57,357 nucleotides of DNA from Halorubrum lipolyticum DSM 21995 (GTDB lineage: Archaea; Halobacteriota; Halobacteria; Halobacteriales; Haloferacaceae). The DNA lies in NCBI RefSeq assembly GCF_000337375.1, contig NZ_AOJG01000019.1:1-57357 (forward strand), written 5' to 3'. Both the position numbers and the translations under genes were made by a program. Of this stretch, positions 1 to 57,357 are shown piece by piece. A model generated the notes under the pieces. That model searched no databases. It was given only the letters and a program-made list of their open reading frames with translations, and had not been told where the DNA came from. How positions within the stretch are numbered: position 1 is the stretch's first letter; each line of letters starts with the position of its first letter.

Positions 1-36
1 CTTGCCAGCCCGCTCAGAGATGTGTATAAGAGACAG
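1..36 (+). other. Sequencing adapter (Nextera, Epicentre type) left on contig end
   Basis: Positions 18-36 are the 19-bp Tn5 mosaic end used by Nextera (AGATGTGTATAAGAGACAG). Positions 1-17 match the tail of the old 454-style Nextera adapter 2. This is synthetic DNA; genomic sequence begins at 37. Reading through it creates the well-known artefact peptide MCIRDR in frame with the first gene. Confidence 0.97.
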
Positions 37-37
37 G

Positions 38-1207
38 GACGAGCGAATCACGCAGAACTGGAACCCGATAGCCGCCGAGTACCGGCGCTACGGCACCTTC
101 ACGTCCCTGCTGTACGACCGGCTCGCGCTGATCGACGACGGAGAGGTGGTCCCGTGGCTCGCCGCCGACTGGGAGCGGGTCGGCGGCTCGGAGATCGAGA
201 TCTCGCTGCGAGAGGCCGACTGGCACGACGGGGAGCCCGTGACGGCCGAGGACGTCGCGTTCACCTACGAGTTCCTCCGAGACACCGCGATGGGAACGAC
301 CGACTCGCCGGTGCCGACGCCGGTGTTCCGCGGCCGCGTCTCGGCCGTCGAGGCGGCGACCGCGGTCGACGGGAACACGGTCCGACTGACGCTCGACGGC
401 GTCAACGACGCGGTCGGCGTGCGCGCCCTCCAAGTGCCGATCCTCCCGAAACACGTCTGGGAGGAGCGGACCGGCATGGCGACGATCGCCGGCCTCGAGT
501 TCGACGCGGAGACGACCGAGGCCGTGGTGACGAACAACGAGGACCCGATCGGGAGCGGGCCGGTGCGGTTCGTCGAGGCCGCCCCCGAGGAGTCGGTCGC
601 CTTCGAGCGCAACCCGGACCACTTCCTCGCGCGCGGGTCGGAGAGCGACGGATCGACCGACGACACGGACGGCGACGAGGCGGACCCGCTCGCGGCGATC
701 CCCGAGCGGTTCCGCGGGAAGCCGGCGTTCGACCGACTGGAGATCGAGGTGATGGGGTCGGACGTGGCGGCGGTGCAGACGGTCGGCGACGGGCGCGCTG
801 ACGCGACGGTCTCGAATCTCGGGCCGGACTCCGTCCCGCGGATCGGACGCGAGGCCGACGCGAGACTCGTCACGGGGCGGTCCGGCGGGTTCTACCACGT
901 CGGGTACAACACCCGGCGGGCGCCGCTGTCGAACCCCCGGTTCCGCGGGGTCCTCGCGTCGCTGATCGACAAGCGGACCCTCGTCGACACCGCGTTCGAC
1001 GGGTACGCCGAGGCCGCCGCCTCGCCGCTCGCCGCCACCCCGGAGTGGGTCCCCTCGGAGCTCCTGTGGGAGGACCGCGAGGCGGACCCCGTCCACCCGT
1101 TCGTCGGCGAGTCCGGGTCGCTCGACGCGGAGACGGCGCGCGATCGGCTCCGCGACGCGGGGTACCGGTTCGACGAAGAGGGACAGCTGCTCGCGCCGAA
1201 CACATGA
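38..1207 (+). CDS. ABC transporter solute-binding protein, family 5 (peptide/nickel type), 5'-truncated
   Basis: This is the C-terminal ~389 residues of an extracytoplasmic solute-binding protein of the DppA/OppA class, which captures peptides or similar solutes for an ABC importer. The order of blocks is typical: a YDRLALID-type segment, a WHDGEPVTAEDVAFTYEFL block, an early lobe, and a later GFYHVGYNTRRAPLSNPRFR block. The signal peptide and lipobox are missing because the contig starts inside the gene; residues before about codon 12 come from adapter. The protein ends shortly after a DRLRDAGYRFDEEG block, somewhat earlier than many family members. Its TGA overlaps the ATG of the next gene (ATGA), suggesting translational coupling. 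The rest of the transporter would lie upstream. The family is clear; the substrate is unknown. Confidence 0.85.
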   Translation, partial: DERITQNWNPIAAEYRRYGTFTSLLYDRLALIDDGEVVPWLAADWERVGGSEIEISLREADWHDGEPVTAEDVAFTYEFLRDTAMGTTDSPVPTPVFRGRVSAVEAATAVDGNTVRLTLDGVNDAVGVRALQVPILPKHVWEERTGMATIAGLEFDAETTEAVVTNNEDPIGSGPVRFVEAAPEESVAFERNPDHFLARGSESDGSTDDTDGDEADPLAAIPERFRGKPAFDRLEIEVMGSDVAAVQTVGDGRADATVSNLGPDSVPRIGREADARLVTGRSGGFYHVGYNTRRAPLSNPRFRGVLASLIDKRTLVDTAFDGYAEAAASPLAATPEWVPSELLWEDREADPVHPFVGESGSLDAETARDRLRDAGYRFDEEGQLLAPNT

Positions 1208-2040
1208 GCCCGCTCCTGTCCGTCGTGAGTTCACTCGCGTTGTGGGTTGGCTCGGCCCTGCTCGTCGCGAGCGTCGTCATCATCCGTCCGCGACGGCTGT
1301 ACGCGCTCTGGAACGGCCTCCGCGACCGGCTGTGGGAGATCCGGAGGGCGCTCGCCGGGCTCGTGGTGGTGCTGATCGCGAGCGCGATCGGGCGGGGCTC
1401 GCTCCAGACGGTCTCCGAGCTGTTCGGGCTCCAGCTGACGTGGGCCATCTACGCGTTGGAGGGGAACTTCGTCGCGTGGATCCAGGCGACGTTCGGCTCG
1501 CCCCAGCTGACGATGTACTTCGCGTCGGTGTACGTGTACGGGTACGTGTTCCTGCTCTCGTTCCCGTTCCTCGCGTACCTGGCCCTCCCGCGGACGACGA
1601 CGGTGGAACGGCTCGTCGTCGCGTACGCGCTCAACTACGCGATCGGGCTCGCGTTGTACACCGTCGTGTTCGCGTACGGGCCGCGCAACGTCATGCCCGA
1701 TCTGGTGACGTCGCTGCTGTTCACCCACAATCCGGAGTTCATGGCGCTGACGGGCGAGATAAACGAGCCCACGAACGTCTTCCCCTCGCTGCACACGTCG
1801 CTGTCGGTGACCGTGGGGACGTTCGCGGTCCTGACCCGGCGGGAGTACCCGCTCTGGACGCCGATCGCCGCGTGGCTCGCGACGAGCGTGGTGATCGCGA
1901 CGATGTACCTCGGGATCCACTGGCTCACGGACGTGGTCGCCGGGACCGCGCTCGCGCTCGGCGCCGTGTACCTGTCGTGCCGGCTGGTCGAGGAAGGAGA
2001 GACGGCGGGGGAGGTCGAAAACGGCGCCGGCGAGGAGTGA
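1204..2040 (+). CDS. PAP2-superfamily membrane protein, Aur1/inositolphosphotransferase-like
   Basis: A 278-residue integral membrane protein with about six hydrophobic segments. The PAP2 catalytic signatures are FPSLHTSLSV near residues 193-202 and GIHWLTDVVAG near 237-247, supplying the two histidines and the aspartate of the active site. The N-terminal KxxxxxxRP motif of classical phosphatases is not evident, which matches the PAP2_3/Aur1 branch that transfers phospho-head groups or dephosphorylates lipid phosphates. The start ATG overlaps the stop of the solute-binding protein gene by 4 nt. The tail is acidic, as usual in halophiles. The lipid substrate cannot be told from sequence; isoprenoid pyrophosphate or archaeal phosphoinositol lipids are both possible. 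Confidence 0.8.
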   Translation: MSPLLSVVSSLALWVGSALLVASVVIIRPRRLYALWNGLRDRLWEIRRALAGLVVVLIASAIGRGSLQTVSELFGLQLTWAIYALEGNFVAWIQATFGSPQLTMYFASVYVYGYVFLLSFPFLAYLALPRTTTVERLVVAYALNYAIGLALYTVVFAYGPRNVMPDLVTSLLFTHNPEFMALTGEINEPTNVFPSLHTSLSVTVGTFAVLTRREYPLWTPIAAWLATSVVIATMYLGIHWLTDVVAGTALALGAVYLSCRLVEEGETAGEVENGAGEE

Positions 2041-2065
2041 GCCGGCCCGCGGAGGAAAGCGGCTG

Positions 2066-2725
2066 TTACGCGCCTTCGACGAGCCGTTCGAGCTGTTCCG
2101 GCGGCACCGCCCCCCGAGCGGCGTGGCCGTCGTACGCGAACGTCGGGACGCCGGTGACCCCGCGCTCCCGCGCCGCGGTGAACAGGTCGGTGACGCGGTC
2201 GCGGAGGTCGTCGTCCCCGAGCGCCTCGTCGACGACGGCGGGGTCGAGCCCGTCCACGCGCTCCGCGATGTCGACGAGCACTTCTCGGTCGCCGATGTCC
2301 CGTCCGTCCCGCCACAGCGCGGCGAAGACCGCCTCGTCGAACGCGAGCCACGAGTCGGGCTCGGTCTCTCGGACGTGTACCGAGACGATCTGCGCCGGGA
2401 GCGAGTCCACGTCGGTCCGGAGCTCCTGGGCCATCTCGGCGTCGTACTCCTCTTGGAGGCGGCGGACGTTCTCGCGGGCCTGCGCGTAGTACTCCTCGTC
2501 TTTCCCGTCGTCGACCTCGTCGTCGATCTCGCCGTCCGGGCCGCGCTTGCCCGCTCGGAGGTCGAACGGGTGCCAGTCGATGTCGAGCGGCTCCTCGCGC
2601 GTCTCCTGATACCGCGCGAGCGACTGCCGCCCGAGGTAACAGAACGGGCAGACGTAGTCGGAGTAGACCGTGATCGACTCGGTCGCGTCGGGGGCCGGTG
2701 CGTCCGCGGCGTCGGTGTTCGACAT
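2066..2725 (-). CDS. DsbA-family thiol oxidoreductase (FrnE-like)
   Basis: A 219-residue thioredoxin-fold protein of the DsbA/FrnE (2-hydroxychromene-2-carboxylate isomerase-like) family. A redox motif CPFC sits near residue 24, after a YSDYVCPFC strand, and the cis-proline loop is TGVPTF near residue 190. A long acidic helical insertion lies between, as expected for the family. No signal peptide or membrane anchor is seen, so it probably works in the cytoplasm on protein or small-molecule thiols. The ATG at 2725 was chosen because the family homology begins just after it and the longer reading frame runs back into thiD. It is convergent with the PAP2 gene (25 nt gap) and divergent from thiD. 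Confidence 0.85.
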
Positions 2726-2778
2726 ACCGGCAGTTCGGCCGCGAGGGGCAAAGGCCGTTCGGCGGCGGCGATCGCCAT

Positions 2779-2788
2779 AATTTAAAAT
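2779..2788 (+). promoter_or_regulatory. TATA box of thiD
   Basis: AATTTAAAAT is centred about 28 nt before the thiD ATG at 2811, the spacing of a leaderless haloarchaeal transcript. Confidence 0.65.
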
Positions 2789-2810
2789 AAGCCAGTGGTA
2801 CCATTCGAGT

Positions 2811-3641
2811 ATGACACCCGCGCGCGAGCCCGTTTCGCCGCCCGTCGCGCTCTCGATCGCCGGAAGCGACTCCGGGGGTGGGGCGGGGATACAGGCCGAT
2901 TTAAAAGCGATGACCGCGCACGGCGTCTTCGGCACGTCGGTCGTGACGGCGACGACCGCCCAGAACACGCGGGGGGTCCGCGACGTGCACGCGGTGCCGT
3001 CGGGGCACGTCGCGAGCCAGTGCGACGCCGTCTTCGACGACTTCGACGTGAGCGCGGTCAAGACCGGGATGTTGGCCACGGCCGAGACGGTCGAGACGGT
3101 GACCGGACTGGTCGCGGCGGTCGAGGCTCCGATCGTCGTCGACCCGGTGATGGTCGCGGCGAGCGGCGACCGCCTGCTGTCGCCCGAGGCGGAGACCGCC
3201 TACGAGGGGCTGATCGAGGCGGCGACGCTCGTCACGCCCAACGCCGACGAGGCCGAGGTGCTGGTCGACGCCCCTGTCGAGGCGCCGGCCGACGCCGAGC
3301 GCGCCGGGCGAGAGCTGGTCGCGGTCGGCGCCGACGCAGCGCTTATAAAAGGCGGCCACCTCGGCGACGGGGAGCGCGTGACCGACACGCTCGTTGTTGG
3401 AGGCGAGGAGGGAGAGGCAACCGCGCTTCGGTTCGAGAACCCGCGCGTCGCGACCGAGGCGACCCACGGCTCCGGCTGCGCGCTGTCGAGCGCGGTCGCC
3501 GCCCGGCTGGCGCGCGGCGAGCCCCTCCGCGAGGCGGTCGCCGCCGCGGTCGACGGGATGGGACCCGCGATCCGGCGCGGCTACGACGTGGGCGAGGGAC
3601 CCGGCGCGGTGAACCCGACGGCGTTCGACGGGGGCGCGTAG
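2811..3641 (+). CDS. thiD: Hydroxymethylpyrimidine/phosphomethylpyrimidine kinase
   Basis: A 276-residue ribokinase-fold enzyme that phosphorylates HMP and then HMP-phosphate in the pyrimidine branch of thiamine synthesis. Visible hallmarks are [18 protein letters not shown] at residues 15-32, AVKTGMLA near 83, a VDPVMVA strand near 108, TPNADEA near 143 and the anion-hole/catalytic [10 protein letters not shown] near 221. Length fits a stand-alone ThiD; no ThiN domain is fused to it, unlike some archaeal homologues. A TATA box at 2779-2788 predicts a leaderless message. No thiamine riboswitch was seen upstream, and no other thiamine gene is adjacent. It is convergent with the ZIP transporter gene, 14 nt away. 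Confidence 0.95.
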
Positions 3642-3655
3642 GGGCTCGTCTCCGG

Positions 3656-4453
3656 TCAGACGAAGTTGAGCGGGACCATCAACAGGACGCCGAGCCCGAT
3701 CCCGCCGGCGAGCACCGGCTTGCCGCCGCCGGGCAGGTCCCTCCCGGTTTCGAGCGCCTCGGGGATGAACTCGGAGAGGACGAGGTAGATCATCGCGCCG
3801 GCGGCGAAGCCGAAGCCGTACGGGAGGAACTCGCGGGCGTAGCGGACGAACGCGAACGCGACGACCGCGCCGATCGGCTGGGGCAGGCTGGAGAACACCG
3901 ACCACCACACCATCTTCCACTTCGAGACGCCCATCGACCGCAGCGGGATGGAGATGGCGGTCCCCTCGGGCACGTTGTGGATCGAGATCGCGAGGGTCAT
4001 GAACACCGCCAGAAGCGGGACCGTGAACCCGAACAGCTGGGTGCCGCCCTCCAGCCCGAGGTCCGCGAAGGAGACGCCGACCGCGATCCCCTCCGGGAAG
4101 CTGTGAACGGTCAGCACGCCGAGGATCAGGACGAGCTTCTTGAAGTCGGCCTCCTCGTACTCCTGCGGGTCGATCTCGGCGTCCATCAGCACGTCGTGCG
4201 CGAGGACGACGAGGACCACGCCGGCGAGCATCCCGATCCCGATCTCCGCGGGCGTCCCCTCGGCGAGCCCCTCGTTGACGAGTCCGAACAGCGACGCCGC
4301 CACCATGATCCCGGACGCGAACCCCCACAGCGCCACGTTACCGCGGTCGCTGATCGAGTCGAAAAAGAAGAACGGGAGCGCGCCGACGCCGGTCGCGAGG
4401 GCCGTGATCAGCCCCGCGACGAAGACGAACGCGAACGCGTCGAGTGCGACCAT
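3656..4453 (-). CDS. ZIP-family divalent metal transporter (GufA/ZupT-like)
   Basis: A 265-residue membrane protein with about eight hydrophobic helices. The two metal-binding signatures of ZIP transporters are present: HSFPEG near residue 118 and HNVPEG near 161. The family moves Zn2+, Fe2+ or Mn2+ into the cytoplasm. A charged cytoplasmic loop (DAEIDPQEYEEADFKK) lies between helices 3 and 4. ATG at 4453 is preferred over an in-frame GTG at 4480, because a TATA box at 4479-4486 lies right on that GTG and is 26-33 nt from the ATG. The gene stands alone, convergent with thiD. Metal specificity cannot be read from sequence. Confidence 0.9.
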   Translation of the reverse strand: MVALDAFAFVFVAGLITALATGVGALPFFFFDSISDRGNVALWGFASGIMVAASLFGLVNEGLAEGTPAEIGIGMLAGVVLVVLAHDVLMDAEIDPQEYEEADFKKLVLILGVLTVHSFPEGIAVGVSFADLGLEGGTQLFGFTVPLLAVFMTLAISIHNVPEGTAISIPLRSMGVSKWKMVWWSVFSSLPQPIGAVVAFAFVRYAREFLPYGFGFAAGAMIYLVLSEFIPEALETGRDLPGGGKPVLAGGIGLGVLLMVPLNFV

Positions 4454-4478
4454 ACGTTCGGCGGTTCGATCGGCCGAC

Positions 4479-4486
4479 ACTTAACG
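4479..4486 (-). promoter_or_regulatory. TATA box of ZIP transporter gene
   Basis: GTTAAGTG on the minus strand lies about 29 nt upstream of the ATG at 4453. It overlaps the alternative GTG start and so argues against it. Confidence 0.5.
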
Positions 4487-4527
4487 ATCGTGGAGGGGTC
4501 ACGCAAGTCCGCGGACGATCCCGAAGA

Positions 4528-5202
4528 TCAGGCGAACAGAAGCAGCGCGGCCGACAGCAGCAGCACCGCCAGTTTCGCCCCGAGCGGAGGGCGACGAGCC
4601 CGCGACCGAACCGGAGGCGCCGTCCGAATCGGTTTCGGGCGAAGCGGCTTCGGGCGAAGCGTTCTGGGCTCGGATGCGCCGTCGTCGGCGGTCGGTTCCG
4701 CGACCGAGCCGTCGCGATCGAGGACGCCGCTAGCCGGGACCCACGCCGCGAGCGCGCCGAGCAGGAGCGTCGACGCGAGGGCGGGGTCGGTCGAGGCGAT
4801 GTCGTCGGTTGGGGCGAGGTCGTCGGTTGGGGTGGGGTCATCGTCCGAGTCGCTCGGCGGTTCCTCGGCCGCCGCGGTCACCGCCCCCCGTTCGTCCCGG
4901 TCGCGGACGATCGACCAGACCTCCGTGACGGCGAGCAGGCCGAACGGGAGCAGCACCAGCGCGACGAATCCGGCCTGCGTGCCCGCGAACCGGATCACGT
5001 ACCCGATGTACGGGACCGTCAACGCCACTGCGCCGACGAGGTTCGCCGCGGGGACGAGCCCGGGGTCCGGTCCCTCGTTGGCGTCGCCCCGCGTCTCGAA
5101 GGCGAGGCCGCCGCTCTCGTCGACGACGTCGATCACGCGGTGCGTCACCGGCACGTCGCTCGTGCCGCGAGCGAACGTGAGCACTCGCAGGGACGACCGC
5201 AC
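4528..5202 (-). CDS. S26 signal peptidase homologue, N-terminally truncated (possible pseudogene)
   Basis: The first ~100 residues match the C-terminal half of archaeal type I signal peptidases. VLTF, then VTHRVIDVV (with the histidine general base), FETRGDANEGPDP, and an NLVGAVALTVPYIGYVI block followed by a hydrophobic helix (GFVALVLLPFGLLAV). The N-terminal membrane anchor and the GSMEPT-type block with the catalytic serine are absent. Only 41 nt separate the GTG start from mutS, so the missing part cannot lie upstream. The rest is a Ser/Thr/Asp-rich linker, a basic-proline stretch (RPKPLRPKP) and a C-terminal hydrophobic helix. No TATA box has correct spacing for the GTG at 5202. Expected activity is nil; it is a decayed gene or an inactive paralogue. 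Confidence 0.6.
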   Translation of the reverse strand: MRSSLRVLTFARGTSDVPVTHRVIDVVDESGGLAFETRGDANEGPDPGLVPAANLVGAVALTVPYIGYVIRFAGTQAGFVALVLLPFGLLAVTEVWSIVRDRDERGAVTAAAEEPPSDSDDDPTPTDDLAPTDDIASTDPALASTLLLGALAAWVPASGVLDRDGSVAEPTADDGASEPRTLRPKPLRPKPIRTAPPVRSRARRPPLGAKLAVLLLSAALLLFA

Positions 5203-5211
5203 ACCCGTAGG

Positions 5212-5219
5212 GTTTTACC
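5212..5219 (+). promoter_or_regulatory. TATA box of mutS
   Basis: GTTTTACC lies about 28 nt before the mutS ATG at 5244. The element is part of a palindrome-like GGGTTTTACCC facing both ways, but on the minus strand it is only 10-17 nt from the GTG at 5202. Confidence 0.5.
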
Positions 5220-5243
5220 CGCCGACGGCGGGAGTACGGGTAT

Positions 5244-8036
5244 ATGCCAACGGGGATCGTCGGGGAGTTCCTCGATCTCAAGGCGGAGACCGACGCGGAC
5301 GTTCTCGCCATGCAGTGCGGCGACTTCTACGAGTTCTTCGCGGACGACGCCGAACTGGTCGCCGACGAGCTGGACCTGACCGTCTCACAGAAGTCCTCGC
5401 ACGGCTCGTCGTACCCGATGGCGGGCGTGCCCCTCTCCGAGCTGACACCGTACATGAAGGCGCTCGTCGAGCGCGGCTACCGGGTCGCGGTCGCCGACCA
5501 GTACGAGACGGACGACGGCCACGCCCGCGAGATCACTCGGGTCGTCACGCCCGGTACCCTCCTCGAAACCGCCGACGACGACGCGCGGTACCTCGCGGCG
5601 GTCGTCCGCGAGGGGAACGACCGCGGGCGGTCCGCGGGCGCGTCGGCGACCGACGGCGACGCCGGCGGCCCCTACGGGCTCGCGCTCGCCGACGTGACCA
5701 CGGGTCGGTTCCTCGTCACCGAAGTCGAGACCGCCGGCGACCTCCGCGCGGAGCTGTACCGCTTCGACCCCGCGGAGGTCCTCCCGGGGCCGCGCGTCCG
5801 CAACGACGACGAACTGCTCGGGGCAGTCCGCGAGGACCTGTCGGGGTCCGTCTCCGTCTTCGACGCCGAGTCGTTCGCGCCGGGGCGCGCGACGCACGCG
5901 GTCCGCGAGCAGTTCGGCCGAGAGACGGCCGACAGCGTCGGGATCGACTCCGAGCTTGCGATGCGCGCGGCGGGCGCGGTCCTCGGCTACGTCGAGGAGA
6001 CCGGCGCCGGCGTGCTGGCGTCGATCACCCGGCTCACCGCCTACGGCGACGACGACCACGTCGCCGTCGACGCCACGACCCAGCGCAACCTCGAGCTCAC
6101 CGAGACGATGCGCGGCGAGAGCGAGGGCTCGCTGTTCGAGACGGTCGACCGCACCGTCACCGCCGCGGGGGGGCGACTCCTTCGAGAGTGGCTCACCCGA
6201 CCGCGGCGAGACGGCGCGGAGCTGACCCGCCGGCTCGACGCGGTGGAGGCGCTCGCGTCGGCGGCGCTCGCGCGCGACCGCCTGCGCGAGACGCTCGGCG
6301 ACGCGTACGACCTCGAGCGGCTGGCCGCGCGGGCGACGAGCGGGAGCGCGGGCGCCCGGGAGCTGCTCTCGGTGCGGGACTCGCTCGCGTTAGTGCCCGC
6401 GCTCGCCGACGCCGTGTCCGGGACCGCGCTCGCCGACTCCCCGGTCGCGGCGGTCCTCGACCGGATCGACCGCGAGCGCGCCGCGACCCTCCACGACGAG
6501 CTCGCGGCCGCGCTCGCGGAGGACCCGCCGAAGGCGAAGACGCAGGGCGGGCTGCTCCGCGAGGGGTACGACGACGAGCTCGACGAGCTGATCGCGAGCC
6601 ACGAGGAGGCGGCCGAGTGGCTCGACACGCTCGCGGAGCGCGAGAAGCGGCAGTACGGGCTGAGCCACGTCACCGTCGACCGCAACAAGACGGACGGCTA
6701 CTACATTCAGGTCGGCAAGTCGGTCGCAGACCAGGTGCCCGAACACTACCGCGAGATCAAGACGCTGAAGAACTCGAAGCGGTTCGTCACCGACGAGTTG
6801 GAAGAGCGGGAGCGCGAGGTGCTCCGGCTGGAGGAGGCGCGCGGCGAGCTGGAGTACGAGCTGTTCGAGGCGCTCCGCGAGCGGGTCGCCGCCGACGCCG
6901 AGCTGCTGCAGGACGTGGGGCGCGCGGTCGCCGAGATCGACGCGCTCGCGTCGCTGGCGACCCACGCCGCCGGCAACGACTGGACGCGTCCCGAGCTCAC
7001 CGACGAGCGCCGGCTCGACGTGGAGGCCGGGCGCCACCCCGTCGTCGAGCGGACGACCGACTTCGTGCCGAACGACCTCCGGCTCGACGGGGAGCGCGGC
7101 TTCCTGATCGTCACCGGGCCGAACATGAGCGGGAAGTCGACGTACATGCGGCAGGCGGCGCTGATCCAACTGCTCGCGCAGGCGGGGTCGTTCGTCCCCG
7201 CACGGTCGGCCACCGTCGGGCTCGTCGACGGGATCTACACCCGCGTCGGCGCGCTCGACGAGCTGGCGCAGGGTCGGTCGACGTTCATGGTCGAGATGCA
7301 GGAGCTGTCGAACATCCTCCACTCGGCGACCGAGGAGTCGCTCGTCATCCTCGACGAGGTCGGGCGCGGCACCGCCACCTACGACGGGATCTCGATCGCG
7401 TGGGCCGCGACGGAATATTTGCATAACGAGGTGCGCGCGCGCACCCTCTTCGCCACCCACTACCACGAGCTGACGACGCTGGCCGACCACCTCCCCCGCG
7501 TCGCCAACGTCCACGTCGCCGTCGACGAGCGCGACGGGGAGGTGACGTTCCTCCGGACCGTCCGCGACGGCCCGACGAACCGGTCGTACGGCGTCCACGT
7601 CGCAGACCTCGCGGGCGTCCCGGAGCCGGTCGTCTCCCGCGCCGACACGGTCCTTGACCGGCTCCGCGAGGAGAAGGCGATCGAGGCGAAGGGCGGGGGG
7701 CGGGACGACGGAGCGGCCGCCGGGAGAGACGCAGCCGACGGCGACACGAGACAGGTCGTCTTCGACCTCTCGTCCGGGTCGTTCGCGGGCGAGGGCCGAA
7801 AAGCATCAGAGACCCGGAGCGATGTCGAAACCGCGACGAACGGTGCTCGATCGACGGAGTCCGAGGCGGTCGGAGCGAAGCAGAGTGAGCCGGAGGCGAC
7901 CGAACCGAGCGGTCTCGATCCGGAGACCGAGGCCGTGCTCGCGGAGCTGGCCGACGTCGACGTCGCGGCGACCGCGCCGGTGGAGTTGCTGTCGCGGGTC
8001 CAAGAGTGGCAAGAGCGGCTCGACGGGAACCGCTGA
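5244..8036 (+). CDS. mutS: DNA mismatch repair protein MutS (MutS1 type)
   Basis: A 930-residue mismatch-recognition ATPase. The N-terminal domain carries GDFYEFF (F28-x-E30), the phenylalanine wedge and glutamate that contact mispairs, so this is a true MutS1 and not a MutS2/MutS5 form. Connector, lever (about residues 270-560) and clamp regions follow. The ATPase domain has Walker A TGPNMSGKST near 623-632, ILDEVGRGT (Walker B/D-loop) near 697 and FATHYHEL near 735. After about residue 800 comes a low-complexity Ser/Thr/Glu-rich linker and then a short conserved C-terminal helix (LSRVQEWQERLDG). MutL is not in this window. A TATA box at 5212-5219 predicts a leaderless transcript. Confidence 0.97.
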   Translation: MPTGIVGEFLDLKAETDADVLAMQCGDFYEFFADDAELVADELDLTVSQKSSHGSSYPMAGVPLSELTPYMKALVERGYRVAVADQYETDDGHAREITRVVTPGTLLETADDDARYLAAVVREGNDRGRSAGASATDGDAGGPYGLALADVTTGRFLVTEVETAGDLRAELYRFDPAEVLPGPRVRNDDELLGAVREDLSGSVSVFDAESFAPGRATHAVREQFGRETADSVGIDSELAMRAAGAVLGYVEETGAGVLASITRLTAYGDDDHVAVDATTQRNLELTETMRGESEGSLFETVDRTVTAAGGRLLREWLTRPRRDGAELTRRLDAVEALASAALARDRLRETLGDAYDLERLAARATSGSAGARELLSVRDSLALVPALADAVSGTALADSPVAAVLDRIDRERAATLHDELAAALAEDPPKAKTQGGLLREGYDDELDELIASHEEAAEWLDTLAEREKRQYGLSHVTVDRNKTDGYYIQVGKSVADQVPEHYREIKTLKNSKRFVTDELEEREREVLRLEEARGELEYELFEALRERVAADAELLQDVGRAVAEIDALASLATHAAGNDWTRPELTDERRLDVEAGRHPVVERTTDFVPNDLRLDGERGFLIVTGPNMSGKSTYMRQAALIQLLAQAGSFVPARSATVGLVDGIYTRVGALDELAQGRSTFMVEMQELSNILHSATEESLVILDEVGRGTATYDGISIAWAATEYLHNEVRARTLFATHYHELTTLADHLPRVANVHVAVDERDGEVTFLRTVRDGPTNRSYGVHVADLAGVPEPVVSRADTVLDRLREEKAIEAKGGGRDDGAAAGRDAADGDTRQVVFDLSSGSFAGEGRKASETRSDVETATNGARSTESEAVGAKQSEPEATEPSGLDPETEAVLAELADVDVAATAPVELLSRVQEWQERLDGNR

Positions 8037-8087
8037 CGACCGGCGAGAGGGGGACTACCGACGACGGGCACGACGGAGCGTCTGACG

Positions 8088-8096
8088 TAAGAACTA
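8088..8096 (+). promoter_or_regulatory. Probable TATA box of sepF
   Basis: TAAGAACTA sits about 31 nt upstream of the ATG at 8123. Confidence 0.4.
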
Positions 8097-8122
8097 ATGT
8101 CCGACCTCGTCGTTTACTGCGT

Positions 8123-8473
8123 ATGGGTATTATGAGCAAGATCCTCGGCGGCGGCGGAAATCGCTCCGTCGACGACTACGTCGAGCTCGACCTCGACGAC
8201 TTCGCCGAGGCGCACGCCGACACGGGGATGCAGGTACACATCGCGGAGATCGGCGACCAGGGCGACGTGATCCCGATCAAAGACGCCGTCTACGACGGCG
8301 ACTTCGTCATCGCGGACATCACCAGGCACTCCACGTCGGACCGCACGGTCGAACACATCATCGACGAGCTGCGACAGGTCGCCCAGGAGGTCGACGGCGA
8401 CATCGTTCAGAAGGGCGACGACCAGATCGTCATCACGCCGACCGGCGTGGGCATCTCGCGCGAGAAACTGTAG
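8123..8473 (+). CDS. sepF: Cell division protein SepF
   Basis: A 116-residue protein of the archaeal SepF family, the membrane anchor and assembly partner of FtsZ. An N-terminal hydrophobic MGIMSKILGGGG segment fits the membrane-binding amphipathic helix. The core, from YVELDLDDF to the C-terminus, is the SepF beta-alpha-beta fold (VHIAEIGDQGDVIPIKDAVYDGDFVI, then TVEHIIDELRQVAQEVDGDIVQKG and IVITPTGVGIS). Two in-frame starts exist, 8123 and 8132; 8123 is used because both the membrane segment and TATA spacing fit. It stands between mutS and azf in the same direction, with its own promoter. Confidence 0.93.
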   Translation: MGIMSKILGGGGNRSVDDYVELDLDDFAEAHADTGMQVHIAEIGDQGDVIPIKDAVYDGDFVIADITRHSTSDRTVEHIIDELRQVAQEVDGDIVQKGDDQIVITPTGVGISREKL

Positions 8474-8511
8474 GATATCCGGCCTCCCGCCGAATCGCGA
8501 CCGAACCGTGG

Positions 8512-8519
8512 CATATATG
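8512..8519 (+). promoter_or_regulatory. TATA box of azf
   Basis: CATATATG is about 30 nt before the ATG at 8546, giving a leaderless message. Confidence 0.6.
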
Positions 8520-8545
8520 CCCGTCTCGCGCCCACGTACGACCGA

Positions 8546-9475
8546 ATGGACGAGCCGGTCTTGCTGACGGGCGCCGGCGGACGGGTGGGGCAGGCCATCC
8601 TCCGCGGCATCGGCGACGACTACGAGTGGCGACTCCTCGACAGGGAGCCGCTCCCGGCGGCGAAGGTTCCGAACGGGGTTCCCGACGCCGACCGGTACGT
8701 CGCCGACATCACCGACGCGGACGCCGTCCGGGAGGCGATGGCGGGCGTCGGCGCCGTGATCCACCTCGCCGGCGACCCGCGGAAGACGGCGCCGTGGGAC
8801 TCGGTGATCCGGAACAACATCGACGGGACGCAGGTCGTGATGCGCGCGGCCGTCGACGCGGGCGTCGAGCGGTTCGCGTTCGCCTCATCCAACCACGCCG
8901 TCGGCGGCTACGAGACCGAGGACCGCACGCCGGACCTGTACCGCCCCGACGACGGCTACCGCCTCGACGGGACCGAGCTCCCCCGCCCCGGGAACCTCTA
9001 CGGCGTCTCGAAGGCGACCGGCGAGGCGCTCGGGCGCTTCTACCACGACGAGTTCGACATGAGCGTCGTCTGCGTCCGGATCGGGAACCTCACGAAGGAC
9101 CACCCGCCGCGGGAGTACGAGCGCGGGCAGGCGATGTGGCTCTCGCACCGCGACTGCGCGCACCTGTTCGACCGGTGTCTGCAGGCCGACTACGGCTACG
9201 AGATCGTGTACGGCATCTCGAACAACGACCGACGCTACTACTCGATCGAGCGCGCCCGCGAGGCGCTCGGCTACGACCCCGCCGACAACTCCGCGGAGTA
9301 CACGTTCGAGGGGAGACCGAAGGGCGACGCCGGCGAGGGAGACGGGGCGGGCGAAGGGAACGGGCCGGGCGAAGGGAACGGGCCCGCCGATGAGGACACT
9401 GACGCCGATCCCGACGACGGTCCGGCCGATCCCAACTTCCCGACGGACCCCGACACGCCGACCGACGGCGCCTGA
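8546..9475 (+). CDS. azf: NAD-dependent glucose-6-phosphate dehydrogenase (SDR/epimerase fold)
   Basis: A 309-residue extended short-chain dehydrogenase. It closely resembles Haloferax volcanii Azf, which oxidises glucose 6-phosphate with NAD+ in the haloarchaeal oxidative pentose phosphate pathway. Seen directly: nucleotide-binding TGAGGRVG at residues 8-15, IHLAGD near 72, SSNHAVGGYE near 114, catalytic YGVSKATGE near 151 and HPPREYERGQAMWLSHRDC near 188. Family members end near ...SAEYTFEG (about residue 257). Here a ~50-residue acidic Gly/Asp/Pro tail follows, containing a GEGNGP repeat encoded by two identical 18-bp units. The tail is a local addition with no known role. Confidence 0.9.
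   Translation: MDEPVLLTGAGGRVGQAILRGIGDDYEWRLLDREPLPAAKVPNGVPDADRYVADITDADAVREAMAGVGAVIHLAGDPRKTAPWDSVIRNNIDGTQVVMRAAVDAGVERFAFASSNHAVGGYETEDRTPDLYRPDDGYRLDGTELPRPGNLYGVSKATGEALGRFYHDEFDMSVVCVRIGNLTKDHPPREYERGQAMWLSHRDCAHLFDRCLQADYGYEIVYGISNNDRRYYSIERAREALGYDPADNSAEYTFEGRPKGDAGEGDGAGEGNGPGEGNGPADEDTDADPDDGPADPNFPTDPDTPTDGA
9349..9384 (+). repeat. Two tandem 18-bp repeats inside azf 3' end
   Basis: GGGCGAAGGGAACGGGCC occurs at 9349-9366 and again at 9367-9384. The units keep reading frame and encode the repeated GEGNGP in the acidic tail of Azf. Slippage could change the copy number. Confidence 0.9.
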
Positions 9476-9489
9476 CGGGAGCGGAGTTT

Positions 9490-10146
9490 TCAGAACAAGT
9501 CGTCGACGTCTCGCCGCCTCCGTTCCGCCAGTTCGACATGGTCCGCGAGCCGTGCGGCCACCTGCGGCCGGGCGTCGGGCGTGCGGAGGAACGCGAACAG
9601 CAGCTCCGCGAACCGCGTCCGGCCGGTGCCGCGCTCCTCTCGCGCGAGCCTCGTCGCGGTCTGGAAGGTCTCCTCGTCGCCGGGCGCGAGCGCGTCGGCC
9701 AGCGCGGGCGCCGCGAGCAGCGCCGCCTCTAGGTCGAGGTCGCCGAACCGCGGCGCCGCGTCCCCGATCCGGACCGTCGGCGGAACCGCGCGCTCGATCG
9801 TTTCGGGATCGGCCGCGAGCCGGCGGCACCAGTCCCGAACGGGCTCGATGTCGACCCTCCGGGTCGCCGGTCCGACTCCGCCGAGGTACTCGACCGCGTT
9901 GCCCGCGCAGCCGGTCGCACCGGACCAGTTGCGTGTACCGGCGTGATGGGTGGCCGCGGCGGCCGCGATCAGCCCGTGGAGCAGGCGCTCGTCGGTCCCC
10001 GCCGCGAGCGGGAGCCACGCCGCCTCCCACGGATCGTGCGCCGCGAGGACGTGCCCCTCGTTGAAGAGGGCGGCGCCGGCGCGGAGCGCGGCGGGGACGG
10101 AGGGTTCGGCGTCGACGGCGTCGGAGCCGAGGTCGCGATCGGGCAT
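9490..10146 (-). CDS. DUF309 family protein
   Basis: A 218-residue predominantly helical, soluble protein. The family mark is the LFNEGHVLAAHDPWEAAW block at residues 27-44 (an HxxWE-type motif). It is followed by LLHGLIAAAAATHHAGTRNWSGA, the helical hairpin typical of DUF309. The C-terminal half (about 120-218) is Ala/Arg-rich and lacks familiar motifs. The biochemical function of the family is unknown. It ends 14 nt from azf in convergent orientation. The start at 10146 is the first in-frame ATG and leaves a short variable N-terminus before the conserved block. Confidence 0.8.
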   Translation of the reverse strand: MPDRDLGSDAVDAEPSVPAALRAGAALFNEGHVLAAHDPWEAAWLPLAAGTDERLLHGLIAAAAATHHAGTRNWSGATGCAGNAVEYLGGVGPATRRVDIEPVRDWCRRLAADPETIERAVPPTVRIGDAAPRFGDLDLEAALLAAPALADALAPGDEETFQTATRLAREERGTGRTRFAELLFAFLRTPDARPQVAARLADHVELAERRRRDVDDLF

Positions 10147-10314
10147 GTCGACCCGTCGGAGACTCCAACGGATAAACCGTGAGGCCGCCCGCGGTGACCG
10201 CCGGAAGCGAAAAAAGGGATGAAACAGAGAGAGGACGGAAACAGAGAGGGCGAAGCGTCGGCGAGGGGAAAGGAGAGAGCGAAGCGTCGGCGGGGAGTCG
10301 GTGACTCGATGCGG

Positions 10315-10605
10315 TCAGCCGTCGGCCGCGCCGGCCGGCTCGTCGGCGGGCGCCGAGAGCGCGCGGCCGAAGGCGCGGTCGAACGCGTCCGGGTACCGAC
10401 GGTGGAGGGCCGCGCCGGCGATCGCGCCGACGAGGGAGGCCGCGGCGAACGCTGACGCGGTCGGGAACGCGGCGACCGCGAGCGTCAGGGCCGGCAGCGC
10501 GGCGAACGTCAGTGTCGCACGCCACGAGGGCGCGCGGTCGGACGGGGCCGGACCGGCGTAGAGGTCGGGGTGTCTCGTGCGTCTGGAGGGGGAATCTCGT
10601 TGCAT
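10315..10605 (-). CDS. Small membrane protein of unknown function
   Basis: A 96-residue protein, not assigned to a named family. A basic N-terminus (QRDSPSRRTRHPDLY) precedes two hydrophobic helices, about residues 31-49 and 51-67, followed by a short charged stretch and an Ala/Pro tail. This looks like a two-helix membrane hairpin with both ends in the cytoplasm. The gap to the DUF309 gene (10147-10314) holds a purine-rich stretch with two copies of GAAGCGTCGGCG and no gene. The composition matches neighbours. It could belong to the same transcript as the 88-codon gene upstream, although an inverted repeat at 10626-10643 lies between. Confidence 0.6.
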   Translation of the reverse strand: MQRDSPSRRTRHPDLYAGPAPSDRAPSWRATLTFAALPALTLAVAAFPTASAFAAASLVGAIAGAALHRRYPDAFDRAFGRALSAPADEPAGAADG

Positions 10606-10625
10606 CGTGGTGTTGTGGGTTGAGT

Positions 10626-10643
10626 GGCGCGAGTCCTCGCGCC
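10626..10643. terminator. Inverted repeat downstream of 88-codon ORF
   Basis: GGCGCGAG-TC-CTCGCGCC is a perfect 8-bp inverted repeat with a 2-nt centre, 62 nt past the stop of the ORF at 10705-10971. It may be a terminator or processing hairpin; there is no clear T-tract. Confidence 0.35.
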
Positions 10644-10704
10644 GCGGTCGGAGTCGGTGCGTCAGTCGGGGACCGCGTGGACCGGGAGCGCCCGGCGGCG
10701 TCCG

Positions 10705-10971
10705 CTACCGGGGACGCGCCTCGTGGACCCCAACGATATCGGTGAGGTCGTCGACCTCGGTGTCCGGCGCGAGCCGGAGCGAGGCGTCGACCTCGACGGT
10801 GAGGTCGTTGAGGCGCGGCCGGAGGGCGACGACGTCGACGTGTTCGACGTCGACGCCGTCGCGGCCGGCGAGCTTGGTGCGGACCCCGGCGTGGAGGTCG
10901 CCCGCGGCGTCGCGGGAGACCGCCAGCCGGAGCGCGACATCGGTCGCGCGGTGGCAGGAGTGGACTGCCAT
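10705..10971 (-). CDS. Conserved-looking small protein, unknown function, directly after tRNA-like element
   Basis: An 88-residue soluble protein, family not recognised. It begins MAVHSCHRATDVALRL and then alternates short strands and helices: DLHAGVRTKLAGRDGVDVEHVDVVALRPRLNDLTVEVDASLRL is split here as a helix followed by two amphipathic strands. Composition is acidic, suggesting a folded halophilic protein and not a shadow frame. An in-frame upstream extension to 11034 exists but would translate through the tRNA-like sequence, so ATG 10971 is preferred. That ATG starts 2 nt after the tRNA-like element ends. No TATA box is seen directly upstream, so it is probably expressed from the promoter upstream of the 33-codon ORF. 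Confidence 0.55.
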   Translation of the reverse strand: MAVHSCHRATDVALRLAVSRDAAGDLHAGVRTKLAGRDGVDVEHVDVVALRPRLNDLTVEVDASLRLAPDTEVDDLTDIVGVHEARPR

Positions 10972-10973
10972 AC

Positions 10974-11031
10974 GGACCCGGGAGGGAGTCGATTCCTCAC
11001 CCCGAGGCTCTGCCGCTTGAGCTACCGGGTC
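10974..11031 (-). ncRNA. tRNA-like element lacking the anticodon arm
   Basis: Read on the minus strand, 58 nt fold like a tRNA without an anticodon arm. The acceptor stem GACCCGG (11031-11025) pairs perfectly with CCGGGTC (10981-10975). TA occupies positions 8-9. The D arm is GCTC-AAGCGGCA-GAGC (11022-11007). Eight nucleotides (CTCGGGGT) replace the anticodon arm and variable loop. The T arm is GAGGA-ATCGACT-CCCTC (10998-10982, one mismatch). A discriminator-like C follows at 10974. It cannot decode, so it is a tRNA pseudogene, an integration scar, or a processing signal for RNase P/RNase Z that frees the 5' end of the next gene. Confidence 0.5.
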
Positions 11032-11103
11032 CAACTGTCGGAAATGGGGGAGAGAAGGCGGCGCTCGCTCCGACGGGCGAAGCCGGCCGCCCCCGCGTCG
11101 GGG

Positions 11104-11205
11104 TTACGCGGCGATGGCGTCGAAGCGAGCGACGACCGTTCCGCGACCCCGCTTCCCGACGCTCCAGAGGGGGGCGAGCATCGGGATGGTGTCGCGGACG
11201 GTCAT
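11104..11205 (-). CDS. Possible 33-residue protein
   Basis: A short frame encoding MTVRDTIPMLAPLWSVGKRG and ending in RFDAIAA. No family is recognised. It is the first open frame after a promoter-like AGTTAATAG (11265-11273) on the minus strand, and it precedes the tRNA-like element by 72 nt and the 88-codon gene by 132 nt. A mixed hydrophobic and basic composition could suit a small membrane-associated or regulatory peptide. Size alone makes it uncertain; it may be a chance frame. Confidence 0.3.
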   Translation of the reverse strand: MTVRDTIPMLAPLWSVGKRGRGTVVARFDAIAA

Positions 11206-11264
11206 GGGTGGGGCGCCCGGCGGGGGAGTCCGCTCGGGCGTATTCTCATTGACAGGAGGAACCG

Positions 11265-11273
11265 AGTTAATAG
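11265..11273 (-). promoter_or_regulatory. Possible TATA box of the tRNA-like mini-operon
   Basis: CTATTAACT on the minus strand predicts transcription starting near 11240, about 35 nt before the 33-codon ORF. Confidence 0.35.
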
Positions 11274-11286
11274 TTGCCCGTGTGTG

Positions 11287-11306
11287 CGAATCAATAGCGT
11301 GATTCG
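11287..11306. promoter_or_regulatory. Operator-like inverted repeat
   Basis: CGAATCA-atagcg-TGATTCG is a perfect 7-bp inverted repeat with a 6-nt centre. It lies in the only AT-rich stretch between the divergent small-ORF cluster and the antiporter gene, so it could bind a dimeric regulator of either side. Confidence 0.4.
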
Positions 11307-11411
11307 TTTTCGCGAAAAAATACCCGTGAGTTATTCCTCGCGGGGAACAGAGGATCTCCGGTCCAAGACACCAGTACACTAAGGAGGACGGCGGCCATAC
11401 GATCGGTAGAC

Positions 11412-13265
11412 GTGTCCAGCCTGTTGCCGGTCATCGCGGCGATCCTCGTGTCGGGACTCGTCGTCCAACTGGTCGCTCACCGCCTGAAAGTACCGAGCGT
11501 CATCTTCTACCTCCTCATCGGTGTCGTGTTGGGACCGGAGGTGTTGGGGCTCGTAACGCTCGAAACGTTCGGGAGCGGGCTCGAGATAATCGTCGGGATC
11601 AGCGTCGCGATCATCGTCTTCGAGGGGGCGTTCGCCCTGCGGATCGAGCGGATCCGAGGCGCGTCCACGGTGTCCCTCCGGCTGGTGACGATCAGCGCCC
11701 TCGTGATGTTCGTCGGAACGTCGGTCGCGGTTCGGTTCCTCGAGGGCGCCAACTGGGAGATCTCGCTGCTCATCGGCGCGCTACTGGTGGCGACCGGACC
11801 GACCGTGATCACGCCGATACTCAACGTCGTTCGCGTCAGAGACCACGTCGCGACGGCGCTGGAGACCGAGGGGATCGTCAACGACGTGACCGCCGCGATC
11901 GTCGCCGTGGTGATCTTCGAGACGCTGCTGCTCGACGACCTCGGGGTTCCGGCGACCGTCTTCTCGTTCGTCGAGCGGCTCGGGGTCGGGGTGCTCGCGG
12001 GGGTGCTCGCGACGGTAGTGATCTACTACCTGTTGAACAGCGACCTGGTCCCCGAACGCGACGTGCAGGCGTCGCAGTTCCTCGTGTTGGCGGCCGCGGT
12101 CGGGGCGTTCGCGGCCGCCGAGGCCGTCGCCGCCGAAGCGGGCATCGCGGCGGCCGCGACGAGCGGGATGCTTCTCGGGAACCTCGACATCACCAACAGA
12201 GAGGAGATCGAGGAGTTCGTGGGGAACACGACGCTCGTCGTCCTCTCGTTCGTGTTCATCTCGCTGGCCGCGCTGATCAACGTCGAGGCGATCGCGGCGC
12301 TCGGCCTCGGTGCGGTCGGCCTCGTGCTCGTGATCATGCTCGTGCTCCGGCCGCTCGGGGCGCTGATCGCCACCGCGGGCGTCGAGCGGTTCACGTGGCC
12401 GGAGCGACTGTTCCTCGCGGGCGTGGGCCCGCGTGGGATCATCCCGGCGAGCGTGGCCACGCTGTTCGCGATCGAACTGGAGCTCGCGGGGAACGTGGCG
12501 GCCGGCGAGCTGCTGGTCGGGACGGTGTTCGCCGTCATCTTCGCGACGGTCGCGGTCGAGGCCGGACTCGCGCGACAGATCGGCGACGTTCTCGGAGTGT
12601 CACCAATGCGCACAATAATCATCGGCGGCGGTCGGGTCGGCCGGGCGCTCGCCACACGACTGGAGCGGCGGGGCGAGTACGTCGTCATCGTCGAGATCGA
12701 CGACGAAGAGATCGAGCGGGCGCGCTCGGAAGGGTTCACCGTGTACGACGGCGACGGCAGCGACGCGGAGACGCTGCGCGGCGCGGGCATCGGCGACGCC
12801 AAGCGGCTGATCACGGTGACCGGCGACGACGACATCAACCTCCTCGCGTGCCAGCTCGCGATCACGAAGTTCGACGTCAAAACGGTGTACTCGCGCGTGA
12901 ACGAGCCCGACAACGTCGACGCCTTCGACAGCATCGGCGTGAAGGCGATCGACTCGCCGACGGCCACCGCCGTCGCCATCGACGACGAGATCGAACGGCC
13001 GGCGATCACCCACTGGATGAACGAGCTGGGCGACAGCCACGACGTCCAGGAGGTCGAGGTGACCGCGGAGAATCTCGCCGGAAAAAGCATCCGCGACCTC
13101 AACGCGCAGATCCCCGACGGCACCTTCGTCGCCGTCGTCAGCCGCGACGGCGAGAACCACGTGCCGTCGGCCGACAGCGTGCTGGAGTACGGCGACCACG
13201 TCACCTTCATCGGCGACTCCGACGCGGTCAGGCAGGCGATGGACCGGTTCCATCCGCACGATTAA
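11412..13265 (+). CDS. Monovalent cation:proton antiporter with C-terminal TrkA-N/TrkA-C domains
   Basis: A 617-residue CPA-type antiporter. Residues ~1-385 form about 12 membrane helices, with GALLVATGPTVITPIL near 126 and a GIVNDVTAAI block near 155 (the ion-binding Asp-containing helix of NhaP-type exchangers). VGPRGIIPASVATL follows near 341. Residues ~398-520 are a Rossmann TrkA-N domain (MRTIIIGGGRVGRALA, an NAD-binding GxGxxG) and ~530-617 a TrkA-C domain (VEVTAENLAGKSIRDL). The family exchanges Na+ or K+ for H+; the regulatory domains sense nucleotides such as NAD(H), ATP or c-di-AMP. The start is GTG at 11412, since no ATG fits before the first helix. The single-chain fusion is complete. 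Confidence 0.9.
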   Translation: MSSLLPVIAAILVSGLVVQLVAHRLKVPSVIFYLLIGVVLGPEVLGLVTLETFGSGLEIIVGISVAIIVFEGAFALRIERIRGASTVSLRLVTISALVMFVGTSVAVRFLEGANWEISLLIGALLVATGPTVITPILNVVRVRDHVATALETEGIVNDVTAAIVAVVIFETLLLDDLGVPATVFSFVERLGVGVLAGVLATVVIYYLLNSDLVPERDVQASQFLVLAAAVGAFAAAEAVAAEAGIAAAATSGMLLGNLDITNREEIEEFVGNTTLVVLSFVFISLAALINVEAIAALGLGAVGLVLVIMLVLRPLGALIATAGVERFTWPERLFLAGVGPRGIIPASVATLFAIELELAGNVAAGELLVGTVFAVIFATVAVEAGLARQIGDVLGVSPMRTIIIGGGRVGRALATRLERRGEYVVIVEIDDEEIERARSEGFTVYDGDGSDAETLRGAGIGDAKRLITVTGDDDINLLACQLAITKFDVKTVYSRVNEPDNVDAFDSIGVKAIDSPTATAVAIDDEIERPAITHWMNELGDSHDVQEVEVTAENLAGKSIRDLNAQIPDGTFVAVVSRDGENHVPSADSVLEYGDHVTFIGDSDAVRQAMDRFHPHD

Positions 13266-13755
13266 GACGCCGACCGGGAGGCTCCGTCCGTCCGCGGATC
13301 GAGGGCGATGAGCGTCAGACCGGCGCCCGGTTGTGTATCAGCAGTTTCCAGCGGGAGATCGTTCCTCGCCCTCTTCCCCACGTATAAATGGTCGGCGTCG
13401 GTACGGTGAAGAGCTCCGAAGCCCGGACCGCTCGACACCGCCAGAAGACGCTCGCCTCGCTTCGTGGCCGGTCTTCGCCCAACTGCCTGCGAAACCGACG
13501 GTCTCGCAACGCTCAGCGCTGCGACTCCCGTGCGCCCGCTCGCTACGCTCGCGGGACCGCACCTCGCGCCTCCCCAACCTCGTCGGAGCGGTGCTTATAA
13601 ATGCCGGCGACCGCGCGCGCTCCTCGTGGCCGCTGCTGGCGGCCACTCGAAGGCACACACCACCGCAATAGCATTTATAAATCGAAAACGAATACAGCGT
13701 ACAGCGCAGAGTGCACGCACGGCTCGCTGTGCTCGCCGTTCAGTGTGTCGGGAAA

Positions 13756-13768
13756 CGTCCTGACGGAG
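13756..13768. repeat. 13-bp duplicate of the tRNA-Arg 3' end (att-like)
   Basis: CGTCCTGACGGAG at 13756-13768 is identical to 13852-13864, which is the 3' end of tRNA-Arg with its discriminator base. The copy lies 84 bp downstream of the tRNA. This layout is what a tRNA-targeting integrase leaves, but too little DNA lies between for a live element. A shorter inverted copy, CGTCAGGAC, lies at 13798-13806. Confidence 0.55.
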
Positions 13769-13814
13769 TCCTGCGCGAGTGAAACGAGCGCAGGGCACGT
13801 CAGGACCGAACGCC

Positions 13815-13843
13815 GCGGCTGCCGAACGAAGTGAGGCAGCCGC
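13815..13843 (-). terminator. Hairpin downstream of tRNA-Arg
   Basis: GCGGCTGCC (13815-13823) pairs perfectly with GGCAGCCGC (13835-13843) around an 11-nt loop, 9 nt past the tRNA 3' end. A likely terminator or trailer structure. Confidence 0.45.
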
Positions 13844-13851
13844 AAAGTGAG

Positions 13852-13924
13852 CGTCCTGACGGAGATTTGAACTCCGGTCCCTGGCTCCGCAAGCCAAGAG
13901 GATAGTCCACTACCCTACCAGGAC
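13852..13924 (-). tRNA. tRNA-Arg(GCG)
   Basis: 73 nt including discriminator G. The acceptor GTCCTGG pairs with TCAGGAC (last pair G-U). The D arm starts GGGTAGTGGAC, the anticodon stem TTGGC/GCCAG encloses loop TTGCGGA with anticodon GCG, and the T arm is CGGAGTTCAAATCTCCG. No CCA is encoded and no intron is present. A TATA box lies at 13945-13954. Confidence 0.93.
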
Positions 13925-13944
13925 TCAAATGAACGTACCGCGCT

Positions 13945-13954
13945 AGTACTTAAG
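13945..13954 (-). promoter_or_regulatory. TATA box of tRNA-Arg
   Basis: CTTAAGTACT on the minus strand is centred about 26 nt before the tRNA 5' end at 13924. Confidence 0.6.
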
Positions 13955-14175
13955 ACGGTTACGGTCCGTAGAGCGCGTGGCGAACGATCGCACACGGCGC
14001 GGTCCGGCCGACGTGATCGCGCCGGGATTGCACACCTTTTGTATCGACGGGACCGATGAACCGGTATGACGACGCCCCGACCCGCGACGGCGACGCCGCG
14101 GACACCGCGAAACGAACGCGCCGATGCGACCGCGAAACCCCCGCAAGGACAACGCTTATGCGCGGACTCGATAAC

Positions 14176-14183
14176 CGAGGAGG
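14176..14183 (+). promoter_or_regulatory. Strong ribosome binding site of rpaC
   Basis: CGAGGAGGT-type purine run complementary to the 16S rRNA 3' end, at ideal spacing from ATG 14191. It decides the start and implies a 5' leader. Confidence 0.6.
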
Positions 14184-14190
14184 TACGCGT

Positions 14191-15699
14191 ATGGGAGTGA
14201 TAGAGGACGTCTACGAGGATCTCGACACCGACGTCGAGTTCGAGAAGTTCGAGGCGGCCGTCGAGGACAAGGTCGAGCAGATGGGCGGGCTCGCCGACGA
14301 GGAGACCGCCGCGATGCTCATCGCCCACGAGCTGCGCGACGAGGAGGCCGACACGATCGCCGACATCGAGCCCGGCATGAACGACGTGAAGTTCCTCGGG
14401 AAGGTGACCTCCATCGGCGAGATCAAGACGTTCGAGCGCGACGAGGAGGACGCCGAGGAGGGGCGCGTCTGCAACGTCGACGTGGCGGACGCCTCCGGCT
14501 CCGTCCGCGTCGCGCTGTGGGACGAGATGGCCGCGGCCGCCGAAGAGCAGCTGGAGGTCGGGCAGGTGCTCCGGGTCAAAGGGCGTCCGAAGGAGGGGTA
14601 CAGCGGGCTCGAAGTGAGCGCGGACAAGGTCGAACGGGACGAGGACGCCGAGGTCGACGTGCAGGTGCTCGACACCTACCGGGTCGAGGACCTCTCGCTC
14701 GGCGCGTCCGACGTCGACCTCGTCGGGCAGGTGCTCGACACGGACTCGATCCGCACGTTCGACCGCGACGACGGCTCCGAGGGACGGGTCGCCAACCTCA
14801 CCGTCGGCGACGAGACCGGTCGCGTGCGCGTGACGCTGTGGGACGACAAGGCCGACCTCGCCGACGAGTTCGAGCCCGCCGAGGTCGTCGAGGTCGGCGA
14901 CGGCTACGTCCGCGAGCGCGACGGCGACTTGGAGCTCCACGTCGGCGACCGCGGCACCGTCGAGCGCGTCGAGGAGGACGTGGAGTACGTCCCGGAGACG
15001 ACCGACATCGCCGAGTTGGAGATCGGCGAGACCGTCGATATCGGCGGCGGCGTGATCGAGACGGACCCGGTGCGCACGTTCGACCGCGACGACGGCTCCG
15101 AGGGACAGGTCCGAAACGTCCGCGTCAAAGACGACACCGGCGAGATCCGCGTCGCGCTGTGGGGGGACAAGGCCGACCGCGAGATCGAGCTGGCCGACCG
15201 CGTCGTCTTCACCGACGTGGAGATCCAGGACGGCTGGCAGGACGACCTGGAGGCGTCCGCGAACTGGCGCTCGACAGTCACCGTCCTCGACGAGCGAAGC
15301 GACGCGGCCGGCGGGGCGGCGGACGGCGCGTCCGGACCCGGCGCCGGCACCGCGGGCGACGACCGCGGCGCGAGCGAAACCGGGCTCGGTGCCTTCGCCG
15401 AGGACGGACAGAAGGCGGCCGCCGAGGCCGTCGCGGGCGAGACCACGGGAGACGACGGGAGCGACGCGGACAGCGGCGGGAACGCCGGATCCGGTGGCGC
15501 AACGGCCGCGACGGCGGAGCGGTCGGCCGAGGACATCGAGTTCACCGGGACGGTCGTCCAGACCGGCGATCCCGTGGTGTTGGACGACGGCCAGCGGACG
15601 AAGAGCGTCGAGACCGACGCGAGCCTGCGACTCGGCGAGGAGGTCACGGTGCGCGGGACGGAGCGCGGCGGGACGATCGACGCCGACGACGTGTTCTGA
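14191..15699 (+). CDS. rpaC: Replication protein A / single-strand DNA-binding protein, multi-OB-fold
   Basis: A 502-residue protein strongly resembling haloarchaeal RpaC. It binds single-stranded DNA in replication and repair. After an N-terminal helical region (about 1-65) come three OB folds: about 70-150 (VKFLGKVTSIGEIKTFERD), 175-265 (VDLVGQVLDTDSIRTFDRDDGSEG) and 280-365 (VDIGGGVIETDPVRTFDRDDGSEG). The TFDRDDGSEG block is repeated exactly in folds 2 and 3. A low-complexity Ala/Gly/Ser linker (~370-445) leads to a short fourth OB-like piece (IEFTGTVVQTGDPVVLDDG). No zinc finger is seen. A good Shine-Dalgarno, GAGGAGGT, lies 7 nt before ATG 14191, unusual among the leaderless genes nearby; an in-frame ATG at 14158 is less likely. 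Confidence 0.9.
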   Translation: MGVIEDVYEDLDTDVEFEKFEAAVEDKVEQMGGLADEETAAMLIAHELRDEEADTIADIEPGMNDVKFLGKVTSIGEIKTFERDEEDAEEGRVCNVDVADASGSVRVALWDEMAAAAEEQLEVGQVLRVKGRPKEGYSGLEVSADKVERDEDAEVDVQVLDTYRVEDLSLGASDVDLVGQVLDTDSIRTFDRDDGSEGRVANLTVGDETGRVRVTLWDDKADLADEFEPAEVVEVGDGYVRERDGDLELHVGDRGTVERVEEDVEYVPETTDIAELEIGETVDIGGGVIETDPVRTFDRDDGSEGQVRNVRVKDDTGEIRVALWGDKADREIELADRVVFTDVEIQDGWQDDLEASANWRSTVTVLDERSDAAGGAADGASGPGAGTAGDDRGASETGLGAFAEDGQKAAAEAVAGETTGDDGSDADSGGNAGSGGATAATAERSAEDIEFTGTVVQTGDPVVLDDGQRTKSVETDASLRLGEEVTVRGTERGGTIDADDVF

Positions 15700-15847
15700 T
15701 CGGGCAGGGACGGCAACGGGACCGCCGGTCGACGACGCGAGCACCGGCGAGGACGGGATCGACGACGCGAGTAGCGGCGACGCAGCCGCTCGGCGGCGGA
15801 GAGCGGGTAACGGAAACGTTTTACGGTGCACGGACGCGACTGTGTGT

Positions 15848-16279
15848 ATGAGTGTCGAGTTGCCGTTCGCGCCGGTCGACGGGATCATCCGGCGGAACGC
15901 CGGGGACCTCCGCGTGAGCGCGGACGCCGCCGAGGAGTTGGCTCGCCGGATCCAAGCGCACGGCGCGGAGCTGGCGATCGACGCGGCCGAACGGGCAACC
16001 GAGGACGGACGGAAGACGCTGATGGCGTCCGATTTCGGCGTCGAACAGGTGATCGCCCGCGAGGATCTCGCCCTTCCCGTCGCGCCCATCGACCGCATCG
16101 CCCGGCTCCGGATCGACGACCGATACCGGGTTGGCGTCGACGCGCGCATCGCGTTGGCCGACATCCTGGAGGACTACGCCGACAACGTCGCGAGCGCGGC
16201 CGCGACGCTCGCGCGACACGCCGACAGACGGACCGTACAGGCCGAGGACATCGAGACGTACTTCGCGTTGTTCGAGTAG
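15848..16279 (+). CDS. hstA: Archaeal histone, tandem doublet
   Basis: A 143-residue protein made of two fused histone folds, the haloarchaeal form. Fold 1 covers about residues 1-68 (LPFAPVDGIIRRNAG...RVSADAAEELARRIQ...TLMASDF). Fold 2 covers about 75-143 (LPVAPIDRIARLRID...RVGVDARIALADILEDYADNV...RRTVQAEDIETYF). One chain therefore makes a complete dimer-like unit that binds DNA. Unlike most archaeal histones the protein is acidic and lacks N-terminal tails. The stop TAG is followed at once by the ATG of the deacetylase-family gene, so the two form an operon. The region 15700-15847 between rpaC and this gene is Arg/Gly-coding-like GC-rich DNA with no gene. Confidence 0.93.
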   Translation: MSVELPFAPVDGIIRRNAGDLRVSADAAEELARRIQAHGAELAIDAAERATEDGRKTLMASDFGVEQVIAREDLALPVAPIDRIARLRIDDRYRVGVDARIALADILEDYADNVASAAATLARHADRRTVQAEDIETYFALFE

Positions 16280-17284
16280 ATGCACTTCGGCTACAGCGAG
16301 CGGTGTCTCGAACACGACACCGGCGAACGACACCCGGAAAACCCGGACCGACTGCGCGCGATCCGCCGCGGGCTGGCGAAGCGGCACGGCGTCGAGTACG
16401 TGGAGGCCGACCCCGCGACGCGCGAGGAGGTCGTCGCGGTCCACGACGCGGAGTACGTCGACGAGCTGGAAGCGTTCGTCGCCGACGGCGGCGGGAGCTG
16501 GGACCCAGACACCGTCGCGAGCGACGGGACGTGGGACGCCGCGCTCGCCTCGGCCGGCCTCTCGCAGTGGGCGGCTCGGTCCGCGCTCGACGGCGCCGAC
16601 GGCCGGGACACTCCCTTCGCGCTCGGGCGGCCGCCGGGCCACCACGCGGTCCCCGACGACGCCATGGGCTTCTGCTTCTTCAATAACGCCGCCGTCGCGG
16701 CCCAGACCGTCCTCGACGACGGGGCCGCCGATCGAGTCGCGATCTTCGACTGGGACGTACACCACGGGAACGGCACCCAAGACGTGTTCTACGAGCGCGG
16801 CGACGTGTTCTACGCGTCGATACACGAGGAGGGACTCTACCCGGACACCGGCGCGCTCGACGAGACCGGTCGCGACGAGGGCGAGGGGACGACGGTGAAT
16901 CTCCCGCTCTCTGCCGGTGCGGGCGACGCCGACTACCTCTACGCCATCGACGAGGCGGTCGCCCCCGCGCTCGAGCGGTTCGACCCCGACCTCGTGATCG
17001 TCTCGGCCGGGTTCGACGCCCACCGGCACGACCCCATCTCGCGGATGCGCGTCTCCTCGGAGGGGTACGCGCTGATGACTGATCAGATTCGATCGGTCAC
17101 CGACGATATCGGGGCCGCGACCGCCTACGTCCTCGAAGGCGGGTACGGCCTCGACACGCTGGCCGACGGCGTCTCGATGGTCCACGAGACGTTCGACGAG
17201 CGCACGCCGGTCGGCAACGACGACGATCCCGACGAGAAGACGGAGTCGCTGGTGGCCGAGCTTCGGGAGCTGCTCGAGTTGTAG
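16280..17284 (+). CDS. Histone deacetylase superfamily protein (class II type)
   Basis: A 334-residue arginase/deacetylase-fold enzyme that hydrolyses N-acetyl amides using Zn2+. Catalytic landmarks are all present: RPPGHHAVPDDAMGFCFFNN near 116-135, the zinc site FDWDVHHGNGTQD near 155-167, a second zinc aspartate in SAGFDAHRHDP near 238-248, and LEGGYGLDTLA near 283. The gene begins directly after the histone stop codon (zero spacing), implying joint transcription and coupled translation. It corresponds in kind to H. volcanii HdaI, also close to the histone gene. Substrate could be chromatin-associated proteins, but haloarchaeal histones have no classical tails, so acetylpolyamines or other acetyl-lysine proteins remain possible. 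Confidence 0.93.
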   Translation: MHFGYSERCLEHDTGERHPENPDRLRAIRRGLAKRHGVEYVEADPATREEVVAVHDAEYVDELEAFVADGGGSWDPDTVASDGTWDAALASAGLSQWAARSALDGADGRDTPFALGRPPGHHAVPDDAMGFCFFNNAAVAAQTVLDDGAADRVAIFDWDVHHGNGTQDVFYERGDVFYASIHEEGLYPDTGALDETGRDEGEGTTVNLPLSAGAGDADYLYAIDEAVAPALERFDPDLVIVSAGFDAHRHDPISRMRVSSEGYALMTDQIRSVTDDIGAATAYVLEGGYGLDTLADGVSMVHETFDERTPVGNDDDPDEKTESLVAELRELLEL

Positions 17285-17368
17285 CGGGACGGGCCAGTCG
17301 TCGTTCGCGGAGCCGATTTTCGAAAGGTGTTCGTTGACGTCGATGACGAGTCGCTCCGCTCGCCGATC

Positions 17369-17405
17369 GGCGGCGACAGAATACGCCCGGAGCGGGATTT
17401 GAACC
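17369..17405. repeat. 37-bp direct repeat containing a tRNA-Asp 3' fragment
   Basis: GGCGGCGACAGAATACGCCC and the following 17 bases through the T-arm half are identical at 17369-17405 and 17514-17550. The second copy spans the 3' end of the intact tRNA-Asp and 15 bp beyond it. Weaker similarity extends about 25 bp further left, so the duplicated unit is near 60 bp. It marks a segmental duplication of the tRNA trailer. Confidence 0.85.
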
Positions 17406-17464
17406 TGAATCAGACGTGCTCGCTCCCGTCGGTCGCTGCGCGCGACTGATAGGGTTCAAATCCC
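17394..17464. repeat. 71-bp palindromic element with tRNA T-arm arms
   Basis: GGGATTTGAACC (17394-17405) and GGTTCAAATCCC (17453-17464) form a perfect 12-bp inverted repeat; partial pairing continues inside (ATCAG with CTGAT). Both arms are T-stem-loop sequences, one in each orientation. The 47-bp centre is GC-rich and itself partly self-complementary. There is no ORF. It may be a miniature element or an insertion scar in a former tRNA-Asp copy. Confidence 0.7.
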
Positions 17465-17528
17465 CACGAAACGATTCGTCGCCGCCGGTATCGACTCGCT
17501 TCGCTCGTCGATTGGCGGCGACAGAATA

Positions 17529-17601
17529 CGCCCGGAGCGGGATTTGAACCCGCGTCACGACCGTGACAGGGTCGTATGATGGGCCACTACACCATCCGGG
17601 C
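17529..17601 (-). tRNA. tRNA-Asp(GTC), second copy in transcription order
   Basis: 73 nt including discriminator G at 17529. Acceptor GCCCGGA pairs with TCCGGGC; the anticodon stem CGACC/GGTCG holds loop CTGTCAC (anticodon GTC); the T arm is GCGGGTTCAAATCCCGC. Identical in sequence to the copy at 17631-17703, 29 nt upstream of it in the transcript, so both are likely cut from one precursor. Confidence 0.95.
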
Positions 17602-17630
17602 AAACAGCGACAGACCCCGAAGCGTGGGGA

Positions 17631-17703
17631 CGCCCGGAGCGGGATTTGAACCCGCGTCACGACCGTGACAGGGTCGTATGATGGGCCACTACACCATCCG
17701 GGC
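17631..17703 (-). tRNA. tRNA-Asp(GTC), first copy in transcription order
   Basis: The same 73-nt sequence and fold as the neighbouring copy. It lies next to the promoter (TATA at 17733-17741), so it heads a two-tRNA transcript on the minus strand. Confidence 0.95.
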
Positions 17704-17732
17704 TTGTCGCAGTCATTCGTACCCTTGTCTGG

Positions 17733-17741
17733 CAAATAAGG
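17733..17741 (-). promoter_or_regulatory. TATA box of the tRNA-Asp pair
   Basis: CTTATTTGC on the minus strand lies about 30-38 nt before the first tRNA-Asp. The rest of 17742-17890 holds only GC-rich DNA. Confidence 0.5.
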
Positions 17742-17892
17742 CTTGTCATCGCCGACGACGGTGGGGACGGGTGACAGGGGGAACGACGACTCGCGGCGCC
17801 GGCGATCGCGGCGGTACCCTTTTGTGTGATACCCGCATGAGTAGGAGTATCGCACGCCCCCGTCGTCGTGAGCCGCGCACGGCGGAGGCGGT

Positions 17893-17920
17893 TGACAAGT
17901 CTTATGCCGCTGGCCCATAT
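17893..17920 (+). promoter_or_regulatory. Probable promoter of the RNA polymerase operon
   Basis: TTGACAAGTCTTATGCC followed by CCATATAG gives TATA-like elements 48-75 nt before rpoH. It implies a 5' leader of roughly 40 nt, rich in pyrimidine and ending ACCACCACCC, unlike the leaderless genes nearby. Confidence 0.4.
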
Positions 17921-17967
17921 AGCGATCTGTAGTATCTCGTGATAGCTTCTTTCAATAACCACCACCC

Positions 17968-18195
17968 ATGGTAGACGTAAGCCAACACGAACTCGTCCCG
18001 GACCACGTTCTCCTCGAGCCCGAGGAAGTCGACGAGGTTCTGGCGGAGTACGACGTGAAACGGACGAACCTACCGAAGATCAAACGCACTGATCCCGCGC
18101 TCCCCGACGAGGCCGAGGTCGGCGACGTGGTGAAGATCGTTCGAAACTCCCGCACGACCGAGGAAGCTGTCGTGTACCGATTAGTCGTCTCATGA
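17968..18195 (+). CDS. rpoH: DNA-directed RNA polymerase subunit H (Rpo5)
   Basis: A 75-residue subunit equal to the C-terminal domain of eukaryotic RPB5. The family sequence [19 protein letters not shown] opens the protein and [20 protein letters not shown] fills the middle; it ends [14 protein letters not shown]. It sits in the jaw of archaeal RNA polymerase. It is the first gene of the RNAP operon, and its TGA overlaps the ATG of rpoB'' by four bases, giving coupled translation. Full length and intact. Confidence 0.97.
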
Positions 18196-19757
18196 ACAGG
18201 CAAGATCGACGCGTAGTCTCACGCGAGTACTTCTCGGACGAACGGCTCGCCGAACATCACTTCCGCTCGTTCAACAACTTCCTGGACCGCGGCATGCAGG
18301 AGGTCGTCGACGAGAAGGAGACGATCGAGACCGACATCGGCGACAAGGAGGGCCAAGAGCCCGTCTACGTCGAGCTCGGCGACGTGCGGATGGTCACCCC
18401 GCGCGTCCGCGAGGCCGACGGCTCCGAGGAGCTGCTGTACCCCCAGGAGGCCCGCCTCCGAAACATCACCTACTCGGCGCCCGTGTTCATGGAGATGTCC
18501 ATCGTGCGCGGCGGCGAGGAAGAGCCCGAGCAGGTCGTCGACACGACCGAGACCAAGGTCGGCCGGATGCCGATCATGGTCGGCTCGGACAAGTGTAACA
18601 TGGCCGGCTTCTCCGACGAGGAGCTCATCGACATCGGCGAGGACCCCGTCGACCCCGGCGGCTACTTCATCGTCAACGGCTCCGAGCGCGTGCTGATGAC
18701 CTCGGAGGACCTCGCGCCGAACAAGATTCTCGCCGAGTACGACTCGAAGTACGGCGACGAGATCCAGGTGGCGAAGACGTTCTCCCAGCGCCGCGGCTAC
18801 CGCGCGCTGGTGCTCTGTGAGCGCAACCGCGAGGGGCTGCTCGAAGTGTCGTTCCCGTCCGTCTCGGGCTCGATCGACTTCGTGACCCTCGTCCGCGCGC
18901 TCGGACTGGAGTCGGACGAAGAGATCGTTCACCGGGTCTCCGACGACCCGGAGATCGTGAAGTTCATGCTGGAGAACTTGGAGGAGGCGTCGGTGCAGAC
19001 GACCGAGGAGGCCATCGAGACCCTCGGCGAGCGCGTCGCCTCCGGCCAGGGGAAGAACTACCAGCTCAAGCGGGCGAACTACGTCATCGACCGCTACCTC
19101 CTCCCCCACCTCCACGAGGAGGGCGTCGAGGAGGAAGACGTGCGGATCAACAAGGCGTACTACCTCTGTCGGATGGCCGAGGCGTGTTTCGAGCTCGCTC
19201 TGGACCGCCGCGAGGCCGACGACAAGGACCACTACGCGAACAAGCGCCTGAAGGTCTCCGGCGACCTGATGCGCGACCTGTTCCGGACCGCGCTGAACAA
19301 GCTGGCTCGAGACGTGAAGTACCAACTCGAGCGCGCGAACATGCGGAACCGCGATCTCACCGTCAACACGGTCGTCCGCTCCGACGTGCTGACCGAGCGG
19401 CTCGAACACCCGATCGCGACGGGCAACTGGGTGGGCGGCCGTTCCGGCGTCTCCCAGCTCGTCGACCGGACCGACTACATGGGCGTGCTCTCGCACCTCC
19501 GGCGCCTGCGCTCGCCGCTGTCGCGGTCGCAGCCGCACTTCAAGGCGCGGGACCTCCACGCGACCCAGTGGGGTCGCATCTGTCCCTCCGAGACGCCGGA
19601 GGGGCCGAACTGCGGGCTCGTGAAGAACTTCGCGCAGGCGATGGAGCTCTCACAGACCGTGGACGACGAACAGGGGCTGAAACGAGAACTGGCGTCGATG
19701 GGTGTCGAGGGGATCCCCGGCATCGAGGGCGTCGAACGACAGACGGCGGACGACTAA
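18192..19757 (+). CDS. rpoB2: DNA-directed RNA polymerase subunit B'' (Rpo2N)
   Basis: A 521-residue N-terminal half of the second-largest RNAP subunit; haloarchaea and many euryarchaea split this subunit into B'' and B'. It starts [20 protein letters not shown] and includes [12 protein letters not shown] near residue 128, [13 protein letters not shown] near 156, ISQRRG-like [12 protein letters not shown] near 197, [21 protein letters not shown] near 436 and [20 protein letters not shown] near 458, the fork-loop/lobe region. The break before B' is at the usual place. It overlaps rpoH by 4 nt, and the B' ATG is 1 nt past its stop. Confidence 0.98.
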
Positions 19758-19758
19758 T

Positions 19759-21588
19759 ATGGCTCAGGCAGAACGCGAAGCGAAGGTGTACGTCAACGGG
19801 AGCCTCGTCGGGACCCACCCGGACCCCGAGGCCCTCGCCGAACAGATCCGCGAGGCCCGCCGACGCGGCGACGTCTCGGAGATGGTGAACGTCTCGGTCA
19901 AGGACCGGACCCAGGAAGTGATCGTCAACGCGGACGCGGGACGCGCCCGTCGCCCGCTGATCGTCGTCGAGAACGGCGAGCCCCTGCTGGGCGACGAGGA
20001 GGTCGAGGCCGTCGAACGTGGCGAGGTCGAGTTCGAGGATCTCGTCGAGCGCGGCTACGTCGAGTTCATCGACGCCGAGGAGGAGGAGGACATCCTCGTC
20101 GCCGTCGACGAGGAGGATGTGACCGACGACCACACGCACCTCGAGATCGACCCGCAGCTCGTGTTCGGTATCGGCGCGGGGATGATCCCGTACCCCGAGC
20201 ACAACGCAAGCCCCCGGATCACGATGGGCGCGGGGATGATGAAGCAGTCGCTCGGACTCCCCTCCGCAAACTATCGGATCCGGCCGGACACGCGGCAGCA
20301 CCTGCTGCACTACCCACAGCTGGCGATGGTGAAGACGCAGACGTCCGACCAGATCAGCTTCGACAAGCGGCCGGCGGCGCAGAACTTCGTCGTCGCCGTG
20401 ATGTCCTACGAGGGATTCAACATCGAGGACGCGCTGGTGATGAATCAGGGCTCCGTCGACCGCGCGCTCACCCGCTCGCACTTCTTCCGGACCTACGAGG
20501 GCGAGGAGCGCCGGTATCCCGGCGGCCAGGAGGACCGCTTCGAGATTCCCGACCAGGACGTGCGCGGTGCGCGCGGCGAGGACGCGTACACCCATCTCGA
20601 CGAGGACGGCCTCGTCAACCCCGAGACGAAGGTGGACGAGTCCTCGGTGCTGCTCGGCAAGACCAGCCCGCCGCGCTTCCTCGAGGAGCCCGACGACATG
20701 GGCGGGCTCTCCCCGCAGAAGCGCCGGGAGACGAGCGTGACGATGCGCTCGGGCGAGTCCGGCGTCGTCGACACCGTGACCCTGATGGAGGGCGAGGACG
20801 GCTCCAAGCTCTCGAAGGTGAAGGTGCGCGACCAGCGGGTCCCCGAACTGGGCGACAAGTTCGCGTCCCGACACGGCCAGAAGGGCGTCGTGGGCCACCT
20901 CGCCCCCCAGGAGGACATGCCCTTTACCGAGGAGGGGGTCGTCCCCGACCTCGTGATGAACCCGCACGCGCTCCCGTCCCGGATGACGGTCGGCCACGTG
21001 CTGGAGATGCTCGGCGGCAAGGTCGGCTCGCTGCGCGGCTCGCGGGTCGACGGCACGCCGTTCCAGGGCGAAGACGAGGAGGAGCTCCGCGGCGGGCTGG
21101 AGGAACACGGCTTCAAGTCCTCCGGCAAGGAGGTCATGTACTCCGGCGTCACCGGCGAGAAGATCGAGGCGGAGATCTTCGTCGGGACGATCTTCTACCA
21201 CAAGCTGTACCACATGGTGTCGAACAAGCTCCACGCTCGCTCGCGCGGTCCGGTGCAGGTGCTCACGCGCCAACCGACCGAGGGGCGCGCCCGCGAGGGC
21301 GGCCTGCGCGTCGGGGAGATGGAGCGCGACACGATCATCGGCCACGGCGCGTCGATGGTGCTCAACGAGCGGCTCTTGGAGTCCTCCGACGCCGAGACCG
21401 TACACGTCTCCGCGGAGACGGGGCTCGTCGCCGTCGAGGACCGCGAGCAGCGCCGCGTGTACGACCCGGTCACGGGCGACGAGGACGACATCCACGAGCT
21501 CGAGGTCAGCTACGCGTTCAAGCTGCTGCTCGACGAGATGATCGCCCTCGGCATCCGACCGAAACTCGAACTGGAGGACGCTATTTAA
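19759..21588 (+). CDS. rpoB1: DNA-directed RNA polymerase subunit B' (Rpo2C)
   Basis: A 609-residue C-terminal half of the second-largest subunit, carrying the catalytic hybrid-binding parts. Seen: [20 protein letters not shown] near residue 149, [18 protein letters not shown] near 215, [15 protein letters not shown] near 368 and the anchor region [17 protein letters not shown] near 411. The C-terminus is [20 protein letters not shown]. The usual zinc-binding cysteines of the clamp are not present in this B', as in other halophilic B' subunits I know of; this point deserves an alignment. ATG 19759 follows the B'' stop after one base; the rpoA' ATG directly follows its TAA. Confidence 0.98.
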
Positions 21589-24516
21589 ATGTCAATGCAA
21601 ACACCGAAAGTGCTCGGCGGCATCGACTTCGGCCTCATGGACCCGGAGACGTACCGGGACATGTCGGCGACGAAGGTGATCACGGCCGACACGTACGACG
21701 ACGACGGCTACCCGATCGACATGGGGCTGATGGACCCGCGACTCGGCGTCATCGACCCCGGCCTGGAGTGCCGGACCTGCGGCTCCCACTCCGGCTCCTG
21801 TAACGGCCACTTCGGCCACATCGAGCTCGCCGCGCCCGTCATCCACGTGGGCTTCACGAAGCTCATCCGGCGGCTGCTCCGCTCGACGTGCCGCGAGTGC
21901 GGCAAGCTGGCCTTAGACGAGGCACAGCGCGACGAGTTCCGCGACCGCTACGAGCGGGCGAAGGAGCTCGGCGACGACGAGCACGACGTGTTGAAGGCCG
22001 CCGTTCGGCAGGCCCGAAAGGCGTCGACGTGCCCGTTCTGCGGCGAGCCGCAGGCGGACATCAAACACGAGAAGCCGACCACCTACTACGAGGTCCAGGA
22101 CGTGCTCTCGGGCGACTACTCCGAGCGCATCGCGGCCGCGATGCAGCCCGACGAGGAGGAGGACGACCCCGGCACCTCGCCGCAGGAGCTCGCCGAGAAG
22201 ACCGACATCGCCTTAGAGCGGATCAACGACATCATGGCCGGCGAGTTCCGCCCGCGAAAGGAGGACCGCCGCGCCATCGAGAAGGCGCTCGACGTCGACC
22301 TCACCGAGGAGGACATGAACAAGCTGATGCCCTCGGACATCCGCGACTGGTTCGAGGACATCCCGAACGAGGACCTCGAGGTGCTCGGTATCGACTCCGA
22401 GCACTCCCGACCGGAGTGGATGATCCTGACGGTCCTCCCGGTCCCGCCGGTCACCACGCGTCCCTCCATCACGCTCGACAACGGCCAGCGCTCCGAGGAC
22501 GACCTCACGCACAAGCTGGTCGACATCATCCGGATCAACCAGCGGTTCATGGAGAACCGCGAAGCGGGCGCCCCCCAGCTGATCATCGAGGACCTCTGGG
22601 AGCTGCTTCAGTACCACGTCACGACGTTCGTCGACAACGAGATCAGCGGGACGCCGCCGGCTCGACACCGCTCCGGACGCCCCCTCAAGACCCTCAGCCA
22701 GCGGCTGAAGGGGAAAGAGGGCCGCTTCCGCGGCTCGCTGTCCGGGAAGCGCGTCAACTTCTCCGCGCGGACCGTCATCTCGCCGGACCCGACCCTCTCG
22801 CTGAACGAGGTCGGCGTCCCGGACCGGGTCGCCAAGGAGATGACCCAGACGCTCAACGTCACCGAGCGCAACGTCGAGGAGGCGCGCCAGTACGTCCGGA
22901 ACGGGCCCGAGGCCCACCCCGGCGCGAACTACGTGCGTCGCCCCGACGGTCGCCGGCTGAAGGTGACCGAGAAGAACTGCGAGGAGCTCGCCGAGAAGGT
23001 CGATCCCGACTGGGAGGTCAACCGCCACCTCGTCGACGGCGACATCGTGATCTTCAACCGGCAGCCCTCGCTGCACCGGATGTCCATCATGGCCCACGAG
23101 GTCGTGGTGATGCCGTACAAGACGTTCCGGCTCAACACCGTCGTCTGTCCGCCGTACAACGCCGACTTCGACGGCGACGAGATGAACATGCACGCGCTGC
23201 AGAACGAGGAGGCCCGCGCCGAGGCGCGCGTCCTCATGCGCGTCCAAGAGCAGATCCTGAGCCCCCGTTTCGGCGGGAACATCATCGGCGCGATCCAGGA
23301 CCACATCTCCGGGACGTACCTGCTCACGCACTCGAACCCCGAGTTCACGGAGACGCAGGCGCTGGACCTGCTGCGTGCGACCCGCGTCGACGAGCTGCCC
23401 GAGGCCGACGGCGTCGACGACGAGGGACGCGAGTACTGGACCGGCCGGACACTGTTCTCTGAGCTGCTCCCCGACGACCTCTCACTGGAGTTCACCTCTT
23501 CGACGGGCGACAGCGTGCTCATCGAGAACGGCCAGCTGGTCGAGGGGACGATCGACGAGGACGCCGTCGGCGCGTTCGGCGGCGAGGTCGTCGACACCCT
23601 CACCAAGGAGTACGGCGAGACGCGCTCGCGCGTGTTCATCAACGAGATCGCGTCGCTGGCGATGCGCGCGATCATGCATTTCGGATTCTCCATCGGGATC
23701 GACGACGAGTCGATCCCGCCGGAGGCCGAAGAGCAGGTCGACGACGCCATCGGGAGCGCCTACGACCGCGTCCAGGAACTAATCTCGACGTACGAGGCCG
23801 GCGAGCTGGAGTCGCTGCCGGGTCGCGGCGTCGACGAGACGCTGGAGATGAAGATCATGCAGACGCTCGGGAAGGCGCGCGACTCGGCCGGTGAGATCGC
23901 CGACCAGCACTTCGGCGACGACAACCCGGCGGTCGTGATGGCCCGCTCTGGCGCGCGTGGCTCGATGCTGAACCTCACGCAGATGGCCGGCTCCGTCGGC
24001 CAACAGGCGGTCCGAGGCGAGCGGATCAACCGCGGCTACGAGGACCGGACGCTCTCCCACTACAAGGAGAACGACCTGTCCGCGGAGGCGCACGGCTTCG
24101 TGGAGAACTCCTACCGCGGCGGGCTGACACCCGAGGAGTTCTTCTTCCACGCGATGGGCGGCCGCGAGGGGCTGGTCGACACGGCGGTCCGGACCTCCAA
24201 GTCCGGCTACCTCCAGCGCCGGCTCATCAACGCGCTCTCCGAGTTGGAGGCGCAGTACGACGGCACGGTCCGAGACACCTCGGGCCGGATCGTCCAGTTC
24301 GAGTTCGGCGAGGACGGCACCTCGCCGGTGAAGGTCTCCTCCGGCGAGGGCGACGGCATCGACGTCGACGACATCGTCGACCGTGTCGTCGACGCCGAGT
24401 TCGAGTCCGACGACGAGAAGGATCGGTTCCTCGGCGAGCGCACCCCGCCGACGAACCTCTCGGAGCATTCCGGACCGGGCCTGAACAAGGCCTCGGGGGT
24501 GGAGTCTGATGACTGA
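21589..24516 (+). CDS. rpoA1: DNA-directed RNA polymerase subunit A' (Rpo1N)
   Basis: A 975-residue N-terminal part of the largest subunit. Zinc clusters lie in the clamp ([20 protein letters not shown] near residues 59-78; CRECGK near 102 and CPFCGEP near 148). [23 protein letters not shown] near 378 and [17 protein letters not shown] near 488 lead to the invariant magnesium site [12 protein letters not shown] near 523. Bridge-helix and trigger-loop entry segments follow ([15 protein letters not shown] near 793 and [21 protein letters not shown] near 848). The chain stops where haloarchaea split A from A'', overlapping rpoA'' by 8 nt. No intein is present. Confidence 0.98.
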
Positions 24517-25723
24517 GTACGACCACGTCACCGACGACATGGAGGCGGTCGTGGAGGCGACCGAGCTCCCCAGCCGCCTCAAAGACGAGGTGTACGAGGC
24601 GCTCGACCGGAAGGCGGAGGAGAGCGGCGAGATCACGATCGAACAGGCCACCGAGGTCGCGACCGGCGTCGAGAACCGCTACATCGAGACGCGGGTCGAC
24701 CCGCTCGACCCCGTCGGCACCGTCTCCGCGCAGTCGATCGGCGAGCCCGGGACGCAGATGACGATGAACACGTTCCACTACGCCGGCGTCGCGGAGATCG
24801 ACGTCACGCAGGGGCTCCCCCGGCTCATCGAGCTGGTTGACGCCCGGAAGACGCCGGACACGCCGATGATGACGGTCCACCTCGAAGGCGAGTACGCCAC
24901 GGACCGCCAGAAGGCCCACGAGGTCGTCTGGTCCATCGAGGCGACCCGCATCCTCGCGCTCGGCGACGTGTCGACGAACGTCGCGGACATGCTGGTGCGG
25001 ATCGACCTGAACGACGACACCCTCCTCGAGCGGTGGCCGACCCACTCGGACCCGTCTGAGGTCGCCGCGATCATCGCCGAGACGATCGAGGACTCGCTCG
25101 GCGTCGACACTCGGCAGTCGGGGACCGTCGTGGAGTTCGGCCCGAACGAGCCGAGCTACCGCGAGCTGCTCCAGCTCGTCGAGCGGCTCCGGGAGATCGT
25201 GTTCAAGGGGATCGAGGAGATCGAACGCGTCGTCATCCGGAAAGAGGAGATCGACGGCGAAGAGGAGTTCGTCCTCTACACCGAGGGGTCGGCGTTCGGC
25301 GACACCCTCGACATCGAGGGCGTCGACGCCTCGCGCACGACGTGTAACAACATCCACGAGATCTACCGCAACCTCGGGGTCGAGGCGGCCCGCGAGACGA
25401 TCATCGACGAGACGAAGAACACGCTCGAAGAGCAGGGGCTCGACGACGTGAACGTCCGCCACCTCATGCTCGTGGCCGACATCATGACGAACAACGGCGA
25501 GATCGAGTCGATCGGTCGCCACGGCATCTCGGGCTCGAAGGACTCGGTGCTCGCGCGCGCCGCGTTCGAGGTGACGGTCAACCACCTGCTCGACGCCGCG
25601 ATCCACGGGGAGTACGACGAGCTCGACGGCGTCATCGAGAACGTCATCGCCGGCAAGCCGATCTCGCTCGGCACCGGCGACGTCGACCTCCGGATGGGGT
25701 CGCGCGTCGTGGGCGACGACTGA
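24509..25723 (+). CDS. rpoA2: DNA-directed RNA polymerase subunit A'' (Rpo1C)
   Basis: A 404-residue C-terminal part of the largest subunit. It contains [25 protein letters not shown] near residues 70-94, which completes the trigger loop, and GVTQGLPRL-like [20 protein letters not shown] near 98. The tail region has [25 protein letters not shown], the cleft/foot segment. It overlaps rpoA' by 8 nt and touches nusA, whose ATG begins on the last base of its TGA. All split-subunit boundaries in this operon are regular. Confidence 0.98.
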
Positions 25724-26142
25724 TGCGCGTCGAGCTCTCCGACGAGGCGCGGCGCTACATCGGTCGCTTCGACGAGCTGACCGGGGTCGCGCCGAAGGAC
25801 TGCCTCGTGGAGGGCGACCGGCTCGTGTTCCTCGTGCCGGCCGGCGAGATGGCGGCCGCGATCGGACAGGCCGGCGAGACCGTCGAGGAGGCGGAGCGCC
25901 GGCTCGCCAAGTCCGTCGAACTGGTCGAGGACGCCGACACGCCGGAGGCGTTCGTCGCGAGCGCGCTCTCGCCCGCGGCGGTCAACGCCGTGACGATCTC
26001 GGAGCAGAACGACCGCGTGGCGTACGTCGAGGTGCCGGAGCCGGACCGCGGCGTCGCCATCGGCGCCGACGGCGCCAACATCGAGACGGCGCGGACGCTG
26101 GCGAAGCGGCACTACGACATCGACGACATCCAGTTGACCTGA
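25723..26142 (+). CDS. nusA: NusA-like transcription termination/antitermination factor
   Basis: A 139-residue archaeal NusA, much shorter than bacterial NusA because it consists only of the paired KH RNA-binding domains. KH1 covers about residues 25-75 (DRLVFLVPAGEMAAAIGQAGETVEEAERRL) and KH2 about 95-139 (AYVEVPEPDRGVAIGADGANIETARTLAKRHYDID). The GxxG loops read IGQAG and IGADG, both slightly off the IGxxG consensus but normal for haloarchaea. It overlaps rpoA'' by 1 nt and ends the RNAP operon, with a lipoprotein gene 45 nt downstream. Confidence 0.95.
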   Translation: MRVELSDEARRYIGRFDELTGVAPKDCLVEGDRLVFLVPAGEMAAAIGQAGETVEEAERRLAKSVELVEDADTPEAFVASALSPAAVNAVTISEQNDRVAYVEVPEPDRGVAIGADGANIETARTLAKRHYDIDDIQLT

Positions 26143-26187
26143 GACGGAACCCCACGCCCTTTTGCCGACGCGCTCGTTTGTCGCCGC

Positions 26188-27012
26188 ATGGACCGCAGAC
26201 GCTTCCTCACTGGGGTCGGGACCGGGGTCGCCGTCGGAATCGCGGGCTGTCTCGACGGGGACGGCGGCGACGACGGGCCGGACCGACCGTTCCCCGACGC
26301 GGAGTGGCGAGACGAGGACGGGCTCGACGTGGCGGCCCTCTCCGAGAGCCACGTCGAGTCGCTCGTCGACGCCGGGGGCGTCACGCTGTTCTCGACGGCG
26401 GAGACGACTCACGACGGGGACGCGGAGCCGACGCCGTGGCTCCCCTCCCAGGAGTACGAGTCCGTGTACGACCTCGAAAACGGACGCCAGTACGTGCGAC
26501 AGGAGCTGACGGAGGCCGAATCGACCGACGTGGCGGAGCTGTACGTCGCCGACGGCGAGGCGCTGGTCCGTCAGCGGATCGGCGACGAGACGCAGTACGG
26601 CCGTCAGCCGGTGGACCGGCCGGCCGACTACCTCGAAGAGGCGATGCGCGCGGAGGTCGTGACGGGTATCCGCGTCGAGGGGGAGACGACGAGCGGCGAG
26701 GCGGAGTACGAGGGGCTGAACCTGTGGAACCCGACGAGCGACGGCGAGGGCGAGGTTCGCGGCGAACCGACCGCGCGGTTCACCGCCGACGCGTTCGAGG
26801 GCGACCGGAGCGTCCCGGAGACGGTCGAGACGGCGTCGGCGACGGTCCACGTGTACGAGTCCGGCGTGGTGCCGCGCCTCGAGCAGTCGTGGGCGGGCGA
26901 ACACGACGGCCGAGAGGCGACCGTCGACGTCGACATCGACTACCGCGATCCGGGCGCGACGGTGTCGGAGCCGGACTGGGTCGAAGCGGCGCGCGAGGAG
27001 ACGAGCGCCTGA
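26188..27012 (+). CDS. Tat-exported lipoprotein of unknown function
   Basis: A 274-residue secreted protein. The N-terminus MDRRRFLTGVGTGVAVGIAG-C is a twin-arginine signal (RRRFLT) with a lipobox; Cys21 would be lipidated, anchoring it outside the membrane. The mature part is acidic, rich in Glu/Tyr/Val, with no cofactor motif recognised. Strand-like repeats such as ADGEALVRQRIGDETQYGRQ and HVYESGVVPRLEQSW suggest a beta-rich LppX/LolA-like fold, which is a guess. It stands between nusA and rpsL, two genes that are usually neighbours in haloarchaea, so it is an insertion into the informational cluster. Base composition is like its neighbours. Confidence 0.75.
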   Translation: MDRRRFLTGVGTGVAVGIAGCLDGDGGDDGPDRPFPDAEWRDEDGLDVAALSESHVESLVDAGGVTLFSTAETTHDGDAEPTPWLPSQEYESVYDLENGRQYVRQELTEAESTDVAELYVADGEALVRQRIGDETQYGRQPVDRPADYLEEAMRAEVVTGIRVEGETTSGEAEYEGLNLWNPTSDGEGEVRGEPTARFTADAFEGDRSVPETVETASATVHVYESGVVPRLEQSWAGEHDGREATVDVDIDYRDPGATVSEPDWVEAAREETSA

Positions 27013-27059
27013 CTCTCGGGCGCGTTTCCGGGTGCGTCACGGGTTCCCCCCACGTACAG

Positions 27060-27116
27060 AAACGACGGGCGCTCTCGTCGGCTTACCGGCTCAACGGGAG
27101 CGAGCGTCCGTCGTTT
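27060..27116. terminator. Long imperfect hairpin upstream of rpsL
   Basis: AAACGACGGGCGCTC (27060-27074) pairs with GAGCGTCCGTCGTTT (27102-27116) with one G-T position, followed by TTCGTTTCGTC. A plausible terminator isolating the RNAP operon and lipoprotein gene from rpsL. Confidence 0.5.
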
Positions 27117-27206
27117 TCGTTTCGTCGGTCCGCAAAACACTCTCAGAACGGACGAGAGGTACCGTTCGAGCGATCTGAGGGCGTTTCTCCGTGTCGAAAG
27201 ACGACG

Positions 27207-27214
27207 CTTAAGTA
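27207..27214 (+). promoter_or_regulatory. TATA box of rpsL-rpsG
   Basis: CTTAAGTA is centred 28 nt before the rpsL ATG at 27239. Confidence 0.6.
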
Positions 27215-27238
27215 GCTCCGTTCGGAAGTGGATGTACG

Positions 27239-27667
27239 ATGGCGAACGGCAAATACGCGGCCCGTAAGCTCAAACAGGACCGGCAGAAGCGCCGCTGGTC
27301 CGACTCCGAGTACGCTCGGCGAGAGCGCGGGCTCAAGAAGAAGTCCGACCCCCTCGAGGGCGCCCCGCAGGCTCGCGGGATCGTGCTGGAGAAGGTCGGG
27401 ATCGAGGCAAAGCAGCCGAACTCGGCGATTCGAAAGTGCGTCCGCGTCCAGCTCATCAAGAACGGGAAGCAGGTCACCGCGTTCTGTCCCGGTGACGGCG
27501 CCATCTCGTTCATCGACGAGCACGACGAGGTCACGATCGCCGGGATCGGCGGGGCGAAGGGTCGCGCGATGGGCGACCTCTCCGGCGTCAACTACAAGGT
27601 CGAGAAGGTCAACGGCGTCTCCATGATCGAACTGGTTCGCGGAAACGCGGAGAAGCCCGTCAGATGA
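27239..27667 (+). CDS. rpsL: 30S ribosomal protein S12
   Basis: A 142-residue archaeal uS12 of the decoding centre. It starts [20 protein letters not shown], contains [20 protein letters not shown] and the highly conserved [15 protein letters not shown] near residues 60-75, and the [15 protein letters not shown] block near 86. Archaeal S12 keeps an N-terminal extension relative to bacteria, seen here. It overlaps rpsG by 4 nt (ATGA) and has its own TATA box, so translation of S12 and S7 is coupled. Confidence 0.98.
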
Positions 27668-28317
27668 GCGGAGAGGAGACCGAGGCGCCGTCCGACGAGG
27701 ACGTCGCCGCCGACGAGCCGGAGCCGGACGCGCCCGCGTCCAGCGAGGCCGCCAACGAGAACGCCAAGCTGTTCGGCGTGTGGGACGTCACCGAGATCGC
27801 CTACGAGGACCCCTCGACGAAGCGGTACATGACCGTGACGCCGATCGCGCACACCATGGGCCGTCACGCGTCTAAGCAGTTCAAGAAGTCCGAGATCTCC
27901 TTAGTCGAGCGGCTGATCAACCGCCTGATGCAGACCGACGAGAACACGGGCAAGAAGCAGCAGGCGACGCGGATCGTCCGCGACGCCTTCGACATCATTC
28001 ACGAGCGGACCGAGGAGAATCCGGTCCAGATCCTCGTGACGGCCGTCGAGAACGCCGCGCCCCGCGAGGAGACCGTCCGCCTGAAGTACGGCGGCATCTC
28101 CGTCCCGAAGGCGGTCGACGTGGCGCCCCAGCGCCGCGTCGACCAGGCGCTGCTGTTCATCTCCGACGGCGTCGCCAGCGCGACGTACAAGTCGACGACC
28201 TCCGCCGCCGAGGCGCTCGCAAACGAGCTCGTCACGGCCGCGGACTACGACGCTGAGCGCTCCTACTCCATCTCACAGAAGGAGGAGCGCGAGCGCGTCG
28301 CCGCCGCGGCCCGCTGA
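27664..28317 (+). CDS. rpsG: 30S ribosomal protein S7
   Basis: A 217-residue archaeal uS7, which nucleates assembly of the small-subunit head and lines the E site. An acidic, halophile-specific N-terminal extension (about 1-33) precedes [41 protein letters not shown] near 60, the beta-hairpin region [31 protein letters not shown] near 125 and C-terminal [18 protein letters not shown] are all typical. In many haloarchaea EF-2 follows S7; here the next gene is an unrelated symporter behind its own promoter. Confidence 0.98.
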
Positions 28318-28464
28318 CGCGACGACGTCAGCCGGCCGACCGACGCCGATCGGATTTCTCTCTTTCCACGCCTCCGAGTCGCGACCCCGTCCGGGCCCGA
28401 CCAACAAAATCGCCGACTCCCGTCCATCCGCGTCAGCGTTCGCGGCAGACGTACAGAGACGGCG

Positions 28465-28473
28465 ATATTTATT
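28465..28473 (+). promoter_or_regulatory. TATA box of dicarboxylate symporter gene
   Basis: ATATTTATT is about 34 nt upstream of ATG 28503. Confidence 0.6.
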
Positions 28474-28502
28474 TGTAGGTCCTCCAGAGACACGTTCGCT
28501 GT

Positions 28503-29810
28503 ATGGCAAACACTGTCATGCGGTCCTGGCGACGGTATCGGGCGGTGCCGATCGTGTATCGCATCGGAGTGGCGTTCGTGCTCGGCTCGGTGTTCGGGCT
28601 CGTCGTTGGGCAGCCGGCGACGGCGCTCCAGCCGCTCGGCGACCTGTTCGTGAACCTCCTGAGCATGCTCATCGTGCCGATCGTCGTGTTCACGCTGTTG
28701 ATGGGGGCCCGGCGGCTCTCACCGAGCAACCTCGGGAAGATCGGCGGGCAGGTTGTCGCGCTGTACGCCCTCACCTCGGCCGCGGCGGTCGGCTTCGGAC
28801 TGCTGGTTGCGAATCTCATCGATCCGGGAGTGAACCTCGAACTGGGTGACGCGGAAGCGCAGACCGCCGAGGCGCCCGATATCGTCGAGGTGATCTTGGG
28901 AATCGTCCCATCAAACCCGATCGGCGCGATGGCGTCCGGGGACATCCTCCCGACCATCTTCTTCGTCATCGTGTTCGGGCTCGCGCTGGCGCTCGTCGAG
29001 CAGTCCACCGACTCGTCCGACATCCGCGACGGCGTCAAGTCCTTCTACGACCTCGCGGAGGCCGGCGCCGAGGCGATGTTCAAGGTCGTCTGGGGCGTCA
29101 TGGAGTACGGCGTGATCGGGGTGTTCGCGCTGATGGCGGCGGTGTTCGGCGAGGCCGGCGTCGACGCGATCGTGCCGTTCGCCCTGCTGATCGCCGCGCT
29201 GGCGATCGCCGTCGTCGCGCACATCGCGGTCGTTCACCTCGGAATCATCGTCCGGCTGCTCGCCGGACAGTCGCCGGTGGCCTTCCTCGTCGGCGGACGC
29301 GACGCGCTGATCACCGCGCTGTCGATCCGCTCGTCGAGCGGCACGCTCCCGGTGACGATGGCCAACGCGGACAACAACTTCCACATCGACGAGGGCGTCT
29401 ACAGCTTCTCGCTGCCGCTCGGCGCGACCATCAACATGGACGGTACCGCCCTGTATCAGGGCGTCGCGGCCGTCTTCGCCGCGAACCTCGTCGGCGTCCA
29501 GCTGTCTCTCGCAGAGCAGCTGACGGTCGTCCTCGTCGCCGTGCTGGCGAGCGTCGGCGCGGCGGGCGTCCCGGGGACCGGGCTCATCATGCTGACGCTC
29601 GTGTTAACCCAGCTCGGACTCCCGCTCGAGGTCGTCGGGTTCGTCGCGGGCGTCGACCCGATCTTGGACCGCATGCGGACGATGACAAACATCAGCGGCG
29701 ACCTGGCGGTCACCACGATCGTCGCGAAGTGGAACGACGCCGTCGACTTCACGCAGGGCGCGTGGGTCGGCGAGAGCGGCGAGCCCGGCGTCGCCGCTGG
29801 GGACGATTGA
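28503..29810 (+). CDS. Dicarboxylate/amino acid:cation symporter (DAACS, GltP/GltT family)
   Basis: A 435-residue transporter that takes up glutamate, aspartate or C4-dicarboxylates with Na+ or H+. Eight transmembrane helices and two re-entrant hairpins are expected. The diagnostic pieces are present: the serine-rich hairpin SSSGTLPVTMANAD near residues 278-291, NMDGTALYQGVAAVFAANLVG near 310, the second hairpin AAGVPGTGLIMLTLVL near 356 and DRMRTMTNISGDL near 390, with Asp/Asn substrate ligands. Residues typical of substrate amino-group binding (D near 390) are kept. It is monocistronic, with its own TATA box, convergent with aconitase. Confidence 0.93.
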   Translation: MANTVMRSWRRYRAVPIVYRIGVAFVLGSVFGLVVGQPATALQPLGDLFVNLLSMLIVPIVVFTLLMGARRLSPSNLGKIGGQVVALYALTSAAAVGFGLLVANLIDPGVNLELGDAEAQTAEAPDIVEVILGIVPSNPIGAMASGDILPTIFFVIVFGLALALVEQSTDSSDIRDGVKSFYDLAEAGAEAMFKVVWGVMEYGVIGVFALMAAVFGEAGVDAIVPFALLIAALAIAVVAHIAVVHLGIIVRLLAGQSPVAFLVGGRDALITALSIRSSSGTLPVTMANADNNFHIDEGVYSFSLPLGATINMDGTALYQGVAAVFAANLVGVQLSLAEQLTVVLVAVLASVGAAGVPGTGLIMLTLVLTQLGLPLEVVGFVAGVDPILDRMRTMTNISGDLAVTTIVAKWNDAVDFTQGAWVGESGEPGVAAGDD

Positions 29811-29858
29811 AAAAGGGAGAAAATCGGACCGACCGAGCGGTCGGCGTCGGCAGTCGCC

Positions 29859-31844
29859 TCAGTCGTCGGCCGGCGCCGCGCCGGAGCCGTCGTCGGCGTG
29901 CTGCTGTTTGACCCACGAGAGCTTGCCGCCGGCCGCGAGGATGTCGCGCTCGCGCTCGGAGGCGTCGAGGTCGGCGGTGAACTCCCACTCGCCGTTGACG
30001 CTCACGGTGAACTCCTCCTGCCCGGAGGCGACGCCCGCGGGCACGTCGTCGACGATCTGGAGGTCGTCGCCCTGGTCGATCTTCTCGTACGTCTCCGCGT
30101 CGATCGCGAGCGGGACGATACCGAAATTGAACAGGTTCGCCTTGTGGATGCGGGCGAAGCTCTGCGCGAAGACCGCCTCGATGCCGAGGTACATCGGGCA
30201 GAGAGCGGCGTGCTCACGCGAGGAGCCCTGGCCGTAGTTCTCGCCGGCAACGAGGACGCCGCCGTCGGCGTCGAGCGAGCGCTGCGCGAAGGTGTCGTCG
30301 ACGCGCGAGAGCGTGAACTCGGAGAGCTTCTCGATGTTCGAGCGGAACTTCAGGATATCCGCGGTCGCCGGGATGATGTGGTCGGTGGTGATGTTGTCCT
30401 CCATCTTGAGGAGGGCCTCGCCGCCGTCCACGTCGATCCCGTCTTTGAGCGGCACGTCGCCGATGTTCGGGCCCTTGACGAGGCCGTCGTCGATCGCCTC
30501 GTCGGGCGAGATGATGTCGGAGTCGGACTCACCCATGCCGGGGCCGTACTTCGTCCCCATCTCGAGGCCGGGCGCCTCGAGGTCGCCGAGGTCGTCGGCG
30601 AGGTCGCGCGGGTCGACGATCTTTCCGGTGATGGCCGCCGCGGTGGCGACCTCGGGCGAGCAGAGGAAGACGGAGTCGTCTTCGATGCCGGAGCGACCCT
30701 CGAAGTTGCGGTTGAAGGTGCGCAGCGAGACGGAGTCGGAGGCGGGCACGTGACCGATGCCGATACACGCGCCGCACGTCGCCTCGGAGAAGTTGACGCC
30801 GGCCGCCATCATCTCCGCGGTCCAGCCCTCGCGGGCCAGCATCTCGGAGGCCTGCTTGGAGCCGGGCGCGACGATCATCTCGGTGCCCTTGGAGACCTCG
30901 CGGCCCTCCAGCATCTTCGCGCTGGGGAGGATGTCCTCGTAGGCGCCGTTCGTACAGGAACCGACGATGACCTGCTCGACGTCGGTGCCCTCGTACTCGC
31001 TGACGGGGGCGACGTTGTCGGGCATCGACGGCGCGGCCACGAGCGGCTCGAGCTCGCCGAGGTCGACTTCGATGGTCTCCGCGTACTCCGCGTCGTCGTC
31101 GGGCTGAAGGTCGACGTACTCCTCCTCGCGGTCCTGGCGCGCGAGCCAGTCCTTCGTCTTCTCGTCGGTCGCGAAGATCGAGGAGGTGGCGCCGAGCTCG
31201 GTGCCGAGGTTCGTGATCGTGGTCCGCTCGGGGATCGTGAGCTTCTCGGCGCCGGGGCCGGTGTACTCGAAGATCTTGCCGACGCCGCCCTTGACGGTCA
31301 GCTCGCCGAGCAGGTGGAGCGCCACGTCCTTGGCGGTCGCCCACTCGGGGAGCTCGCCCTCCAGGTGGACGTTGACGACTTCCGGCATCTCGACGTAGTA
31401 GGGGCCGCCGCCCATCGCGACGGCGATGTCGAGCCCGCCCGCGCCGATCGCGAGCTGGCCGAGTCCGCCGGGCGTCGGCGTGTGCGAGTCGGAGCCGAGC
31501 AGCGTCTTGCCGGGCGCCGCGAAGTTCTCCTTGTGGACCTGGTGGCAGATGCCGTTGCCGGGCCGGGAGAAGTACGCGCCGTACGTGCCGGCCGCGGAGC
31601 GGAGGAAGCGGTGGTCGTCGGTGTTCTTGAAGTCGAACTGGTACGTCTGGTGGTCGCAGTACTGCGCGGCCAGCTCCGTCTGGACCTCGTCCAGATCGAG
31701 CGCCTCGAACTGGAGCCACACCATCGTCCCCGTGGTGTCCTGCGTCAGCACTTGGTCGATCTCGATACCGATCTCCTCGCCGGGCGTCAGCTCGCCCTCG
31801 ACGAGATGGTCATCGAGGATTTTCTCAGTAATCGTCTGTCCCAT
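29859..31844 (-). CDS. acnA: Aconitate hydratase
   Basis: A 661-residue [4Fe-4S] enzyme interconverting citrate and isocitrate in the TCA cycle. The three cluster cysteines lie in VIVGSCTNG near residue 298 and SEATCGACIGIG near 360. The substrate loop LLGSDSHTPTPGGLGQLAIGAGG is near 114 (written here in two familiar parts, GSDSHTPTPGG and LAIGAGGLD). The C-terminal swivel domain has GENYGQGSSREHAALCPMYLG near 548 and ARIHKANLFNFGIVPL near 575. The length is that of the archaeal/mitochondrial-like class. ATG 31844 is preferred to a TTG at 31853 because the TATA box at 31871-31878 spaces it as leaderless. Confidence 0.95.
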   Translation of the reverse strand: MGQTITEKILDDHLVEGELTPGEEIGIEIDQVLTQDTTGTMVWLQFEALDLDEVQTELAAQYCDHQTYQFDFKNTDDHRFLRSAAGTYGAYFSRPGNGICHQVHKENFAAPGKTLLGSDSHTPTPGGLGQLAIGAGGLDIAVAMGGGPYYVEMPEVVNVHLEGELPEWATAKDVALHLLGELTVKGGVGKIFEYTGPGAEKLTIPERTTITNLGTELGATSSIFATDEKTKDWLARQDREEEYVDLQPDDDAEYAETIEVDLGELEPLVAAPSMPDNVAPVSEYEGTDVEQVIVGSCTNGAYEDILPSAKMLEGREVSKGTEMIVAPGSKQASEMLAREGWTAEMMAAGVNFSEATCGACIGIGHVPASDSVSLRTFNRNFEGRSGIEDDSVFLCSPEVATAAAITGKIVDPRDLADDLGDLEAPGLEMGTKYGPGMGESDSDIISPDEAIDDGLVKGPNIGDVPLKDGIDVDGGEALLKMEDNITTDHIIPATADILKFRSNIEKLSEFTLSRVDDTFAQRSLDADGGVLVAGENYGQGSSREHAALCPMYLGIEAVFAQSFARIHKANLFNFGIVPLAIDAETYEKIDQGDDLQIVDDVPAGVASGQEEFTVSVNGEWEFTADLDASERERDILAAGGKLSWVKQQHADDGSGAAPADD

Positions 31845-31870
31845 ATCACGCAAAGATGGCTCTCCCGTGG

Positions 31871-31878
31871 ATATAAAA
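31871..31878 (-). promoter_or_regulatory. TATA box of aconitase gene
   Basis: TTTTATAT on the minus strand, about 30 nt before ATG 31844. The rest of 31879-32109 is AT-rich non-coding DNA with a GGCC-AATAAA-GGCC mini-palindrome near 32001 and no gene seen. Confidence 0.6.
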
Positions 31879-32109
31879 CCCGCGAGTTTTTTGCAAGATC
31901 GACCGTGTTAGATCGGGAGAAGCGGCATTTATTACTGAATGATCGGCGTGGTATCACTACCCATGAGAGAAATAGGCGTAACGAGTGTATAAGGCCAATA
32001 AAGGCCCATACCTCCCGAAATCAGTGGTTTGAGCGAGACCGCGATCGGGGCGATCGGCGTCGCGGTCGCGGGCGACACCGTTTAGTCTCGCCCGCGGGTC
32101 CGGTCGAGC

Positions 32110-32583
32110 ATGTTCGACTCGGGAGCGACGGTCGCGGCGGCGCTCGACGCGGGCGGCGCCGACCTCAGCGAGGCACAGCGACAGCCGAACGGTGTCGACC
32201 TCACCGTCGGCGCGGTGTTCGAGCAGACGGAACCGGGCGCGATCCGCCGCGACGGGAAGCGGGTCGGCGAGCGCGAAGAGCTGGAGCCGGAGGACGGGGC
32301 GTACCGGCTGGACCCGGGCACGTACGTGGTCCGGTACGGCGAGCCGGTGCGGATCCCCGACGAGCGGATCGGGTTCGTGCTCCCGCGGTCGACGCTGCTG
32401 CGCAACTCCTGTACCCTCGACACCGCGGTCTGGGACGCGGGCTACGAGGGCGTCGGCGAGGGGCGCCTCGACGTGGGTCACGCGATCGAAATCGAGCCGG
32501 GGGCGCGGATCGCCCAGCTCGTGCTCGCGACCGCCGACCACGACGGGACCTACGACGGGGAGTATCAGGGGGAGCGGCTGTAG
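32110..32583 (+). CDS. dut: dUTPase / dCTP deaminase superfamily protein
   Basis: A 157-residue jelly-roll protein of the trimeric dUTPase/dCTP deaminase superfamily, which keeps dUTP out of DNA. Family pieces: QPNGVDLTVGAVFEQ near residue 24, LDPGTYVVRYGEPVRIPDE near 67, the RSTLLRNSCTLDTAVWDAGYEG block near 96 and AIEIEPGARIAQLVL near 127. The conserved Arg-Ser of motif 2 and Ala-x-x-Asp-Ala-Gly-Tyr of the uridine pocket are seen. It is shorter than typical haloarchaeal Dcd (about 195), pointing to the dUTPase-type branch. Which of the two activities it has cannot be settled by eye. Confidence 0.8.
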   Translation: MFDSGATVAAALDAGGADLSEAQRQPNGVDLTVGAVFEQTEPGAIRRDGKRVGEREELEPEDGAYRLDPGTYVVRYGEPVRIPDERIGFVLPRSTLLRNSCTLDTAVWDAGYEGVGEGRLDVGHAIEIEPGARIAQLVLATADHDGTYDGEYQGERL

Positions 32584-32645
32584 GTCGATCGGCGACGGCG
32601 CTCGCGGCGATCGCTGCCGCTGGCGGTGACGCGAGACCGCGTATC

Positions 32646-32694
32646 GGACGCTGAGAGTCGCCGGCGCGAACTGGACGCTGAGAGTCGCCGGCGC
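32646..32694. repeat. Two 22-bp direct repeats, 27-bp period
   Basis: The 22-base unit beginning GGACGCTGAGAGTCG occurs at 32646-32667 and 32673-32694. It lies in the 332-bp gap between the dUTPase-like gene and the convergent monooxygenase gene. No ORF covers it. Confidence 0.85.
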
Positions 32695-32724
32695 ATACCG
32701 GTCGCTCTCGGGTGGTAAAGGAAC

Positions 32725-32769
32725 GAACGGCACGCCCGTGCCGGAAAAAGTGGCACGGGCGTGCCGTTC
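32725..32769. terminator. Perfect 18-bp hairpin, likely bidirectional terminator
   Basis: GAACGGCACGCCCGTGCC (32725-32742) is exactly complementary to 32752-32769, with loop GGAAAAAGT. It lies between two convergent genes. Read on either strand it gives a very stable stem; the A-run in the loop is a T-run on the other strand. Confidence 0.6.
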
Positions 32770-32782
32770 AGTAGGTCCCCGC

Positions 32783-32812
32783 TGACGCTTCGGCCCTCCA
32801 AGCGAAGCGTCA
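32783..32812. terminator. Second hairpin of the convergent gap
   Basis: TGACGCTTCG (32783-32792) pairs perfectly with CGAAGCGTCA (32803-32812) around a 10-nt loop, 13 nt after the first hairpin. Together they form a twin-stem structure. Confidence 0.5.
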
Positions 32813-32915
32813 CCTGAAATAACCGGTGGAATCCACTTAAACGTGCCGGGGGCGGCAGAGCTGTCGTATTAGGAACCGGCGAGATCTTCACAACACCGGG
32901 TCGGACGGGGTCCGG

Positions 32916-34292
32916 TCACTGCTTCGCCGGGTGGTCGTCGCGGAGCCGCGACTGGCCCGGACCGAGAAGCCGTTCGCGGAGGGTCCCGTCGCCGCGCGGC
33001 GACGCTCCCGCGTCGTCCGGGTCGGGGACGAGTCCGCGCTCGCGGAGTTCGGGGACGACGAGATCGACGAAGTCGGTCAGCGAGTCGGGGCGGACGACCT
33101 CCTTCACGTTGAAGCCGTGGACGCCGACCGACTCGTGCCAGTGCTCCAGCTCGTCGGCGACCTGCTCCGGGGTTCCGACGATCGTCGGTGAGGTGGTGCC
33201 GAGCCCGCAGAACTCGGCGACCTCGCGGACGGTCCACTCGCGGTCCGGCTGGGCCTTCGTGAACGCGTTCATCGTCCCCTGTATCGCGTCGGTCTCGATG
33301 TGTTCGACCTTCTGGTCGGGGTCGAGCTCCGACAGGTCCATGTCGAGGAACCCCGACAGGAGCGCGAGCGTCGCCTCCACGTCGACGTGGTCGGTGTACG
33401 CCTCGTACTTCGCCTCGGCGGCCGCCTCCGTCTCGCCGACGACGGGCACGACCCCGATGAAGAACTTGAGGCTCCCGGGGTCGCGCCCGTGCTCGGCCGC
33501 GCGCGATTTCACGTCCGACACGTACTCGCGGACGCCCTCCTCGGTCGGCTGGCTGGCGAAGACCGCCTCGGCGTTCGCGGCCGCGAACTCCCGCCCGCGG
33601 TCCGACGAGCCCGCCTGGTAGATCACGGGCGTGCGCTGCGGCGAGGGCTCGCAGCCGTGGGGGCCGGGCACCGAGAAGTGCTCGCCCTCGTGGTCGATCG
33701 CCGAGACCTTCTCCGGGTCCGTGTACCGGCCCGCCTCGCGGTCGACCTCGACGGCGTCGTCGTCCCACGACTCCTCCCAGAGCTTGTAACAGACGTCGAG
33801 GAACTCGTCGGCCCGGTCGTAGCGCGTCCGCTTGTCCATCCGCTCCGACAGTCCGAGGTTCTCGGCGGCCGACTGGAGGTAGGAGGTGACGACGTTGATC
33901 GCGACCCGGCCGTCGGTGAGGTGATCGAGCGTGGAGAACTCCCGCGCGAGCTGATAGGGATGGGTGTAGGTGGTCGAGCGCGTGATCGCGAAGCCGAGGT
34001 CGTCGGTCACCTCCGCCATCGCGGGGACGACGAGTTGCGGGTCGCTCGCGGGCGTCTGGACAGCCTTCTCGACGGCCGTCTCGCGGGCGTCGCCGTACAC
34101 GTCGTAGATCCCGCGCACGTCGGCGAAAAAGACCGCGTCGAAGCCGCCGCGCTCGGCGGTGCGCGCCACCTCGGTCCAGTAGCCGCGGTCGGCGTACTCC
34201 GGCGACCGGTCGCCGGGGTAGGTCCACGACCCGGGCGAGACGTGCTCGACCGACGCCATGGTGAAGAGGTTGAGAGACAGGTGGTCTGACAT
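32916..34292 (-). CDS. LLM-class flavin-dependent monooxygenase (NtaA/SnaA/DszA type)
   Basis: A 458-residue luciferase-like monooxygenase using FMNH2 from a separate reductase. The NtaA-type start LNLFTMASVEHVSPGSW leads to GGFDAVFFADVRGIYDVYG near residue 48. VTDDLGFAITRSTTYTHPYQLAREFSTLDHLTDGRVAINVVTSY is the standard family core near 93-137 (quoted only as landmarks: TYTHPYQLARE and GRVAINVVTS). PVIYQAGSSDRGREFAA is near 221 and GTPEQVADELEHW near 373. Relatives oxidise chelators such as nitrilotriacetate, dibenzothiophene sulfones or alkyl compounds. The substrate here is unknown. A TATA box at 34315-34325 precedes it; no partner reductase is nearby. Confidence 0.9.
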   Translation of the reverse strand: MSDHLSLNLFTMASVEHVSPGSWTYPGDRSPEYADRGYWTEVARTAERGGFDAVFFADVRGIYDVYGDARETAVEKAVQTPASDPQLVVPAMAEVTDDLGFAITRSTTYTHPYQLAREFSTLDHLTDGRVAINVVTSYLQSAAENLGLSERMDKRTRYDRADEFLDVCYKLWEESWDDDAVEVDREAGRYTDPEKVSAIDHEGEHFSVPGPHGCEPSPQRTPVIYQAGSSDRGREFAAANAEAVFASQPTEEGVREYVSDVKSRAAEHGRDPGSLKFFIGVVPVVGETEAAAEAKYEAYTDHVDVEATLALLSGFLDMDLSELDPDQKVEHIETDAIQGTMNAFTKAQPDREWTVREVAEFCGLGTTSPTIVGTPEQVADELEHWHESVGVHGFNVKEVVRPDSLTDFVDLVVPELRERGLVPDPDDAGASPRGDGTLRERLLGPGQSRLRDDHPAKQ

Positions 34293-34314
34293 GGACCGCA
34301 GTACGCGATCGGCG

Positions 34315-34325
34315 GGTAATACCCC
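34315..34325 (-). promoter_or_regulatory. TATA box of the LLM monooxygenase gene
   Basis: GGGTATTACCC on the minus strand lies about 28 nt before ATG 34292. Confidence 0.5.
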
Positions 34326-34395
34326 ACAGAAAGGGGCGGCACTTGTCGGCGTCGGAGACGCGTCGGCCGAGAGCGGCGAGAGAGGGGGATCCGGG

Positions 34396-34800
34396 CTACG
34401 GCGACGGCGCCTCCGGCGAGGAGACGTACGCGGCGAAGTCGGAGGTGGTGATGATCCCGATCGGTTCGTCGCCGTCGACGACGGGGACGTGGTGGAACCC
34501 GTGTTCGACCATCGTCGCGGCCACCGCCGAGACGGAGTCCTGCGCGCCGGCCGTGATCGGGTCCCGAGTCATGTACCGCTCGACGGTCGTCTCGGCCTTC
34601 GGCTGGCTCTTCGCGACGATGTCGACGAAGTCGGTCGTGGTGAGGATACCGACTAAGGCGCCGTCGTCGACGACGAGCGCCGAGCTGATGTCGTTGTCGA
34701 GCAGCACGGCCGCCGCGTCCTCGACCAGCGTGTCCGGCGTCACCGTGTGAATCTCGCTCGTCATCAGCCGTGCGACGAACACGTCTTCGATGTCGTCCAT
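34396..34800 (-). CDS. CBS-pair domain protein
   Basis: A 134-residue protein made only of two CBS domains: about residues 8-65 (ARLMTSEIHTVTPDTLVEDAA ... ALVVDDGALVGILTTTDFV) and 75-130 (VERYMTRDPITAGAQDSVSAVA ... VPVVDGDEPIGIITTSDFA). CBS pairs bind adenosine nucleotides and regulate other proteins. No partner domain is fused. ATG 34800 is chosen over an in-frame upstream ATG at 34839 because of the TATA box at 34823-34830. Its target is unknown. Confidence 0.9.
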   Translation of the reverse strand: MDDIEDVFVARLMTSEIHTVTPDTLVEDAAAVLLDNDISSALVVDDGALVGILTTTDFVDIVAKSQPKAETTVERYMTRDPITAGAQDSVSAVAATMVEHGFHHVPVVDGDEPIGIITTSDFAAYVSSPEAPSP

Positions 34801-34822
34801 ACGTAGGGGTCCGTCCGTCGGC

Positions 34823-34830
34823 GTATAAAG
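34823..34830 (-). promoter_or_regulatory. TATA box of CBS gene
   Basis: CTTTATAC on the minus strand, centred 26 nt before ATG 34800; it falls inside the longer alternative reading and rules that start out. Confidence 0.6.
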
Positions 34831-34857
34831 CGTTGCCACGCGGAACGGCGACGGCGC

Positions 34858-35814
34858 TCACAGGAACCGCGAGAGCCCGGACTGGCGGCGCGGGCCGTCG
34901 CCGTCGGGGGCCGCGACCCACGCGGTCCGCTCGTCGCGGAGGCGGTCCCGGTCGGTCGCCGGGGGATCCGCCGGCACGTACTCGTCACAGGGCGCGCCGC
35001 AGTCGCGGCCGGGATCGACCACCCGGTCGAACCGCTCGCAGTACGGGCGCCCGTCGGCGGTCGTCGTCGCGCGGGCGCAGGCCGGCGGGTCCGGGCGCCA
35101 TCCCTTCCCGTAGGCGCGCTCGGCGATCCGGCGCCGTTTCCGCGCCTTCGCAGCGGGATCGACGAGCGTCACGTCGGTCCGGAGCGCGCGCTCCTCGCGG
35201 ATCTCGACGCCGGGCGCGGCGGGGTCGAGCGGGGTCGGCTCTCGGACGACTTCGCGTTCCCCCGTCTCGGGGTCGAACCGCCAGACGCCGATCGCCTCGG
35301 GGATCCGGTTGAGGTGCGCGCGGGTGACGTAGGAGGCGGTCGCGAGCACGACCTCGTCGAACAGCCCGAGCGCGGCGTCGTATCGGAGTTGGGCCGCCAG
35401 ATCGCCGGGCGTCCCGAGGTCGGGCTTGTTCTCGATCGCGGTCAGCGAGCCGACCCAGTCGTCGGGGTAGCGGGCGGTCGCGCGCACGACCGGCCGCCCG
35501 TCGCGGCGCTCGCGCTCGAGGTAGCCGATCTCGGCCGCGCGCTCGGCGGCCGCCTCGGCGCGGTCCGGCGGGAGGTCGAACGCCCGCGTGAGGGGGACCG
35601 CTTCCCCGGGCCCGACCGCCGCCTCGATCGCGGGGTCCGGGATCCGGTCGGGCGTGATCGCCGCGCGCCGGTCGAAGTTCGGGCCGGGCGTCAGCACGCA
35701 GACGTCGACGATCCGGCCGCCGGGGTTCTCGATCCCGGCCCCGAGCTGACGGGCGACGACGCGGGTCGGGGATTCGAGCGCGGCGCACAGCGCCAGCTCG
35801 AACCGGAACTCCAT
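34858..35814 (-). CDS. DUF5787-like haloarchaeal protein; possible PD-(D/E)xK nuclease with Cys cluster
   Basis: A 318-residue soluble protein of a haloarchaeal family I associate with DUF5787. Function is not established. Nuclease-like traits: RIVDVCVL with Asp37, then after a winged-helix-like stretch (about 76-115) a strand SLTAIENKPDLG with Glu128-x-Lys130, and a helix AAQLRYDAALGLFDEVVLAT with Gln142 and Tyr145. That order resembles RecB/Cas4-type PD-(D/E)xK enzymes. Cysteines lie at 10, 39, 246, 259, 272 and 276; the last four (CARATTT...YCERF...DCGAPC) could bind zinc or an Fe-S cluster. A basic patch AAKARKRRR precedes them. The reading as a nuclease is inference. Confidence 0.7.
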   Translation of the reverse strand: MEFRFELALCAALESPTRVVARQLGAGIENPGGRIVDVCVLTPGPNFDRRAAITPDRIPDPAIEAAVGPGEAVPLTRAFDLPPDRAEAAAERAAEIGYLERERRDGRPVVRATARYPDDWVGSLTAIENKPDLGTPGDLAAQLRYDAALGLFDEVVLATASYVTRAHLNRIPEAIGVWRFDPETGEREVVREPTPLDPAAPGVEIREERALRTDVTLVDPAAKARKRRRIAERAYGKGWRPDPPACARATTTADGRPYCERFDRVVDPGRDCGAPCDEYVPADPPATDRDRLRDERTAWVAAPDGDGPRRQSGLSRFL

Positions 35815-35932
35815 GGGAGCGGAAGGGGCGCGGACGGGTAAAGCGCGTCGGCGCCGGCGGGGGAGGGGACGACCGGAGGGCGGACCCCTCCGCGGTCGAA
35901 ACCGGTATTCCCCGCCGGCGCCAACGGCGACC

Positions 35933-36316
35933 ATGCGCCGGGTCACCCGGAACCTCCTCGTCGCCATCGCCCTGATCGCCGTCGCCCTGCTCGCGCTGGG
36001 GGCGCTCCCGAGTTACCTCGGGAGCGGCGACCCCTACTACCTCACCGCCGAACCGATCGAGACGAACGAGACTGCGGCCGACGTGAACAACGTTTCCGAC
36101 CGGCGGTACCCGTACCTCACGGGCGCGATCGCGAGCGACGACGGGCGCTCCGAGGGGTATCAGACCGGTCCGTACGGCGTGAAGGAGTGGTTCACCCACA
36201 CCCCGTTCGACGAGGTCGACGCGCTCACTCAACAGGTACCGGAGGCGGCGACCGACGACGGGGTCCGCGTCCGCCGCGACGGGCGGGTCTACCACGTGGA
36301 GGTGGTACAGCCGTGA
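35933..36316 (+). CDS. Small secreted or membrane-anchored protein, unknown
   Basis: A 127-residue protein with one N-terminal hydrophobic helix (RNLLVAIALIAVALLALGAL, residues 6-25) and an outside-facing polar domain rich in Tyr and Thr. No lipobox follows, so the helix acts as anchor or uncleaved signal. No domain is recognised. The stop codon overlaps the GTG start of the Nudix gene (GTGA), so the two are translationally coupled and may share a promoter; no clear TATA box is seen at the leaderless distance. Confidence 0.65.
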   Translation: MRRVTRNLLVAIALIAVALLALGALPSYLGSGDPYYLTAEPIETNETAADVNNVSDRRYPYLTGAIASDDGRSEGYQTGPYGVKEWFTHTPFDEVDALTQQVPEAATDDGVRVRRDGRVYHVEVVQP

Positions 36317-36921
36317 GCGACGACCTCCGCGACTGCGGCGACCTCGCCGACCTACCGGCCTTCGACGACGGGCGGACCCACTCGCTGCCCGGCGAGCCGG
36401 AGTGGCCGGTCCGGGAGGTCGCCGTCGAGTACGACCCGGGGTGGTTCGTCGGCGGGTACGACCGCGTCGAGCAGCCCGACGGAACGGAGAAGAAGTACTA
36501 CTGGGCGGAGCTGTCGCCCGCGACGGTCGTGATCGCGGTCGCCGACGACCGGGTGCTGTTCGTCGAGCAGTACCGCCCGACCGTGCGGAACACCCAGTTG
36601 GAGCTCCCCGCGGGGATCGTCGAGCCCGGCGAGTCGTACACCGCCGCTGGCGCGCGCGAACTCGCCGAGGAGACCGGCTTCGCGCCGTCCTCGACCGCGC
36701 TGCTCCAAGAGGTGTGGTGTTCGACCGGAGTGCTCCGGCACAAGCGCGGCTACGTGTTCGCCGAGGGGTTGGACCCGGTCGACGTCGACCACGACAGCAA
36801 CGAGTTCCTCGTCCCGCGGACGGTCCCGGTCGACGAGGCGCTGGAAGTCGCCCGGGAGCCGCCGACGAACGACGCGACGCTGGAGGGGTTGCTGTTGGCC
36901 GAACACGAGGGGCTCCTGTAG
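36313..36921 (+). CDS. Nudix hydrolase, ADP-ribose pyrophosphatase-like
   Basis: A 202-residue Nudix enzyme. The Nudix box is complete: GIVEPGESYTAAGARELAEETGF at about residues 106-128 carries the G-x5-E-x7-RE-x2-EE-x-G pattern that binds catalytic Mg2+. Before it, VLFVEQYRPTVRNTQLELPAG is the arrangement of ADP-ribose/ADP-sugar pyrophosphatases. The N-terminal 45 residues are an extra strand region. GTG at 36313 is used; longer frames run into the previous gene in another frame. Being followed 69 nt later by nadE, it may act in NAD turnover, which is inference. Confidence 0.88.
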   Translation: MSDDLRDCGDLADLPAFDDGRTHSLPGEPEWPVREVAVEYDPGWFVGGYDRVEQPDGTEKKYYWAELSPATVVIAVADDRVLFVEQYRPTVRNTQLELPAGIVEPGESYTAAGARELAEETGFAPSSTALLQEVWCSTGVLRHKRGYVFAEGLDPVDVDHDSNEFLVPRTVPVDEALEVAREPPTNDATLEGLLLAEHEGLL

Positions 36922-36990
36922 AACTCGACGCGCGTCCAGTTCCCCGCGCCGACGGGGAGGTATTAGTCGTCTCGGTCCCAGACTCAGCCC

Positions 36991-37824
36991 ATGAGCCGGA
37001 CCTCGGACCAGTCGGTGTTGCTGTCGGACGACCCCCCGCTCGACCTCCGCCTCTCGGACGCGGAGCTGGAGAACGCCCGCGGTCGCATCGTCTCCTTCAT
37101 CGCGGATCTCGTCGACGACGCGGGCGCAGAGGGCGCCGTTCTCGGCCTCTCCGGCGGGATCGACTCGACGCTGACCGCCCACCTCGCCGTCGAGGCGCTC
37201 GGCGAGGACGGCCTCCACGGGATCACCATGCCCGCCGAGGTGAACGATCCGGACGTGATGAGCGACGCCGAACGCGTCGCTCACGACCTCGGGATCGAGT
37301 ACGACGTGGTCGAGATCCAGCCGATCGCGGAGTCCGTCTTCGACGCGGTCCCCGAGGCCGCCGACGACCGCATGGCGACGGGCAACGTCTACGTCCGGAC
37401 CCGCGCGGTGGTGAACTACTTCGTCGCCAACGCCGAGAACCGGGTCGTGCTGGGGACCGGGAACCGCGCGGAGGCGATGACGGGCTACTTCACGAAGTAC
37501 GGCGACCAGGCGGTCGACTGCAACCCCATCGGGAACCTGTACAAACAGCAGGTGCGCCAGCTGGCCGCCCACGTCGGCGTCCCCCGCGATCTGGTGATGC
37601 AGGAGCCGACGGCCGGCATGTGGGAGGGCCAGACCGACGCCGAGGAGATGGGGCTCGACTACGACACCGTCGACGCGATCCTGGCGGTCCACGTCGACGG
37701 CGGGCTCTCGCGGGCGGCGACGGTACGGGAGCTCGACGTGCCCGAGGAGGCCGTCGACCGCGTGGTCGAGCTCTCCGAGCGCAGCGCTCACAAGCGCTCG
37801 ATGCCGCCCGCCCCCGAACGCTAG
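36991..37824 (+). CDS. nadE: NAD+ synthetase
   Basis: A 277-residue adenine-nucleotide alpha-hydrolase that amidates deamido-NAD+ to NAD+ with ATP. The PP-loop is LGLSGGIDSTLTAHLAVEAL (SGGIDS near residues 53-58). NYFVANAENRVVLGTGNRAE is near 141-160, then FTKYGDQAVDCNPIGNLYK near 165-183 and EPTAGMWEGQTDAEEMG near 206-222. No glutaminase domain is fused, so it uses ammonia. The full archaeal length is present. It lies downstream of a Nudix gene, same strand, and convergent with the small zinc protein gene. Confidence 0.96.
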   Translation: MSRTSDQSVLLSDDPPLDLRLSDAELENARGRIVSFIADLVDDAGAEGAVLGLSGGIDSTLTAHLAVEALGEDGLHGITMPAEVNDPDVMSDAERVAHDLGIEYDVVEIQPIAESVFDAVPEAADDRMATGNVYVRTRAVVNYFVANAENRVVLGTGNRAEAMTGYFTKYGDQAVDCNPIGNLYKQQVRQLAAHVGVPRDLVMQEPTAGMWEGQTDAEEMGLDYDTVDAILAVHVDGGLSRAATVRELDVPEEAVDRVVELSERSAHKRSMPPAPER

Positions 37825-37883
37825 GCGTCGGTTGCGCGGGAAACGGGGGAGACGGCGTGAACCGGAAAAGTCGATCGGTGGTT

Positions 37884-38033
37884 TCAGGCGTTCTGTGCCC
37901 GTTCTTTCGCGACTTCGGCGATCCCGGCGTTCGCCGAGCAGTTCGGACACGCGTGTATCCGGCCGCGGGCGTCGGAGAACACCCGGGCGAATCGTTCGGA
38001 GACGTGCGCCTCGCAGTGCTCACACGTCGGCAT
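37884..38033 (-). CDS. 49-residue zinc-ribbon-like protein
   Basis: A very small protein easily missed by size filters. It reads MPTCEHCEAHVSERFARVFS, then continues to HACPNCSANAG. Cys4 and Cys7 (CEHC) with Cys29 and Cys32 (CPNC) form a four-cysteine zinc-binding pair of knuckles. Short CxxC..CPxC proteins of this kind are common in haloarchaea (I associate this one with the DUF7563 group) and are largely unstudied. The C-terminus is a short helix. The position between nadE and the TrpD-like gene gives no functional hint. Confidence 0.8.
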   Translation of the reverse strand: MPTCEHCEAHVSERFARVFSDARGRIHACPNCSANAGIAEVAKERAQNA

Positions 38034-38236
38034 AGTGGGGAGCGGTATCGTGGATCATGTTCGGTACGTATTCACTTGGTGCTACGGCCTCAAGACGCCT
38101 TTCCGAATTCTTTCCCAAATTCGACCCAAATCGGGAGCAGAGAGCGACGAACGCCGGGTGAGCGGCGATCCCGAAAGAGAGCGAGAGGAGAGACCGACGG
38201 GGACCGAAAATCGACGAGCGGACGCGTCGACTGCGG

Positions 38237-39343
38237 TCAGAAGTCGCGGAGCGCTTCGAGAACGTCGTGTGCGGAGCCGTCGTCGATGACCTCGCGGGCC
38301 GCCTCGAGGCCGTCCTCGATCGAGTCGGCGTCTCGGCGGGCGTAGATCCGGAGCGCGGCGTTGACCGCGACCGCGTCGGCGAAGGGACCGTCGCGCTCGC
38401 CGGTCAGCACGTCCTCGGTGATCTCGGCCGATTCGACCGCGACGTCGTCGACCGCGAGGTCCGCCTCTTCGAGGTCCATCCCGTACTCTGCGGTCTCGAT
38501 CTCGAAGTCGTCGAAGGAGGCGCCCTCGCTGCCGGCGTCTCCACCTTCGGCTTCCTCTCCGCCCGCGGCGTCCCACTCGGCGACCTTGGTGTAGCCGGGG
38601 CGCACGTCGTCGTACCCCTCCATCCCCTGGAACATGAGGACGCGGTCGAGGTCGTGGAACTCGCTTTCGACGAACGTGTCGACCACCTTCTTCGCGAACG
38701 CGAGGTGGTAGAAGGAACCGAGGTGGACCGACGCCCCGGACGGGTTCGCCAGCGTCTCGATCGTGTTGACGAACGTGCGGACGCCCATCTGGTCGCGGCG
38801 GTCGAACAGGTCGTCGATCGCGGGGTTGAACGCGGGCTGGTAGTAGAAGCCGAAGCCGGTCTCGTCGACCATGTCGGCGGAGTCGCCGGGCGTCAGCTCG
38901 GTGTGGACGCCCAGTTCGTCCAAGACGTGTTTGTAGGCGTCCTGCTTCTGCGTCGGGACGCGGTCGCCGGAGTGGACGACGACGGGGGTGCCCGCGGCGG
39001 CCGCGACGACGCCGGCGGCGACGCCCAGGATCGCGGAGCGTCCCTTGCCGTCGTAGTTGGCGCCGCAGTCGACGGGGTCGGCGTCGGGCTCGGCGTACTC
39101 GACGCGCTCGCACATCACGTCGACGTACGCGCCCAGCTCCTCGGGCGTGTTCCGCTTCCAGCGGTTCGCGAGCCAGAACGCCCCGAGCGTCGTCGGGTCG
39201 GGCTCGTCCGCGAGGATGCGCTCGAACGCCTCGGTCGCCTGCGCGCGCGTGAGGTCGTCGGCCGACTTGTGACCGGAGCCGCAGACCTCGGTCATCAGCC
39301 GTTTGAGGGGCCAGTCGCCGAACTCCTGAGTCGCCTGAGCCAT
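38237..39343 (-). CDS. TrpD-like anthranilate phosphoribosyltransferase-family protein (TrpD2/YbiB type)
   Basis: A 368-residue nucleoside-phosphorylase-II-fold protein. The N-terminal helical domain (about 1-75) holds LTRAQATEAFERILADEPDPTTLGAFWLANRWKRNTPEELGAY as a typical but long block. The core has DCGANYDGKGRSAILGVAAG near 92, VVVHSGDRVPTQKQD near 122 and ADMVDETGFGFYYQPAFNPA near 155. The PRPP loop is changed relative to genuine TrpD (which has KHGNR and GTGGD). That fits the TrpD2 group, whose E. coli member binds nucleic acid. An acidic Gly/Glu insertion (about 252-272) is halophile-specific. No other trp gene is near. ATG 39343 is where homology begins. Confidence 0.85.
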   Translation of the reverse strand: MAQATQEFGDWPLKRLMTEVCGSGHKSADDLTRAQATEAFERILADEPDPTTLGAFWLANRWKRNTPEELGAYVDVMCERVEYAEPDADPVDCGANYDGKGRSAILGVAAGVVAAAAGTPVVVHSGDRVPTQKQDAYKHVLDELGVHTELTPGDSADMVDETGFGFYYQPAFNPAIDDLFDRRDQMGVRTFVNTIETLANPSGASVHLGSFYHLAFAKKVVDTFVESEFHDLDRVLMFQGMEGYDDVRPGYTKVAEWDAAGGEEAEGGDAGSEGASFDDFEIETAEYGMDLEEADLAVDDVAVESAEITEDVLTGERDGPFADAVAVNAALRIYARRDADSIEDGLEAAREVIDDGSAHDVLEALRDF

Positions 39344-39689
39344 ACGCCTCGTTCGGGACCTCGGGCGAAAAGTCCCTCGCTCGGCTCCCGAGCGCTGGGA
39401 ACGGAGCGACCGGGACAGGTTCGCAGACGAGTTCGCGGATGAGTTCGCGGACGGGACATCAGACGACTGTCGCGCGACGCGACGGCGACGCGCGCGAGCG
39501 ACGACCGGGGCGAACCGGCCGTCTCGCACCGGCTCCGTGGTACTCGATCACACATTATAAATAGACGATCGTAGCCTTTCGAGATCTAATAAGCCCGATA
39601 TAGTGTATTCTGACGCCATTAGGTTCTGTAACTAGCCTCAAAAGGCGTTAGAGTTATATGTTCGTCCACCTAGTGAACAGTTGTTCCCG
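39344..39689. other. 346-bp intergenic region, divergent promoters
   Basis: The left part is GC-rich and holds three tandem 12-bp units (39419-39454). From about 39540 the DNA turns AT-rich with TATAAAT near 39555 and GTTATATG at 39653-39660, the latter about 34 nt before the 52-codon gene. No coding frame was accepted here. Confidence 0.6.
39419..39454. repeat. Three tandem 12-bp repeats
   Basis: GTTCGCAGACGA, GTTCGCGGATGA and GTTCGCGGACGG lie head to tail at 39419-39454. The units differ at one to two positions. Non-coding. Confidence 0.8.
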
Positions 39690-39848
39690 ATGACGTCCAA
39701 ATCCGTCGCCACCGCGCTCACGCTGTATCGCGCCCGCACACTGACGCTCGAACAGGCCGCCACGGTCGGCGGCTGCTCGACGGCACAGCTCGAAGAGAGC
39801 GCCCGGGCGTTCGCGCCGACGCCGGGTGAGTCTCCCGCTGACGACTGA
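39690..39848 (+). CDS. 52-residue HTH-like haloarchaeal protein
   Basis: A very short protein, MTSKSVATALTLYRARTLTL followed by EQAATVGGCSTAQLEESARA. The spacing of the two helices (LTLEQAATVGGCSTAQLEESA) resembles a helix-turn-helix such as those of small haloarchaeal regulators with Sigma-70-region-4-like or UPF0175-like folds. The rest is a short disordered tail. A TATA element (39653-39660) stands at leaderless distance. The family name is uncertain; function as a DNA-binding regulator is inference. Confidence 0.6.
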   Translation: MTSKSVATALTLYRARTLTLEQAATVGGCSTAQLEESARAFAPTPGESPADD

Positions 39849-39988
39849 CGGTTCCGCCAACGACGACAAGTCCGACCGTCCGTCCCCGCTGACGACCGAT
39901 CGGTCCGGGTGCTCGGCCCTACCGAGCCGTCTCCACCCTACCGAGCCCCTCCGAAACCCGTAGGTAGGCGCGGCCCCTAATCGGCGTA

Positions 39989-41047
39989 ATGAGTCTGGAC
40001 GCCGACTGGCGGACCGATCTCGACGCGGTCGACGCGGCCCTCATCGACGACTACCAGAGCGGCTTCCCCGTCGAGTCGCGCCCGTTCGAGCGGGTCGCCC
40101 GCGAGGTCGCGGCGGAGACGGGCGTCGACGTCGACGCCGACGCCGTCCTCGACCGCGTCCGCGACCTCCGAGAACGGGGCGTGTTCCGGCGGTTCGGGGC
40201 GGTTCTCAACCCGCCGGTCATCGGCTCGTCGACGCTCGCGGCGGTGCGCGCCCCCGAGGACCGGTTCGACGAGGTCGCCGAGGTCATCAACGGCTATCGG
40301 CAGGTGAACCACAACTACCGGCGCGACCACGAGTGGAACCAGTGGTTCGTCGTCACCGCCGGTTCGCGGGAGGCGCGCGACGCGATCCTCGCCGAGATCG
40401 AGGAGCGGACCGGCTGCGAGGTGCTGGTCCTCCCGATGCTCACCGACTACTACATCGACTTGGAGTTTCCCGTCGTCAACGGCGACCGATTCGCGCGCGA
40501 ATCACTGGAATCGACCGACGTCTCCGCCACCCGCATCTCCGAGAACGCCCGCGGCGATCTCACGTCCCTCGACGGCGACCTCCTCCTGGCGATTCAGGAC
40601 GGCCTCCCGCTGTCTTCGACACCCTACGCCGACGTGGCGAGCGAGCTCGACGCCCCCCTCGACGAGGTGCTCGCGGCGGTCGATCGCCTGCTCGCCGACG
40701 GCTGTATCAAGCGGATCGGCTGCGTCGTCAACCACGTCGTCACCGGCTTTACGAACAACTGCATGGTGGTCTGGGACGTGCCCGACGACGAGTTGGACCG
40801 GCGGGGCGAGGCGGTCGGCAGCCTCCCGTACGTCACGCTGTGTTACCACCGGCCGCGCCGGAGCGAACAGGACTGGGAGTACAACCTGTTCACCATGATC
40901 CACGGCCGCGAGGCCGAGGCGGTCGACGCGAAGATCGACGAGCTGGCGGCCGATCACCTCCCGTTCCCGCACGAGCGGCTCTACTCGACGGCGACGCTGA
41001 AACAGACCGGCGCGCGCTACGAGGACCTCGTCGCGGACGGGGAATAA
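39989..41047 (+). CDS. ahbAB: Siroheme decarboxylase, fused two-domain (AhbA/AhbB, NirDL-like)
   Basis: A 352-residue protein made of two AsnC/Lrp-like units. Each has a winged helix and a RAM-type domain. Unit 1 spans about 1-170 (RERGVFRRFGAVLNP near 52; YRQVNHNYRRDHEWNQWFVV near 98). Unit 2 spans about 185-345 (LLADGCIKRIGCVVNHV near 230; VTLCYHRPRRSEQDWEYNLFTMIHG near 278). The motif with His and Arg before W(E/N)xxxF is that of siroheme decarboxylases, which make didecarboxysiroheme in the alternative heme pathway. Such genes are often misnamed Lrp regulators. Separate subunits in many archaea are joined here. The rest of the heme pathway is not in the window. Confidence 0.85.
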   Translation: MSLDADWRTDLDAVDAALIDDYQSGFPVESRPFERVAREVAAETGVDVDADAVLDRVRDLRERGVFRRFGAVLNPPVIGSSTLAAVRAPEDRFDEVAEVINGYRQVNHNYRRDHEWNQWFVVTAGSREARDAILAEIEERTGCEVLVLPMLTDYYIDLEFPVVNGDRFARESLESTDVSATRISENARGDLTSLDGDLLLAIQDGLPLSSTPYADVASELDAPLDEVLAAVDRLLADGCIKRIGCVVNHVVTGFTNNCMVVWDVPDDELDRRGEAVGSLPYVTLCYHRPRRSEQDWEYNLFTMIHGREAEAVDAKIDELAADHLPFPHERLYSTATLKQTGARYEDLVADGE

Positions 41048-41079
41048 GGAAGAATCGGAGAGAGGAACCGGAGCGCGGC

Positions 41080-41850
41080 TCAGTCGTCGCCGAGGACGGT
41101 CGTCTGGTCCTCCGCCGTCGGATCCGCGGCGACGAACTCGTCTTCACCGCCCAGCCCGCTACCGGCGCCGAGGCGGTCGAGCGCGTCCGCGCCCATGACC
41201 GCGACGACGACGAAGCCGACCTTCGAGACGACGTCGAGGTAGACGAACACGAGCATCTCCGTCGCGGGCGTCAACAGCCCGAGCCCGGTGGGCGCGAGCA
41301 GCCACACGACCGGGTACAGCGTCCACAGCACCACCGTGATGTTCCGGAGCGTGCCGAAGACGGCGCGGACCCGGTCGCCCTCCGCCGAGGCCGACCGCGG
41401 GAGGGAGACGAGGAGCCCGTAGACGAGCCCGAGGTACGCGACCCCCGCGACCCCGAAGGCGACCCACGAGACCGTTCCGGTCGTCGCGGCGGCGGCGATC
41501 CCGCCGGCGATGATCACCACGTCGACCCCGATCAGCCCGGCGAGCACGCGCCTGGACGGACGGGCGAGCAGCCCGAGGTACAAGAGCAGGAGCGGCGTCG
41601 TCAGGAGCCAGTCGACGTACCGAGCGATATCGAGCTCCCCGGTCGACAGCGAGACGCTGCCGAACCCGAGCGCCATCAGGAGGTACGCGAGCGCCGCGAT
41701 ACCGGTGACCCCGGCGAGCGTGGCGTAGTAGACCGCGTGCGACTCGCCCGTCTCCGAGGACCGAGAGAGCCACGCCCACAGCGGGGGGACCGTGCCGGCG
41801 CCCATCGCGAGGACGCCGATCCACGCCCAGACGGCGGTGTCGGCGAGCAT
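41080..41850 (-). CDS. sopII: Sensory rhodopsin II (phoborhodopsin)
   Basis: A 256-residue seven-helix retinal protein for blue-light-avoidance phototaxis. The Schiff-base lysine is K211 in YLDVVSKVGF, with D207 as counter-ion partner. Helix C reads RYVDWLLTTPLLLLYLGLL: R77, D80 (proton acceptor), T84-T85, and Y91 where the pump bacteriorhodopsin has its donor Asp. That change, with the sequence LWTLYPVVWLL (Y180), marks a sensor and not a pump. S210 replaces the threonine (T204 in Natronomonas SRII) that hydrogen-bonds Y174 in signal relay. The tail after about 232 is acidic. The gene starts 1 nt after the htrII stop codon. Confidence 0.93.
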   Translation of the reverse strand: MLADTAVWAWIGVLAMGAGTVPPLWAWLSRSSETGESHAVYYATLAGVTGIAALAYLLMALGFGSVSLSTGELDIARYVDWLLTTPLLLLYLGLLARPSRRVLAGLIGVDVVIIAGGIAAAATTGTVSWVAFGVAGVAYLGLVYGLLVSLPRSASAEGDRVRAVFGTLRNITVVLWTLYPVVWLLAPTGLGLLTPATEMLVFVYLDVVSKVGFVVVAVMGADALDRLGAGSGLGGEDEFVAADPTAEDQTTVLGDD

Positions 41851-41851
41851 C

Positions 41852-43552
41852 TCAGTTCACCCCCTCCCCGCCGGCGTCGACGGAACCGTCTCCGCCCTCG
41901 TGCGGGAAGTCGAAGGAGCCGTCGTCGCCTCCTCCGTCGACGCCACCGTCAGAGACCGCGGCGGCGCCGTCGCGGTCGGTTCCGCCGATCGCGGCGTCGC
42001 CCGCGGCGCCGCGTCCGGCGCCGAGACCGTTGCCGTCCGCGAACTCGAAGTCCTCGACCGCGTCGCGTAGCGCGATCGCGCGGTCGGAGAGCGACTCGGC
42101 GGCGGTCTCGACCGCGCCGAGGGTCTGTTCCTGTTCGTCGACCGCGCCGGTCACGTCGCCGGCCGCGCTCGCGGTCTGTGCGCTGATCGCGGAGACGTCC
42201 TCGACGTGCCCGACCACCGCGTCGACGGAGTCGGCCTGCGTCTCGGTCGCTCGGGTGATCTCGGTCATGCTCGTGTCGGTCCGCTCGGAGGCCTCCGCGA
42301 GGCGTTCGAGGGCGTCGATCGAGGTCTCGACCGTGTCGACGCCGGCGGAGATCCGCTTCTCGGTTCGCTCCATCGCGTCGGCGCCCGTCTCCGCGCGCTC
42401 CTGGACGGAGTGGATCCGGGCCTCGATCTCGCTGGCCGACTCCTGCGTCTCCTCGGCCAGCGCCTTCACCTCCTCGGCGACGACCGCGAAGCCGGCGCCG
42501 TCCGCGCCGGAGCGGGCCGCCTCGATCGAGGCGTTCAGCGCGAGCAGGTTCGTCTGCTCGGCGATCTCCGAGATGGTGTCGACCACCTCGCCGATCTCCT
42601 CGACCTCCTCCGCGAGCGCCTCGACCTCCGCGGTCGTCTCGGCGGTCGTCTCCTCGACCGCGTCCATCTCCGCGAGCGCCTCCTCTGCGGCCTCGCGGCC
42701 CTCCTCGCCGACCGCGGCGGCGTGCTCGGCGGTCTCGGCCACGTCGGTGACGGTGGAGGCGACCTCCTCGGCCGAGGACGCGAGGTTCTCGGCCTCGTCG
42801 GTCGCCGCCCGCAGATCGTCGCGCTGGGTGCGCGCGCCCTCGGCGATCTCCCCGACCGCCTCGCTCACGGTCCCGGTCGTCGCTCGCAGGCTCTCCGTGC
42901 GGTCGTCGACGGTCCCGGCCACGTCGGCGGTGTCCTCGGCGACGGTCGCGACGGAGGCGACCGTCCCCTCCAGCTCGTCGGCCATCTCGTTGAACGCGGC
43001 GCCGACCCGCGCCATCGCCTCGTTGTCGATGTCGGAGTCGACCCGCTGGGTCAGGTCGCCGTCGGCGAGCGCGCGCATCGCCGACTCGTACTCGGTCGCC
43101 TTGCGCTCGACCGTCTCGGCGCGCTGCGTCGCCTCGCGTCGGGCCCGCTCCGCCTCCTCGCGGGCGTCCTCGGCGTCGTCGATCTCGGACCGGAGCGAGC
43201 CGCGCATGGCGTCGAACGCCCGGAACAGCCGCCCGATCTCGTCGGTCCGTCCCGTCTCCAGCCGCACGTCGAGGTCCCCCTCGGCCATCCGCTCGGCCTT
43301 GGCCGTGAGCTGCCGCAGGGAGATTACCGTGTTCGATCCGACGGTGACGCCGATGAGCGCGAGCCCGATCACCGTCAACAGCGTCATCCCGACGAGCCCG
43401 GAGCGCACCCCTGCGCCCGCGGCCCCGGCCTCCTCCGCGCGGAGGTAGACGATGACCCCGTATGAAACTGAGACCCCCATGACCCCGATCAGCGACAGCG
43501 CGAGCTTCGCGCCGTAACTGGACCGGATGCCGGAGGACGATCCCTCTTGCAT
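41852..43552 (-). CDS. htrII: Sensory rhodopsin II transducer (methyl-accepting protein HtrII)
   Basis: A 566-residue transducer that passes the rhodopsin signal to CheA/CheW. TM1 is about residues 14-36 and TM2 about 51-71, with a short extracellular loop, the Natronomonas-like form lacking a large periplasmic domain. HAMP regions follow (about 72-125 and 150-205). The long coiled-coil signalling domain has its tip [18 protein letters not shown] near 335 and [12 protein letters not shown] next to it. Gln/Glu pairs in the flanking helices are likely methylation sites. A Gly/Asp-rich tail (about 505-566) has no homologous motif. The gene heads the htrII-sopII operon. Confidence 0.93.
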
Positions 43553-43581
43553 AGTGTATTGATTTGCAGGGATCGTATTGA

Positions 43582-43590
43582 CATAATAAC
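43582..43590 (-). promoter_or_regulatory. TATA box of htrII-sopII
   Basis: GTTATTATG on the minus strand, about 34 nt before ATG 43552, in an AT-rich stretch that stands out. The rest of 43553-43789 holds no gene. Confidence 0.5.
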
Positions 43591-43789
43591 TGCCACCCGA
43601 ATATTAGGCGTGATAACGGTGTTCACCGCCGCCTCTCGGTGAGCGCGGGAGGGTCCGGCATGTCGCCGAATGCGGCGGCCGGGCGGAACGCGCCGGGGAG
43701 GTACGCGAGCGCGGACGCGAAGTCGCGGTCGACGGGGCGACCCGACCGGGACCAGTACGTTGAGGGCGTCGCCGTCCGCGTGGAGAGAC

Positions 43790-44596
43790 ATGGCGAACGC
43801 CTTCGACAGACTCGGGTACGGGACGTACAAGCTGGCCGACGGCGAGGAGTGCGTCTCCGGCGTCGCGCACGCGATCGAAACGGGGTACCGACATATCGAC
43901 ACCGCGCAGGGGTACGACAACGAGGCGTCGGTGTCGGCGGGGATCGACCGCACCGACGCCGACCGCGACGACCTGTTCGTCGCGACGAAGCTCTCGACGG
44001 ACAACCTCTCGTACGACGACGCGACCGCGACGGCGCGGGTGAGCCGCGACCGGCTCGGCGTCGACTCGATCGACCTGCTGTACGTCCACTGGCCGATCGA
44101 CACCTACGACCCGGAGGAGACGCTGCCCGCGCTCGACGACCTCGTCGACGAGGGGGTCGTCGACCGGATCGGGCTCTCGAACTTCCGGCCCGACCAGCTC
44201 GACGAGGCGATCGACCGCCTCGCGAACGACGTGTTCGCCCATCAGGTGGAGTGCCATCCGCTCCTCCAGCAGGAGGAGCTGCGCGAGCGCGCGGCCGAAC
44301 ACGACCACTGGCTCGTCGCCTACTCGCCGATCGCGCGCAACCGCGTCGCCGACGTGGACGTGTTAAAAGAGATCGGCGCGGCCCACGACGCCAGCCCGGC
44401 GCGGGTGAGCCTCGCGTGGCTGCTCTCGAAGGAGCGCGTCGCCCCGATCCCGAAGGCGGCCGACTTCGGTCACGTCGAGGCCAACTGGACCGCCCGCGAG
44501 ATCGACCTGACCGCCGGCGAGATCGCTCGGATCGACGCGCTCGACCGCGGCGAGCGAGTCGTCGACTTCGAGGAGGCGCCGTGGAATCGGGTGTGA
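43790..44596 (+). CDS. Aldo/keto reductase
   Basis: A 268-residue TIM-barrel NADPH-dependent reductase. The catalytic tetrad is visible: Asp in HIDTAQGYDNE (about residues 35-45) with Tyr42, Lys in VATKLS near 66, and His in YVHWPIDTYDP near 100. GLSNFRPDQLDEA near 132, QVECHPLLQQ near 157 and VAPIPKAADFGHVEANW near 226 (cofactor phosphate site) are all in place. The protein is among the short AKR forms, similar to those acting on 2,5-diketogluconate or methylglyoxal. The substrate is unknown. It is divergent from htrII, with a GC-rich leader and no clear TATA box. Confidence 0.92.
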   Translation: MANAFDRLGYGTYKLADGEECVSGVAHAIETGYRHIDTAQGYDNEASVSAGIDRTDADRDDLFVATKLSTDNLSYDDATATARVSRDRLGVDSIDLLYVHWPIDTYDPEETLPALDDLVDEGVVDRIGLSNFRPDQLDEAIDRLANDVFAHQVECHPLLQQEELRERAAEHDHWLVAYSPIARNRVADVDVLKEIGAAHDASPARVSLAWLLSKERVAPIPKAADFGHVEANWTAREIDLTAGEIARIDALDRGERVVDFEEAPWNRV

Positions 44597-44717
44597 TCCC
44601 CTCCGCGGAGCCGAGAGTGACCCGGCACCGATCCCGGAGTGCTATATATCCGAATAGACCCGTATCACCGGCTATACGCCACTCATAGTCGGTTTTACGT
44701 GAATCGCGACCGATCCC

Positions 44718-44885
44718 GTGAACGTGACCGACACCGAACCCAAGCGCCCCGGACGGCCCGCGCTGCTGGTCGCGACGCCGAGCGCCGACCGGGTGGGACG
44801 GTGGCTCCGGACGCTGGCGCTTTTGGCCGGCGTGCTCGGCCTGCTGGTCGGGCTGTTCGCGTTGGAACTCGTCGTCCGGTTGTGA
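44718..44885 (+). CDS. Possible 55-residue single-helix membrane protein
   Basis: Starting at GTG 44718, the frame reads a polar N-terminus (NVTDTEPKRPGRPALLVATP), an arginine-rich SADRVGRWLRT and one strong hydrophobic helix (LALLAGVLGLLVGLFALELVV). The positive-inside pattern places the N-terminus in the cytoplasm. GTTTTACG about 26 nt upstream could be its TATA box. The frame has no homologue that I recognise. Size and GTG start make it tentative. Confidence 0.45.
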   Translation: MNVTDTEPKRPGRPALLVATPSADRVGRWLRTLALLAGVLGLLVGLFALELVVRL

Positions 44886-45013
44886 TCGACCCCGGTCCCG
44901 GCTCCGGGGTCCCGTCCACCGCGTCTCGTCCGGAGCGGAACTGAACGGCCGGCCGCACCGAACCGGACCGCAGACGCCGCGTCGCCTCGGGTTTCACTTT
45001 CGCTTTCGGGCGC

Positions 45014-45024
45014 GTTTTTAAAAG
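45014..45024 (+). promoter_or_regulatory. TATA box of the DUF5790 gene
   Basis: GTTTTTAAAAG is centred about 28 nt before ATG 45047. Confidence 0.6.
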
Positions 45025-45046
45025 GCGTCGGCACGACGAGTCGGGT

Positions 45047-45484
45047 ATGGCCCAGTCCACGTTCGACGACGACGACCTGTTCGGCGAGGCCGCCGAGGAG
45101 ACCCGTGCCGAGGTCCGAGAGCACCTGCAGGCCGCGCGCGCGGAGCTTCCCGACCCGGACGACGTGTGGGAGACGGACGCGGACAACGTGCTCGGCGCGC
45201 TCAACGCGCTGAAGTCGGCGCTCGACGTCGGCGACGCGGTCGACAGCGTCCGCTCGGCGAAGAAGGCGTACGTGCTCGGCGAGCGCGCCGACGCCTTCGA
45301 GGACGCCGACGATTTAAAAGCGGAGATCGAGGAGCTGGAGTCGCTCGTCGGCGATATCGAGGGCGCCGCCGAGGAGGTCGGCTCGCTCACCGGCACCGTC
45401 CCCGCGATCCGCGGCGCGCTGCAGGACGCGGCTGAGGCGGGCGAGGACGGGGGAGACGGCGAGAGCGAGGAAGACGAGGAGTAG
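45047..45484 (+). CDS. DUF5790-type haloarchaeal acidic protein
   Basis: A 145-residue, highly acidic, almost wholly helical protein known only from haloarchaea (I associate it with DUF5790). MAQSTFDDDDLFGEAAEETR opens it; then come helices AEVREHLQAARAELP, LGALNALKSALDVGDAVDS and a predicted coiled coil DADDLKAEIEELESLVGDIE. The last ~20 residues are Gly/Glu/Asp. No catalytic motif, signal or membrane helix. Function unknown. It is monocistronic with a good TATA box and is convergent with the creatininase-family gene. Confidence 0.75.
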   Translation: MAQSTFDDDDLFGEAAEETRAEVREHLQAARAELPDPDDVWETDADNVLGALNALKSALDVGDAVDSVRSAKKAYVLGERADAFEDADDLKAEIEELESLVGDIEGAAEEVGSLTGTVPAIRGALQDAAEAGEDGGDGESEEDEE

Positions 45485-45500
45485 CCGCGTCCGGTCCCTT

Positions 45501-46259
45501 TTAAATCGACGCTCGGTCGACGACCGCCGTCGCCAGCTCGGCGAGCGCGTCGCTCGCGAGGTCGAGCAGGACCTCGCCGCGGTCGGCGTCGCCCGCGCTC
45601 GGGTCGCCCACCACGCCGTTGTCGGTGAACTCGTCCGAGTCGTGCGCGAGGTTCACGCCCGAGACCCACTCGCCCCACCGGTCGGCGGCGCCCTCGCGGG
45701 CCGCCTCGATCCGGTCCTCACGCACGAGACGGGGGTTCGTCGCGCGCAGCAGCGCCGTCTCCAGCGGGCCGGCGTGGCCCATGTCACCAGTGTGCTCGCC
45801 GACCGCCTCGAACCAGGTGAACGCGACCGCGTAGCCGTCGTGGGCTTCGTCGCGCGAGAACCGGCGGGCGACCTCGGCGAGCGCCTCCACGTTGCCGCCG
45901 TGCCCGTTGACGAACACCACCCGGTCGATCCCGTGGTGCGGCAGCGACTCGGCCGCCTCGCGGACGTACGCCCGGAACGCCTCCGGCGAGACCCACATCG
46001 TCCCGTCGAACGCGCGGTGCTCCTCGGCGACGCCGACGGGGATCGGCGGAGCGACGGCGACTTCGCCCGCGGCGGCGGCGGACCGTTCGCCCGCCGCCTC
46101 GTAGGCCGCCGCGCCCGCCTCCGCGACCGCGACCGCGTCGAGGGTGTCGGTCCCGAGCGGGGCGTGGGGGCCGTGCTGTTCGGTGCTGCCGACGGGCACG
46201 AACGCGACGTCGACGTCGGCGTCGCGCACGTCGGTCCAGGTTGCGTCCGCGAGTCGCAT
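45501..46259 (-). CDS. Creatininase-family amidohydrolase (ArfB-like possible)
   Basis: A 252-residue metal-dependent amidohydrolase. Metal ligands can be seen in VPVGSTEQHGPHAPLGTDT (Glu27, His29 and Asp37 region), VFVNGHGGNVEAL near 118-130, and MGHAGPLETALL near 160. Members hydrolyse cyclic amides or formyl groups; the archaeal enzyme ArfB deformylates a pyrimidine intermediate of F420 and riboflavin synthesis and belongs here. Either creatininase-like or ArfB-like activity is possible. ATG 46259 is used because homology starts with MRLADATW. The coding sequence ends at TTA-complement 45501, 16 nt from the end of the DUF5790 gene. Confidence 0.85.
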   Translation of the reverse strand: MRLADATWTDVRDADVDVAFVPVGSTEQHGPHAPLGTDTLDAVAVAEAGAAAYEAAGERSAAAAGEVAVAPPIPVGVAEEHRAFDGTMWVSPEAFRAYVREAAESLPHHGIDRVVFVNGHGGNVEALAEVARRFSRDEAHDGYAVAFTWFEAVGEHTGDMGHAGPLETALLRATNPRLVREDRIEAAREGAADRWGEWVSGVNLAHDSDEFTDNGVVGDPSAGDADRGEVLLDLASDALAELATAVVDRASI

Positions 46260-46376
46260 ACCGGGTCGTCGGTGGGACGCGCCGTATAGGCGACGGTCCG
46301 CGGTCGGGCCGGGAGACGGGGCGAACGACGCGGGCCAGGCGGGAGTATTAATCCGACGGGCGGTGAGAGACCAGTC

Positions 46377-46733
46377 ATGAGCAGCGACAACAGGGACCAA
46401 GCGCGGGCGTACGGGGTCACGTTCGGGCCGTTGAAACGGGCGCTACGCGAGCACCGGTATCCGGTGTCGGTGGGCGAGCTGATCGAGCAGTACGGCGGGT
46501 TCGAGCTGGAGACCGCGGCCGGCGATCGGCGGCTGGAGTCGGCGCTCCAGCGGTGCGAGGCGACGACGTTCGCCGAGCCGTGGGAGGTCCGGGACGCGAT
46601 CCTCGCCGGGCTCGACGACGAGGCAGTGATCGGGTATCACGGCGAGCCGGCGACGGGTTATGACGGCGGTGAGGGTGACGACGACGCGCCGGAGATCGAC
46701 CGGGCCGGCGACTGGAGCCGGTTGTCCGAGTAG
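46377..46733 (+). CDS. DUF5789-like small acidic protein
   Basis: A 118-residue soluble protein. RALREHRYPVSVGELIEQYGGFELETAAGDRRLESALQ is a helix-turn-strand block close to the haloarchaeal DUF5789 group, in which the phrase YPVxxxELIxxYG recurs. WEVRDAILAGLDDEAVIGYHGEP completes the core; the tail is Gly/Asp-rich. Function is unknown. Divergent from the creatininase-family gene; TTAAT near 46349 gives TATA spacing of about 28 nt before ATG 46377. It is convergent with the ABC exporter (18 nt). Confidence 0.7.
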   Translation: MSSDNRDQARAYGVTFGPLKRALREHRYPVSVGELIEQYGGFELETAAGDRRLESALQRCEATTFAEPWEVRDAILAGLDDEAVIGYHGEPATGYDGGEGDDDAPEIDRAGDWSRLSE

Positions 46734-46751
46734 CCCGCCGCCCTCGGCGCC

Positions 46752-48698
46752 TCAGTCGTCGTCGCTCTCGGCGTCCTCGACCAGCTGCGCGGTGCGCTCC
46801 TGTGCGCGATCGATGAACTCCTGCGGCAGCTCGTCTATCTCGCCGGCCTGCACGCCCCAGAGGTGCGCGTACAGCCCGCCGTTGTCCAACAGCTCGTCGT
46901 GGGTGCCGCGCTCGACGACCTCGCCGCCCTCTAACACGAGGATGGTGTCGGCGTCCTTGATCGTCGAGAGGCGGTGCGCGATCGCGAACGTGGTGCGGTC
47001 GGCCGTGAGCCGGTCGAGCGAGCGCTGGATCAGCATCTCCGTCTCGGTGTCCACGTCCGAGGTCGCCTCGTCGAGGATGAGGATGTCGGGGTCTTTCAGC
47101 ACCGCTCGCGCGATGGTGACGCGCTGGCGCTGACCGCCCGAGAGCTTCACGCCGCGCTCGCCGACCATGGTGTCGTAGCCGTCGGGGAGGTTCTCGATGA
47201 ACTCGTGCGCCTCGGCGGCCCGCGCGGCCTCGCGGACCTCCTCGTCGGTCGCCTCGAAGGTGCCGTAGGTGATGTTCTCGCGGACGGTCCCGTAGAACAG
47301 GTACGACGACTGGCCGACGTAGCCGATCGAGCGGCGGAGCGATTTGAGCGTCACGTCGCGCACGTCCTGCCCGTCGATCCGGATGGCGCCCTCGTCCACG
47401 TCGTACATCCGGAGCAGCAGCTTGAGCACCGTCGACTTCCCGGCGCCGGTCGGCCCTACCAGGGCCAGGGTCTCGCCGCCCTCGACCTCGAAGTCGATGT
47501 CGGAGACGATGGTCTCCTCGTCGTACCCGAAGCTCACGTCGTCGTAGACCACGTCGCCGTCGCCGACGGTCAAGTCCTCGGCGTTCGGGTCCTCGGCGAG
47601 CCGCGAGGGCTCGTCCATCAGCCCGAATATCCGGGCGGAGGAGGCGCGGGCGCGCTGGTACATGTTGATTATCTGTCCGAACTGCGCCATCGGCCAGATG
47701 AACCGCTGGGTGTAGAGGATGAAGACGACGAACATCCCGACCGAGAGCTCGCCGGTGAACGGCCCCGGCGGGGTGTCCTGGAACACCCACAGCCCGCCGA
47801 CGATGAACGTGAGCACGAAGCCGATGCCGGCGAGCACGCGGAGCCCGGGGAAGAACTTGATCCGAGTGCGGATCGCGTCCCAGTTGGCGTCGAAGTAGTC
47901 CATCGACACGTCGTCGACGCGGTCGGACTCGTACGGCTCGGTGTTCGACGACTTGATCACCTGGATGCCGCCGAGGTTGTTCTCGAGCCGGGAGTTCATC
48001 TTCCCGACCGACGAGCGCACCTCGGCGTACTTCGGCTGGATGATCTTGATGAACAGGTAGGTGAACCCGCCGATGACCGGGACCGGGAGGAGCGCGACCA
48101 GCGCGAGCTGCCAGTTGATCCAAAAGAGGAGCACGCCGATCCCGACGACCATCACGGACAACCGAAACAGGGAGTTCATGCCGTCGTTTAAGAATCGCTC
48201 AAGCCGGTTCACGTCGTTCGAGAGGATGGACATCATCTCCCCGGTCTGCTTATCCGAGAAGAACTCCATGTTGAGCCGCTGCATCTTGTCGTAGGTGTCG
48301 GTCCGCACGTCATGTTGGATGTTCTGCGCGAAGGCGTTGAAGCCCCAGTTGCGGATCCAGTGGAAGCCGGCCCCGATACCGAACGCGGCCCCGATGACGG
48401 CGATGGTGAACCAGAACTGCTCGGTCTGGCCCGTGGGGAGCCACGCGTCAGGGAGGACCACGAGCGGGATCTGCTCGCTGAACAGCGCGTCCTCGTAGAA
48501 CACGGCGTCGATAGCGATTCCGAGCATCAGCGGCGGGAGGAGGTCGAGGAGCCGCGCGAAGACGCTGGCGAAGATGCCGACCGTCACCTGCGGGAGGTAG
48601 TCGCGACCGTACGCGAGGAACAGCCGTTTCATCGGGTTCTCGATCTTGTCCCGCTGTTCCTCGAAGGGGTCGTCTTCCTCCCAGTCGGCGCTACTCAT
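46752..48698 (-). CDS. ABC transporter, fused permease/ATP-binding (type I exporter)
   Basis: A 648-residue half-transporter that dimerises into a full exporter. An acidic cytoplasmic start (1-27) leads to six membrane helices over about residues 35-345. The EAA-like coupling segments are VRTDTYDKMQRLNMEFFSDKQTGEMMSILSNDVNRLE around 130-166. The nucleotide-binding domain has Walker A LVGPTGAGKST near 404, Q-loop YVGQSSYLFYGTVRENI near 450, signature LSGGQRQRV near 511, Walker B DILILDEATSDVD near 530 and H-loop AIAHRLSTI near 565. Substrate unknown (lipids or drugs are typical). A 14-residue acidic tail is halophile-typical. The gene is alone. Confidence 0.95.
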   Translation of the reverse strand: MSSADWEEDDPFEEQRDKIENPMKRLFLAYGRDYLPQVTVGIFASVFARLLDLLPPLMLGIAIDAVFYEDALFSEQIPLVVLPDAWLPTGQTEQFWFTIAVIGAAFGIGAGFHWIRNWGFNAFAQNIQHDVRTDTYDKMQRLNMEFFSDKQTGEMMSILSNDVNRLERFLNDGMNSLFRLSVMVVGIGVLLFWINWQLALVALLPVPVIGGFTYLFIKIIQPKYAEVRSSVGKMNSRLENNLGGIQVIKSSNTEPYESDRVDDVSMDYFDANWDAIRTRIKFFPGLRVLAGIGFVLTFIVGGLWVFQDTPPGPFTGELSVGMFVVFILYTQRFIWPMAQFGQIINMYQRARASSARIFGLMDEPSRLAEDPNAEDLTVGDGDVVYDDVSFGYDEETIVSDIDFEVEGGETLALVGPTGAGKSTVLKLLLRMYDVDEGAIRIDGQDVRDVTLKSLRRSIGYVGQSSYLFYGTVRENITYGTFEATDEEVREAARAAEAHEFIENLPDGYDTMVGERGVKLSGGQRQRVTIARAVLKDPDILILDEATSDVDTETEMLIQRSLDRLTADRTTFAIAHRLSTIKDADTILVLEGGEVVERGTHDELLDNGGLYAHLWGVQAGEIDELPQEFIDRAQERTAQLVEDAESDDD

Positions 48699-48847
48699 TA
48701 CCGTCTCCTATCGTATCGCGCGGCAAATAGGTTTCCTTCGAACCGAAATGCATCGGCGGAAATCTCCGGTAAAGAGCGTCAACGCGCGTGATCGAGAGCA
48801 CGGAGGAGGTGAGGAGAGCGGAGACGACGCCGGAATCTGGCGCGCGA

Positions 48848-49174
48848 TCAGAGTTCGCGACGCTCCACGTCGGGGTCCACGCCGGCGGCGTCGAGGTCCT
48901 CGCGGATGCGCCGCCGGAGGGGGTCCGGGATCCGGTCGCGGGGAACCGGAGCGGCCGTCGCGGCACCCGCGTCCGATTCGGCGGCTCCGTCCGATCCAGA
49001 GGCGGGAACCGTCCAGTAGAGGACGCGCTCGGCGGTGGCGTAGAACTCCACGGCGAAGCGGTCGCCCCCGCCGTCGTAGTGGACGCGCGCCGCGTCGCCC
49101 TCGGCGCGCCACCCCTCCCGTTCGACCAGCGCGGCGATCGAGTCGTGCACGGTCGTAGTCGGGGCGGCGGACAC
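48848..49174 (-). CDS. Small conserved-looking haloarchaeal protein, unknown
   Basis: A 108-residue soluble protein. VEREGWRAEGDAARVHYDGG is followed by RFAVEFYATAERVLYWTVP, making a compact beta-sheet unit (about residues 18-58). A low-complexity Ala/Gly/Asp loop separates it from a helical end (RIPDPLRRRIREDLDAAGVDP). The Trp and Tyr pattern and amphipathic ends suggest a real fold. No family name or function is assigned. It lies 41 nt upstream of nothing in the same operon sense: the SHOCT gene is its upstream neighbour on the same strand and may be co-transcribed. Confidence 0.6.
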   Translation of the reverse strand: MSAAPTTTVHDSIAALVEREGWRAEGDAARVHYDGGGDRFAVEFYATAERVLYWTVPASGSDGAAESDAGAATAAPVPRDRIPDPLRRRIREDLDAAGVDPDVERREL

Positions 49175-49215
49175 ATGTCGGTGTCGCCGTCGAACCGTGG
49201 CACCCGAGAGGATCG

Positions 49216-49683
49216 TTACTCGCGACTCCGCTCCGTCGTTTCGCCGCTGAGTTCGTCGTCGAGGTCGTCGAAATCGTCGCCGAGAAGGTCCGTGTTCGAC
49301 AGCTCGTCCCCGCGGCCCCGTTCGATCCGTCGGCGCGCGTCCTCGGGGACCTCGGTCTCCAAGAGCACCTCCAGTTTCGCTTCGAACTCCTCGTCGTCGA
49401 GCTCTCCGCGTGCGTACCGGTCCCGGAGGGTGTCGAGCGCGTCGGTCACCGACTCGTCGGCGTCGTCATCGGCCGATCCCGTGGTCCCGTCCGCGTCGGC
49501 GTCCGCCTCGACGCCGTCGGGCCAGAGCACGTCGATCACTATCGCGCCCGCGATGCCGAGCGCGAAGGCGGCACCCGCGACGTTCCACCAACCGAGTGCG
49601 CCGAACACGATCGACGCCGCGAAACAGACGCCGAACACCGCGTCTTCCGGGTCTCGGCGGACGCCCTCGGGCAGTCGAACCAT
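49216..49683 (-). CDS. SHOCT-domain membrane protein
   Basis: A 155-residue protein. Two hydrophobic helices (AVFGVCFAASIVFGALGWW, about residues 14-32, and VAGAAFALGIAGAIVIDVLW, about 35-54) form a membrane hairpin. A SHOCT-like segment follows: ALDTLRDRYARGELDDEEFE near 82-101, with the short C-terminal helix pair typical of this domain, and a long acidic tail to 155. SHOCT modules serve oligomerisation or interaction in many prokaryotic membrane proteins. TATA box at 49705-49714 fits the ATG at 49683. Function unknown. Confidence 0.8.
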   Translation of the reverse strand: MVRLPEGVRRDPEDAVFGVCFAASIVFGALGWWNVAGAAFALGIAGAIVIDVLWPDGVEADADADGTTGSADDDADESVTDALDTLRDRYARGELDDEEFEAKLEVLLETEVPEDARRRIERGRGDELSNTDLLGDDFDDLDDELSGETTERSRE

Positions 49684-49704
49684 ACGCCTTCGTTGCGGAC
49701 CGAT

Positions 49705-49714
49705 CTGATAAAAC
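49705..49714 (-). promoter_or_regulatory. TATA box of SHOCT gene
   Basis: GTTTTATCAG on the minus strand, about 27 nt before ATG 49683. Confidence 0.6.
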
Positions 49715-49749
49715 CCGGCGTGCGTCCGTTCCGCCGTCATCGATACCGG

Positions 49750-49758
49750 TTTACAAAT
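49750..49758 (+). promoter_or_regulatory. TATA box of rnz
   Basis: TTTACAAAT about 24 nt before ATG 49778. Confidence 0.5.
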
Positions 49759-49777
49759 GCCGCTCCGATGAGCGGGC

Positions 49778-50710
49778 ATGTCCCTTCGCGTCACCTTCCT
49801 CGGGACGGGCGGCGCCGTCCCGACCACCGAGCGCGCGCCGAGCGCACTGTTCGTCAACCGCGAGGGCGACCGCCTCCTCTTCGACTGCGGCGAGGGGACC
49901 CAGCGCGGCATGATGCGACACGGCACCGGGTTCGGGATCACTCACGTCTTCGTCTCGCACCTCCACGGCGACCACGTCCTCGGAATTCCGGGGCTGGTCC
50001 AGACGCTCGGGTTCAACGACCGGGAAGAGCCACTGACGATCCACTGCCCGCCGGGGACCGCGGACGACCTCCGCGACCTCGTGCACGCGGTCGGCCACGA
50101 CCCGGCGTTCCGGATCCGGATCGACGAAGTCTCGCCCGGCGAGGTCGCGCTCGACGCCGACGGCTACGAGGTCCGCGCGTTCGAGACGACGCACCGGACG
50201 AAATCCCAGGGGTACGTCCTCGACGAGGACGACCGCCCCGGGCGGTTCGACCGCCCGAAGGCCGAGGCGCTGGGCGTCCCCGTCGGCCCGAAGTTCGGGC
50301 GGCTCCACGCGGGCGAGTCGGTCGAGGCCGACGACGGCTCGGTCGTCGATCCGGGGCAGGTCGTCGGGCCGCCGCGGCCGGGGAGGAAGTTCGTCTACAC
50401 CGCCGACACCCGCCCGCGAGAGGGGACCGTCGCGGCGGCGGCGGACGCCGACCTGCTCGTCCACGACGCCACCTTCGCCGATGACATGGAAGACCGCGCC
50501 CGCGACACGGCCCACTCGACCGGCAGAGAGGCCGGGTCGGTCGCCGAGCGCGCGAACGCGAAGCGGCTCGCGCTGGTACATATCTCCTCGCGGTACGCCG
50601 CGGACGCGTCCCCGATCCTCCGGGAGGCGCGGGAGGCGTTCGACGGCGAGTGCATCCTCCCCGACGACGGCGACCTGATCGAGGTACCGTTCCCCGACGC
50701 CGACGAGTAG
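49778..50710 (+). CDS. rnz: Ribonuclease Z (tRNA 3' endonuclease)
   Basis: A 310-residue metallo-beta-lactamase-fold endonuclease that removes 3' trailers from pre-tRNA. It is relevant here because tRNA genes in this window encode no CCA. The order is standard for RNase Z-S: FLGTGGAVPTTERAPSALFV near residues 5-24, LLFDCGEGTQRGMM near 31, zinc motif HLHGDHVLGIPG near 61-72, the exosite region, FVYTADTRP near 207 with its metal Asp, LLVHDATFADD near 226 and HSTGREAGSVAE near 246. All metal ligands are seen. It stands alone with a TATA box. Confidence 0.96.
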   Translation: MSLRVTFLGTGGAVPTTERAPSALFVNREGDRLLFDCGEGTQRGMMRHGTGFGITHVFVSHLHGDHVLGIPGLVQTLGFNDREEPLTIHCPPGTADDLRDLVHAVGHDPAFRIRIDEVSPGEVALDADGYEVRAFETTHRTKSQGYVLDEDDRPGRFDRPKAEALGVPVGPKFGRLHAGESVEADDGSVVDPGQVVGPPRPGRKFVYTADTRPREGTVAAAADADLLVHDATFADDMEDRARDTAHSTGREAGSVAERANAKRLALVHISSRYAADASPILREAREAFDGECILPDDGDLIEVPFPDADE

Positions 50711-50790
50711 GAGGGTCACCGCGCCCCGCGGCCGACATCCCCGTCGCGCTCCGGGAAACCTTGATGGGTCGCGCCGCCGACTGCTCGCGT

Positions 50791-51210
50791 ATGTCCGCAG
50801 ACTGCGTCTTCTGTTCGATCGTCGACGGCGACATCCCGGCCCGAACCGTCCACGAGACCGACAGCGTGCTGGCGTTCCTCGACGCCAACCCGCTCGCGCG
50901 CGGTCACACGCTCGTGATCCCCAAATCGCACGCGCAGCACGTCGGCGACCTCGACGACGACCTCGCGAGCGAGCTGTTCGCGGTCGTGACCGAGCTCACC
51001 CCGCGCATCGAGTCGACCGTCGGCGCCGACGGCGCGAACGTCGGGATCAACGACGGCGAGGCGGCGGGACAGGAGGTCCCGCACGTCCACGTGCACGTCA
51101 TCCCGCGGTTCGAGGACGACGGCGGCGCGCCCCTCCACGCGGTCGGCGGTGAGCGACCGGACCTGTCCGACGACGAACTGGACGCGGTCGCCGAAGCGAT
51201 CTCCGGGTGA
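50791..51210 (+). CDS. HIT-family nucleotide hydrolase/transferase
   Basis: A 139-residue histidine-triad protein. CVFCSIVDGDIPARTVHETD opens it with a CxxC zinc pair, and the active site is HVHVHVIPR near residues 98-106. LARGHTLVIPKSHAQHVGDL lies near 38-57. The family cleaves nucleoside phosphoramidates or related compounds (Hint-like). An in-frame ATG at 50764 would add 9 residues, but homology starts with MSADCVFC. The gap to rnz is 80 nt, the strand the same. Confidence 0.93.
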   Translation: MSADCVFCSIVDGDIPARTVHETDSVLAFLDANPLARGHTLVIPKSHAQHVGDLDDDLASELFAVVTELTPRIESTVGADGANVGINDGEAAGQEVPHVHVHVIPRFEDDGGAPLHAVGGERPDLSDDELDAVAEAISG

Positions 51211-51319
51211 GCGGTCGCCGAGTGAGCGGTCGCGCTCGGCGCATCTCCCCCGTACCGGGCGGCCGACCGGCGACCGGCGTGCGACAGGGTTAACAGCGAA
51301 ACCCCGAGTAGGCGAGCGC

Positions 51320-52129
51320 ATGCAGGCGACGACGCTCGCGCTCGTCGGGGCGACCGGCGGCGCGGGGACGACGCGAACCGCGGTCGAACTGGCGGCGATC
51401 GGCGCGCGCGACGGTCGCGACGTGGCGGTCGTCGACGCCGCGTTCACGACGCAGGGCCTCTCCGAGTACGTGTCCGGCCGGATCGGGACCGATCTCACGA
51501 CGCTCGTCACCGACGAGACCGGCGCGTCGCTGGCGGCGGCGACGTACCCGATCGAACTGGGAGACGGGCATACCGGGAGCGGCGGCACCGGCGACGGCGA
51601 CGCCCCAAGCCTCCCCGGACGCGCCGACGCGATCCCCTCCCGCGCGCCCTTCGAGCGCGTCGCGCGGGCGAAGACGGCGGAGGCGGCCCGGAAGCTGGAG
51701 CGACGGATCGACGAGGCGGCGACGAGCCACGACGCGGTGATCGTGGACGCCGCGCCCGTCGGCTCCAACGAGGCGGTCGCGGGGGTCACGGCCGCCGACC
51801 GAACGGCGGCGGTGTTCCCGGCGACGGCGCACGGGCGCGACGCCCTCCAGCGGCTCCGCGGTCGGATCGCCGACGTGGGCGCCGGCCTAGACCGGTCGAT
51901 CGCGGTCGCGCGGGGCGTCGACGGAGAGGACGCCGCCGAAGCGGAGGGCGAGACCGACGCCGACGTTCGCCTCCCGTCGACCGACCCCGCGATCGCGAGC
52001 GCGCCGACGACGGCGACGGGAAGCGGGGCGTACGCGCGCGCCGTCGCGGCGGCGTTCGAGGACGCCTTCGACGCCACGGTCGGGATCGAGTTCGAGGAAC
52101 CGGGAGTGATCGATCGGCTGCGACCCTGA
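51320..52129 (+). CDS. ParA/MinD-like protein with a lysine-less P-loop
   Basis: A 269-residue SIMIBI-type protein. The order of elements is that of ParA/MinD: strand LALVGATGGAGTTRTAVELA near residues 6-25, DVAVVDAAFTTQGLSEYV near 34, and DAVIVDAAPVGSNEAVAGVTAADRTAAV near 134-161. The deviant Walker A consensus KGGxGKT reads TGGAGTT: both the signature lysine and the P-loop lysine are threonine. ATP hydrolysis in the usual way is therefore unlikely, though binding may persist. A variable Gly/Asp loop lies near 80-100. No ParB or septum gene adjoins it. It may be a regulatory pseudo-ATPase. Confidence 0.75.
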   Translation: MQATTLALVGATGGAGTTRTAVELAAIGARDGRDVAVVDAAFTTQGLSEYVSGRIGTDLTTLVTDETGASLAAATYPIELGDGHTGSGGTGDGDAPSLPGRADAIPSRAPFERVARAKTAEAARKLERRIDEAATSHDAVIVDAAPVGSNEAVAGVTAADRTAAVFPATAHGRDALQRLRGRIADVGAGLDRSIAVARGVDGEDAAEAEGETDADVRLPSTDPAIASAPTTATGSGAYARAVAAAFEDAFDATVGIEFEEPGVIDRLRP

Positions 52130-52187
52130 ACCGCGAAGCGAGAGAGCGAGAGAGGAGGGGGACCGAGAGGAGTAGCGACCGCGTCCT

Positions 52188-52724
52188 TCAGCGGAGCCCG
52201 TCGGGCGACCCGAGCGCGCCGCCGAGTACGTCGTCGTCGCTTCCGGCGGACCCGGCGGACCCAGTTCCGAGCGGAGCGGAGCCGGCGACGTGGGCGTCGA
52301 CCGCCTCGACGATTTCCGACGGCGGGTCGTGGGTCTCGACGTACGTCGCCAGCGCGAAGTCCGCCTCGTCGCCGCCGGTGAGCGCGACCGCCTCGCTGCG
52401 GGCGAGCCGGCCGTCCAGCCAGTCGCGGACCACGTCTCGGCGGCTCGGGGCGAGCGGGCAGACCCCCTCGACGCCGCAGCGGTGGAGGGCCTTCGCGCCC
52501 GTCATCGGCGTCACGCCGGCCTCGCGGGCGGCGTCGCCGACGCTCCGCCCGGCGGTGTAGGCGTCGACGAGTGTCGCCGTCGCCGCCGGCGTACACGGGA
52601 GGTCGCCCGCGTGCTCCGCGAGCCGATCGACGAGCGGCGTCTCCGTGTCGTCCGCGACGGCGACACCCCGGTCGCGCTGGCTCGCGGTCACTTCGAGCCC
52701 GTCCGCGATCTCCGACAGCGTCAT
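52188..52724 (-). CDS. Haloarchaeal protein with HTH-like region, unknown
   Basis: A 178-residue soluble protein, family not recognised. The segment TLVDAYTAGRSVGDAAREAGVTPMTGAKALHRCG (about 50-83, quoted as landmarks AAREAGVTPMTGAKALH) has helix-turn-helix spacing. A second helical part has RRDVVRDWLDGRLARSEAVAL. A Ser/Gly/Asp-rich tail ends it. ATG 52724 was chosen because a TATA box lies at 52748-52757 and it starts the globular part (MTLSEIADGLEV). It is divergent from a TFB gene (163 nt gap), so it might regulate or share control with it; that is inference. Confidence 0.65.
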   Translation of the reverse strand: MTLSEIADGLEVTASQRDRGVAVADDTETPLVDRLAEHAGDLPCTPAATATLVDAYTAGRSVGDAAREAGVTPMTGAKALHRCGVEGVCPLAPSRRDVVRDWLDGRLARSEAVALTGGDEADFALATYVETHDPPSEIVEAVDAHVAGSAPLGTGSAGSAGSDDDVLGGALGSPDGLR

Positions 52725-52747
52725 GCGAACCGATGGCTCGCTCGAAG

Positions 52748-52757
52748 AGTTAAAACC
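52748..52757 (-). promoter_or_regulatory. TATA box of the HTH-like gene
   Basis: GGTTTTAACT on the minus strand, 28 nt before ATG 52724. Confidence 0.55.
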
Positions 52758-52851
52758 ACCGTACTGCGGCGGGGCAAGGGCGCCAAACACCGACCGATTA
52801 CCGGTCGGTTCGAGCGCGCCGATCCCGACGATCGACCCGCGATCAGCCCGG

Positions 52852-52860
52852 GTTTAAGTA
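52852..52860 (+). promoter_or_regulatory. TATA box of tfb
   Basis: GTTTAAGTA about 32 nt before ATG 52888, preceded by a CG-rich BRE-like stretch. Confidence 0.55.
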
Positions 52861-52887
52861 AGGGATCGGGCCCGAGTTCGACGTGTG

Positions 52888-53880
52888 ATGAGTGAGGCAC
52901 GCCCGACCCAGACCCGTTCGCCCCGCACCGAGACCGACGACGCCGCGACCGCGAACCGCGCCGCGACCGCCGACCGCACCGCGGCCACGGAACAGACCGA
53001 GACCGCGGACGCCGACGCGCCCGCCGCTCGCGAGACGTGTCCGGAGTGCGGCGGCCGGACGCGCGTCGATTCGGCCGAGCGCGTCTGCGCCGACTGCGGG
53101 CTCGTCGTCGAGGCCGACCGGATCGACCACGGCCCAGAGTGGCGGTCGTTCGACGACGACGACGCGAACCCCAAGCGCACCGGCGCGCCGCTGACGCGCT
53201 CGCGCCACGACCGCGGGCTCTCGACCGAGATCGGGCGGTCGACGAGGGTCAAGGGTCGCAAACGGCGGCGACTCGCCCGGATGCGGACGCAGCACAACCG
53301 CGCGCAGATCTCGACGAAGCGCGACCGTAACAAGGTGTACGCGTACACCGAGATCCGCCGGCTGACCGGTGTCTTGGAGCTCCCCGACAGCGTCCGCGAC
53401 ACGGCCTGCACGCTGTTCGACTCCGCGCAGGACGAGAGCCTGCTCCGCGGGCGGTCGCTGGAGGGGTTCGCGGCCGCGTGCGTCTACGTCGCCTGTCGCA
53501 CCGCCGACGTGGCCCGCACCGTCGAGGAGATCTGCGGCGAGGCGAAGGCGACGGTAGACGAGCATCAGGCGGCCTTCGACGCGATGAATCGGGAGCTCGG
53601 ACTGCCGATCGCGCCGACCGGTCCCGCCGAGTACCTCCCCCGGTTCGCGAGCGACCTCGACTGCGACGCCGGCGTGGAGCGCCGCGCCGGCGAACTAGCC
53701 GAGCGCGCCGTCGAGGAGGGGATCGCGAACGGCCGCAACCCGGTCGGCGTCGCGGCCGCCTGCCTGTACACAGCGGCCCGCGAACTGGACGCGGAGTGCA
53801 CGCAACAGGAGGCCGCGGACGCCGCCGGCGTGACCCCCGTGACCGTCCGCCGGACGTACGTCGACCTGACCGAAGAGTGA
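52888..53880 (+). CDS. tfb: Transcription initiation factor TFB
   Basis: A 330-residue archaeal TFIIB. After a ~48-residue Ala/Thr-rich acidic N-terminal extension comes the zinc ribbon CPECGG...CADCGLVVE (Cys at about 50, 53, 68 and 71), then the B-reader/B-linker region HGPEWRSFDDDDANPKRTGAP. Two cyclin repeats follow: about 130-220 (TGVLELPDSVRDTACTLFDSAQ, SLEGFAAACVYVACR) and 235-325 (YLPRFASDLDCDAGVERRAGEL, NPVGVAAACLYTAARELD, TQQEAADAAGVTPVTVRRTY with the BRE-contacting HTH). Haloarchaea have many TFB paralogues; this one looks functional. The extension is longer than usual. The ATG at 52888 is preferred to GTG 52885. Confidence 0.95.
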   Translation: MSEARPTQTRSPRTETDDAATANRAATADRTAATEQTETADADAPAARETCPECGGRTRVDSAERVCADCGLVVEADRIDHGPEWRSFDDDDANPKRTGAPLTRSRHDRGLSTEIGRSTRVKGRKRRRLARMRTQHNRAQISTKRDRNKVYAYTEIRRLTGVLELPDSVRDTACTLFDSAQDESLLRGRSLEGFAAACVYVACRTADVARTVEEICGEAKATVDEHQAAFDAMNRELGLPIAPTGPAEYLPRFASDLDCDAGVERRAGELAERAVEEGIANGRNPVGVAAACLYTAARELDAECTQQEAADAAGVTPVTVRRTYVDLTEE

Positions 53881-53995
53881 GGCAGCGGACAGGCGAGAAC
53901 GGCCCGAAACGACCTCGCTTCTGTGTCGGTTGAAACGAAAGATAATAGCTGTGACGCCGGCGTTCGAGGGGTCCTCCGAGCGCAGGGCGAAAAGG

Positions 53996-54012
53996 CGACG
54001 GCGAGGCCGTCG
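53996..54012. terminator. Probable tfb terminator hairpin
   Basis: CGACGGC-GAG-GCCGTCG followed by TTTC; perfect 7-bp stem, 116 nt after the tfb stop. Confidence 0.5.
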
Positions 54013-54058
54013 TTTCGTGACGGTCCGCGCGGGGCGGCCGCGGCGGCGTCAGCGGGAC

Positions 54059-54086
54059 CCGCCGCCGGTGGGGAAACCGGCGGCGG
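54059..54086. terminator. Second GC hairpin
   Basis: CCGCCGCCGGT (54059-54069) pairs exactly with ACCGGCGGCGG (54076-54086) around a 6-nt loop. It may terminate the minus-strand gene at 54300-55148. Confidence 0.4.
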
Positions 54087-54299
54087 GGGGCCGGCGGCGA
54101 CCGACCGCGAGGGGGATCGGCGGCGGACGGAGGCCGACAGCGACTGAGGGGGCGGAGGGCAGGGAGGGGGCTGCGACCGCCCGGCGGGCGTCACGCATCT
54201 GAATCGAGGGGCGGGTTCCGTTTCTACGTTAGCCGTGGATGGTCCGGATCAAGCGTATAGTCCGTATCAGTCGGACGACCCGCGGCGTGTGCACCGCGC

Positions 54300-55148
54300 T
54301 CACGCCCCGCCGAGCTTGTGCTTGAACGCGAAGAAGACGCGGCGGCCGGTCTCCGTGAGCCGGACGGTGTCGGAGCGCCCCACGTCCTCCAACTCGACGT
54401 AGCCGCGGTCGCGGAGCGGCGAGAGCACGTGCGTCTCCAACGCGCGGTACTTCGCCGTCCGGCTCGCGCCCGCCTCGCGGAGGAACGAGAGGTCGCGGTC
54501 GCGGGCCCACTCGATCAGGTTCCACTTATCCGTCGTCACGTTGTCGTCGGTGCGTTCGAGGAGTCGACCGAGCACCGCGACCTGATCGGTCGTCGGCGCG
54601 TCCATCGGGTACAGGGGGAGGTCGACGGTGCGCTCGACGCCCTCGGTGAGCGGCTCCTCGCGCACGTCGTGGCGGTGACGCTCGGGCTCGACGCTGTAGG
54701 GGCGGGCGCCGACGATCATACACGCCATCGCGACGCCGACCGCGGCGATCCGCGGGCCGGTCGAGACGTTGGCGAACAGGCGGTCGCCGTCGTCCTCGCC
54801 GGCGCCGTGGCGGGCGGCGACCGTCGTCGTCACGCCGAGCACGTCGTACACGTCGGCGAGTTCGACGGGGAGGGCGCGGACCGACGCGAACTCGGCGGCC
54901 GCGGCCCACGCGTCGCGCTGGTAGCCCGTGAGTCGATCGAGGTCGACACCGGTGTCCGCCGGGTCTTCGGCCCCGGCGGTCTCGAAGTCGACCGCGCCGC
55001 GGGGGGCGTCGCGGTCCGGGGCGTCCGCGAGCAGGTACACCACGTCCGCGCCGTGGCGGCGGAGGGGCTCGACGATCCGGTCGCGCTCGTGGCCGAGCGG
55101 CGCGACGTGAACGCGCCGTTCGGCGACGCTGGGGACCGATGTGTCCAT
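54300..55148 (-). CDS. DUF6293 / HFX_2341-type transcriptional regulator, possible CARF-like sensor plus winged helix
   Basis: A 282-residue protein. The N-terminal ~165 residues form a Rossmann-like domain: strand VHVAPLGHERDRIVEPLRRH near 13-32 with a loop after the first strand, ADVVYLL near 34-40, and a nucleotide-ligand-like motif ANVSTGPRIAAVGVAMAC near 125-142 before GARPYSVEPERH. The layout resembles CARF domains, which bind cyclic oligonucleotides. The C-terminal ~90 residues are a winged helix (YRALETHVLSPLRDRGYVELEDVG, then SDTVRLTETGRRVFF). The combination parallels Csa3 regulators, but no cas gene is present. A TATA box at 55172-55179 gives a leaderless message. The family name is from memory; the ligand is inference. 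Confidence 0.75.
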   Translation of the reverse strand: MDTSVPSVAERRVHVAPLGHERDRIVEPLRRHGADVVYLLADAPDRDAPRGAVDFETAGAEDPADTGVDLDRLTGYQRDAWAAAAEFASVRALPVELADVYDVLGVTTTVAARHGAGEDDGDRLFANVSTGPRIAAVGVAMACMIVGARPYSVEPERHRHDVREEPLTEGVERTVDLPLYPMDAPTTDQVAVLGRLLERTDDNVTTDKWNLIEWARDRDLSFLREAGASRTAKYRALETHVLSPLRDRGYVELEDVGRSDTVRLTETGRRVFFAFKHKLGGA

Positions 55149-55171
55149 ACACTCGCTCCCTCCGGCGATCG

Positions 55172-55179
55172 CTTAAAAG
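55172..55179 (-). promoter_or_regulatory. TATA box of the DUF6293-like gene
   Basis: CTTTTAAG on the minus strand, 27 nt before ATG 55148. Confidence 0.6.
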
Positions 55180-55251
55180 GTCCGTCGAGGGGTCAACGAT
55201 CGAGGCCGTCGGGAGACCGTGTCGGCGCTCGGGAGCGGTCCCGACGGCTCC

Positions 55252-55281
55252 CGTCTGCTCTCGTCTGCTCTCGTCTGCTCC
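55252..55281. repeat. Three tandem 10-bp repeats
   Basis: CGTCTGCTCT, CGTCTGCTCT and CGTCTGCTCC occur head to tail between the two divergent genes' promoters. Non-coding. Confidence 0.8.
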
Positions 55282-55330
55282 CGAGCGTTCGAGACCGATC
55301 GCGTGACGTGGGGACCCATAGCACGAAAAC

Positions 55331-55338
55331 CGTTAAGC
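55331..55338 (+). promoter_or_regulatory. TATA box of the GTPBP1-like gene
   Basis: CGTTAAGC lies 27 nt before ATG 55362. Confidence 0.5.
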
Positions 55339-55361
55339 CCGGCTGTCGCCTACGAGCGGGT

Positions 55362-57017
55362 ATGAGCGCTGACCGGTCCGCCCTCCGGCGGGCCATCGAG
55401 CGCGGCGAACGGGACGGCGGCGAAATCGAGTTCAAGGAGCGGCTGACCCGCGAGGTCCACTTGGCGGAGGGCCGGATGGAGTCGCTCGTGGCCCAGCTCC
55501 GCCACCGCGTGCTCTCCGGCGACGGCGAGGCCACCTACGTCCTCGGCGTCACCGACGACGGCGGACTGGCCGGCGTCGCCCCCGACGCCTTCTCCGAGAC
55601 GATGGACGTGCTCTCGCTTCTGGCCGACGAGGCGGACGCCCACATCGCCGACGTGGAGACGTGGAGCGCCGGCTCCGCGGGCAACGGGAGCGTGGAGGGC
55701 CTCGTCGGCCTCGCCACCCTCCGCGACGGCGGGATGTTCGAGACAGACGACGACCACCTCGTGATCGGCACGGCCGGCCACGTCGACCACGGGAAGTCGA
55801 CGCTCGTCGGCACCCTCGTCACCGGCCGAGCCGACGACGGACAGGGCGGCACGCGCGGCTTCCTCGACGTCCAGCCGCACGAGGTCGAGCGCGGGCTCTC
55901 CGCCGACCTGTCGTACGCGGTCTACGGCTTCGAGGACGGCGGCGACGAGCCGGTCCGGATGGACAACCCGCACCGCAAGTCCGACCGCGCCCGGATCGTC
56001 GAGGAGGCGGACCGGCTGGTCTCGTTCGTCGACACCGTCGGCCACGAGCCCTGGCTCCGGACGACGATCCGCGGACTGGTCGGCCAGAAGCTCGACTACG
56101 GACTGCTCGTCGTCGCCGCCGACGACGGGCCGACGAAGACGACCCGCGAGCACCTCGGGATCCTGTTGGCGACGGAGCTGCCGACGGTCGTCGCGATCAC
56201 GAAGGCGGACGCCGTGAGCGACGAGCGGCTCGCCGAGGCCGAGCGCGAGGTCGAGTCGATGCTGCGAGACGCCGGCCAGACCCCCCTCCTCGTCGACCGC
56301 CACGGGATCGACACGGCGGTCGCTGAGGTCGGAGAGGGCGTCGTCCCGCTCCTCCGCACCAGCGCGGTGACGAAGGAGGGGATCGGGACGCTCGACCGGC
56401 TGTTCGAGACCCTTCCGAAGCGGGCGACCCCGGAGCGCGCGGCGTTCCGGATGTACGTCGACCGGAGCTACAAGGTGACCGGCGTCGGCGCGGTGGCGTC
56501 CGGCACGGTCAACTCCGGCACCGTGGAGGCCGGGGACGAACTCCTGCTGGGGCCGATGGCCGACGGCTCCTTCCGCGAGGTGGAAGTCAGGTCGATCGAG
56601 ATGCACTACCATCGGGTTGACAAGGCGACCGCCGGGCGGATCGTCGGTATCGCGTTAAAAGGCGTCGACGAGTCGGAGATCGAGCGCGGGATGGCTCTGG
56701 TGCCCCGCGGGAGCGACCCCGATCCGGTCCGCGAGTTCGAGGCCGAGGTGATGGTACTCAACCATCCGACGCGGATACAGGAGGGGTACGAGCCGGTCGT
56801 CCACGTCGAGACCGTCTCGGAGGCGGCCGTCTTCGCGCCCGAGGGCGGGCGGCTCCTCCCCGGCGACACCGGGCGAACGACGGTCCGGTTCAAGTTTCGC
56901 CCGTACCTGGTCGAGGAAGGCCAGCGGTTCGTCTTCCGGGAGGGGTCGAGCAAGGGGGTCGGGACCGTGCGAGACATCGAGGAGACAGAGACAGACCGGT
57001 CAGTAACCCACGACTGA
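55362..57017 (+). CDS. GTPBP1/2-like translational GTPase
   Basis: A 551-residue GTPase of the EF-Tu superfamily, GTPBP1 branch. An N-terminal domain of about 130 residues (IEFKERLTREVHLAEGRMESL, YVLGVTDDGGLAGV) precedes the G domain. G1 is GTAGHVDHGKST near 137-148; G3 is DTVGHEP near 225; G4 is TKAD near 281; G5 has the SAVTKEG loop near 338. Domains II and III follow (VDRSYKVTGVGAVASGTVNSG near 366; TVRFKFRPYLVEEGQRFVFREG near 506). Eukaryotic relatives work in mRNA decay and ribosome rescue. The last residues (TDRSVTHD) and the stop come from a hairpin like an IS200/IS605 end, so the native C-terminus may have been replaced. Confidence 0.9.
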   Translation: MSADRSALRRAIERGERDGGEIEFKERLTREVHLAEGRMESLVAQLRHRVLSGDGEATYVLGVTDDGGLAGVAPDAFSETMDVLSLLADEADAHIADVETWSAGSAGNGSVEGLVGLATLRDGGMFETDDDHLVIGTAGHVDHGKSTLVGTLVTGRADDGQGGTRGFLDVQPHEVERGLSADLSYAVYGFEDGGDEPVRMDNPHRKSDRARIVEEADRLVSFVDTVGHEPWLRTTIRGLVGQKLDYGLLVVAADDGPTKTTREHLGILLATELPTVVAITKADAVSDERLAEAEREVESMLRDAGQTPLLVDRHGIDTAVAEVGEGVVPLLRTSAVTKEGIGTLDRLFETLPKRATPERAAFRMYVDRSYKVTGVGAVASGTVNSGTVEAGDELLLGPMADGSFREVEVRSIEMHYHRVDKATAGRIVGIALKGVDESEIERGMALVPRGSDPDPVREFEAEVMVLNHPTRIQEGYEPVVHVETVSEAAVFAPEGGRLLPGDTGRTTVRFKFRPYLVEEGQRFVFREGSSKGVGTVRDIEETETDRSVTHD

Positions 57018-57026
57018 AGCCGTGGG
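57007..57026. mobile_element. IS200/IS605-type end-like hairpin (solo remnant)
   Basis: CCCACG-actgaagc-CGTGGG at 57007-57026 followed by CTTCCTCTTT. In haloarchaea such hairpins typically mark the right end of IS200/IS605/IS1341 (TnpB-coding) elements. No tnpA or tnpB frame is present on either side. The TGA of the GTPBP1-like gene lies in the loop (57015-57017). It could also serve as a plain terminator because a T-rich run follows. Confidence 0.45.
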
Positions 57027-57129
57027 CTTCCTCTTTATTCCTCTGTGATCGGCGCCGCGGTCGGGACGAGGAGGACCGACAGGCGCGGCGGGGAAGACCG
57101 GCGAGATCGGCGAGCGCGACCCGCCGCCG

Positions 57130-57334
57130 TCAGATGTCCGTCGGCCCGGAGGTCCCCGAAGTGGCCGCACCGTCCGGCGGCGAGACGAGCGGCTCGAACT
57201 CCCTGTACCGGAAACGGCCGATTATCTCGCCGGAGATCAGCTTGAAGTAGCTGTACAGCGCGCCCTCGTCGAGCGCCGACTTGGTCATCCCCTCGGCCGT
57301 CGTCATATCGTACTTACACGGGACCAGGATCGAC
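57130..57334 (-). CDS. C-terminal fragment of an unidentified protein
   Basis: The gene runs off the contig. About 68 genomic codons remain: a start SILVPCKYDMTTAEGMTKSA is followed by LYSYFKLISGEIIGRFRYREF and a Gly/Ser/Pro tail. The MCIRDR residues before SILV are adapter. No family is recognised from this piece. The hydrophobic-aromatic pattern indicates a folded domain and true coding. Its upstream part would lie beyond 57334. Confidence 0.55.
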
Positions 57335-57357
57335 CTGTCTCTTATACACATCTCTGA
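57335..57357 (-). other. Sequencing adapter (Nextera) at right contig end
   Basis: CTGTCTCTTATACACATCT at 57335-57353 is the reverse complement of the Tn5 mosaic end, followed by CTGA, the first bases of the complement of the same adapter found at position 1. Genomic DNA ends at 57334. Confidence 0.97.

Follow-up and report, generated by a model that had tools for sequence, protein, structure and literature searches.

A new structured mRNA leader, built around a tRNA-like element that stands directly before the start codon of a small gene, is present across the class of haloarchaea and is real on comparative evidence. The window, that is, the whole stretch of 57,357 nucleotides from Halorubrum lipolyticum DSM 21995 that was analysed, carries one copy of this leader. 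An earlier note on this DNA had described a promoter, a tiny ORF, a tRNA-like element and a small ORF in a row on the minus strand. Each of these parts was found where the note had placed it, and together they form a conserved unit (Table 1). The note had also named conservation of the fold and of the two ORFs in relatives as a check. This comparison was run, and all three are conserved.

Table 1. Parts of the leader and the small gene in the window, and intact tRNA genes that replace the element at three related loci
Feature	Position	Strand	Basis or remark
TATA-like element CTATTAACT	11273-11265	(-)	read directly; sole promoter candidate of the unit
33-codon upstream ORF (uORF; MTVRDTIPMLAPLWSVGKRGRGTVVARFDAIAA, then stop)	11205-11104	(-)	read directly; relatives across the class
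Hairpin / three-way junction, uORF stop codon in inner loop	11063..11130	(-)	folding, 58 loci
tRNA-like element, 58 nt	11031-10974	(-)	covariation across the class; without anticodon arm
Acceptor stem GACCCGG/CCGGGTC	11031-11025/10981-10975	(-)	part of window tRNA-like element
D-stem GCTC/GAGC, GG in loop	11022-11019/11010-11007	(-)	part of window tRNA-like element
T-arm GAGGA-ATCGACT-CCCTC	10998-10982	(-)	part of window tRNA-like element
Discriminator-like C	10974	(-)	3' end of window tRNA-like element
88-codon main ORF	10705..10971	(-)	haloarchaeal family, function unknown; predicted ferredoxin-like fold
Intact tRNA-Glu(UUC) replacing element	L112:1799-1871		
Intact tRNA-Glu(UUC) replacing element	L139:1815-1886		
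Intact tRNA-Glu(UUC) replacing element	L181 = G134:C1:2613694-2613765		

The upstream frame, its hairpin and the promoter

The uORF is 33 codons long in all 12 Halorubrum species compared. Its equivalents in other genera have about 26-70 codons, most end in ..AA before the stop or in similar small residues, and the second codon is Thr in 35 of 52 loci. The variable columns in Halorubrum are distributed 15/8/9 over the three codon positions, with no third-position excess. Since the variation is not concentrated at third positions, the uORF peptide is weakly constrained; where the frame lies, where it stops and how the RNA folds seem to be of greater importance than the encoded peptide.

The tiny ORF described earlier is a recurrent frame, but the hairpin around its stop codon had been overlooked. 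RNA around the uORF stop has a mean folding z-score of -2.53, compared with -1.00 in main-ORF controls (n=58, p 1.3e-7), in a set whose stops were found by requiring a GC-rich, Ala-like tail, which brings some bias toward stems, and whose related loci are non-independent. The fold consists of a stem that encloses a smaller hairpin with the stop in its loop, and the stop codon is unpaired in 45 of the 58 folds. Among 52 loci, 71% have a TATA-like box at -70 to -35 relative to the start of the uORF. None of the 52 has such a box at -70 to -35 of the main-ORF ATG, and one has it between the uORF stop and the main ORF. Because TATA-like boxes precede the uORF and not the main ORF, both frames and the intervening element appear to share one transcript, and a leaderless mRNA for the main ORF would require processing.

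Covariation and origin of the tRNA-like element

Taken alone, the 58-nt fold of the window is close to chance (z -1.06, with 31 of 200 shuffles equally good). The element was detected in the window by neither ARAGORN nor Rfam and lies below the gathering score for canonical tRNA (RF00005). Since the fold is unremarkable by itself and missed by both programs, conservation became the question. In the T-arm test, a 5-bp stem with an [AT]TCGANN loop had to end 9-12 nt before an ATG. Of 92 non-redundant loci, which represent several families of the class, 87 have such an arm before the ORF, a count that is slightly favoured because the T-loop had some part in the choice of start codons; the same test is positive at 7 of 2254 other ATGs (0.3%). 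The spacing of 9-12 nt corresponds to an acceptor strand of 7 nt followed by a further 2-5 nt. The element had been said to end directly before the start codon, which holds for the window, where GT separates it from the ATG at 10971, and for the relatives, where the acceptor end lies 2-5 nt from the ATG.

For the pairing analysis, the 5' acceptor strand was placed by the adjoining D-arm motif and not by complementarity to avoid a circular test. Among 27 distinct sequences, including a few Halorubrum second copies whose anchor was moved two bases by hand before the count, double-sided changes occur in 12 of 12 pairs of the acceptor and T-stem (79 such cells). Pairing is found in 94.1% of cells, a value as high as this is seen in 0 of 500 shuffles, and slid registers give at most 56%. 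The T-stem alone is 94.7% paired in 64 distinct sequences, with 73 double changes. When the acceptor complement was tested by shuffling, 49% of loci reached a best score of 17 or more, versus 8% of shuffles. This test is weaker than the anchored one because some genera, Halobaculum and its relatives, have a 5' acceptor strand that is short or hard to place. With compensatory changes in every pair and no shuffle as good, the tRNA-like fold is, by this comparative measure, real and selected; the earlier note had proposed a covariation search, and the fold does covary.

Some copies deviate. The T-arm of the window has one A-C mismatch, and its loop is ATCGACT instead of TTCGANN. In family f6, L114 has a variant element with an altered T-loop and an ORF start about 17 nt downstream, and no clear tRNA-like element was found at L108; this family retains the uORF and the hairpin, with the element unrecognisable or altered. 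A near-identical element (TAGCTCAAGCGGCAGAGC ... GAGGAATCGACTCCCTC) is seen in two lineages, L009/L039-L047 and L031/L061/L090, whose ORF proteins are only about 43% shared; the element may have been exchanged between them or conserved to an unusual degree. An element model (R1) run on 27 genomes matched mainly real tRNAs and known loci and missed the window copy, so it was unable to list further uses of the element.

In most examples, constrained folding yields the acceptor together with the D-arm and T-arm. A middle (anticodon) arm is lacking in the window and in, for example, L110, L119 and L130, and is variable elsewhere. Its absence, reported from the window sequence, is therefore correct there but does not define the element, since a middle arm is present in many relatives, and three of them carry a complete tRNA-Glu. 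The L112 element scores 59.4 bits in Rfam and thus passes as a canonical tRNA, and ARAGORN reads those of L112, L139 and L181 as tRNA-Glu(UUC). These intact tRNAs end 2-4 nt from the ORF in L112 and L139; in L181, an exception to the tight spacing, the ORF starts 22 nt past the tRNA. The three loci do not form one clade in the protein tree, which is poorly resolved. As three members have an intact tRNA-Glu(UUC) at the same place, the element is a tRNA derivative that has kept the top half and, elsewhere, lost the decoding half needed in translation.

Other tRNA genes were also observed. Some lie near L112 and L139, and the window itself has a tandem pair of tRNA-Asp(GUC) genes with equal scores, 28 nt apart (17528-17703, minus strand). 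Dense tRNA arrays (Gln, Asp, Pro, Ser, Leu, Tyr, Glu, Arg and others) are found at L177, L179, L180, L182, L184 and L196-L202 in several haloarchaeal genomes, perhaps set on mobile elements. The tRNA-Glu of these arrays closely resembles the tRNA-Glu that precedes the ORF in L181.

The small protein and its gene neighbourhood

Relatives of the 88-aa protein occur in 61 of 119 genomes of the taxonomic family, and a profile built from 42 diverse members finds the protein in 171 of 292 genomes and 55 of 77 genera of the class. When the first profile was run against the whole phylum, matches were confined to genomes listed as the order of the window or closer. No Pfam or NCBIfam family scored above its curated cut-off for the 21 members tested. 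This is a previously undescribed haloarchaeal protein family of unknown function. AlphaFold2 predicts a beta-alpha-beta-beta-alpha-beta fold (pLDDT 82.6); the matches in the PDB are generic (ferredoxin/ACT/S6/EF1B-like), and no function is drawn from them. Variation in the main ORF is biased toward third positions (11/9/22 in a comparison of three sequences). A second copy of the family is more widespread in the genus and lies at G000:C2:4900-5193 in this genome. Among viral sequences, 19 pattern matches in IMG/VR were followed up, and none was confirmed.

The genes for Pus10 (TIGR01213, tRNA Psi54/55 synthase) and RNase HII lie 3' of the small ORF in several genera of Haloferacales and are in the same direction at L014, L028 and L048-L062. 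The neighbours differ in Halorubrum and other families, and the uORF-element-ORF unit stays. Pus10 was also considered as the carrier of the element and rejected: in 24 genomes, its start codon has no T-arm of this kind before it. Since the unit is kept across neighbourhoods and the T-arm is absent before Pus10, the element belongs to the small ORF.

Processing of the leader and competing readings

The best explanation, to which we assign a probability of about one half, is that the tRNA-like element is excised in the fashion of a t-element, leaving a near-leaderless mRNA. The unit, its conservation, its fold and the lack of a recognisable internal promoter are observed, and the two cleavages, the leaderless translation and the regulatory logic are the parts that we infer. 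The promoter, the uORF with its stop-codon hairpin, the tRNA-like element and the small-protein ORF would belong to one transcript. The element retains what the enzymes of tRNA ends need, namely a 7-bp acceptor, a 5-bp T-stem with a TTCGANN loop and usually a D-arm, and it may be without the anticodon arm. RNase P would cleave at the 5' end of the element and tRNase Z just past its 3' end, so that the element is released. The 5' end of the mRNA would then be a few nucleotides before the AUG, fit for haloarchaeal leaderless translation, and the supply of the protein would hinge on both tRNA-processing capacity and ribosome traffic through the uORF. The message of the small gene may accordingly be controlled or shaped by the enzymes that process tRNA. 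The earlier note had proposed the RNase Z cut and a leaderless downstream message, and this reading is supported in part.

Loss of the anticodon arm with the acceptor, the T-arm and the usual D-arm kept is in line with enzymes whose targets are the ends of tRNA. The closeness of the acceptor end to the ATG in nearly all loci also counts for processing, as do the compensatory changes in all 12 pairs, the TATA-like boxes before the uORF but not the main ORF, the intact tRNA-Glu(UUC) at three loci and the constant association of the element with the small ORF. In Haloferax, t-elements on plasmids allow crRNAs of natural size to be freed by RNase P and tRNase Z in vivo (PMC4326828), and leaderless forms make up the majority of the mRNAs whose start has been mapped (PMC4983044). 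To obtain nothing more than a leaderless 5' end, a promoter at -27 would be the simpler solution, and a regulatory role in addition is therefore likely. The exceptions at L181, L114 and L108 and the deviating T-arm of the window also count against excision. At 25 of 52 loci, GGAG or GAGG lies no more than 18 nt from the main ATG, mostly inside the acceptor strand, and a sequestration model fits this as well.

The closest known relative in arrangement is the 5S t-element of Haloferax volcanii. This haloarchaeal tRNA-like element (Hoelzle 2008 and 2012, cited in PMC4326828) lies directly 5' of the 5S rRNA, whose end it sets when cut by tRNase Z, and the window element is likewise placed before its RNA. 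The 5S element is a substrate of tRNase Z, and elements of this kind are generally substrates of RNase P too; cleavage of the window element would be the counterpart. The covarying acceptor and T-arm and the 3' end directly before an RNA are traits of t-elements that the present element shares. Unlike the 5S t-element, which precedes a stable rRNA, it stands in front of an mRNA start codon, has a uORF with a stop-codon hairpin upstream and is tied to one protein family. By analogy, the present leader may work like a t-element. Plant-mitochondrial t-elements and tRNA punctuation (PMC8003010) are tRNA-like signals for processing mRNA ends and are in this respect comparable to the present element. 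They are organellar and usually have no linked protein family or uORF. In the bacterial yjdF riboswitch, a tRNA-Lys homologue is placed in the leader (PMC9142559), and as here, a tRNA-derived elbow fold lies in the 5' leader beside the translation start. yjdF is ligand-responsive and not described with a uORF, whereas the present leader is archaeal and has one. In Rfam, no leader family reached the gathering score in the window, and yjdF was not among the matches up to E 10 at 20 loci. A literature search found no description of the present leader; a 2012 survey of tRNA-like elements in Haloferax lies outside this comparison.

The main rival to excision, which we consider rather unlikely, keeps the tRNA mimic uncut in the leader, where an elbow-binding protein, perhaps the small protein itself, blocks or permits initiation at the AUG. 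Aminoacyl-tRNA synthetase operators provide an analogy, and this reading accounts for much of what also speaks for excision. The element is tied to the small gene in any neighbourhood, as expected of an autogenous operator, and the predicted compact ferredoxin-like fold is common in RNA-binding proteins, although the fold matches are generic. GGAG lies within the acceptor strand at many loci, but a Shine-Dalgarno sequence is not conserved, as seen from CCGGGTCCGT, CGACCCCCTC and CGTCGGCGT before the ATG. The downstream Pus10 of several Haloferacales genera modifies U54/U55 of the T-loop, but this adjacency is found in one family only. yjdF is a precedent for a tRNA-derived leader that controls translation (PMC9142559). 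Attenuation by the uORF as the main switch is improbable. Here, ribosomes would open the stop-codon hairpin and alter the folding or accessibility of the downstream element, and thereby main-ORF expression. The stop codon indeed lies within the loop of a conserved hairpin in most loci, and the uORF and promoter are class-wide; however, the tRNA-like fold is far downstream and folds independently, and the uORF peptide is weakly constrained. Such uORF-dependent control may be combined with excision or with an uncut mimic.

It is very improbable that the tRNA-like RNA itself is the product (a stable decoy, a sponge or a split tmRNA-like molecule) and the ORF a passenger. The tRNA-like domain lacks the anticodon arm in many species, and the short frame ending in ..AA, with its stop in a hairpin loop, resembles the tag frame of tmRNA (SsrA). 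Against this, the ORF is co-conserved with the element across the class, and the uORF, with its own ATG, lies 5' of the whole element and is not enclosed between the acceptor strand and the T-arm. The alanine identity pair G3-U70 is also absent, pair 3 being CG, UA, GC and once UG, and no CCA is encoded, unlike in tmRNA. A decayed tRNA gene that lies upstream by chance and has no function would account for the tRNA-derived element and for a single-sequence fold that is not significant, but this reading is refuted by the class-wide covariation, runs against the fixed spacing and has a negligible probability.

Returning to excision and its regulatory side, a tentative and rather doubtful proposal is a regulatory RNA found throughout the class, in which a translated uORF, the stop-codon hairpin and the tRNA elbow mimic jointly gate the synthesis of a conserved small protein, either by tRNA-processing capacity or by the protein's own binding to tRNA-like RNA. 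The large number of natural variants from different species, with the t-element tools that exist for Haloferax, makes it possible to test there what the acceptor, the T-arm, the D-arm and the lack of an anticodon arm each contribute. The leader is a natural example, spread over the whole class, of what appears to be a former tRNA retained as a signal in mRNA, and it makes a directly testable prediction about leaderless translation. For Archaea, in which few structured leaders are known, it brings an undescribed, conserved protein family and a uORF whose stop codon sits in a hairpin. If the joint gating is true, tRNA maturation or tRNA load would be sensed by a leader derived from a degenerate tRNA.
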